Assembly: GCA_020073105.1 (NCBI GenBank)
Contig: JAIQFW010000016.1
Coordinates: 1-36,347, forward strand
From: Terriglobia bacterium
GTDB taxonomy: Bacteria > Acidobacteriota > Terriglobia > Terriglobales > Acidobacteriaceae
Direction: 5' to 3'
Length of the DNA: 36,347 nt
The notes under the pieces: model-generated
What the model saw: the letters and a program-made list of their open reading frames with translations, nothing else
The model's database searches: none
Told to the model about the DNA's origin: nothing
Program-made: the position numbers and the translations under genes
In this document: piece by piece, positions 1 through 36,347 of the stretch
How positions within the stretch are numbered: position 1 is the first letter of the stretch
How the letters are laid out: every line of letters starts with the position of its first letter

Positions 1-20
1 CACCTCATCTCTATGAAGCT

Positions 21-74
21 TGTCATTCCGAACCGTCCGCAGCCGAAGGCGAGGACGCGCGAGGAATCTGCTGG
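21..74 (+). repeat. Family A interspersed repeat, single arm
   Basis: The sequence begins TGTCATTCCGA and ends GAGGAATCTGCTG, with a short GC-rich variable middle. The same start and end words recur near 8436, 9035, 32940 and 35208, so this is one copy of an interspersed intergenic repeat. Only one arm is present here. A short open frame running through it is repeat-encoded and is not called as a gene. The rest of 75-380 shows no convincing gene, RNA or regulatory site on either strand. Confidence 0.6.
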
Positions 75-380
75 TGAGATTTCTACGGAAAAACAAAAGG
101 GCTTATTCATTGTGGACCGTGACGGCGTTAGCTTTGAGGTTGGCCAATCTAGGCCAGACGTTCAGCTAGGACCAAAGGATCGTCAGATAGGTGAGACGTT
201 CTTTGCAAGTCTCCGTACCGCAAGCACCGAGATCAGCAGATTCTAGGAAAGCTGCAGTTTCCACGACACGGAGGAGTCTCGGTACAGGCCCCCGCGTTCA
301 ATGCCAGGCCCCTTTCGCGATCTTGCAATGCCCCCTCGCGCTTCCCCGATGCGGCGCGGGGCAATCCGGGGTGCGCTCGC

Positions 381-677
381 CTAACCCAGCAAGGCCTCCA
401 TGTCCCGGCTGCCCCGAACCACATGAAGAATCAGAACATCCTCAGCTTCGATGCGGTACAGAATGATGTATTCGCCCACAGGAAAACTGCGCAGGCCAGG
501 CCGCAACTCCTCATCGCGACGGCGCCCGAGGCGCGGGTTGCGGGAAAGGAGGGGAAATCGCTCGGTGATGGAATCAATGAGCCGGTCGGCAATCTCGATG
601 CTGCCACTTTCTTTCGCGACGTAATACCACAGGCCATCGAGATCAGCTTCGGCTTGGGGCGCCACGCGATGCGCCAT
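381..677 (-). CDS. parE: ParE/RelE-superfamily toxin
   Basis: This is a 98-residue protein with the compact ParE/RelE plan. An N-terminal segment (APQAEADLDGLWYYVAKES) matches the family's usual AxxDLxxIxxYIA helix. An arginine-rich middle (NPRLGRRRDEELRPGLRSF) follows, then the strand-forming end with VGEYIILYRIE and VLILHVVRGSRD. ParE proteins generally poison DNA gyrase and RelE relatives cleave mRNA; the sequence alone does not say which applies. Its ATG overlaps the stop of the upstream antitoxin by one base (TGATG on the minus strand), the usual translational coupling of such modules. Length is normal and no damage is visible. The ParE assignment is by fold-level resemblance. Confidence 0.85.
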   Translation of the reverse strand: MAHRVAPQAEADLDGLWYYVAKESGSIEIADRLIDSITERFPLLSRNPRLGRRRDEELRPGLRSFPVGEYIILYRIEAEDVLILHVVRGSRDMEALLG

Positions 678-958
678 CAGCGGTGAGGAGATGGCTCGGC
701 GGCAATGCGAGCACGGCCACGCTGTTTCACTTCATCCGCCAGCTGCCGCATGGATTCCGGCGTGATGGTGCGTCCTTCACCGCGGGCAAGGGACGCCTCT
801 GCTGTGTCGACAGCCGCGAGAATTTCGGCGCGGGTGCGTTCTTTTTCTTCCCACAGCAACAACGCTTCCTCCACGGCATCCTCGGGACGGTGAAATCGAC
901 CCGCCTCGATGGCTTGGCGGATGAATGCTTCTTGGTCGGGAGTCAAGCGGACTTCCAT
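677..958 (-). CDS. parD: ParD-like RHH antitoxin
   Basis: This 93-residue protein begins MEVRLTPDQEAFIRQAIEAG and continues with RPEDAVEEALLLWEEKE. That is the ribbon-helix-helix pattern of ParD/CopG antitoxins: a short DNA-binding strand followed by two helices. The charged, probably flexible C-terminal half (residues 45-93) would wrap the toxin. It is the first gene of a two-gene operon and its stop overlaps the toxin start by one base. Antitoxins of this type normally repress their own promoter. A TTGACA-like -35 word lies at 990-995 on the minus strand but has no good -10 partner, so the promoter is not resolved. Confidence 0.82.
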   Translation of the reverse strand: MEVRLTPDQEAFIRQAIEAGRFHRPEDAVEEALLLWEEKERTRAEILAAVDTAEASLARGEGRTITPESMRQLADEVKQRGRARIAAEPSPHR

Positions 959-1022
959 AGGCTCAAGGGTAAAGAGGCGAGGAATGCAGTGTCAAGAAGT
1001 ACCTATTGCTAGTCTTCGATGA

Positions 1023-1208
1023 CTACCTGTGCGCTGCCCCTTCCAACACTTCTAACAACTGTTCAACGTTGTCGTAGGTGAGTCCGGGAGGCGGCACTAG
1101 CTTTCGGGGAGTGACAACAAACGGTCTTCGTGTGGAACGCTTTGCACTCGTCAATCCTACCCGGAGCAAGCGGCTGACAGTCTTTCTGATGGAAAGATTG
1201 ATACCCAC
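1023..1208 (-). pseudogene. Orphan antitoxin-like fragment
   Basis: This 61-residue frame starts with GTG and has no convincing ribosome-binding site. Its C-terminal two thirds (VSRLLRVGLTSAKR, then PFVVTPRKL, then PGLTYDNVEQLLEVLEG) resembles the C-terminus of VapB/DUF2191-type antitoxins, whose tails often read PGLxxDNVxxLLExLEG. The expected N-terminal DNA-binding strand is poor (MGINLSIRK). No PIN-domain toxin follows in any frame before the ParD gene. I read it as a remnant of a second toxin-antitoxin module that has lost its toxin and part of its N-terminus. A functional solitary antitoxin is possible. Confidence 0.4.
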
Positions 1209-1298
1209 ATCATGATGATACGATTGTAGGCATCACGATGTCACCGGCAAAACTTGGCCGATTTGTCCGATCAACGGTAACCTAAGGCCCTAGTAATC

Positions 1299-2273
1299 AT
1301 GGTCACCCTCAACGACATCCGCGAAGCCCAGACTCGCTTGCGGGGCATCGCCGTGCGTACCGAGCTGATCGAGTCACATATCCACCAGAACGGGACCGCG
1401 TCCGATACACGCAAGCTCTATTTGAAACCCGAAAACCTGCAGCCCATCGGGGCCTTCAAGCTTCGTGGAGCCTACAACAAGATTGCCTCACTCACTCCGG
1501 AGGAGCGTGCTCGCGGAGTCATAACCTATTCCAGCGGAAATCACGCCCAGGGTGTGGCCTACGCCGCGCGGTCGCTGGGGGTGAAGGCGGTTGTCGTCAT
1601 GCCGGCGAACGCCCCCGAGTTAAAGCGTCAGGCCACGCAAGCGTTGGGAGGGGAGCTTGTGCTGGTGGGACCGGGCAGCCTGGAGCGTCAGCAACGCGCA
1701 GAAGAGCTTGCCAGACAACACGGCTATGTGGTCGTGCCTCCGTTTGATGACGAGAAGATCATCGCGGGCCAGGGCACGATGGGGCTGGAGATTCTCGAAG
1801 ATCTGCCCGAGGTCGAAACAATCCTGGTTCCAGTCGGCGGCGGGGGCATGATCAGCGGCATCGCTACGGCCATCAAGCTCAGCAAGCCGTCGGCAAAGAT
1901 CATTGGCGCTGAGCCGGAACTGGCCGCCGATGCCCAGGCCAGCTTGCGCACAGGGAAGATTTCTCAATTCTCCGCCGAGCAGGTGACTAGCACCATCGCG
2001 GACGGACTGCGCACGCAAAGCATCGGAGCAATCAATTTTGAACACATGCGCCAATACGTGGATGACATAGTGACCGTCAGCGAAAATGACATTCGACAAG
2101 CCATGCGCCGGCTTGCGGCTAACTCAAAGACCATTGCGGAGCCGAGCGGCGCCGTGGCTGTGGCCGCATTCTTGTTTCATCGGGACCAACTGCCAAGAAC
2201 GAAGCTGAATGTCGCCGTCATCAGCGGTGGCAACATCGAACCGCAGATGCTGAAGGAAATCAAGCAAACATGA
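1299..2273 (+). CDS. Threonine/serine dehydratase (PLP fold type II)
   Basis: This 324-residue PLP-dependent enzyme should deaminate L-threonine to 2-oxobutyrate and/or L-serine to pyruvate in the cytoplasm. The PLP lysine is Lys54 in GAFKLRGAYNK. The substrate loop SSGNHAQG and the phosphate-binding glycine loop GGGGMISG are intact, and a C-terminal SGGN motif completes the cofactor site. It lacks the C-terminal ACT-like regulatory domain of biosynthetic IlvA. It therefore resembles short catabolic TdcB enzymes or serine/threonine racemase relatives, and these cannot be separated by sequence alone. The start is the ATG at 1299 with a weak TAAGG upstream. Its stop overlaps a possible ATG of the next frame (ATGA at 2270-2273). 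Confidence 0.9.
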   Translation: MVTLNDIREAQTRLRGIAVRTELIESHIHQNGTASDTRKLYLKPENLQPIGAFKLRGAYNKIASLTPEERARGVITYSSGNHAQGVAYAARSLGVKAVVVMPANAPELKRQATQALGGELVLVGPGSLERQQRAEELARQHGYVVVPPFDDEKIIAGQGTMGLEILEDLPEVETILVPVGGGGMISGIATAIKLSKPSAKIIGAEPELAADAQASLRTGKISQFSAEQVTSTIADGLRTQSIGAINFEHMRQYVDDIVTVSENDIRQAMRRLAANSKTIAEPSGAVAVAAFLFHRDQLPRTKLNVAVISGGNIEPQMLKEIKQT

Positions 2274-2326
2274 GACGCGGCAAGCAACGTCTCCCGAGAA
2301 CGATGCTTCCCACTAACGTAAAGACC

Positions 2327-3253
2327 ATGAAGCTAAGATCGAAGATAGTCCTTCTTGTCCTGCTCATCACCAACACCGCAGCGGCTTTCGCCCAAGCCGA
2401 TCGTGGGGCGATGGTGCGTGTTGGAAGCATTTACATTGCGCCGGACGCCACGTCCGCCAAACTGGCGGATGTCGAACGCGGACGCGAGGTAGCCGTCCTC
2501 GGTACCAGCCGCGACTGGCTGAATGTGGAGGCCACCCTCACCGAAGAGCGGGTCGTCACCGGATGGATCAAGGACAAGGGAGTGGTGCGGGCCTCCACGC
2601 CGAACGGTGATCGAGTGTTATTCGGCGAGGCGGTCGACTCCGAAGACCAAGCCAGCCAAAGACACGGGCGTCGCGGGGCCGCACAGGACGCCATGCGGCT
2701 CTATTACCGGGTAGCTGAGCTTTTCCCCAACTCACCGCTGGCCGGAGAAGCGATGTACCGTTCCGCGGACATCCGCTGGCAGATCGACAAACCCGACGTG
2801 ATGACACGTCCCTCTGCCAGAGACTCTAAATCTCCGATGCGCGAGGGCATTAATGACGACTTCATGAAACAGGTGATGAAGAAGTTTCCCGGGACAAAGT
2901 GGGCCGACCTGGCAGCCTTTCACCTGGTTGACAACAAGCTGTGCAGTGATTGGCAGGGGGCTTCCAAGTGCCCGGACAAGGAAGCTGATGCCTATGAAAA
3001 GTACGCCAATGAACATCCGCAGTCCCCGGCGTTGGGGGAAGCGCTCTACGATGCCGCGTGGCGGCGTGCGGCGCTGATCGAGATCTACAAGACCGAAGAC
3101 CAGGCAAAGAAGTCAGAGGAATCTAGAAGCAAAGCCATGGCGCTGGCTCAGAAGGCGGCGCAAGCTTCCCAAGGCGATTGGGGCGCGCGCGCGCAGCGTC
3201 TGCTCTACATGATCTCGCAGGGTATTCCAACCTACGGAAACGCCGAGGACTAA
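2327..3253 (+). CDS. Exported SH3-like plus TPR protein
   Basis: A 308-residue protein with a clear signal peptide (MKLRSKIVLLVLLITN, cleavage probably after AFAQA). An SH3b-like domain follows at about residues 25-90 (VRVGSIYIAPDATSAKLADV, then REVAVLGTSRDWLNV). The rest is helical with TPR/YbgF-BamD-like features (MRLYYRVAELFPNSPLAGEA and a later ANEHPQSPALGEALYDAAWR). Such proteins are periplasmic scaffolds; no enzymatic motif is visible. I chose the ATG at 2327 because it places the signal peptide at the N-terminus. An in-frame ATG at 2270 overlaps the dehydratase stop and would add 19 residues. It probably shares a transcript with the dehydratase, though no functional link is evident. 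Confidence 0.75.
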   Translation: MKLRSKIVLLVLLITNTAAAFAQADRGAMVRVGSIYIAPDATSAKLADVERGREVAVLGTSRDWLNVEATLTEERVVTGWIKDKGVVRASTPNGDRVLFGEAVDSEDQASQRHGRRGAAQDAMRLYYRVAELFPNSPLAGEAMYRSADIRWQIDKPDVMTRPSARDSKSPMREGINDDFMKQVMKKFPGTKWADLAAFHLVDNKLCSDWQGASKCPDKEADAYEKYANEHPQSPALGEALYDAAWRRAALIEIYKTEDQAKKSEESRSKAMALAQKAAQASQGDWGARAQRLLYMISQGIPTYGNAED

Positions 3254-3356
3254 AGGCGATCCAGCGGCCCGAACCGACTCTTTGTTCCCCTGAACCAACA
3301 CTGGCAGCTACAGTCATGCCGTCTTCTGAGATACTTACACTTCCCTGGGAGGAACC

Positions 3357-4250
3357 TTGAACGACTACCTGCTCTCCGTGGTGCTAGGCATCATCGAAGG
3401 CCTGACTGAATTCCTGCCGGTGAGTTCTACCGCGCACCTTCGCATTGCCGAAGTCTTGTTCCACGTCAGCCTGGCCGACGGGTACTGGAAGATGTATTCA
3501 ATCGTGATTCAGCTCGGCGCCATCCTTTGTTTGCCGGTTTACTTTCGCCAGCGCTTCGCTAAGTTCGTTTCCACCTTTCCGCAAGGGGAGAGGGGCGACC
3601 GCACCCCCTTGACCCATCCTCTGGGCCTTACGTTGGTGGCTTTCGTGGTGACCGCAATTCCTTCATTCTTACTGACCAAGGTCATCGGCAAGCATCTGGA
3701 GAACCTATTCATCATGGGGGATTCGCTGGTGCTGGGAGGCGTCGTGATGTGGCTGGTCGACGCGATGAACGCCAAGTGGGAGGCTGCCGGGCCCGATGCG
3801 CCACAAAGCCGGATTCACACCTGGGCAATGGAAACCATGAGCCTGGGCCAGGCGGTCTGGATCGGCCTGTGCCAGATCCTCTCGGCGGTCTTTCCTGGCA
3901 CCTCCCGGTCCATGTCCACGATTGCCGCCGGGCAAGTGGCAGGCATGTCGCGAGCTTCCGCGCTGGAGTTCTCATTCTTTGTGTCTTTTCCCACCATGCT
4001 CGCGGCCACCGGGTACACACTGCTTAAATCGATCATGGGGAAAGGTGAGAATCCCATCGGGGTTTCACAGATTACCGGGTCGCAGTGGGGAATCCTGGGG
4101 ATAGGCTTCCTGGTTTCTTTCATCATCGCTTATCTTTCTGTCGCCTGGTTCATGGCCTGGGTGCGGAAGCGGGGATTTGTACCCTTCGCTATCTATCGGA
4201 TCATCGCCGGGGTGCTCGCGCTAGTGCTGGCCAACCGCATGGGGGGATAG
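3357..4250 (+). CDS. uppP: Undecaprenyl-diphosphatase (BacA type)
   Basis: This 297-residue integral membrane protein recycles the undecaprenyl pyrophosphate carrier used for peptidoglycan and other surface glycans, and in other bacteria gives bacitracin tolerance. The two family signatures are intact. The first is GLTEFLPVSSTAHL at residues 15-28, with catalytic Glu18 and His27. The second is PGTSRS at residues 180-185, with Arg184. Seven or eight hydrophobic segments are spread along the chain. The start is a TTG at 3357, chosen because a strong GGGAGGA lies just upstream and the EFLPVSST motif then falls at its usual distance from the N-terminus. Length is normal to slightly long for the family. 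Confidence 0.95.
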   Translation: MNDYLLSVVLGIIEGLTEFLPVSSTAHLRIAEVLFHVSLADGYWKMYSIVIQLGAILCLPVYFRQRFAKFVSTFPQGERGDRTPLTHPLGLTLVAFVVTAIPSFLLTKVIGKHLENLFIMGDSLVLGGVVMWLVDAMNAKWEAAGPDAPQSRIHTWAMETMSLGQAVWIGLCQILSAVFPGTSRSMSTIAAGQVAGMSRASALEFSFFVSFPTMLAATGYTLLKSIMGKGENPIGVSQITGSQWGILGIGFLVSFIIAYLSVAWFMAWVRKRGFVPFAIYRIIAGVLALVLANRMGG

Positions 4251-4369
4251 GTGGTGTTTGTCACTCTGGATACCGGCGGAAAAACCTGAGTTGTGCGACC
4301 GCCCGGTTCTTGTCATAATCGAATGGCTCTGGCGTAGGCCGGCGTTGCAAGCGGGAGGATTGCCGCTGC

Positions 4370-6748
4370 GTGACCCGAAATGCGCCCATGAAGTATTTCT
4401 CTCAAGTCTTTACTCCGACGAACAACCGGCGGCTCAATGAGCTGATCGGCTTCTTATTGTGCATCTCCGCGCTCCTCCTCTTCCTCGCGCTGGCCTCGTA
4501 TTCGCCGCTAGACCCGTCGTTGAACAGCGCGTCGGTGTTGACCGGATCCCGGGCTGCGCGCAACTGGATCGGCGTGGTGGGAGCGGTAGTTTCCGATCTG
4601 ATGCTGCAAGTTCTGGGCATCGGGGCTTTCCTACTGCCGGTTTTTGCCGGCATGCTGGGCATGCGCTGGTTTCGCTCCCGCAAGATTGCGTCGCCGCTGG
4701 CCAAGTTCCTGGGCGCGTCCTGGCTGTTGATTTTTGTGCCCGCGCTGCTCGCGCTTCTGCCCGGCCACTTGCGCTGGATGGGGGTGATTCCGCTGGAGGG
4801 CCTGCTGGGCCGGATCGTGGGCGACTTCCTCATCCATTACTTCAACCCTGCCGGGGCGCACATCGTCTGCGTCAGCGTGCTGGCGGTGGCGCTTTATCTC
4901 TCGACCGCGTTTTCGTTTTCCTCACTCCACCTATGGGCTTCGACTCGCTTCGCGTTTGTGATCGCTCTCCGGGAACGCTGGAAAGACTGGCAGGAGCAGC
5001 GCGCCAAAAGACGAATGCAGAAGGAACTGGACAAGCGCCGTGCCTCTCCCAAGCCGGTGATCGCGACGCAAATGGTGCCGGCCCGAGCCGTAGCTCCGCC
5101 GCCTGCCGCGCGCGCTCCTGAACCTGTCACGGGGATTGACCGGACTTTCGCGGAAGAGGGGCCACAGCATGCGGCGCAGCCGGTCCATGAGCCAGAGATG
5201 GTCAGCCCTCAGGTCACGGACCGCGCCGACAGCTCGCAGAAGCCCAAGACGACCCTGCCGCGCATCGCCGGCGGCTTCAAGTTGCCACCCAGTTCCCTCT
5301 TGCACCGCCCGGATGAGCAGCAGGCGGTAGATGCCGACGAGTTAAAGATCCTGGCACAGGTGCTCGTCGAAAAATACGCCGAGTTCGATGTCACCGGACA
5401 AGTGACCCAGATCAATCCTGGCCCGGTGGTTACGACTTTCGAGTTCAAGCCCGAGGCTGGCATTAAGTACAGCCGCATTACCAACCTCACCGACGACCTG
5501 TGCTTGGCACTGAAAGCCGAGAGCATTCTGATCGAGCGCATGGCCGGCAAGTCGACCGTCGGGATTCAAGTGCCCAACCGGGAGCGGGAAATCATCTGGC
5601 TGCGGGAGAACATTGAGTCCACCGAGTTCATTGGATCCAAGTCAAAGCTTACGCTGGCGCTGGGCAAGGACATCAATGGACGCATCGTCACCGCCGATCT
5701 GAACGCGATGCCGCACCTGCTAATCGCCGGCTCAACTGGAACAGGCAAGAGTGTGGCCATCAACGCCATGATCATGTCGATCCTGTACAAGGCCACGCCG
5801 GAACAGGTGCGCCTGATTTTGGTGGACCCAAAGCGTTTGGAATTGGGTAACTATGACGGCGTTCCTCACCTCTACACGCCGATCATTACCGAGCCCAAGC
5901 TGGCCGCGAATGCCTTGCGCAACGCGGTGCGCGAGATGGAGCGACGATTGAAGCTGCTGGCCGAGAAGGGTGTGCGCAATATTGACCAGTACAACAAGTT
6001 GTTCGATGAGAACGGCACCCCCAGCCTGTTTGGCGACAGCGAGGAAGAACGTCCGCTGCCCTACATCGTGATCATCATCGACGAATTGGCTGATCTGATG
6101 ATGCTCGACTCCGGCAACGTGGAAGAGTCCATCACCCGCTTGGCGCAGATGGCCCGGGCCGTCGGTATTCACCTGGTCCTGGCTACGCAGCGGCCTTCCG
6201 TGGATGTGATCACAGGCCTGATCAAAGCAAATTTCCCGGCCCGCATTTCGTTCCGGGTCGCCACCAAGGTCGATTCCCGAACTATTCTGGATGCCAACGG
6301 CGCCGAGTCGCTTCTGGGCCGCGGCGACATGCTCTATCTGCCGTCAGGATCGGCCAGAGTGCACCGCCTGCACGCTCCGTTTGTTACGGAGAAAGAGATT
6401 GCAGCGGTGGTCGAGTTCTGGCGCTCCCAGGGCACAGCAGCCTACGAAGAGAAATTTCTGGAGGCCCCCAGAGAAGAACGTGCCGAGGGCGGCGCCGATG
6501 ATCTCGGCGAAGATGGCGAGGTCGAGCACGATCCGCTGTTCGAGGACGCGGTCAGGCTGGTGGTCGAGTTCGGCAAGGCTTCCACTTCCCTGCTGCAGCG
6601 GCGGCTCAGGATCGGCTACGGCCGCGCCGCTCACCTCATTGACCTGATGGAACGCGACGGCATCGTCGGAGCCGCTGACGGCCCGAAGCCGCGCGAAGTT
6701 CTGAAGCGCCCGGATTGGCTGACGGAAGTCGAGGAGTCGCTGAGGTAG
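4370..6748 (+). CDS. ftsK: DNA translocase FtsK/SpoIIIE
   Basis: A 792-residue septal DNA pump that moves chromosome ends toward the dif region at division. The N-terminal third carries about four membrane segments (roughly residues 20-185). A charged, proline-rich linker follows (about 200-310), then the alpha domain and the RecA-like motor. Walker A is GSTGTGKS near residue 453, and Walker B is IVIIIDELADLMM near 570, followed by the LATQRPSVDVITG segment. The C-terminal gamma winged helix (about 720-785, ASTSLLQRRLRIGYGRAAHL) reads the polar KOPS sites. The GTG start has GGGAGGA about 10 bases upstream; an ATG six codons later (4388) is an alternative. The linker is short compared with E. 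coli FtsK but normal for SpoIIIE-size proteins. Confidence 0.96.
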   Translation: MTRNAPMKYFSQVFTPTNNRRLNELIGFLLCISALLLFLALASYSPLDPSLNSASVLTGSRAARNWIGVVGAVVSDLMLQVLGIGAFLLPVFAGMLGMRWFRSRKIASPLAKFLGASWLLIFVPALLALLPGHLRWMGVIPLEGLLGRIVGDFLIHYFNPAGAHIVCVSVLAVALYLSTAFSFSSLHLWASTRFAFVIALRERWKDWQEQRAKRRMQKELDKRRASPKPVIATQMVPARAVAPPPAARAPEPVTGIDRTFAEEGPQHAAQPVHEPEMVSPQVTDRADSSQKPKTTLPRIAGGFKLPPSSLLHRPDEQQAVDADELKILAQVLVEKYAEFDVTGQVTQINPGPVVTTFEFKPEAGIKYSRITNLTDDLCLALKAESILIERMAGKSTVGIQVPNREREIIWLRENIESTEFIGSKSKLTLALGKDINGRIVTADLNAMPHLLIAGSTGTGKSVAINAMIMSILYKATPEQVRLILVDPKRLELGNYDGVPHLYTPIITEPKLAANALRNAVREMERRLKLLAEKGVRNIDQYNKLFDENGTPSLFGDSEEERPLPYIVIIIDELADLMMLDSGNVEESITRLAQMARAVGIHLVLATQRPSVDVITGLIKANFPARISFRVATKVDSRTILDANGAESLLGRGDMLYLPSGSARVHRLHAPFVTEKEIAAVVEFWRSQGTAAYEEKFLEAPREERAEGGADDLGEDGEVEHDPLFEDAVRLVVEFGKASTSLLQRRLRIGYGRAAHLIDLMERDGIVGAADGPKPREVLKRPDWLTEVEESLR

Positions 6749-6855
6749 TCAGGCTCCCTACTCTTCTAAGGGTGGTATACTTCCGGGCCAGTAAGGCCAG
6801 TTCTCCAGCCCCTGTCCCCTTGCCTTACTCAAATCTTCCGCACGTGAGGTGTAGC

Positions 6856-8085
6856 ATGTTCCGACAGCCTTTCCCGCCGGTTCTGAATCGCATCTTGGCC
6901 GTTGCCTCGCTGATCTTGCTATCCGCAACCCTTGCTTGGTCGGGGAGCTACAAGGTATTGCATGACTTTTCGGGCAGATTGGCGAAGATACCATCCTCGG
7001 GTCTAGTGCTTGACGCGAAGGGGAATGCGTATGGTACCACGGCGGAAGGGGGATTCCATGCAGGCAAGGGTGGAACGGTCTATCAATTGTCGCCACAAAC
7101 CGGCTTCAACATTATCTATGGTTTTAGCGGCCCAGACGGCATGACGCCACGAGGGAATCTTGCGATTGACGCTGACGGAAACCTATATGGTACGACGGTC
7201 TCTGGAGGAGGCAACAAGACGGGATGCAACGGTGCTGGCTGCGGTACGGTATTCAGGCTTAGTCCCCCAACAAACGGCGGCACGTGGACGCAAACGGTAC
7301 TGTACAGCTTCAAAGGTGGAGATGATGGAGCAAATCCCCAAGCAGGTGTGGTCGTGGATTCAGCGGGCAATCTGTATGGCACTGCGATGAATGGTGGCAC
7401 TAATGATTTTGGTACTGTCTTTCAACTTGCTCCTGGACCTAATGACACGTGGGTTGAGAACCTGGTGCATACTTTCGCAGGCAATGAAGGCGGACTCCCG
7501 CAGGGAGGACTGATCTTTGATGCTGCGGGGAACCTATACGGGACATCTGGGGCAACCGTATTCGAGATCACTCCTACAGGCGGAGGCTGGAGCTTCATCC
7601 CACTGTACTTCTTCAATCCGAGAAATGGCGATGCAGCAGGCGCAGAAACGGGAGTGATCTTCGATGCGAACGGCAACTTATTTGGTACGAGCTCCTTTGG
7701 TGGTGCATTCAATTTGGGTACGGTGTTCGAACTGACACAAAGTCAAGGAAGCTGGACTGAGGCTATTATTCATAGCTTTGCAGGTGGGAGTGATGGAGCC
7801 AAACCAGAATCGGGCCTGGTCCTCGATAGCGCTGGCAACCTTTACGGAACGACATTTGCGGGAGGCGGGAACGGCTGTAGCGGAAACGGCTGCGGTACTC
7901 TCTTCGAGTTGATTCCTGGTCAGGGAGGACAATGGACAGAGCGTCGGTTCAGCTTCCCGGGTGGGGTACCCAATCGTGGTGTCCAGCCTGCTTCGACGCC
8001 GCTACTTGCTGGCGGGCATATTTACGGCACGACGAGCGCGGGTGGCTCGGAGGGGGCTGGCGTCGCGTTCCGAATCATCCCGTAG
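6856..8085 (+). CDS. Secreted GloVer-repeat (choice-of-anchor) protein
   Basis: A 409-residue exported protein. A signal peptide (MFRQPFPPVLNRILAVASL...) is followed by seven repeats of about 50 residues built on GLVxDxxGNLYGTTxxGG. Examples are GVVVDSAGNLYGTAMNGG and GLVLDSAGNLYGTTFAGG. This is the GloVer-type tandem repeat common in secreted acidobacterial proteins; a beta-propeller-like fold is likely. Between repeats, F-ELTP and W-E-LxxF patterns recur (GTVFQLAPG, GTVFELTQS). The function is unknown, with surface binding as a guess. I chose the ATG at 6856 because it begins the signal peptide and has GAGGTG upstream; the open frame continues upstream into ftsK but that part looks non-coding. 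No homologous partner gene is adjacent. Confidence 0.85.
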   Translation: MFRQPFPPVLNRILAVASLILLSATLAWSGSYKVLHDFSGRLAKIPSSGLVLDAKGNAYGTTAEGGFHAGKGGTVYQLSPQTGFNIIYGFSGPDGMTPRGNLAIDADGNLYGTTVSGGGNKTGCNGAGCGTVFRLSPPTNGGTWTQTVLYSFKGGDDGANPQAGVVVDSAGNLYGTAMNGGTNDFGTVFQLAPGPNDTWVENLVHTFAGNEGGLPQGGLIFDAAGNLYGTSGATVFEITPTGGGWSFIPLYFFNPRNGDAAGAETGVIFDANGNLFGTSSFGGAFNLGTVFELTQSQGSWTEAIIHSFAGGSDGAKPESGLVLDSAGNLYGTTFAGGGNGCSGNGCGTLFELIPGQGGQWTERRFSFPGGVPNRGVQPASTPLLAGGHIYGTTSAGGSEGAGVAFRIIP

Positions 8086-8102
8086 AAGCCCAGTCCCAGC
8101 GG

Positions 8103-8354
8103 TTACATTGTCTGCGCTTTTCGCCATGTCCGCAGGTTCCAACCGTACAGGACCATGCAGAACAGGTTGGCCGGAATGAAGCCGAGCTGTTCCGTTCGAA
8201 ATCCGATGACACAAATGACGGCGCTATTAATCCCCGCCAGCACCCAGCCTTCCCAGCATCGTCTTCCCACCAGAATGGTTGAGGCCACAGTCAGCAGACA
8301 CGACAAGTAATCCAGCCTGAGCACGACAGAACCACCTCCAGGATCATTCTTCAT
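8103..8354 (-). CDS. Small membrane protein, PnuC-like end
   Basis: An 83-residue protein with two or three hydrophobic stretches: [17 protein letters not shown], then [16 protein letters not shown], then [19 protein letters not shown]. It ends in a basic WRK segment. The order of helices and the final [10 protein letters not shown] recall the last helices of PnuC-type transporters and small uncharacterised inner-membrane proteins. It is far too short to be a full transporter. It runs against its neighbours and is convergent with the GloVer gene. No good Shine-Dalgarno precedes the ATG. I judge it a real small gene from its membrane periodicity, with moderate certainty and no assigned function. 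Confidence 0.5.
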
Positions 8355-8435
8355 GGAGAGAGTGCTTCGTTCGGTGATCTCACCCCCTTTCTATGAAACG
8401 ACGGTCACTGGCCTTTGGTGCACCGTATACCTGGT

Positions 8436-8526
8436 TGTCATCCCGAGTGAAACGAGGGATCTGCAGTTCTTGACGATTGAAAGCAACCCCAGATTCCTCG
8501 TCGCCTTTCCGCTTCTCGGAATGACA
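8436..8526. repeat. Family A repeat, paired inverted arms
   Basis: The left arm starts TGTCATCCCGAG and the right arm ends CTCGGAATGACA, so the two outer ends are inverted copies about 90 bases apart. Between them lie GAGGGATCTGCAG and AGATTCCTCGTCGCC, the internal parts of the same arms. It fills the leader between the small membrane protein and the YjbQ gene. An open frame reads through it into YjbQ, but the residues are repeat-encoded. Confidence 0.7.
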
Positions 8527-8598
8527 AAGGGAGAAGTACCTAAGCGATCGCCTGCGTCCCCGGTACAATCGAGCCTGAATGCCTCCCAGGAGCCAGAA

Positions 8599-9012
8599 AT
8601 GAAAGTCCTCACCGAATACTTGAAGTTTCACACCAAAACCCATCGTGCCTATGTCCATATCACTCCGCAGGTTGAGAGCGCGGTCAAGAAGAGCGGAGTG
8701 CAGGAAGGAATGGCCCTGGTCTCGGCCATGCACATCACGGCAGGGATTTACGTCAACGATAACGAATCTGGCTTGATCGAAGACATCGACCAATGGCTGG
8801 AGAAGCTCGCGCCTTTCAACAAAAACTATCAGCACCACCAGACCGGAGAAGACAACGGCGACTCGCACCTCAAGGCGCTGCTGATTCATCACGAAGTCGT
8901 CGTTCCGATCACCGCGGGAAATCTCGATCTCGGGACCTGGCAGCGCATCTTCTACGCCGAATTCGACGGCCAGCGTGACAAGCGGGTCATCGTGAAGGTA
9001 ATGGGGGAGTGA
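8599..9012 (+). CDS. YjbQ/UPF0047 family protein
   Basis: A 137-residue soluble protein of the YjbQ (UPF0047, DUF141) family. Signature blocks are complete: [12 protein letters not shown] around residues 45-56, [19 protein letters not shown] around 86-104, and [20 protein letters not shown] around 111-130. Conserved His45, Asp88, His90 and His97/His98 would cluster in the trimer active site. E. coli YjbQ has been reported to have weak thiamin-phosphate synthase activity, and the true role is unsettled. The ATG at 8599 is preceded by CAGGAG and gives the usual family length. The frame is open further upstream only through a palindromic repeat. It is a single gene between two copies of repeat family A. 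Confidence 0.93.
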
Positions 9013-9034
9013 ACCTTGGGTGCAGAGTATGGTT

Positions 9035-9150
9035 TGTCATCCCGAGCGGAGCCTTCCGATTCGCTCTGCGAATCGGAAGCGAAGTCGAGGGACCTGCTGT
9101 TGATTGTCAAACCCAAGATTCCTCGTCGCCTTCGGGTTCTCGGAATGACA
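9035..9150. repeat. Family A repeat, paired arms with internal hairpin
   Basis: The outer ends TGTCATCCCGAG and CTCGGAATGACA are inverted copies. Inside the left arm an extra hairpin (CTTCCGATTCG / CGAATCGGAAG around a few bases) replaces the short spacer seen in other copies. The inner words GAGGGACCTGCTG and AGATTCCTCGTCGCC match the copy at 8436-8526. It lies directly downstream of the YjbQ gene, so that gene is bracketed by two copies. Confidence 0.7.
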
Positions 9151-9170
9151 AGATGGTAGGAGTTTTGTAC

Positions 9171-9190
9171 GACGGGAGGGGGAGCCCGTC
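9171..9190. repeat. GACGGG/CCCGTC hairpin
   Basis: GACGGG and CCCGTC form a 6-bp stem around 8 bases, followed by CTCC. A related hairpin with the same GACGGG stem sits at 28437-28455 beside the phosphoesterase gene. No U-tract follows, so I do not call it a terminator. Confidence 0.3.
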
Positions 9191-9199
9191 CTCCATTGC

Positions 9200-9231
9200 A
9201 AAAATAAGGCGGCCTCAAATCGAGGCCGCCT
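9200..9231 (-). terminator. Rho-independent terminator of TonB receptor 1
   Basis: A 10-bp perfect stem (AGGCGGCCTC with GAGGCCGCCT, 5-base loop) lies 17 bases after the receptor stop. On the minus strand it is followed by TTATTTTTG, a good U-tract, so termination is for minus-strand transcription. Confidence 0.85.
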
Positions 9232-9247
9232 CTCGTCTCCAGTAAAC

Positions 9248-12200
9248 CTAGAACTGGAATTTCGCCTGGAACTGGATCATCCGTGGCGATGTATCTGAGA
9301 CCAGGCCGGACCCGACGATGCTGGTCGGAGTGCTGGCCGTGGCCACGATATGTCCAAATTGCGGACTGTTAGAGTTGCCGATAGGGAAGAAAAAGTTCGG
9401 ATGGTTGAAGAGATTGAAGAACCTCGCACCGATCGAGAACTGAGCTCCCTCCCACTTGGGTACTCCAAAGGCCTTCTCCACCGAGAAGTCGGTGTCGAAG
9501 AACCCTGGCCCCCGGAACTGGTTGCGGCGCTGATTGCCGAAGCCGGTTGTCGGGTCGGGGAAGTTGGCTGCCGAGAAGCACGAACCATTCACCTTCGCCG
9601 CGTCTCCCGAGCAACTGTGGCTGGGTGAACCGACTACATCGGCGAACACATACTGAGTGCCCGAACCGTAGAAGCCAGCTGACAGACCATTGGTGTAGTT
9701 ATTGCTGAACACTGTGAACGGCAAGCCGCTATGCCGGAAGATGGTTCCGGAGAACGTCCATCCCTTGACCAGGGCGTTGGGACCCCAGCTGGTCAAGTGA
9801 CGGAAGGCATCGCTCCACACATAGTTCATAGTGAAGTTGTGCTGAATGTCATAGTCCGCATTCCCGTAGTTGTATTTCTTAAGATTGTTGGGATCCTGCG
9901 GGAAAATAACGTCCGCGTTCTGTGCGTTGACGTTCACGCCGAAGGGCGAGAGCGAGTTGTTGGAGATTTCGTCCAGCGCGTGGCTCCAGGTATAACTGGC
10001 CTGGAACTGAAAGCCTCCGGACATGCTGTGCGTGGCCGTTACGACCATGCCGTTGTAGTTGGAGTTGGCGACGTTGGCCTGCTGGAAAACCGTGCCGAAG
10101 CGTGGATCCGGCGTGGTCGTTGGCAGACCCGCAAACGTAGTCTGTCCGCCGGGCAGTTGACCCGGGAAGCAACACGACGCGTTCAAGGCGCCGTTTGAGA
10201 TTTCTTCATGCGTGCCGTGATTGCCAACATACATCGCGCTTAACGTCGTATGCCAACCCACGTTTTGCTGCACCTCCAGGCTCCACTTGTAGTACAGCGG
10301 AACCTTCACTGCGGTCGCGTTGTAGAAGTTGAACGGCGCGACCGCGCCGCCATTGGCAAAGTTGGCCTGGAAGCTGGCATTGGCCGCCTGCGACAAAGCA
10401 AACAGGTTGCCCGGCTGGTCGGGAGAAAGCGGGGCGAAGAAGTTCGTGAATCCCGGAACCAGAGGAGCATTGTTCAGGAAGCTGTCGATAGCGCCGGTGG
10501 GAATTGCATCGGCAAACATCCCGATGCCGCCGCGAATGACTGTGTTCTGACGCCCCATCGGAGACCACGCGAAGCCGACCTTGGGTTGCCAGACGATTGA
10601 GGTGACCGAAGGAAACGCCTGGTGCAAACCGGTTTTGATCGCCTGGTTGACCGGAGCGTTGGTGTCGAGCTGGTCGAACGGCGCCGAAAACCGCTGGAAG
10701 CAGTCGGTCTGGCAAACCGGGTTGGAGATATGGTCCAGCCGCAGACTGAGCGTCAACTTCAGGTCTTTCGTGACCCTGACGTCATCCGCACCATAGAACC
10801 CCAACTGATAGAGGGCAATCGGAACCTCCTTCTGAACCGGGAAGTTCTGCACAATTTCATTACCCTGCGATCCGACACCCCCTGCGGCGAAGTCGGCCAG
10901 CGAAAACTCGACCAATTCCGGAGAACTGAACGGGGTAAGGCCCTGATCGCTGATGTCGTCACGACGGAAATTGATGCCTACCTTGAAGTTGTGACGGCCC
11001 TTGATCCAGCTGAAATCGTCCACAAACTGGTACTGGGTGATATTGCGTCCTTGGGGGAAAATAACGTTCAGACCGCCCAGGGCGGCGAGCGAATTGTCTC
11101 CCAGGAACAGGGTGCCGTTGAACCCAACCTTGGGATCAGTACCTGCGGGGTTCGCCACTGCAAAACCCGCGCTGTACCACAGCAACGAGGCGTTGAAGTT
11201 ATTCACTTTGTCCGCGCCAAATGTATGGGTCTCACTCACCTGGCTTTGCCACTGTGGCTGGTCGCTGACCGCATTGAACAGCGGGCTTACCGGATCGATG
11301 AAGCTGGCCTGCAGGCCGTGTTCGTGTTCCACACGGACGAACAGCTTGTCGTTGTTTCCGATGTTCTGGTCATAGCGACCCGCGTAGAAGACGTCGTGAG
11401 TGTGGGCATTGTTGTTGCCTACAACTTGCACCGCACAAGGCGTGCCGTTGGGCGCGAAGGCTGCGAATGCCGCTCCTAAGTCCGTAACGTTGCTGCAGCC
11501 AGGGGCGCTGATCACGTTTCCACTTGAGTCCGTCCCCCCTGGCAAAGCAACTGAGTTGGCTTGAGAAACGCCGTTATAGAGATCGAACATGTGTTGATAG
11601 AACGGCACCGAGGCTGAGAATCCGGTGGTGTTCAAGTTGTTGAGGACGGCCGCCTGGAATGCTGGTGTCGGCAGGTTGATCGTCGTCGGCGAAGGAATCG
11701 CCAGGCGAAGGCCCTCGTAGTCAAAGAAGAAGAACGCCCTGTCCTTCTTGATTGGACCGCCGAACGAGCCCGCCCACTGGTTGGCGTTCACGAACGGCTT
11801 TGGCGTTCCGGTCTGGTTGTTGAAATACTGGTTGGCATTGAGCGTGCTGCCGTTCCACCAGTACTCGGCGTTGCCGTGATACTGGTTGGAGCCGGACTTG
11901 GAAACGTAGTTGATGTTGGCTCCCGCGAGACCTCCATAGGAACCGCTGTAGCCGTTGGCCACGACCGTGCTCTCCTGCACGTCGTTTAATCCAAGACTCA
12001 GGTTGGTGGCGCCGGTGTTGTTGATGTTGAAAAACGGATCATTGTTGTTCGCCCCATCCACGGTGAACAAGTTGGAGGTGGCAGGCAGGCCAAAGACCTC
12101 AAAGTCTCCCCCGCCAAAAGTCGAGCCCCCAGCCGTATTCATCACGACTCCCGGCGCTGTCAGAGCGACAGCGGCCATGTCGTTTCCGGGATTCGGCAAG

Positions 12201-12649
12201 AGTGAGACCTGCGCCGCGTTGAAGTTAGTGTTTACATTGGCGTCTTCGGTCTCAACACCTGCTGCACTGGTCCCGGTGACCTCAATGGTTTCCTGCGAGC
12301 TTGACACCGCAAGTTGGAAGTTGGCAGCTGTATCAGAACCCAGCGCTACCGTGGTCTTGCGGCTGACGGATTGAAACCCCGGCGCCGTGACCGTAACCGA
12401 ATAGCTTCCCGGCTGTAACAGCGCCACGTGGTAGGAACCATCGCCGCCGCTCTTGGCAGACTGGGCGCTCCCGGTATCCAGGCTCTTGGCGACTATCGAT
12501 GCATTCGCCACCACAGCCCCTGTTGGATCGGTGACGACACCACTGATGTCCCCCGTTGTAGTGGTTTGGGCAAACATTTGTGACACGCTCGTGATCACAA
12601 ACAAGGCAAGTACAAACGTTAACAACGACCTCACCCTCGAAACACTCAT
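9248..12649 (-). CDS. TonB-dependent receptor 1 (Oar-like, CarboxypepD-reg)
   Basis: A 1133-residue outer-membrane protein. After a signal peptide (ending near SQMFAQ, residues 22-28) comes a carboxypeptidase-regulatory-like beta domain at about residues 33-115 (GDISGVVTDPTGAVVANA, then YHVALLQPGSYSVTVTAPGF). The plug follows at about 120-260 (LFTVDGANNNDPFFN; NINYVSKSGSNQYHG), then a long beta-barrel ending in aromatic QFQAKFQF, as expected for Bam insertion. This is the Oar/SusC-like receptor class expanded in Acidobacteriota. Substrates are generally unknown; complex carbohydrate or peptide uptake or surface adhesion are suggested. The ATG has AGAGGAGAAG upstream. It is divergent from the LytTR regulator and ends at a strong terminator, so it is probably monocistronic. 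Confidence 0.92.
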   Translation of the reverse strand: MSVSRVRSLLTFVLALFVITSVSQMFAQTTTTGDISGVVTDPTGAVVANASIVAKSLDTGSAQSAKSGGDGSYHVALLQPGSYSVTVTAPGFQSVSRKTTVALGSDTAANFQLAVSSSQETIEVTGTSAAGVETEDANVNTNFNAAQVSLLPNPGNDMAAVALTAPGVVMNTAGGSTFGGGDFEVFGLPATSNLFTVDGANNNDPFFNINNTGATNLSLGLNDVQESTVVANGYSGSYGGLAGANINYVSKSGSNQYHGNAEYWWNGSTLNANQYFNNQTGTPKPFVNANQWAGSFGGPIKKDRAFFFFDYEGLRLAIPSPTTINLPTPAFQAAVLNNLNTTGFSASVPFYQHMFDLYNGVSQANSVALPGGTDSSGNVISAPGCSNVTDLGAAFAAFAPNGTPCAVQVVGNNNAHTHDVFYAGRYDQNIGNNDKLFVRVEHEHGLQASFIDPVSPLFNAVSDQPQWQSQVSETHTFGADKVNNFNASLLWYSAGFAVANPAGTDPKVGFNGTLFLGDNSLAALGGLNVIFPQGRNITQYQFVDDFSWIKGRHNFKVGINFRRDDISDQGLTPFSSPELVEFSLADFAAGGVGSQGNEIVQNFPVQKEVPIALYQLGFYGADDVRVTKDLKLTLSLRLDHISNPVCQTDCFQRFSAPFDQLDTNAPVNQAIKTGLHQAFPSVTSIVWQPKVGFAWSPMGRQNTVIRGGIGMFADAIPTGAIDSFLNNAPLVPGFTNFFAPLSPDQPGNLFALSQAANASFQANFANGGAVAPFNFYNATAVKVPLYYKWSLEVQQNVGWHTTLSAMYVGNHGTHEEISNGALNASCCFPGQLPGGQTTFAGLPTTTPDPRFGTVFQQANVANSNYNGMVVTATHSMSGGFQFQASYTWSHALDEISNNSLSPFGVNVNAQNADVIFPQDPNNLKKYNYGNADYDIQHNFTMNYVWSDAFRHLTSWGPNALVKGWTFSGTIFRHSGLPFTVFSNNYTNGLSAGFYGSGTQYVFADVVGSPSHSCSGDAAKVNGSCFSAANFPDPTTGFGNQRRNQFRGPGFFDTDFSVEKAFGVPKWEGAQFSIGARFFNLFNHPNFFFPIGNSNSPQFGHIVATASTPTSIVGSGLVSDTSPRMIQFQAKFQF

Positions 12650-12825
12650 TTACTTCTCCTCTCATTCCAGCAAACGCATGAACTGGTGCTTGCGCGCTGG
12701 TGTACGAATGCCTTTTGCGATGCACGCGGCGCACCGAAGAGGGCACTGCGCACGCGTGTGGGATGGGTTGTCTCTCTTGCGGGATGAGAATTGCCTCGGC
12801 AGACGACGAAGCGGAACCAGTTACA

Positions 12826-12843
12826 CAACTTTACGAGAAGTTG
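12826..12843. promoter_or_regulatory. Candidate operator between receptor 1 and LytTR gene
   Basis: CAACTT and AAGTTG form an inverted repeat around six bases. On the minus strand it lies between a TTGTCA (-35-like) and TAACTG (-10-like) with an 18-base spacing, a position suited to control of receptor 1. The wider gap 12650-13115 holds no convincing gene; both divergent promoters should lie in it. Confidence 0.3.
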
Positions 12844-13115
12844 ACAAGCCACGTGACAAAAGGCTACGTGAATCCGTAGTTACAGCCCATCTCGCTACCA
12901 AAATCGGAAGGCAGATCTGTGCGGATAATAAAATTCATCGCGGCGAACTTTCGTCGCATCGAAAAGGTCAAATCTCGATTATGTCGCCGGTACGGAACGT
13001 GCATTTGGAGGTACCGGCCTGCGACGAAGTGGTGACCAACCTTTTGGTTCTGGGTTGCGTCCATATGCATATGGGATGGTTTCCGCAGGTTGCAAGTGAC
13101 ATACCTGATGTCCGG

Positions 13116-13901
13116 ATGCTGATGCCTGAGATTCGCGCGGTGATCGCGGATGATGAAGCGGCTGCCCGCACCGAGTTGCGTCTGCTGCTGGCGGCAGAAA
13201 CCGGAATTCAGGTGGTTGCGGAATGTGGGGCAAGCGTCCAGGCCATCACAGCAGTACAGACTCTGAAACCAGACTTGCTGTTACTCGATACTCAGCTGCC
13301 TGACAGTAACAGTCTTCATGTGTTGACCAGCATTCCCGTAGCCGAGCGGCCCATCGTGATTGTCACCAGTCGGCACGATCGCGATGCCCTGCGCGCATTC
13401 GAGGCCGGGGCCCTCGACTACCTCGTGAAGCCTCTCGACCGGCAGCGGTTTCGCGCCGCAATTCAGAGGACGCGCGAGGAACTCCTTATAGCACACGACC
13501 GTCATCTAACTCGCCGCCTGATGAGCCTTTTGGCCGGCGTAAAATCCGAGTCCCGCATGGACAAGCGCCTGGTGGTGAAATCGGGTGGCAAGGTGATCCT
13601 CCTCACCATGGATGAGATTGATTGGATCGAGGCGGCCGCCAACTATGTCAGACTGCAAGCCGGCGAGCAGTCCTACTTAATGCGGGAGGGTATAGGCCGC
13701 ATCGCAAACCGGCTCGACCCCAGTCAGTTCGTTCGCATCCACCGATCGATCATTGTCAACGTTGGAAAGATCAAAGAACTGCATCCTTGCAACCGTGGCG
13801 AATACATGGTGATCTTGCAGGATGGGAAGGAACTCTCCTGCAGCCGCAGTTACCGCGCCAGGCTGCAAGAACTCATTACTTCCTGGGTCTCAAAGGTGTA
13901 G
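13116..13901 (+). CDS. LytTR-type response regulator
   Basis: A 261-residue two-domain regulator. The receiver domain (about residues 4-120) has the acidic pair Asp12/Asp13, phosphoacceptor Asp58 in LLLLDTQLPD and Lys105 in VKPLDR. The C-terminal LytTR DNA-binding domain (about 150-255) has the pattern VKSGGKVILLTMDEIDWIEA...QFVRIHRSIIVN. Such proteins usually work with LytS-type histidine kinases; none is adjacent, so it is an orphan here. The first Met of the family-like start is at 13116 (MLMPEIRAV) or 13122; a longer open frame upstream lacks protein-like composition and overlaps the promoter gap. It is divergent from TonB receptor 1 and convergent with the Ig-like lipoprotein (9-base gap). 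Confidence 0.9.
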   Translation: MLMPEIRAVIADDEAAARTELRLLLAAETGIQVVAECGASVQAITAVQTLKPDLLLLDTQLPDSNSLHVLTSIPVAERPIVIVTSRHDRDALRAFEAGALDYLVKPLDRQRFRAAIQRTREELLIAHDRHLTRRLMSLLAGVKSESRMDKRLVVKSGGKVILLTMDEIDWIEAAANYVRLQAGEQSYLMREGIGRIANRLDPSQFVRIHRSIIVNVGKIKELHPCNRGEYMVILQDGKELSCSRSYRARLQELITSWVSKV

Positions 13902-13910
13902 GCGCAAACG

Positions 13911-16187
13911 CTACTGCTGAAAAGCTTCCACCATCGCGTTTGGATCCTGGCCCCCGGAGAGTTGAAAGTATTCCGTAGGTGAGACCATGTAAATGACCGC
14001 GTCTGCACCTGCTTTGGTTGCCTGTGCCCTACCGGTTGCAGCCATCGTATACGTCCAGCTCGACGTCTGGCCCTGGCTAAGTCCGGTGGTGTTGCTGCTG
14101 TCCGTAGTGAATTGCAGAGTATCCACACCATTGGAAATCGCAATATCAATCTGATTGTTGCCGGCGGAGACAATCGGCGCAACCGATCCACCCGCATACG
14201 TCCCCGACAAAGAGGCCGCCGTGAACTGCCCGGGTCCGGGCTGGTTTTTCATGAACCCGAAGGTGACTGCCGGGTCCGTGCCGACCAGGAAGCCTTCATT
14301 CGAATTCACCAGGTAGGCGACCGTGCTGATCGGAACCGGGTTCCCATTAACCAACACACTGTAGTTGAGCGTCGCGCGCCCGGCGGCATCTACGGTGTAC
14401 GTCGCACCCGGCAAGCTGGTGTGCGTGGTAGGCGTTCCGCCGGAGTTCTCGTCCCAATTGACGGTGAGGTTGCCAGCGCCGGCGGTGGTGAATAATCCCA
14501 CCTGTCCATCGGACACGGTCCCACTCGATGTATCGAGCGCATTCGTTTCAAACACACTCGTGCCGTTGAGCGTGTCATGAGACCCGGTTTGCTGCAGCAT
14601 ATTCCCACTGACCAGCGGACTCGCCGCTGCATTAACCTGATCGATTTCCATCACCAGCAATTGAGTCGCTGACACGATGTAGAAGCTGTAATTCGTTTTA
14701 CCCTGCCCCGCAATGCTTATCGTCATCGTGCCCCGGCTGCTGGGAGGATTAAACGGCACCGAATACGTACCGCTGAACGCAACATTTGCGGTCACGCCGG
14801 CATCATCGGAATCCAACACACCATTGCTGAACGTTCCCGCGCCATCCGCGTGGAGCGCGCCGGCCAGTCCGTAGCGAGCGCCGGCTGCGTCAGCCCCCAG
14901 AAGGCCGAACGCATAGTTCCCGGTAATTGCCGACGCAGAAAACGCGTTGGAGTCTTGCTTCAGCAGCACGCCGGAGTCGCGCGTACCGTCTCCCGCTAAG
15001 TCGTCAAACTCAATGATCTTCGCGTTGTTATTGGCCGTCAGGGCGAACGCAAAGGAGCGGGTGCCCCCGCCTGACATGCTAAGCCCCATGGTTCCCAACC
15101 CGCCCGGGTCTACCGAGTAAGACCCGGTAAAGCTCAGGTTGGCTTGCAAATTTCCGGGCTCGTTGGTGTCTATGGTTCCGTTCGTAATGTTCCCATTGCC
15201 GTCAGCAACGAAACTGCCCGCAGCCACAAACGGAGTAGTGTCGTCAAAGCCGCTCACCAGGAAGGCATAGTCTCCGTTCAGCCTGGCATTGTCCGAAACG
15301 TTGGAGTTGATGAGGATGCTCAGGTCGCCAGTGGCAGTTTGTTGCGGAGACGATGAGTCAGTCACCTGGACGGTGAACTGGGGCGCCTCAGCCGTGGTGG
15401 GCGTTCCCGAGATCACGCCGCTGTTTGCGGTCAGCGACAAACCCGCAGGAAGGGCGCCCGCAATGATGCTCCAGGAGTACGGTGCCGTTCCATTGGCCGC
15501 ATGCAACGTGGAACTGTAGGGCGTGCCCACCGTACCCGCGGGCAAAGACTTGGTTGCCACCGATAATGGCGGCTTGGGATTGACTGTGATGCTCAGGTCC
15601 TTGGACGCCGAGCCGTCCGCCGAGTCAGTTACCCCGATAGAGAATGGGTACGCACCCAAAGCCGTTGGTGTACCCGAGATCGTTATGGAGCTGCTGGTGC
15701 TGGAGGACAACGCCAAGCCCGGCGGGAGATCCCCAGTGAGCGTCCAGGCGAATGGTGCGGTCCCGCCGTCCGCGCTGATTACTCCGATATAGGGCTGTCC
15801 CAGCGTAGCAATGGGCAACGATGTGGAAGTAATCGTCAACACCGCGCTGACGTCGATCGTCAAGGTTGCCGTGACCGTGGTCTTCGCCACCGAAGTTGCT
15901 GTGATCGTCGCGCTGGTGCTGGTGGAAAGGACGTTTGGCGCCACGTAGGTCACCGAGGTGTTGGTGGCACCGCTCAAGCTGCCGACCCCCGAAAGGCTCC
16001 AGGTCACGCCTCCGCTGGTTGAATCGTTCGCGACCGTCGCGGTGATGTTTAGGGTTTCGCCTTGATTGATCGTTTGAGTCGTATCCGGAGTAAGGGTGAT
16101 CGTAAGGCTTGATTTGGACGAACAACTAGGCAAGCCCAGCACGCACACCAGAATCCCCACCAGTCCATGAATTCTGAATTTTCCCAA
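13911..16187 (-). CDS. Ig-like, tandem-repeat lipoprotein
   Basis: A 758-residue exported protein. The N-terminus has a hydrophobic segment and a lipobox-like LPSC (Cys22), so it is probably a lipoprotein. A bacterial Ig-like segment (about 28-115) is followed by two putative-Ig (He_PIG) domains at about 117-205 and 206-295, recognisable by LPPGLALSS/LPAGLSLTA and SGTPT words. The rest is repeats of about 110 residues (LNGDYAFLVSGFD..., ITGNYAFGLLGAD..., LNGTSVFETNALD..., LSGTYAGGSVAP), a type I recognise from secreted acidobacterial proteins. Function is unknown; surface display or adhesion is an inference. The TTG start has AAAGGAAAG upstream and no in-frame ATG fits. It lies 52 bases after TonB receptor 2 on the same strand. 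Confidence 0.85.
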   Translation of the reverse strand: MGKFRIHGLVGILVCVLGLPSCSSKSSLTITLTPDTTQTINQGETLNITATVANDSTSGGVTWSLSGVGSLSGATNTSVTYVAPNVLSTSTSATITATSVAKTTVTATLTIDVSAVLTITSTSLPIATLGQPYIGVISADGGTAPFAWTLTGDLPPGLALSSSTSSSITISGTPTALGAYPFSIGVTDSADGSASKDLSITVNPKPPLSVATKSLPAGTVGTPYSSTLHAANGTAPYSWSIIAGALPAGLSLTANSGVISGTPTTAEAPQFTVQVTDSSSPQQTATGDLSILINSNVSDNARLNGDYAFLVSGFDDTTPFVAAGSFVADGNGNITNGTIDTNEPGNLQANLSFTGSYSVDPGGLGTMGLSMSGGGTRSFAFALTANNNAKIIEFDDLAGDGTRDSGVLLKQDSNAFSASAITGNYAFGLLGADAAGARYGLAGALHADGAGTFSNGVLDSDDAGVTANVAFSGTYSVPFNPPSSRGTMTISIAGQGKTNYSFYIVSATQLLVMEIDQVNAAASPLVSGNMLQQTGSHDTLNGTSVFETNALDTSSGTVSDGQVGLFTTAGAGNLTVNWDENSGGTPTTHTSLPGATYTVDAAGRATLNYSVLVNGNPVPISTVAYLVNSNEGFLVGTDPAVTFGFMKNQPGPGQFTAASLSGTYAGGSVAPIVSAGNNQIDIAISNGVDTLQFTTDSSNTTGLSQGQTSSWTYTMAATGRAQATKAGADAVIYMVSPTEYFQLSGGQDPNAMVEAFQQ

Positions 16188-16239
16188 GGCTTTCCTTTTC
16201 CTACAACCGAGGCTTTGTTTTTATCAGGATGCAGACCGA

Positions 16240-19182
16240 CTAAAACGAAAATAGCACTTGCAAGTCTATCCTACGACTGGCGCCGGCCGACGAGTACGGC
16301 CCACCCGCCAGAGCATTGGACTGCCCGAACAACGGAGAACTCAGATCACCCACCGGCGGCGCAAAATTCACGCGGTTCAGCAGGTTTCTCACCGAAACGC
16401 CGAGGGTCAAGTTGTAGCGCCGATCCGTCGTGCCTCCCATGCCAAAGAAACCGCCCCCGGGTCCACCGCCACCGGCGAGCCCTCGTCCTCCAAGGCTCCC
16501 GCCTGGGCCTCCTCCGCGACCGCCGTGCCCGCCAGGCCCGCCTGGGCCACCTGCGCCCCCACTGTTCTTAGTTTCGCGTCCGAAGCCAAAGGTCTTGCTC
16601 AAGCGCAGATTCAAGGTAAACAGCGTTGGCCCCGTCCCAAAGTTGACGGGAATCAGCCCTGAAGTGGCCGCAGGGTTGAATGTCCCCAAAGGTGTACACA
16701 AGAACGATGATCCCTGATGCACATTGGTTGGACAGGTCTCAGTCGAAATCAAGGTTGGACGGTCATTGAAGATCGAATCCCCGTTTAAGTCCTGGCCGGT
16801 CGTGACATTAAACGGCTGACCGGAGGTCACCAGCATAAAGGGACTGAGACGAAACGCGTAGGGAAAGGACAACGTACCGCCCAGAAAAACTCGATGCCGT
16901 ACGTCAAATGACGAACGCCCGTAGTCGGCCATGGGGTCATACTGATTGGACAAGAAGCTGGCACTGCCGCCACCGCCTGTGCCCAGGTTGCTGTTGGCAT
17001 AGTTGAGGGTGTAATAGCCAAACAGCGACAACCTCGAGCCTGCATTGACCCGCATGTTCACAATCAGCTGGTTCTGCCGGAAGATCCCTTCGCTGTCGTA
17101 CTGATAAATGTTGTTGGTTCCTCCCAGGGGCCGAACACCGCTAGTGGGATCTGCCGGATCGAACGTACCTGGCAGCGGAGCGTTGATGTTTCTCAGGAAA
17201 AGCTGGTGCTCTCCGCGGGCATACAGGTAGGTCACTGCCATCGTCGCCTTCGGGGTGATTTGGTGCTCAACGCTAACTGCCGTTTGCATCGTCATCGGCG
17301 CCCGCAGGTTGGGAGATATTTGATAGATCGTCGGTGATACCTGCGTTCCCGGAACCGTCAAGGCCGGAATGTTGGGGTAGAAATCCGGATCGGTGACGAT
17401 AGCCAACTGCTGCGCCGTGCCGTTCAGTCGCTCCGCTTGCAGGACCAGGTTTTGCGCAAAACGGTCGTGGAACATTCCAAAACCCGCCCGCAGGACAGTT
17501 TTGGGTGAGGGATTCTTGCCCCGACCCAGCCCCCAGGCCACTGATAGCCGCGGAGCCCAATCACCATGGTCGTGGATGTTGTTCTGTGTCTCGAAGCGCA
17601 GGCCGTAGCTAAGAGTGAGACTGGGACGAATCCGCCAATCATCCTGCGCGTAGAGCCCGACATCCACCTGCGAGACCTCGGTGAGAGGCTGTCCAGCCGT
17701 GATGGAAAACTGACTGGCGCCGCCACCAGCCGCGCGAATCTCTGCCGGGGTCAGTCCATCATGCAGGCCCTGCTCTGTGATCTGATAGGCAAGAATGGAC
17801 GGGAAGGTAAAAACTCCGTTGAAGTTCGCATTCGAGCTACTGGAATCGGTGCTAGCCCGCAATCGCCCGCCAAACTTTACCAGATGGTTCCCCCGAACCA
17901 TGGAGGTGTAATTCTGCAATTCGTACCGGTTCTCAATATCGCTGGGATTTCCACTCTGGTTGCCGCCGCCGGTAAACGCGCCCAAGACGGAGATGGTCGG
18001 CTGGAAACTCTGCACCGTCTGGCTGCTGTTGTCGTGGGCGTATTCGAAGCGGGTCTCATTCACTACGGTCGCGCTCAAGACCTGGGTATCGCTGATCTGC
18101 AGCGTGTGTTCCTCATCGGTCGAGTCGTAGGCTTGCGACGCCAGGGAGAATCGACCCACTCCTTCATTGCTTTCGCTGTTGTGCAGGAATTGGTATCGCG
18201 CGGTCAGGGTATTGTTCTTGCTGAGCTGGTAATCGATGCACGGACTGAGATTGAAGCGCGTCCGGGGATTTGGGACCGCCTGCGTGAATGGAACGGGATT
18301 GAAGGTCGGATCCAGTATGGTCGCATTTACGACGCTGGAGTCATTGATGTTCCGCCCTTCGAAAGTAAAGAAGAAGGATGCCTTCTTGCTCAGCGGACCG
18401 CCCACGCTCGCGTTGTACAGCTCGGAGTGGTAGGGCGGTACGTTGGCCACAAACGGATTGAGCGAGTTAAAAGCAGAGTCATTTCCGTGAATGAAAAATT
18501 GGCCGTGATACTTATCGGTCCCGGGCTTGGTGAGAATCTCAATGCGCCCGTAGCCGAGCTTGTCGTACTCCGCCGAAAATGGATTCTGGTTGACCCGGAT
18601 CTCACGAATCGAGGATTTGGGCGGGAGCTGGCCGCCGGTAAATCCATCGATGTAAATCTGGCCGCCGTTCGGCCCTGCCGAAGGCCCCGCGAGCGCTTCC
18701 AAGTCCTGCTGCAGTTCATCCGGATCGTCGGGCAGGGCTTCGAGGTCTTTTCCCCGGATGACGATGGAGCTGGCGTTGTCCGATGCGGTCGTGTTGACGG
18801 TCGTACTCTGGTCCTCAACCTCAACTTTCTCCGGCTTGACCTCAATTTCCAGCGCGATATCGAACTCCTGCGTTTGACCCGCAGCAATCGCTACATCTTG
18901 CTCGGTGGAAGTTGCAAAGCCTTTCGCCGTCGTCGTCACCGTGTAGCTTCCCGGCGCCAGCCCCTTGATCTCATACGTTCCCTGATTGTCCGTAACCGCG
19001 GTTTTCGCCTGGCCCTGAGTTCCGGTCACCGAGATGGTCGCTTGCGGGATCACAGCACTGGACGGATCGGTGACTCGACCCTTCAGTGTGCCGGATACAT
19101 TTTGAGCAACAATGTGCGCTGGACTGCCCAATAGCAAGGCCAGAACGGCAATGCTCAAACCGTACGCTCTACCCAATCTCAT
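16240..19182 (-). CDS. TonB-dependent receptor 2 with Gly-rich loop
   Basis: A 980-residue outer-membrane receptor. A signal peptide (about 1-27) precedes a carboxypeptidase-regulatory-like domain at about 30-115 (GTLKGRVTDPSSAVIPQA; YEIKGLAPGSYTVTTTAKGF). The plug (GGQIYIDGFTGGQLPPKSSI; RIEILTKPGTDKYHGQ) and the long barrel end in a terminal phenylalanine (LQVLFSF). Near the C-terminus (about 874-917, DNA 16432-16563) is a 44-residue glycine-rich stretch with GGPGG and HGGRGG words, probably an external loop. I chose the ATG at 19182 because AAGGA lies 7 bases upstream; an ATG at 19209 would add 9 residues. It follows the DUF5666 gene closely on the same strand and precedes the Ig-like lipoprotein, forming a probable operon. 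Confidence 0.9.
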   Translation of the reverse strand: MRLGRAYGLSIAVLALLLGSPAHIVAQNVSGTLKGRVTDPSSAVIPQATISVTGTQGQAKTAVTDNQGTYEIKGLAPGSYTVTTTAKGFATSTEQDVAIAAGQTQEFDIALEIEVKPEKVEVEDQSTTVNTTASDNASSIVIRGKDLEALPDDPDELQQDLEALAGPSAGPNGGQIYIDGFTGGQLPPKSSIREIRVNQNPFSAEYDKLGYGRIEILTKPGTDKYHGQFFIHGNDSAFNSLNPFVANVPPYHSELYNASVGGPLSKKASFFFTFEGRNINDSSVVNATILDPTFNPVPFTQAVPNPRTRFNLSPCIDYQLSKNNTLTARYQFLHNSESNEGVGRFSLASQAYDSTDEEHTLQISDTQVLSATVVNETRFEYAHDNSSQTVQSFQPTISVLGAFTGGGNQSGNPSDIENRYELQNYTSMVRGNHLVKFGGRLRASTDSSSSNANFNGVFTFPSILAYQITEQGLHDGLTPAEIRAAGGGASQFSITAGQPLTEVSQVDVGLYAQDDWRIRPSLTLSYGLRFETQNNIHDHGDWAPRLSVAWGLGRGKNPSPKTVLRAGFGMFHDRFAQNLVLQAERLNGTAQQLAIVTDPDFYPNIPALTVPGTQVSPTIYQISPNLRAPMTMQTAVSVEHQITPKATMAVTYLYARGEHQLFLRNINAPLPGTFDPADPTSGVRPLGGTNNIYQYDSEGIFRQNQLIVNMRVNAGSRLSLFGYYTLNYANSNLGTGGGGSASFLSNQYDPMADYGRSSFDVRHRVFLGGTLSFPYAFRLSPFMLVTSGQPFNVTTGQDLNGDSIFNDRPTLISTETCPTNVHQGSSFLCTPLGTFNPAATSGLIPVNFGTGPTLFTLNLRLSKTFGFGRETKNSGGAGGPGGPGGHGGRGGGPGGSLGGRGLAGGGGPGGGFFGMGGTTDRRYNLTLGVSVRNLLNRVNFAPPVGDLSSPLFGQSNALAGGPYSSAGASRRIDLQVLFSF

Positions 19183-19212
19183 CAAGATTCCTTGGCCACC
19201 GCAGTTCATCTC

Positions 19213-20466
19213 TTAGGGATTCGTTCCCAGCGCGGCCTCGCCACCCGCACCGCTCAGATTCCACGGAGACAACAGCATGGCCGCCTGACCGCTATCGGGC
19301 GAGGCTGTCAGAACCGGCTCCACCCCAGTGAGCAGCGTAATTGCTGTCGACGGGCTGGCGGCAGTACCCTCCGTCGCCACGATCATGACCGCGCTCCCCT
19401 TCTGCAAATCCCCGAGGGTGACCGCCGGCATGCGGCCCAACATTTGCTGAAAGTCTGGAGCACCTCCCTGCCTTCCTCCACCACCGCCAGCTGGGCGTGT
19501 CTCGGCAGGCTGCTCGGCGGCTGGCGCGCCAGGATGGGCACTCCCATTCTCACCTGGCTGCGGCGTGCCGCCTCTCAGCCGCAGGGCGATTCGCCGTGCA
19601 ACCATGGGAGGAAGGCTGCGAAGCTGGGAATCGTCATTGACCTTCAAAGTCGCGGGCTTTTTCGTTGCGAGATCATTCACGGTAATCAAATGGTTCGTGG
19701 GATCGGTTGAGATCACAGTTCCGGCAATGTTTCGGAAGGCCCCGGAGACGATTTCCTCCGCGCTCAGCTCGGCGCCGTCTGCGCTGCGGTTCCCCCGGGC
19801 CCGCAGCTGGTCGCCCGGCTTGATCTGGTCCACGGTTCCCGCTTTGGCGTCGTCAAACCGGACCGAGTCCGGAGCGTATCGGCGGATCATCGTGTCCTTC
19901 GAGTAGTGGACGTCCACCGTCTTGCTGGCGCCAAAAGCCGAAACCGTGACCGTGACACTTCCGTTGCCGGGATCGACCACCTTCACCAGCCCGCCGATAC
20001 CTCGCTTCTGCCAGTCTTCCCTCTCGCGCTCCTGCTTCGCGGCAATGTCGGTTCGCTTGATGACAATGACCGAAAGCGCCAGCACGGACTTGCCATCGTC
20101 ACTGGGCTTGCCGCGCACCAGCATCCGGTCACCAACTTGTAACTCTGCCAGCCCTAATGGCGTCGCACCTTGCAGGTCTTTTTGTCCCGGCGCGGTTCGC
20201 ACCATGCGAGTGGAATCCTGAATGAGGACGTTGAGGGTGGCTCCGGCATCCGTTGCCAGCGTGACGGCGTTGTTCGTGATTGCTTTTACCGTGCCGACCG
20301 GGCGCACGACGTTGGGGACAGATGACGGCGCGTCCTGGGCCCGGCCCGTGAGCGTGAACACCGCAAGGCCTACGGTGGTCAGAGCAACGACGACACGGAG
20401 GCCTGCGCAGCGCAGTCTGACCTGGCGCGCGAAGTCGGAACCTCGCTCGAGACAAGAAACCACCAT
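19213..20466 (-). CDS. Exported DUF5666-repeat protein
   Basis: A protein of about 417 residues with an N-terminal hydrophobic export signal (VVVALTTVGLAVFTLTGRAQ). At least three DUF5666-like beta modules follow, each with the pattern GTVxxITxxxVTLxT...VGDxxxVRGxxxDG: GTVKAITNNAVTLATD, then GGLVKVVDPGNGSVTVTVS with IKPGDQLRARGNRSADG, then GTVISTDPTNHLITVND. The C-terminal part is Gly/Pro/Ala rich (PAGGGGGRQGG) and ends in a further small module. DUF5666 has no known activity; an envelope role is likely. An ATG at 20466 with GGAA upstream is preferred, and a TTG at 20478 is possible. It is the first gene of the probable operon with TonB receptor 2, whose start lies about 30 bases after this stop. 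Confidence 0.82.
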   Translation of the reverse strand: MVVSCLERGSDFARQVRLRCAGLRVVVALTTVGLAVFTLTGRAQDAPSSVPNVVRPVGTVKAITNNAVTLATDAGATLNVLIQDSTRMVRTAPGQKDLQGATPLGLAELQVGDRMLVRGKPSDDGKSVLALSVIVIKRTDIAAKQEREREDWQKRGIGGLVKVVDPGNGSVTVTVSAFGASKTVDVHYSKDTMIRRYAPDSVRFDDAKAGTVDQIKPGDQLRARGNRSADGAELSAEEIVSGAFRNIAGTVISTDPTNHLITVNDLATKKPATLKVNDDSQLRSLPPMVARRIALRLRGGTPQPGENGSAHPGAPAAEQPAETRPAGGGGGRQGGAPDFQQMLGRMPAVTLGDLQKGSAVMIVATEGTAASPSTAITLLTGVEPVLTASPDSGQAAMLLSPWNLSGAGGEAALGTNP

Positions 20467-20724
20467 GATGGATTCCAAAACCTAGTCTATTCGACCACAG
20501 GCCGGTCGCGCCGGGGGTAAAGAATCGTCAAACAACTGTAAAGTTCTGTGCCAGTGTGGGTTGGCCGTTACCCACGACTGTGATCTCCGTCCTTGCTGCG
20601 ATTCTACGGTGGATGATGAACTTTCCATGAATATGTCACTCCCCTTGATTCGGCTGGGGAGAAATGCCATCCGGGCGTTGAGGACGGTTGGAGTCTCTCG
20701 CCCGGCCAGGAGGAGCACTCTCCA
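20467..20724. other. Divergent intergenic region DUF5666/OPT
   Basis: This 258-base gap must carry the promoters of the DUF5666 operon (minus) and the OPT operon (plus). I see two modest hairpins: GTGGGT/ACCCAC at 20556-20575 and CCGGGCG/CGCCCGG at 20671-20705. The second sits directly before the OPT Shine-Dalgarno (AGGAGGA, 20707-20713). No clear sigma-70 boxes or known riboswitch were recognised. Confidence 0.4.
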
Positions 20725-22728
20725 ATGCCTGAAGTCGAAACCAAGTCTCTCCCCGAAAATGCGTATGAACCACTAAAGCCGGGCGAATCCTACCCGCCGA
20801 TTGTGGCGGCAGACCTGAGGTTACCAGAACTCACCACGCGGTCCGTCGGCTGGGGCATCTTCCTCTGCATCATCTTTACGGTCGCCGCAGCCTATTCAGG
20901 ACTGAAGGTCGGGCAGGTGATGGAGTCAGCCATTCCGATTTCGATCCTTGCCATCGGCCTCGCGCGTCTCTACCGCCGGCGGTCCAGCTTGCTGGAGAAC
21001 GTGATCATCACCGGAATCGGAGGGGTTGCCGGTCCCGTGGTTGCCGGGGCGGTCTTCACCCTTCCGGCGTTGTACATCCTGAAGCTCGACCCGCATCCGG
21101 TACAGACGATCTTTATCTGCCTTGCCGGCGGATGTCTCGGCGTCCTGTTCCTGATTCCCTTGCGGCGCTATTTTGTGCGGGACATGCATGGCCAGCTTCC
21201 CTACCCGGAAGCCACCGCCATCGCCGAAGTCCTGGTCACTGGCGAGAAAGGCGGGTCACAAGCCAAGCTGCTTCTGCAGGCCACCGCGATTGCGGGCGTT
21301 TACGACCTGTTCGTTACGACATTTCAGGTTTGGAAAGAATTCATCGACTTCCGCTTCGTGCCCGTGTTCCGCACTCTCTCCGAGCGTGCCCGGATGGCGT
21401 TCAGCTTTGACGCCATCGGCTTCATCCTCGGTCTGGGCTACGTGATGGGTCTGCGCAGTTCCATGATCCTGTGCGCCGGCGGCGTGCTCTCAAATTTCGT
21501 CCTCGTACCTTTGATATGGTTCATCGGCAGCCACTTTGACAGTGCCGTGTATCCGGCCACGATTCCGATTTCGAGCATGACCGCGGTGCAGATTTACCGC
21601 AGTTACGTGCGATTTGTCGGCGTCGGTGCCATCGCCACCGCAGGCATATTTGGCATCGTAAAGTCATTGCGGATTGTGGCCAGTTCGTTTGGGATCGCGC
21701 TCCGCGTTTTCCGTAAGAAAGAAACGGCAACTGCTGTGCGTACCGACCGCGACATTCCGATGATGTCCATTTTCCTCGGGGTCGTGATCGGTGCGATCGG
21801 CGTAGCGATGCTCTTGGGCACTCTGCCGGTTTCCTGGAGTGTGGTGGGAATAGGCTTGGTATTGACGCTGGTCTTCTCCTTCTTCTTTACATCGGTGGCG
21901 GCCAATGCCATCGCCACCACGGCCCGCAATCCGGTTTCCGGGATGACGATGCTGACCATCATCATTTCCTGTGCTGTCTTGCTGAAGTTCGGGCTATCGA
22001 GCACGACGGGTATGTTCTTCGTAATGGCGATTGCTGCGATGGTCTGCACTGCGTTGTCCGTATCCGGGCAGACGATTACCGATCTCAAGACGGGTTACTG
22101 GCTGGGCTCTACCCCGTCGGCACAGGAGAAAGTGAAATTCCTGGGTGTCATCGCAGCGGCGGTGGCGGTCGGGTTCACGATCGTCATGCTGGCGCGCACC
22201 TTCCAGTTTGGCGAGGCCTTGCCCGGAGACTTGCGGCCAGTCCTGGCCTCCCCGCAGGCCTCGATCATGAAGGCGCTGGTGGAGGGTTTCATGAGCCACC
22301 AACCCATTGCCTATTTGCTGTTCGGCGCCGGTGCCATGGTTGCGTTGATTATGGAGATGCTGGGGCAGCCTTCGCTGATCTTCGCCCTGGGAATGTACCT
22401 CCCGCTCGAACTGAACACCCCGGCCCTGGTCGGTGGCTTCCTTTCCCACTACTTGAACAAACGCTCCGAGAAAACTGGTGGCGAACACGGCCGGACTATC
22501 CGTGAGCGTGGCGTAATCATCGCGTCAGGGCTGATGGCGGGTGGCGCGCTTGGCGGCGTCCTCGGCGCTGCCCTGCGTCTGATTCCCGGATATCGCGAAG
22601 ATCTAATCAAGACGCCTTTCTACTCCAACGATGCGGTGTCGCAAGTCGTCTCCGCGCTGTTGTTTGTTGGCCTTTGCCTGTATGTTTGGTTTGGTTCTGT
22701 AAGACCAGAAGTCGTCGAAGAGAAGTAA
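20725..22728 (+). CDS. OPT-family oligopeptide transporter
   Basis: A 667-residue polytopic membrane protein of the OPT family, proton-coupled importers of small peptides or metal-siderophore chelates. About 14-16 hydrophobic segments span the length. Family landmarks are visible: SGLKVGQVMESAIPISI at about residues 58-75, the conserved PYPEATAIAEVLVTGEKGG at about 158-176, and a late NTPALVGGFLSHYLNKR segment. The ATG at 20725 has AGGAGGA 11 bases upstream. The stop is 14 bases before the peptidase start, so the two genes are almost certainly co-transcribed. This favours peptides as the substrate, but metal chelates cannot be excluded. Confidence 0.92.
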   Translation: MPEVETKSLPENAYEPLKPGESYPPIVAADLRLPELTTRSVGWGIFLCIIFTVAAAYSGLKVGQVMESAIPISILAIGLARLYRRRSSLLENVIITGIGGVAGPVVAGAVFTLPALYILKLDPHPVQTIFICLAGGCLGVLFLIPLRRYFVRDMHGQLPYPEATAIAEVLVTGEKGGSQAKLLLQATAIAGVYDLFVTTFQVWKEFIDFRFVPVFRTLSERARMAFSFDAIGFILGLGYVMGLRSSMILCAGGVLSNFVLVPLIWFIGSHFDSAVYPATIPISSMTAVQIYRSYVRFVGVGAIATAGIFGIVKSLRIVASSFGIALRVFRKKETATAVRTDRDIPMMSIFLGVVIGAIGVAMLLGTLPVSWSVVGIGLVLTLVFSFFFTSVAANAIATTARNPVSGMTMLTIIISCAVLLKFGLSSTTGMFFVMAIAAMVCTALSVSGQTITDLKTGYWLGSTPSAQEKVKFLGVIAAAVAVGFTIVMLARTFQFGEALPGDLRPVLASPQASIMKALVEGFMSHQPIAYLLFGAGAMVALIMEMLGQPSLIFALGMYLPLELNTPALVGGFLSHYLNKRSEKTGGEHGRTIRERGVIIASGLMAGGALGGVLGAALRLIPGYREDLIKTPFYSNDAVSQVVSALLFVGLCLYVWFGSVRPEVVEEK

Positions 22729-22742
22729 ATGAAGGAGGTTCT

Positions 22743-24095
22743 ATGGACCGGGTAGGACGATTCGTTGCAGACGCAGTGCTGGGTATTGACACGCTTTGGG
22801 GCGGCGACGTCATGTGTCCCTCAGGCACGGGACGGTTCATCGCGGACTCGTGGTTTTCGGACGAACCCCTTCCTGCCGCGTACACCGATCCAGCGGCGGC
22901 GCTTGTGCGAGAAAGCGGTGGGGTTGCAGGCAAGAACGTCAACCGTCCAGCGGTGGAGGACTATCTGCGCCGGGTCGACCTTCCGGGAGCGATCGCCGGC
23001 ATCCGCCATGAGGCTCGTAACATGGCGGGTATGCGTGCCCCGTACCTCCTTGGCCTGTCGCTCAGTCTGGAAACGATGTGGGACCTCGCAATGGAGGTCC
23101 TTGGGAAAGGCGATCCGGTGCCATACGAGCGGTGCGTGAAAGCCGCGACGGGCCGTGCACCGGAACCGTCACAGCCTGAAGGCAAGCGGCAACGCGTGGC
23201 CGAGTTGCTCGACCGTGCCGGTTATCAATCACCTGGCACAGCAGGCATTTTGGGTGCGGTGGACGCCTGGCGTCGCGACCGATTGGTCCCCATGGCCTCC
23301 GTCCGGGCCCTTGGCGCCGCCGTCATTGCCCACTTCGACGAACTCAGCCGGGCAAACCTCTTACCATACCTTCCGGACGAACTGGCTCGAGTACCTCGTG
23401 CAAATATTGAATTCCTCCCAATCAAGGATGCCTGGTTCTCCGGCTCCATGAACTACATAGGCCGTTCCCGGAAGCCGGACGGCACTCCGAGATATGAGGC
23501 CACCTATGAGATCAACGCTTCGTTGCAGATGTCCGTTCCTGAGTTTGAACAACTGGTCAGCCACGAAGTCGTGCCCGGGCACGTGACCACGTTCGCATAC
23601 CTGCAGGACCTTTATGTTCGCGGCAAGGCAGGTTTTGAAGCGACCGTGCTGACCATGAACACCCGTTCCGCCACCCTCTTCGAAGGCATTGCCAACAATG
23701 CCATTCTGATCGCCCACGGGGTAGCCGAGGTCGAGCAGCTGCCCGACGAGGATTTGCAGATCGGTGTTCTGCTCGCGCTCTTACAGGATGATGCCAAGAA
23801 CCAGTCGTCGTATCTGACTTGGGGTGAAGGCATGCCACGCGAAGAAGTGGCCGCCATTCTTCGCCGCGATTTCCTGGTGACCGAAGAACGCGCCGACAAG
23901 CTTTCAGGCTCCTGGGGCAGGCACCCTCTTCTCGGCCGAATGTATCTCCCGGCCTACCGGACAGGTACGGAAATAGTCGCTCAACTGCGACGCATTCATC
24001 CCGCCAACCAGATCTTACCGGCCATGTACGGCTGCAGCGGGTTGGTCGACGTCGTGACTATAGAGGAAGTATTGAAGTGCAACCTGGTGGGATAG
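22743..24095 (+). CDS. DUF885-like zinc metallopeptidase
   Basis: A 450-residue protein with the gluzincin-like motif HEVVPGH at residues 274-280. This corresponds to the HExxPGH of DUF885/M3-M32-like carboxypeptidases, with Glu314 in TLFEGIANN as the likely third zinc ligand. The N-terminal half is helical and the C-terminus has LPAYRTGTEIVAQLR, as in the family. It has no signal peptide and is shorter than typical exported DUF885 proteins (often 550-600 residues), so it is probably cytoplasmic. The ATG at 22743 is set by an excellent GAAGGAGGT upstream. It directly follows the OPT transporter and could digest the peptides that are imported. The family call rests on the zinc motif and overall pattern, so another HExxH-type family remains possible. 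Confidence 0.75.
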   Translation: MDRVGRFVADAVLGIDTLWGGDVMCPSGTGRFIADSWFSDEPLPAAYTDPAAALVRESGGVAGKNVNRPAVEDYLRRVDLPGAIAGIRHEARNMAGMRAPYLLGLSLSLETMWDLAMEVLGKGDPVPYERCVKAATGRAPEPSQPEGKRQRVAELLDRAGYQSPGTAGILGAVDAWRRDRLVPMASVRALGAAVIAHFDELSRANLLPYLPDELARVPRANIEFLPIKDAWFSGSMNYIGRSRKPDGTPRYEATYEINASLQMSVPEFEQLVSHEVVPGHVTTFAYLQDLYVRGKAGFEATVLTMNTRSATLFEGIANNAILIAHGVAEVEQLPDEDLQIGVLLALLQDDAKNQSSYLTWGEGMPREEVAAILRRDFLVTEERADKLSGSWGRHPLLGRMYLPAYRTGTEIVAQLRRIHPANQILPAMYGCSGLVDVVTIEEVLKCNLVG

Positions 24096-24122
24096 GAGTT
24101 GGACTTCCAGAAAGTATGAAAA

Positions 24123-24197
24123 TGGAGCGGGAGACGGGGATCGAACCCGTGACATCCAGCTTGGGAAGCTGGCGTTCTACCGCTGAACTACTCCCGC
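24123..24197 (-). tRNA. tRNA-Gly (anticodon CCC)
   Basis: Read on minus, a complete cloverleaf is present. The 7-bp acceptor stem is GCGGGAG/CTCCCGC, the D arm contains AGTTCAGCGGTAGAAC, and the anticodon stem CCAGC/GCTGG encloses TTCCCAA, giving anticodon CCC (reads GGG). The T arm is ACGGG TTCGATC CCCGT. Discriminator T is followed by an encoded CCA (plus-strand TGG at 24123-24125). A weak promoter may lie upstream (TTGCCA, then TAACCT 17 bases on, at 24239-24244 and 24216-24221). Confidence 0.95.
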
Positions 24198-24431
24198 TCG
24201 GCTGCAGACAAGTCGAGGTTATCACCAAGGGCGGCGGCTGGCAACGCAGCCCAGGCACCCCCGTGCAAACACCCGGCACCTTCGATTAGACTCTCTTATT
24301 CCTTGAAGTTCGAGATCGCCTCAATGCGGCTCCCAAGACGCGGATTCACTTGACCACGCCCCTCCTAAACGCCCGTGTGTCGTTTTCAGGAACACCGTTC
24401 AGCTCTCAATCTCTTTGGAGGAAGCGCATTC

Positions 24432-25424
24432 ATGCGTCCAACAATCCTGCACGTTGTAGCTTTGTTGCTCATCGGTTTCACTGTCTCAGCTTCAGCCCAG
24501 GCCACCCGTCACTTTGTTTTTCATTACGGGTTCACCGTCAATGTTTCCGCCGGCCAGCGTATTCGCGTCTGGATTCCCATGGCCCACTCCGACGGTTCCC
24601 AGGAGGTCAAGGTGCTCTCCGCCACTGGCGATCTGCCCCTGAAGAAGACCCGCGAATCCAGGTTCGGGAACGAGATGTACTACGCCGAAACCTCGAAAGC
24701 CAAACAATCTGAGCTGCACTTTGAAATCGTGTACGACGTTCTGCGCCGCGAGCATCTGACCCTGGGCATCTATTCACCCCATCTCGCAGACGTATCCCTG
24801 ACCGACAAGGAACGAAGGCAATATCTCGCACCCGATGTTCTTGTCCCGGTGACGGGGTTGCCCGCCGAACTGGCCGCCAAGGTTGTTTCGGACAAGAACG
24901 ACCCTCTCGACAAAGCCCGCGCTATCTACGACTACGTTTTCACCACCATGCGTTACGACAAAACCGGCACCGGTTGGGGCCGCGGCGACGTGCTGTACGC
25001 CTGCGATGCCAAGAAGGGTAACTGCACCGACTTCCATTCATTGTTTATCGCGATGGCCCGCTCCCAGGGGATTCCCGCACGTTTTGAGATCGGCTTTCCA
25101 TTGCCTCCGGACAAACACTCGTCAGAGATTGCCGGATACCACTGCTGGGCCGAGTTCTTCGAGCCGCAACACGGATGGGTCCCGGTGGATATCTCCGAGG
25201 CGTGGAAACACCAGGAAAAGAAGGATTACTTTTTTGGCGCTCATGACGCCAATCGTGTCCAGTTCACCATGGGGCGCGATGTTGTGTTGAGCCCGAAGCA
25301 AGATGGAAAGCCACTGAACTACTTTGTGTATCCCTATGTGGAAGTGGCGGGCAAGGAGTCTCCCAACGTGTCGACCGCATTTTCGTTTGCCGATGTTGAG
25401 GCCGGTACCAGCGCCATGCGCTAG
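24432..25424 (+). CDS. Exported transglutaminase-like protein
   Basis: A 330-residue protein with a signal peptide (MRPTILHVVALLLIGFTVSA, cleavage near ASAQA). A beta-rich N-terminal part leads into a transglutaminase/papain-like core at about residues 155-260. The triad is complete: Cys198 in GNCTDFHSLF, His237 in YHCWAEFF and Asp253 in PVDISEA. In bacteria such proteins are mostly proteases or peptide-modifying enzymes acting outside the cytoplasm; the substrate is unknown. The ATG at 24432 has GGAGGA 10 bases upstream. It is a single gene, preceded by about 230 bases downstream of the tRNA start in which I see no other gene, and is convergent with the phosphoesterase. Confidence 0.9.
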   Translation: MRPTILHVVALLLIGFTVSASAQATRHFVFHYGFTVNVSAGQRIRVWIPMAHSDGSQEVKVLSATGDLPLKKTRESRFGNEMYYAETSKAKQSELHFEIVYDVLRREHLTLGIYSPHLADVSLTDKERRQYLAPDVLVPVTGLPAELAAKVVSDKNDPLDKARAIYDYVFTTMRYDKTGTGWGRGDVLYACDAKKGNCTDFHSLFIAMARSQGIPARFEIGFPLPPDKHSSEIAGYHCWAEFFEPQHGWVPVDISEAWKHQEKKDYFFGAHDANRVQFTMGRDVVLSPKQDGKPLNYFVYPYVEVAGKESPNVSTAFSFADVEAGTSAMR

Positions 25425-25443
25425 GTGTGGGTTCTGAGCTTAG

Positions 25444-25507
25444 GTGGAGCAGGCCTTTGGCCCTGCAATAAGGATCTCAAATGAGGGTGGGCTTCAGCCC
25501 CTGAGGC
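25444..25507. repeat. Family D two-hairpin repeat
   Basis: GTGGAGCAGG...CCTGCAATAAGG forms a first small hairpin, and GGGCTTCAGCCCCTGAGG a second. The same two-hairpin unit occurs at 33035-33099, with changes on both sides of the first stem that keep it paired. It fills the gap between two convergent genes and could act as a weak bidirectional terminator. Confidence 0.6.
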
Positions 25508-25552
25508 ACTATCTGTTCAGGGTCTCAATGGACTTGACTCACCATGCTCTCC

Positions 25553-28375
25553 TCAATCACGATCGCCATCGCCCGATCTTAGCTTCGGCTCAATCACCTC
25601 ATGCTTGGCCGCCGGCATCGACGCATTCCCCTTGCGGTCCCGCCACAGAATCGCGTTAAGCACGGCCGTGTTCACCGCATCCGGACGGGAAAAGTCCATC
25701 TCCGCTGACTCCTTCGCCCCCTGCCCTCGGGGCGGGTTCGTCTGGTAGATCAGGCCGTTGTCGCGGTTCGTCAAGTCGGCGGTAAATGCCGGCTGGTCTC
25801 CCTTCCCCGAGAATAGTGGCGCCATCACCGGCGCGTAAGCGTCGTTCTGATTCATGGGCGGAAGACCCAACAGCGATTCCATGGTATGGATCATGTTCAC
25901 CGTGGTGTAGAAGCGATGCTCAACAAATGGGTGCTCTGCCGATCCCGGCGAATACTTGCTGATGACGAAAGCGATGGAGCGGTGCGCATCCACGTGGTCA
26001 GCCCCATCCTGAGCGTCGTCCTCGAGAATAAGGATAGCGGTGTCCTCCCAGTAAGGACTGTGCGAAACCGCCTCCACTATGCGCCCCACCGCCAGATCGT
26101 TGTCTGCGACCGACGCAGCCGGGCGCGGCGCACCCGGGGACGTTCCGTGGGTGTGGTCGTCCGGCAAGTACAACAGGACGAACGCCGGCAGCTCGGTTCC
26201 TTTGTGCTCCTTGCGGGCCTGCACGAAGCCCTCGAACTCGTTGAGGAACTCGTCGGCGCGAAGCTGATCGGGATACGCGGTGTTGAAGTCGGGAAAGTTG
26301 GGATCGAAGTGGTCACGCAGAACCGCCATAGCCGCCTTGTCCGTCTTTATCACGGGAACCTCCCACGGCCACATACTGGCGGAACCATGCGGCTGGCCGA
26401 CGTTCGCGGGTAACGCCTCGCCCTTGTGGACCTCCGCCCGCGCACACTCGCCCGTGAGTGGGTTTTCTTTGGGCGATTTCCCGTCTCCCGGCTCGCACCA
26501 AATCGTTGTAACGAACTCGCCATAGTCGCGATAGGTCAAACCGTGGCTCGCCACGTTGTCCCAGATATAGCCGGTGGCAGGAGTATCCACGTTGGGTATA
26601 CCCTGCTCCGGCGTGAACTCATCCGCCACGTTCCCCTGGTAGTCGTAGGTACGCTCTTTACCGCGGTATGCAATCTGCCAGGTCTTCTCGTTGTAATCGC
26701 TGGTGATCGCGGCCATGGACCAGTCATGCCCGTCACCCGAAACTTCTCCGCTGTCGTAAAAATTGTCGAGCACACCGAACTGCAGCGCCAGCTTGTGCTC
26801 ATTGGGCGTGACGTCGGCGCCGTACATCGTCAGCGACGGGTCTCCATTCCCGACTTTCAAATCGCCCAAAACCTGATCGTAAGTGCGGTTCTCCTTGATG
26901 ATGTAGATCACGTGGCGGATCGGGTTCGAGCCCTGCGCGAACTGGATGCTGCCGGGGTCACCGTCGAACAGATTGCTTCGCTTCACCCGCTCGGTCAGTT
27001 CGGGCAAGTCGTTTTCGATAGAGCGGAAATTCAGACGAGCGACCGAACCGTACAGCAGAGTCGGAATGTAGGGATGCTCGTGGTGGCGGCGCTCCCAATT
27101 CGTTCCCCCGGCGCCCGTGTTGGGGCCCACGCCTTCCCCCTTGGAAGTGGCGATCAGCAGATCGTCGCCGGTGGTGGCCAGGGCAGTCGGATACCAGTCC
27201 GTCGGAATGAAACCCAGCGCCTGCTCCACCGGAAGAATGGTCAGCGGCCGCCGGCCGATCTGCGAAACCGCAAACACCGCTACGGCATTCAGCGAAGCGT
27301 CGGCCACGAACAGCCGTGAACCGTCCGCCGACAACGCCAACGCGCTCGGATAGCTTCCGCCGCCCTTCTGCCCCGCTAGCGTCGTGCCCAGGTTGCCCAC
27401 TTGCCGACCATCCGACGTGGACAACACCAGAACCCGGTCCGCGTTCGACAGTGCCACATAGAGCAGCTTCTCATCAGGACTGAGCAGCAGCGCTGTGGGG
27501 TGCGAGCCAGGCGCGGTCGGATCCGCTGGTTTCATGACCGCGATCAAGCGGACCACTCTCCCGCTTCTTAAGTCCAGTTCTGCCACGCTCGACGCATTCC
27601 ACAAGCTGACCCAGGCGCGGCGGCCATCGCGGGTTGCCACCACGGTGTAGGGATACTCCGACGGAATCATCGGATGCTGGCTGAGATCGAAAGTTTTCAG
27701 GATGCTGCCATCCGCCGAATCCAGCAGCACCACATTGTCGGAATAATTATTGGCGACCAGCAACTTGTCGGGCTTTCCTTTTTCGGCGATCGCTGCCAAT
27801 CCTGCCGGATACGGGGGCGCGGTGCCCGCCGCCGTCTTGCGGACGCCGTACGCGACCTTCTTCCCCTCCCCAATCCTCTGCGAAGGAATCTTGAGGAACC
27901 GCTCCCACGCGACTTTCCCTTGCTGGAAGACGTACACAGCGATGCCATTCCCCGTGTTCCCTTTTTTCTCACCCCCGGGATCGGTGAGCGAACCCATCGA
28001 AGCATAGAGATGACTGCCGTCCGAGCTGAAGGCCAGCCCAATGAAGTAGCTCTGATGGGCTTCGTCAGAGAGACGCTCCTCAGGCAAATCGCTGAGCTGG
28101 TTGGTGCTCAAGTCGAGGATCGCGATCGACTGGTGGGCGTGGTTCTGCTGGGTTCCGTAACCATCGTTCAAGAACGCAGCGTAGTGCTGGTCGGGGCTGA
28201 GCGCGATGGTCGGAGTGAAGCCGTTGAGCGTTCCCAGCTTGCCGGGCATGGAACCGATCAGGTGCTTGCTGGTTGGCAGCAGGACATGGCGCAATTGCAC
28301 CTGGCTTTGCGCGAAGAGCAGGCCCAGCGCCACCACAGCGAGGAACAAGAGAAAAAGCGACGCAGACTTCCCCAA
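25553..28375 (-). CDS. Exported YncE-propeller/phosphoesterase fusion
   Basis: A 940-residue exported protein with an N-terminal signal or anchor (LFLLFLAVVALGLLF, residues 7-21). Residues about 45-445 form a YVTN/YncE-type seven-bladed beta-propeller (blades with SPDEKLLYVALSNADRVLVL and LSADGSRLFVADASLNAVAV). Residues about 485-900 are a phosphoesterase (PLC/acid-phosphatase, alkaline-phosphatase superfamily) domain. It has metal-site patterns KENRTYDQ (494-501) and LEDDAQDGADHVDAHR, and a late HTMESLLGLPPMNQND. It probably releases phosphate from extracytoplasmic phosphoesters. It is codirectional with phoU but separated by a 195-base gap containing a terminator, so it has its own promoter. 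The fused architecture recurs in Acidobacteriota and other bacteria. Confidence 0.9.
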   Translation of the reverse strand: MGKSASLFLLFLAVVALGLLFAQSQVQLRHVLLPTSKHLIGSMPGKLGTLNGFTPTIALSPDQHYAAFLNDGYGTQQNHAHQSIAILDLSTNQLSDLPEERLSDEAHQSYFIGLAFSSDGSHLYASMGSLTDPGGEKKGNTGNGIAVYVFQQGKVAWERFLKIPSQRIGEGKKVAYGVRKTAAGTAPPYPAGLAAIAEKGKPDKLLVANNYSDNVVLLDSADGSILKTFDLSQHPMIPSEYPYTVVATRDGRRAWVSLWNASSVAELDLRSGRVVRLIAVMKPADPTAPGSHPTALLLSPDEKLLYVALSNADRVLVLSTSDGRQVGNLGTTLAGQKGGGSYPSALALSADGSRLFVADASLNAVAVFAVSQIGRRPLTILPVEQALGFIPTDWYPTALATTGDDLLIATSKGEGVGPNTGAGGTNWERRHHEHPYIPTLLYGSVARLNFRSIENDLPELTERVKRSNLFDGDPGSIQFAQGSNPIRHVIYIIKENRTYDQVLGDLKVGNGDPSLTMYGADVTPNEHKLALQFGVLDNFYDSGEVSGDGHDWSMAAITSDYNEKTWQIAYRGKERTYDYQGNVADEFTPEQGIPNVDTPATGYIWDNVASHGLTYRDYGEFVTTIWCEPGDGKSPKENPLTGECARAEVHKGEALPANVGQPHGSASMWPWEVPVIKTDKAAMAVLRDHFDPNFPDFNTAYPDQLRADEFLNEFEGFVQARKEHKGTELPAFVLLYLPDDHTHGTSPGAPRPAASVADNDLAVGRIVEAVSHSPYWEDTAILILEDDAQDGADHVDAHRSIAFVISKYSPGSAEHPFVEHRFYTTVNMIHTMESLLGLPPMNQNDAYAPVMAPLFSGKGDQPAFTADLTNRDNGLIYQTNPPRGQGAKESAEMDFSRPDAVNTAVLNAILWRDRKGNASMPAAKHEVIEPKLRSGDGDRD

Positions 28376-28436
28376 GAGTTCCCTCCCGAGACGGTGAAAC
28401 CCTAGCCTATCATCGGAGACGGGGAACGCGATGGAG

Positions 28437-28455
28437 GACGGGCGTCTCGCCCGTC
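28437..28455. repeat. GACGGGC/GCCCGTC hairpin
   Basis: A 7-bp perfect stem with loop GTCTC lies upstream of the phosphoesterase gene. The stem word GACGGG is shared with the hairpin at 9171-9190. It lacks a U-tract on either side. Confidence 0.3.
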
Positions 28456-28516
28456 AGGCCAATGTTCCGCTGGAGGGCTTCAGCTGGATGCCGCCGACCA
28501 TCTGGTCCACACAAAA

Positions 28517-28546
28517 TGGAAAGCCGGTCACGCTCACGTGACCGGC
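28517..28546 (-). terminator. Terminator after phoU
   Basis: A 10-bp perfect stem GCCGGTCACG/CGTGACCGGC with loop CTCA lies at 28523-28546. On the minus strand it is followed by TTTCCATTTTG, a moderate U-tract, 25 bases after the phoU stop. It separates the pst-phoU transcript from the phosphoesterase gene. Confidence 0.75.
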
Positions 28547-28570
28547 CGAAACACACATCACATAACAACT

Positions 28571-29266
28571 TCAATGAGTATCGGTAATCGCCTGATCCAC
28601 CGGCGTTTCTAGCGCCACGTTGTGCCGCACGTCCGCCCCGCGCACCCAGAAGATCACATCTTCCGCGATGTTGGTGGCATGGTCAGCCACCCGTTCCAGA
28701 TTGCGGGCGATGAGCAGCGCATCCAGCGCCTGCTGGGTCACGGCGGGGCGCTCATTCATGGTCTTGACCAGGGTGATGAAAGCATCGTCGCGCATGCGGT
28801 CCACCACATTGTCCATTTCGAGCACCGCCTGGGCCAGCTCCGCTTTGCCTTCGATGAAGGATTCGAGGGCGCGCCGCACCATGGCAGACACCGCCGCGGC
28901 CATGCGCGCGATGTCCACCGGAAGCTCGGCTTTGGGCAGTTCCACCATATCCATCACGCGTTCCGCGATGTTGACCGCCTGGTCGCCGACCCGTTCCAGG
29001 TCGGAGTTAATTTTCGTGACTGCCAGGATGAATCGCAAGTCCGTGGCCATGGGCTGTTGCATGGCCAGCAGATCAAACGCCAGTTCGTCGATTTCGCGTT
29101 CCGTGACGTTGATCTGGGACTCGTTCTCCAGCACCGCGTGGCAGCGCGCCAGGTCGCGGTCAATGTAGGCCTGACAGGCGCGATCGACCGCCTGCTCGGC
29201 CAGCCCGCCCATGCGGAGCAGCCGTGCCCGAAGTTCGTCCAGTCCCTGCTGAAAGCGGGTGCGCAT
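28571..29266 (-). CDS. phoU: Phosphate regulon protein PhoU
   Basis: A 231-residue all-helical protein made of two PhoU three-helix repeats. The metal-binding helices are visible as TDLRFILAVTKINSDLERVGDQAVNIAE (first repeat, cited as a stretch near residues 75-103 by position) and ALLIARNLERVADHATNIAED (second repeat). PhoU couples the Pst transporter to the PhoR/PhoB system and restrains phosphate uptake; no phoR or phoB is present in this window. Its ATG overlaps the pstB stop by one base (TAATG), indicating translational coupling. It is the last gene of the pstC-pstA-pstB-phoU operon, followed by a terminator. Length and motifs are normal. Confidence 0.96.
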   Translation of the reverse strand: MRTRFQQGLDELRARLLRMGGLAEQAVDRACQAYIDRDLARCHAVLENESQINVTEREIDELAFDLLAMQQPMATDLRFILAVTKINSDLERVGDQAVNIAERVMDMVELPKAELPVDIARMAAAVSAMVRRALESFIEGKAELAQAVLEMDNVVDRMRDDAFITLVKTMNERPAVTQQALDALLIARNLERVADHATNIAEDVIFWVRGADVRHNVALETPVDQAITDTH

Positions 29267-30024
29267 TATCCAAACCTGCCTGTAATGTAGTCCTCCGTAC
29301 GTTTGTCGGACGGGGTGGTGAAAATCTTCTCGGTCTTGTCGAACTCAATCAACTTGCCCAGCAGAAAGAATCCCGTGAATTCCGCCACCCGGGAGGCCTG
29401 CTGCATATTATGGGTCACAATGACGATGGTGAACCTTTCCTTGAGCTGGAAAATGAGTTCCTCGATCTTGCCGGTGGAGATCGGGTCCAGCGCCGAGCAG
29501 GGTTCGTCCATCAGCAGCACTTGCGGTTCGACCGCCAGCGCCCGCGCGATGCACAGCCGCTGCTGCTGCCCGCCGGACAGGCTGGCGCCGGATTTCTTCC
29601 GCAGCGTGTCCTTGACCTCATCCCACAAGGCAGAGAGCTTCAACGACCGCTCCACAATCTCATCCAGACGCCGGCGGTCGCGGAAACCGTTCAGCTTCAG
29701 GCCCGCCGCCACGTTGTCATAGATCGACATGGTGGGAAACGGGTTCGGCTTCTGGAACACCATCCCGATACGGCGGCGAATCTGCACTGCAGCGGTTCCG
29801 TTGTATACATCCAATTCGCCCATCCGCACCTTGCCAGAGGCCCGGGCATCGGGGATGGTTTCATGCATGCGATTCAGGCAGCGTACGAACGTGGACTTTC
29901 CGCACCCCGAGGGACCGATCACAGCCGTCGCGTGGTTGGCGGGTACGTCCATGCAGATGTCGTGCAGGGCTTGGGTCCCACCAAACCAGGCGTTCAGGTG
30001 TTCGACCTTGATGCCAACTCCCAT
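29266..30024 (-). CDS. pstB: Phosphate ABC transporter ATPase PstB
   Basis: A 252-residue ABC ATPase that powers high-affinity phosphate import from the inner face of the membrane. Walker A is GPSGCGKST (residues 37-45), the Q-loop is QKPNPFP (91-97), the signature is LSGGQQQR (149-156), Walker B is VLLMDEP (169-175) and the H-loop is His205 in VTHNMQQ. The QKPNPFP and [10 protein letters not shown] words are typical of PstB rather than other importers. It follows pstA by 3 bases and overlaps phoU by one base. Confidence 0.97.
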
Positions 30025-30027
30025 AGA

Positions 30028-30915
30028 TCAGTTCGCCCCCTTCATCATTCCCCGGCTGGCAGCGATGCGGACCGCACTTACCGCCACGACGATCAGCACA
30101 ATCAGGATCAGCGCTCCCGCCCAGGCCTGGCGGTGCCACTCATCAAACGGCGAGATCGCATAGGTAAAGACCTGCAGCGATAACGCCGCGGTCGGCTGAT
30201 TCATCTTCCAGTTCCAGTACTGATTGCCGAATGCGGTGAACAAGAGCGGGGCCGTTTCTCCCGCGACCCGCGCGAACGCCAGCATCACACCGGTGATGAC
30301 ACCCGAAGTGGCAGTGCGCAGCGTGATCGAAAGCGTGGTGCGCCAGCGGGAAACTCCCAAGCCGAAGGCCGCTTCCCTTACCGCGTTGGGCACCAGCAGG
30401 AGCATCTCTTCTGTGGTGCGCGTGATCGTCGGTACCATCATGATCGCCAGCGCCACGCCGCCCGCAAGCGCGGAAAAATGTCCCTGCGCAAGCACCACAA
30501 TCCCGTAGGCCACAATGCCCACCACGATGGATGGTACTCCGTTCAGCACGTCGGCGGTAAACCGGATGAGATTGCCCAGGCGGTTTCTGCCGTACTCGGC
30601 AAGATAAATGCCGGCGCCAATTCCTAGCGGGACTCCTATGCTGCTCGCGATCAGCAGGATGTAAGCCGTGCCCGCGATGGCGTTGGCCATTCCGCCGCCC
30701 GCTTCTCCCACGGGCTTGGGTGTCTGCGTGAGAAAGGCCCAATTAATGGACCCGAAACCTTTGTAGACGAGGTAAGCAAAGATCGCTCCCAATGGCAGCA
30801 GAACCAGAAACACCGCCGCCCCAGCCGCGAAGGTCACCAGCGCATTGATGCCGCGCCGCCACAGGCTGATCGGCGCCGCCGCAAAGTCGTCCGGAACTCC
30901 CCGCAAATCAGACAT
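30028..30915 (-). CDS. pstA: Phosphate ABC transporter permease PstA
   Basis: A 295-residue inner-membrane permease with six predicted membrane segments. The coupling-helix (EAA) region is EMLLLVPNAVREAAFGLGVSRWRTT, cited by position at about residues 170-194. Typical PstA words include GGGMANAIAGTAYIL, LNGVPSIVVG and FARVAGETAPLL. It pairs with PstC to form the phosphate channel. Its start overlaps the pstC end by 8 bases, and its stop is 3 bases before pstB, so the operon is tightly coupled. Confidence 0.96.
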   Translation of the reverse strand: MSDLRGVPDDFAAAPISLWRRGINALVTFAAGAAVFLVLLPLGAIFAYLVYKGFGSINWAFLTQTPKPVGEAGGGMANAIAGTAYILLIASSIGVPLGIGAGIYLAEYGRNRLGNLIRFTADVLNGVPSIVVGIVAYGIVVLAQGHFSALAGGVALAIMMVPTITRTTEEMLLLVPNAVREAAFGLGVSRWRTTLSITLRTATSGVITGVMLAFARVAGETAPLLFTAFGNQYWNWKMNQPTAALSLQVFTYAISPFDEWHRQAWAGALILIVLIVVAVSAVRIAASRGMMKGAN

Positions 30916-31942
30916 GGCTCCTCGCCGGCATTCCGCGCGTCACTGACCACACCAGAATCTGCGCCAGAATGTTCACAATGATGGTCACCAGAAAAAGTGC
31001 CAACCCGACTTCGACCAGAGCGCTCAGATAGACATCGCCGGTGGCTTCGCTGAACTCGTTGGCAATCACGCTGGCCATGGTGTAGCCGGGAGCAAACAAC
31101 GAACGCGCAATCTCGGCGCGATTGCCGATGACCATCGTCACCGCCATCGTTTCTCCCAAAGCTCGGCCCAGCCCCAAAATGATGGCTCCCAGAATTCCGG
31201 CCCGCGCATTTCTCAGAACTCCGGTCCTGATCATTTCCCAGCGGGTGGCCCCCAGCGCGAGCACCGCTTCCCTCTGTTGTTGCGGCACCGCGGTCATGAC
31301 CTCGCGCGTGATCGAGGAAATGATCGGCACCACCATGATCGCCAGAATGATCCCTGCCGCCAACATCCCGATGCCGTAAGGGGTGCCTTCAAAGAGTCCG
31401 GTCCAGCCAAAATATCGCGCGAGAAACGGTTCGACATACATGCGCAACAGCGGCACCAACACGAAAATCGCCCACAGTCCGTAAATCACGCTGGGAATCG
31501 CGGCCAGCAACTCGGTAGTAAAGGCCAAAATTCCTTTGAGGCGGCGCGGGCACATCTCGGTGATGAAGGTGGCCACGCCCACGGCAAGAGGAACGGCAAG
31601 AATGAGTGCCAGGATGGAGGATACGACGGTCCCGTACACAAACGGCCACGCCCCGAATTGCTCGTTGACGGGATCCCAATCACTCTGGAAGAAAAACTTC
31701 CAGCCAAAGGCATGCCAGGAGAGAGCAGACTTGGTGACCAGTTCGTAAAAGATCAGGCCTACCAGCGCCAGGATGCTCAAGCCGCAGGCCAGCATCGCCA
31801 GGTAGAAAACCCGGTCGGCAACTTGGCTGCTCCCCGCCCTGATCAAGGGATCGGATTCCGCTCTCGTGCCGGTAACAACCTCTTGTTTTGCAACGGGTTG
31901 CGGTCCAGGCAAGCGAGGCGCTCCCAAAGCTTGATTGGCCAT
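30908..31942 (-). CDS. pstC: Phosphate ABC transporter permease PstC
   Basis: A 344-residue permease, first gene of the operon. A hydrophilic N-terminal extension of about 40 residues precedes six membrane segments. The coupling region is AVLALGATRWEMIRTGVL and other landmarks are LLAAIPSVIYGLWAI and LGRALGETMAVTMVIGN, all typical of PstC. The ATG at 31942 has only a weak GGGG upstream. A Pho-box-like direct repeat sits 23-40 bases before it. No pstS gene for the periplasmic phosphate-binding protein is adjacent, although pstS usually comes first; it may lie elsewhere in the genome. Confidence 0.96.
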   Translation of the reverse strand: MANQALGAPRLPGPQPVAKQEVVTGTRAESDPLIRAGSSQVADRVFYLAMLACGLSILALVGLIFYELVTKSALSWHAFGWKFFFQSDWDPVNEQFGAWPFVYGTVVSSILALILAVPLAVGVATFITEMCPRRLKGILAFTTELLAAIPSVIYGLWAIFVLVPLLRMYVEPFLARYFGWTGLFEGTPYGIGMLAAGIILAIMVVPIISSITREVMTAVPQQQREAVLALGATRWEMIRTGVLRNARAGILGAIILGLGRALGETMAVTMVIGNRAEIARSLFAPGYTMASVIANEFSEATGDVYLSALVEVGLALFLVTIIVNILAQILVWSVTRGMPARSHV

Positions 31943-31964
31943 CGCCCCGAGCCTAGCAGAAACG

Positions 31965-31982
31965 TGTTACAGGAGTGTTAAA
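31965..31982 (-). promoter_or_regulatory. Candidate Pho box upstream of pstC
   Basis: On the minus strand two 7-base direct repeats, TTTAACA and TGTAACA, are separated by CTCC, giving the 11-base period of PhoB-type boxes. A TAGGCT (-10-like) follows at 31950-31955, placing the repeats at the -35 position as in PhoB-activated promoters. The predicted transcript would start almost at the pstC ATG. Confidence 0.5.
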
Positions 31983-32075
31983 ATACCCGTTCCCCGGCAA
32001 GCGGTCACGCCTGGAAGTTGTAGGTTGCATTTCACCGGGTTCCCTAGTAATTTCTTGTTCGCTCAGCGTACCTGT

Positions 32076-32930
32076 ATGCCCTTTGACGAAAAGCGCAGCC
32101 GCTTGGCCTTTCAAAGATTGGCCCGCGAGTTGACCAAGCTTGCCAGAAAGCCGGTGCCCGACAGCATCCACAAGTTCCGCACAAACAGCCGCCGGGTGGA
32201 AGCCGTGCTCACTGATGTCGTCCTTGAACTCAGCCGCAATGACGAGAAACTTCTCGGGCTCTTGGCACGTCTGCGCAAGAAAGCCGGGCGGGTGCGTGAT
32301 CTGGACGTGCAGATCGTGGCCCTGCGCAGCCTGAAAATCCCTGGGGGCAATGGCCACAAGGCACAGTTCCTGGACAGGTTGGTCGCCGAGCGGGCCCAAC
32401 GCGAAAGCAAGTTGGCCAAAGCTTTCAATCGCGAGACAGCCCTGGAAATCCGCAAGCGGCTGAAGCGTGCTGCCAACGGGATTGCGGTGCCAAAAGACAC
32501 AGAGCCGCTGGCGCTCACTTTGAACAAGCTCGGGCAACTGGGGCGTGACCATACTCCGCTCACCGAGAAGACCCTGCATCAGTATCGGATCATCGGCAAG
32601 CGCGCGCGGTACATTGCAGAGCTTGCCGACGAAGATCCCGCTGCCAAGCGGGTCATTGAAGAACTGAAACACATGCAGGACGTGATCGGCGACTGGCATG
32701 ACTGGCTCAAACTCACGCAGCGCGCCGAAGACCTCCTGGGTGGCGTGCGCGAGTCCGCGCTGGTTGCCATGTTGCGCAATGTGACCCAAGCCAAGTTCCG
32801 CCAGAGTCTGGACGCTGTGGCAGAGATTCGCGCTGCGCTCGCCGGCAAGAACCTACGGGCGGTCCTCGCCGAGCCTGCCGAGATTCGCAAGCCCTCCACG
32901 AAAGAAGTTTCTCGCGCCGCCGTGGCGTAG
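32076..32930 (+). CDS. CHAD-domain protein
   Basis: A 284-residue helical, strongly basic protein made almost entirely of a CHAD domain. The N-terminal SIHKFRTNSRRVEAVL contains the conserved His and paired arginines. LRKKAGRVRDLDVQ and LHQYRIIGKRARYIAEL are the other characteristic helices, and HMQDVIGDWHDW is the conserved C-terminal motif. CHAD domains bind inorganic polyphosphate through their basic faces; there is no fused CYTH triphosphatase domain here. The ATG at 32076 gives the usual start; no good Shine-Dalgarno is seen and the frame is open further upstream. It is divergent from pstC across about 130 bases, which fits a role in phosphate storage. Confidence 0.9.
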   Translation: MPFDEKRSRLAFQRLARELTKLARKPVPDSIHKFRTNSRRVEAVLTDVVLELSRNDEKLLGLLARLRKKAGRVRDLDVQIVALRSLKIPGGNGHKAQFLDRLVAERAQRESKLAKAFNRETALEIRKRLKRAANGIAVPKDTEPLALTLNKLGQLGRDHTPLTEKTLHQYRIIGKRARYIAELADEDPAAKRVIEELKHMQDVIGDWHDWLKLTQRAEDLLGGVRESALVAMLRNVTQAKFRQSLDAVAEIRAALAGKNLRAVLAEPAEIRKPSTKEVSRAAVA

Positions 32931-32939
32931 CTTCCCTCT

Positions 32940-32981
32940 TGTCATTCCGAGCGCGGCTTCAGCCGCCGAGGCATCTGCTTT
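32940..32981 (+). repeat. Family A repeat, single arm
   Basis: TGTCATTCCGAG, a small GGCTTCAGCC hairpin, then GAGGCATCTGC. The ends match the copies at 21, 8436, 9035 and 35208. Only one arm is present. Confidence 0.6.
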
Positions 32982-33034
32982 TCTCAGTAGCTAACTGGAC
33001 TAGTTCACGGGACCCCTGCCCTTCGTTGGCCTTG

Positions 33035-33099
33035 GGTGGCGCAGCGTTTCAACGCTGCGATAGGGGTTCTTTCATGAGTACGGGCTTTAGCCCCTGAAG
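33035..33099. repeat. Family D two-hairpin repeat
   Basis: The first hairpin is GCAGCG TTTCAA CGCTGC and the second is GGGCTTTAGCCC followed by CTGAAGG. It is the counterpart of 25444-25507. Most of it lies inside the 3' end of the endonuclease coding frame. Confidence 0.6.
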
Positions 33100-33729
33100 G
33101 ACTCGACCCTCGCGCATCCTGGGGTGGCCCATGTCTCGCCGCTTTTGCGAGACATGGGAACTGGCGTGTTCCGGACGGGGATCCGGACACTCACTGCCCG
33201 CCACCAGCAATGCACATCGCCGCTCCACAACAATCTGTTCTCTGGGCTTGCCGTCGCGCTGGCAGGCCATGAGACACCAGGCTTCGCGGTAGCGCTCAAA
33301 CTGTCCTCCTCGCTTCGGGGTGCGATGAGGGAACAAGCGGATCGCCAGGTGCGAGCCCACGGCATGAACCGGGATGACATACCACACATCCCGGGGCACG
33401 ACATAGGCAACCAGGAAATCAACTTGCTCCGAGCTGTACGTCTTCTTCTTGTGGCGTGCCACGGAGTGGTGGGTGTTCAGGCAATAGGCGTTGCCGAACA
33501 TGGCCTGTGTGGACTTGACCTGGACACGCCACAGGCGGCGCCCGGAATCAAGGATGAAGTCGTAGCGCTCGCTGTCGCCATAGGGCTTGGTGACGCCGAA
33601 GCCTAATTTCGCGGCCTTGTGCATGAAGGCGAGTTCGGCAACTTCGCCCTGTCGTTTACGGGGAGGCGCGTTCTGCCGCCGGAGTGTTTTTCCAGCCCGT
33701 GAGACTGGAATGTCAGATTCCTTTTTCAT
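33049..33729 (-). CDS. PD-(D/E)XK endonuclease with repeat-derived tail
   Basis: A 226-residue protein whose first ~155 residues resemble the group I intron-associated PD-(D/E)XK endonuclease family. The site is a basic RQGEVAELAF helix (Glu29, Glu32), Asp57 in ERYDFILDSG and the Gln-Val-Lys of RVQVKST (residues 70-72). Further family-like segments are EQVDFLVAYVVPRDVWYVIP and ERYREAW (about 146-151). From about residue 190 the sequence is unlike the family. Residues 191-201 are read from a REP hairpin (33128-33158) and the last 16 from a family D repeat, so the natural stop has been lost or displaced. The ATG at 33729 is preferred; an ATG at 33816 would add 29 residues. No intron is visible nearby. 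Confidence 0.72.
   Translation of the reverse strand: MKKESDIPVSRAGKTLRRQNAPPRKRQGEVAELAFMHKAAKLGFGVTKPYGDSERYDFILDSGRRLWRVQVKSTQAMFGNAYCLNTHHSVARHKKKTYSSEQVDFLVAYVVPRDVWYVIPVHAVGSHLAIRLFPHRTPKRGGQFERYREAWCLMACQRDGKPREQIVVERRCALLVAGSECPDPRPEHASSHVSQKRRDMGHPRMREGRVLQGLKPVLMKEPLSQR
33128..33158 (+). repeat. Family B REP hairpin, copy 1
   Basis: A 12-bp perfect stem CCCATGTCTCGC/GCGAGACATGGG with 7-base loop CGCTTTT. It lies inside the endonuclease frame. The loop orientation defines it as forward. Confidence 0.85.
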
Positions 33730-34029
33730 GAGAGAAGAGGGCCTGTAAACCCTGAGGTTTGTCTGTGTGTTTGGGAACGCGGATCGCCGAGAGACAAAAA
33801 AGAGAGTGCGGCCCATGCCGCGCTTGGAAGACTCCCTATATATTCAGAATAGCAAACCGAAAGTTGGACACGATTGGCGAAGTTGTTTCTGGAAGCGAAT
33901 CAGCAAGGTATGGAGAAAAGTTCAAGTCACAGGGCTTGACAAGAATTTTTGGGAAGCTGGCGGAGAGGGGCAAGAGAGCGGAAATTTCCCGTTTTGGGAA
34001 GAAAAAGGGTGGTTTTCTCCAGCGGGTGC

Positions 34030-34060
34030 CCCACGTCTCGCCGCTTTTGCGAGACGTGGG
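34030..34060 (+). repeat. Family B REP hairpin, copy 2
   Basis: Stem CCCACGTCTCGC/GCGAGACGTGGG with the same CGCTTTT loop. Compared with copy 1 the fifth stem base and its partner have both changed (T-A to C-G), keeping the stem. It lies 84 bases before the RAYT remnant. The stretch 33730-34029 before it shows no convincing gene. Confidence 0.85.
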
Positions 34061-34144
34061 ACTCTTCCCCGTCCACTGCCGATCCAGGAATACGCTGTTC
34101 GCCAGTCACAGACCCGTTTTCCCGTCTGGAATTACCTTGCTCCC

Positions 34145-34472
34145 GTGCCTACCGACCTCAAGCGCTACTACGGTGCAGGCGATCTGCACTTCATCACATC
34201 CAGTTGTTACCAGCGGCGCCCCCCACCACATCTGGCAACCACGTTTCTATGACTTCAACGTCTGGACGGAGCGCAAGCGCATCGAGAAGCTACGTTACAT
34301 ACACCGTAACCCGGTGACCCGCGGACTGGTGGAGTCCCCGGAGCAGTGGCGCTGGAGCAGCTTTCGTTCTTACTTCTACGGAGAACCGGGATTGGTCCGC
34401 ATTAACGCGACCGACATCTTGCAGATGAAGATCGGAAATCCGGCAGCGGGGCCCTACACAGTCTGCAGATAG
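34145..34472 (+). pseudogene. RAYT (REP-associated Y1 transposase) with internal deletion
   Basis: The N-terminus (PTDLKRYYGAGDLHFITSSC, then YQRRP) and the C-terminus (IWQPRFYDFNVWTERKRIEK, then YIHRNPVTRGLVESPEQW and WSSFRSYFYG) both match IS200-like REP-associated tyrosine transposases. They are in different frames and abut near 34220-34230, whereas an intact protein would have roughly 80-100 residues between them. The missing part should contain the HUH metal motif and the catalytic tyrosine region, so the copy is inactive. The probable start is the GTG at 34145. The C-terminal part remains open to a stop at 34472. REP hairpins lie on both sides, as expected for this family. Confidence 0.85.
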
Positions 34473-34482
34473 CAGGCCAGGT

Positions 34483-34513
34483 CCCATGTCTCGCAAAAGC
34501 GGCGAGACATGGG
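34483..34513 (-). repeat. Family B REP hairpin, copy 3 (reverse)
   Basis: The same 12-bp stem as copy 1, but with loop AAAAGCG, so it is inverted relative to copies 1 and 2. It begins 10 bases after the RAYT remnant stop. Copies 2 and 3 thus frame the remnant in opposite orientation. Confidence 0.85.
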
Positions 34514-34572
34514 GCACCCGGCGATTTTCAGAGGGTGGGACGGGCACCTTACAACCTCTGTAGATTTCGATT

Positions 34573-34616
34573 TTGAAATGTTGACATGTGGAGTATACTG
34601 TGGAGTAGATTCCACA
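34573..34616 (+). promoter_or_regulatory. Promoter/operator of the RHH-MazF module
   Basis: TTGAAA (34573) and TATACT (34594-34599), 15 bases apart, are a plausible promoter. The word TGTGGAGTA occurs at 34587-34595 and 34599-34607 (12-base period), and TGTGGA/TCCACA forms an inverted repeat at 34599-34616. This looks like a ribbon-helix-helix autorepressor operator covering the -10 box. No Shine-Dalgarno precedes the ATG at 34618. Confidence 0.5.
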
Positions 34617-34617
34617 T

Positions 34618-34851
34618 ATGCAAATCGTTCAAATCGTGCTGGATAAAAAGCTGTTACACGCCGCCGACCAAGCCGCGAAGCGCACTAGGCGAAACCGGTC
34701 CGCTCTGGTGCGCGACGCCCTGCGGGAACATCTCCGTCGGTTGGAACTGCGAGCCAGTGAAGAGCGCGACCGCGAGGGCTACTCGCGACAGCCGCAAGCC
34801 GACGCGGAAGCGCGGAGTTGGGAATCGGAGGTCACGTGGCCGGAAGAATAG
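34618..34851 (+). CDS. RHH (CopG/MazE-like) antitoxin
   Basis: A 77-residue protein with a ribbon-helix-helix N-terminus: the strand VQIVLDKKLL, then helices HAADQAAKRTRRNRSALVRD and ALREHLRRLELRA. The acidic C-terminus (ending ESEVTWPEE) is likely the toxin-binding tail; SW-EW endings of this kind are common in antitoxins paired with MazF. It should neutralise MazF and repress its own promoter through the upstream operator. The start is the ATG at 34618, without a visible Shine-Dalgarno. Its 3' end overlaps the toxin gene by 16 bases. Confidence 0.87.
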   Translation: MQIVQIVLDKKLLHAADQAAKRTRRNRSALVRDALREHLRRLELRASEERDREGYSRQPQADAEARSWESEVTWPEE

Positions 34852-35183
34852 CCCGAGGCCAGATAGCCAGAGGTGAAGTTCGGCTCTACCAGTTTGCCGC
34901 GCCCGACAAGAAACGACCGGCCCTCGTGCTCACGCGCAACAGCGCCATCGCCTATTTATCCACGGTCACGGTTGCGCCTATCACTTCTACCATTCGCGGT
35001 GTGCCATCGGAAGTCGTTCTGCACGAGGAAGACGGCATGAAGTCCCCTTGTGCCGTAAACTTGCACAACGCGGTGACGGTATCTCAACAGCGGTTAGGAA
35101 GACGCGTGGCCCAGCTTAGTGCCGCACGGATGAATGAAGTGTGTGCGGCCCTGCGGTTCTCTCTGGGTTGCGATTCGAACTAG
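34836..35183 (+). CDS. MazF-family endoribonuclease toxin
   Basis: A 115-residue MazF/PemK-type protein, expected to cleave RNA at short sequence motifs. Family features are EVRLYQFAAPDKKRPALVLT at the N-terminus, the strand STVTVAPITSTIRGVPSEVV, the conserved CAVNLHNAVTVS and the C-terminal helix MNEVCAALRFSLG. I choose the GTG at 34836 because GGAGG lies just upstream and homologues begin MAGRIARG. A 15-base tandem duplication near the start produces IARGQIARGEV, an extra five residues before the usual GEVRLY. Its stop codon lies inside the left arm of the inverted-repeat element at 35178. Confidence 0.88.
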   Translation: MAGRIARGQIARGEVRLYQFAAPDKKRPALVLTRNSAIAYLSTVTVAPITSTIRGVPSEVVLHEEDGMKSPCAVNLHNAVTVSQQRLGRRVAQLSAARMNEVCAALRFSLGCDSN

Positions 35184-35317
35184 AAGCCATCTCATAAATC
35201 CGAAAGTTGTCAATCCGAGCGAAGCGAGGAATCCCTATTCCCGCTATGATCGCAGTGGTGGTAGGGATGCCTCGCTTCGCTCGGCATGACATCCTATTTA
35301 TGAGATGGCTTCTAGTT
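35178..35317. mobile_element. 140-bp inverted-repeat element carrying family A arms
   Basis: The outer ends are 22-base perfect inverted repeats at 35178-35199 and 35296-35317 (outer word AACTAGAAGCC and its complement). Nested inside are two inverted family A arms, starting TGTCAATCCGAGCGAAGCG (35208) and ending CGCTTCGCTCGGCATGACA (35291). The whole can fold into one long hairpin and has no coding sequence, like a MITE or BIME. It separates the MazF module from the next gene. Confidence 0.75.
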
Positions 35318-35359
35318 ACAGGAGAACTTCCGTCTGGGCTTATCCTGGGGAGAGCAGCA

Positions 35360-35764
35360 ATGGAATATTTGATCGGCTCGATGCTGTCTTTGGGTGTGTT
35401 TGTTTTTGCGGCCGCAGTTGGCTTGGACCGCGAGCGTGCCTTTTATCCCACCGTGCTGATTGTTGTCGCTTCCTACTATGTATTGTTCGCTGCGATGGGA
35501 GCTTCGGGGCGCACCACGATCATTGAAATCGTGGTTGCAGGCGGCTTCTTGCTGGTTGCCGTCCTCGGCTTCAGAAGAAACACCTGGTTCGTGGTCGCTG
35601 CTCTTGCGGGGCACGGTGTTTTTGACTTCGTCCATCGCTTCTTCATCGACAACCCCGGTGTGCCGCAATGGTGGCCGGGTTTTTGTTTGGCATTCGATGC
35701 GCTTCTCGGTGTGTTCCTGGCTGTGCACCTGATCAAGCACCCTGAACGAGTGCAGGGAAGGTAA
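35360..35764 (+). CDS. Small four-helix membrane protein
   Basis: A 134-residue protein with about four hydrophobic segments: YLIGSMLSLGVFVFAAAVGL, then YPTVLIVVASYYVLFAAMGA, then IIEIVVAGGFLLVAVLGF, then a C-terminal FCLAFDALLGVFLAVHLI. A conserved-looking HGVFDFVHRFFIDNPGVPQW loop lies between helices three and four. I recall similar uncharacterised membrane proteins in diverse bacteria but no function. The ATG at 35360 has GGGGAGAG upstream; the frame is open further back only through the inverted-repeat element. It is a single gene in the repeat-rich zone. Confidence 0.7.
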   Translation: MEYLIGSMLSLGVFVFAAAVGLDRERAFYPTVLIVVASYYVLFAAMGASGRTTIIEIVVAGGFLLVAVLGFRRNTWFVVAALAGHGVFDFVHRFFIDNPGVPQWWPGFCLAFDALLGVFLAVHLIKHPERVQGR

Positions 35765-35814
35765 GAGGGGGCTGGCCCTCCCTTCAGCTTGTAAATACCA
35801 CACAAGTGAGGATG

Positions 35815-35845
35815 CCCCACCCTTTGCGGTTTCCAAAGGGTGGGG
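35815..35845 (+). repeat. Family C REP hairpin, copy 1
   Basis: A 12-bp perfect stem CCCCACCCTTTG/CAAAGGGTGGGG with 7-base loop CGGTTTC. The plan (12-bp stem, 7-base loop starting CG) is the same as in family B but the stem sequence differs. Confidence 0.75.
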
Positions 35846-35909
35846 ATTTCGGATGCTGCTCATGGATATCGGGAGAATTGAAACAGCGTGGTCGACACAT
35901 TTGTGATTC

Positions 35910-35938
35910 CCACCCTTCGAACACCGCGAAGGGTGGGG
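35910..35938 (-). repeat. Family C REP hairpin, copy 2 (reverse)
   Basis: An 11-bp stem CCCACCCTTCG/CGAAGGGTGGG with loop AACACCG, the reverse orientation of copy 1 (its complement starts CGGTG). The two bases next to the loop differ from copy 1 but remain paired. Confidence 0.7.
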
Positions 35939-35970
35939 CAGCCTCAGTGGGGTGATTCGCTCGGAAAGAA

Positions 35971-35990
35971 CCCAAAGGGTGGGCCAGCCC
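35971..35990 (+). repeat. Family C REP half-site
   Basis: CCCAAAGGGTGGGCCAGCCC contains one arm (AAAGGGTGGG) of the family C hairpin without its partner. It directly precedes the transposase remnant and may mark the truncation point. Confidence 0.5.
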
Positions 35991-36003
35991 CCTAACCGTG
36001 AAG

Positions 36004-36171
36004 GGAAGGAACTGGCCGATCAGCGTCGCGTTGCGCGGAGAATGGGTGCAATTAGAGCAGGTCGGAGAACGGGTGCTGGTGTATTACTGCCGCACCGTGA
36101 TCCGGGAACTGGACTTGGGAAACCAGCGCGCAACCGCGGTCGCGCGCTGGCTCCCCAAGTCCGAAGTATAA
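36004..36171 (+). pseudogene. C-terminal remnant of a DDE-type transposase
   Basis: An open segment of about 55 residues with the words NWPISVALRGEWVQLEQVGE, then RVLVYYCRTVIRELDL and ATAVARWLPKSEV, ending at the TAA at 36169-36171. I recognise this from the C-termini of integrase-type transposases common in Acidobacteriota and other soil bacteria, though I cannot fix the IS family (IS481- or IS3-like would fit). No start codon or upstream catalytic domain is present, so the gene is 5' truncated. IS-end-like inverted repeats start 6 bases after the stop. Confidence 0.6.
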
Positions 36172-36176
36172 GCAAA

Positions 36177-36262
36177 AAACTGTAAAGGATGTCCCGGGAC
36201 AAACTGTATGTCCAGTCCCACGACATGGTTTACAGAGTGTCCCGGGACATCCTTTACAGTTT
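36177..36262. repeat. IS-end-like inverted repeats, head to head
   Basis: Perfect 25-base arms at 36177-36201 and 36238-36262 each contain TGTAAAGGATGTCCCGGGAC. Inside, a weaker second unit (CTGTATGTCC... facing CATGGTTTACAG) is also inverted, so each side carries two related units over about 43 bases. Repeated units at the ends are typical transposase binding sites. The two ends abut with no gene between them. Confidence 0.6.
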
Positions 36263-36280
36263 CGGTTGGGAAGACTCGTC

Positions 36281-36320
36281 CGGCAACCAGCGATCGACGA
36301 TCGTCGATCGCTGGTTGCCG
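36281..36320. repeat. 40-bp perfect palindrome
   Basis: The half-site CGGCAACCAGCGATCGACGA (36281-36300) is followed immediately by its exact reverse complement (36301-36320), with no spacer. The outer flanks are also loosely inverted (CGAGT...CCC words on both sides). Confidence 0.8.
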
Positions 36321-36347
36321 AGGTCGAGTTCCCGCACCAGACTCCGG

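Follow-up and report, generated by a model that had tools for sequence, protein, structure and literature searches.

We propose that a predicted nuclease gene in a 36,347-nucleotide stretch of an acidobacterial genome (Terriglobia bacterium, contig JAIQFW010000016.1; hereafter the window) has very probably lost its native stop codon and now ends in a tail of about 36 residues that is mostly repeat-derived and likely disordered. The reading frame, the identities of the repeats and the point at which conservation ends are direct observations, and the order of events, the transposase involved and the neutrality of the tail are the parts of this scenario that we infer.

The gene (33049..33816, minus strand; 255 codons counted from the first ATG) runs without a stop to a TGA at 33051–33049, as reading-frame analysis showed. 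Residues 54–167 match the PDDEXK_5 family (PF11645) with 75.4 bits against a curated cut-off of 26.1, which places the protein in this family, and a comparison of the family profile with the PDB gave a sole match by sequence, I-Ssp6803I (2OST; E = 5e-26). The same structure was the top fold match in Foldseek (E = 2.3e-11; TM-score by target, 0.78), in agreement with an I-Ssp6803I fold, and the AlphaFold2 model of the core is confident (pLDDT mostly 85–97). Although the nuclease core thus has both the PD-(D/E)XK fold and the sequence family in common with I-Ssp6803I, the latter ends just past the core, with neither of the two C-terminal additions described below (that is, a Cys tail and a repeat tail). 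The core is unbroken (0 internal stops and 0 frameshifts), keeps the conserved residues of the family and has a coding-type base composition (GC3 minus GC2 = 0.23). Given that the start Met of homologues aligns with Met30 of the frame (33729), translation probably begins there, yielding a protein of 226 amino acids. Six members of the family are found in the same genome, and 49 of the 200 genomes surveyed within its taxonomic family contain at least one; judged by its sequence, the gene is of a mobile, homing-endonuclease-like type.

The first-pass annotation of this DNA had claimed that the PD-(D/E)XK frame reads through a family B REP and then a family D repeat before it meets a stop, and the frame, coordinates and repeat counts bear this out. 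A 38-nt REP-B element (GGGTGGCCCATGTCTCGCCGCTTTTGCGAGACATGGGA; 33122..33159, plus strand) contributes residues 220–232 to the minus-strand frame, residue 220 being the first codon within it, so that exactly 36 residues (220–255) extend from the REP to the stop. A 20-nt spacer (33102..33121, with no strand assigned; ~6–7 residues) is followed by the family D bipartite repeat (about 33034..33101, plus strand), the minus strand of which supplies the last ~17 residues and the TGA; the new stop codon sits in the loop of the first family D palindrome, and the element continues beyond it to 33034. The earlier estimate of about 36 repeat-derived terminal residues therefore holds for the distance from REP to stop but is too generous as to origin: because the spacer is not demonstrably repeat, only ~29–30 of the 36 residues, those inside recognised repeats, are certainly repeat-coded. 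Over the Cys tail, and likewise over the REP tail, modelled pLDDT is about 47–58, and the repeat-coded extension is most likely disordered, outside the fold and near-neutral.

Both elements belong to repeat families of the same genome (5.14 Mb in 308 contigs), in which copies were counted by pattern searches. The 38-nt REP-B pattern has 11 copies with sharp ends, against none for the reversed pattern, and one copy (C35:47250–47287) is identical to that in the nuclease gene at 38 of 38 nt. Outside the GTCTCGC/GCGAGAC stem, the next base pair differs among copies (T-A, C-G or G-C), which leaves pairing mostly intact. REP-B is thus a palindrome within the 20–40 bp size range of REPs, present in several sharp-ended copies (if rather few for a REP family), and inverted copies of it flank an intact RAYT gene (REP-associated tyrosine transposase) on contig C18 as well as a RAYT remnant in the window. 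Since neither a GTAG nor a CGTC tetranucleotide tag was present at its end (most copies start GGGTGCCCC and two start GGGTGGCCC), we refer to it as REP-like rather than as a GTAG or CGTC REP. None of its 66 frames (six in each of 11 copies) contains a stop codon, against an open share of 70% for random 38-mers of similar GC; family D carries stop codons in most frames. The latter comprises a 5′ palindrome (here GGTGGCGCAGCGTTTCAACGCTGCG), then ~20–25 nt and then GGGCTTYAGCCCCTGA, a two-palindrome layout common to most copies of GGGCTTYAGCCCCTGA; this second part has 8 matches in the genome, and the 5′ palindrome, searched as GGCGCAGCGYTTCARCGCTGCG with up to 2 mismatches, has 11, with 0 control matches in both cases. 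An Rfam search matched no family. Near the end of the window (36180–36262), CTGTAAAGGATGTCCCGGGACA also occurs in inverted copies ~40 nt apart.

Comparison with homologues indicates where the native protein ended. The core is conserved in nearly all relatives up to (F)E(K/R)YREAW, past which the tails diverge. In the subfamily of the nuclease, the core is followed by a Cys tail of the form C...C...RC......C..CPxR (here residues 181–214; 33175..33276, minus strand), from which the nuclease is missing one Cys. That such a tail (C...C...C...C..CP) is conserved behind the core in one subfamily makes metal binding possible as a prediction. Twelve Cys-tail members (L007, L025, L038, L051, L054, L055, L068, L094, L098, L099, L100 and L120) stop 0–5 residues past C-P-x-R or its equivalent (CPRK in L007 and CPLK in L068), which corresponds to residues 210–214 of the query, and three others (L029, L056 and L063) have longer ends. 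Alignment occupancy falls from 0.91 at ORF residues 180–189 to 0.31 at 210–219, 0.11 at 220–229 and 0.03 at 240–255. Taken together, the stops of the Cys-tail relatives and this drop suggest that the native protein ended no more than a few codons away from the edge of the REP, with its stop at or right after the end of the Cys tail, even though homology past CLMAC is weak by itself (5.6 bits against the tail profile for residues 186 onward alone). As no ortholog with a native stop was found at this locus, the ancestral state is reconstructed from relatives of about 33–46% identity.

Aligning homologues to find the end of conservation thus puts the last 36 residues outside the family, Cys-tail relatives stopping where the REP starts in the query. 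It had been argued at the outset that homologues carrying the same 36 residues in genomes without these repeats would speak against a repeat origin; no relative among the 88 collected has them. A scan of the genome contigs with one peptide, taken from the REP part of the tail, returned matches in other genomes (L037, L039 and L040), all of them REP copies in ORFs of 50–82 amino acids with no nuclease.

On the basis of these observations, we envision that the ancestral PDDEXK_5 gene ended a few codons past C-P-x-R, as its Cys-tailed relatives do, that REP-B, likely spread by a RAYT of the C18 type, came to sit at the 3′ end of the gene next to family D, and that the native stop was lost. As REP-B is open in all six frames, it cannot halt a ribosome, and a gene without its stop is read through into the next repeat; translation would thus pass REP-B and terminate at the first in-frame stop, within family D, giving a nuclease with a ~36-residue, mostly repeat-derived tail outside the fold. 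Whether the REP removed the stop on insertion or was in place before the stop was lost bears on the order of events only and not on the REP-coded tail itself. The REP may already have been present in the 3′ flank when a point mutation or a small deletion later destroyed the stop, with the same protein as outcome and no causal part for insertion. REPs or similar hairpins lie 2–20 nt past an intact stop in several relatives (L004, +2; L032, +8; L035, +16; L017, +18; L124, +19), those in L032 and L035 being REPs, which makes a REP just beyond the stop a common point of departure. We consider this order quite conceivable, if somewhat short of an even chance, given that nothing discriminates directly between it and insertion and that no intermediate is known. 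Of the initial claim that repeat insertion displaced the old stop, the displacement stands, since relatives end at the REP, but insertion as its cause does not follow, stop loss giving the same sequence.

A more radical objection is that the read-through reflects a sequencing or assembly artefact, or a decaying pseudogene without a product, in which case there would be no REP-coded tail in the cell. The assembly is fragmented, so an error at the native stop is conceivable, the Cys tail is one Cys short of the family motif and the adjacent RAYT is already broken; however, the intact core with its conserved residues and coding-type composition argues against this reading, and with the frame open all the way between core and D repeat, one wrong base call could explain the read-through only if it fell exactly on the native stop. 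We therefore regard an artefact or pseudogene as unlikely, and the preferred reading remains that of a translated nuclease extended by repeats.

Repeats also meet the coding regions of other members of the family. In an independent PDDEXK_5 nuclease (L070; G025:C27:92300–94300), the last ~12 residues are REP-coded with a TAG stop at the REP edge, and more copies of the same REP lie just downstream. Two further nuclease relatives (L016 and L129) carry CHPERSE-type repeat peptides inside the tail, upstream of a conserved C-terminal PMER.M.QWAQRV..LY.RKR, so repeats land inside these tails as well.

The candidate mobiliser of REP-B is probably a RAYT of the type found on C18, where an intact copy lies between inverted REP-B elements. 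In the window, a pattern search placed one REP-B copy 5′ of the nuclease gene (34024..34061, plus strand) and an inverted copy (34482..34519, minus strand) at the two ends of a RAYT remnant (34150..34475, plus strand; NCBIfam NF047646, profile positions 98–146, E = 5e-12). The profile matches the C-terminal part only, and an N-terminal piece just ahead, in another frame, was recognised by eye. The intact RAYT ORF (L172; G000:C18:21375–21818) carries a member of its own REP family in frame within the coding sequence (...VCDPRSRKTSETWGTQL...), besides the two flanking inverted REPs, and two other RAYT ORFs of the genome (L174, G000:C41; L175, G000:C246) run into their own downstream REPs, with C-terminal or nearby residues REP-coded. 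Adjoining the remnant (34620–35183), a short ORF precedes a weakly MazF-like one in a toxin–antitoxin-like layout, the MazF-like match (NCBIfam E = 0.005) being far under the cut-off.

In a synteny comparison through the CHAD gene that neighbours the nuclease, the flanks (up to 1.5 kb) of 29 further CHAD loci all lacked the nuclease, so the locus as a whole looks lineage-specific. At the four closest of these loci (65–75% identity), an ORF starting MPT(L/F)AAVDIGSNS, which we take to be Ppx/GppA-like, lies ~0.1–0.9 kb from the CHAD gene. No ancestral allele was found in the comparison set, which includes a single genome of the genus.

The repeats might also matter as RNA. Folding predicts a strong REP hairpin inside the coding part and, across the new stop, one of 8 bp; the region as a whole folds more stably than shuffled sequences (z = −2.3), and only the D hairpin spans the stop. 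As the REP is translated in this gene, it is not an ordinary 3′-UTR REP, and known REP effects concern REPs located after the stop (PMC12306157); these hairpins might conceivably influence termination or mRNA decay, the latter in the sense of the mRNA-stability effect raised in the first-pass annotation. Long hairpins (stem length at least 12) in the 150 nt past the stop were found at 11 of the 88 nucleases and at 8 of 264 control genes overall (p = 0.002), the controls having been defined by a simple rule on ORFs and base composition instead of a gene finder, whereas the comparison with controls that have an intergenic 3′ flank (5 of 78) is not significant (p = 0.20). The idea of a special REP association with nuclease 3′ ends was dropped on account of this second comparison: exposure to REPs simply comes with being a stand-alone gene in repeat-rich intergenic DNA.

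Recruitment of the tail, in which the REP and D residues or the mRNA hairpins would serve the nuclease (through DNA binding, stability or translation control), appears to us highly improbable. REPs no more than 15 nt from a stop have been reported to be able to stall Escherichia coli ribosomes (PMC12306157), and both the D hairpin across the new stop and the better-than-shuffled folding of the region are in line with such a role. Against it, the tail is predicted to be disordered and occurs in no relative, and REPs adjoin these nucleases no more often than they adjoin other genes whose 3′ flank is intergenic. A near-neutral extension remains the preferred reading.

REP-coded C-termini in bacteria have already been published, and the nuclease is one more example. 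Di Nocera et al. (2013; PMC3733652) described REPs near or overlapping coding regions, also at the ends of ORFs, reported that GTAG REPs often give flanking ORFs their stop codon, and suggested that C-terminal REP residues may leave function unaffected. The nuclease resembles these cases in that a REP sits in frame where a conserved coding region ends and is missing from homologues, but differs in its mostly GGTG-type repeat head, in a stop that comes from a second repeat family and in its host, a PDDEXK_5 nuclease. Rickettsia palindromic elements, the classic translated palindromes, are likewise palindromic repeats translated in frame inside unrelated proteins (PMC10969869); whereas they are about 150 bp long and lie in frame in many genes, the repeat described here is 38 nt, extends a C-terminus and is among very few coding repeat cases seen in its own genome.

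The REP-coded tail opens no new mechanism, and its value is that of a well-documented case of how a short mobile palindrome, stop-free in any frame, can replace the end of a protein. It also advises caution, in that predicted C-termini in repeat-rich acidobacterial genomes may be repeat-derived and not functional. One can further speculate, as a long shot, that in Acidobacteria the unconstrained C-terminal tails of selfish PDDEXK_5 nucleases, and those of the repeats' own RAYTs, are colonised time and again by REP-like repeats because these are open in every frame; if so, new C-termini would keep arising from translated repeat tails, some of them now and then being retained for function.
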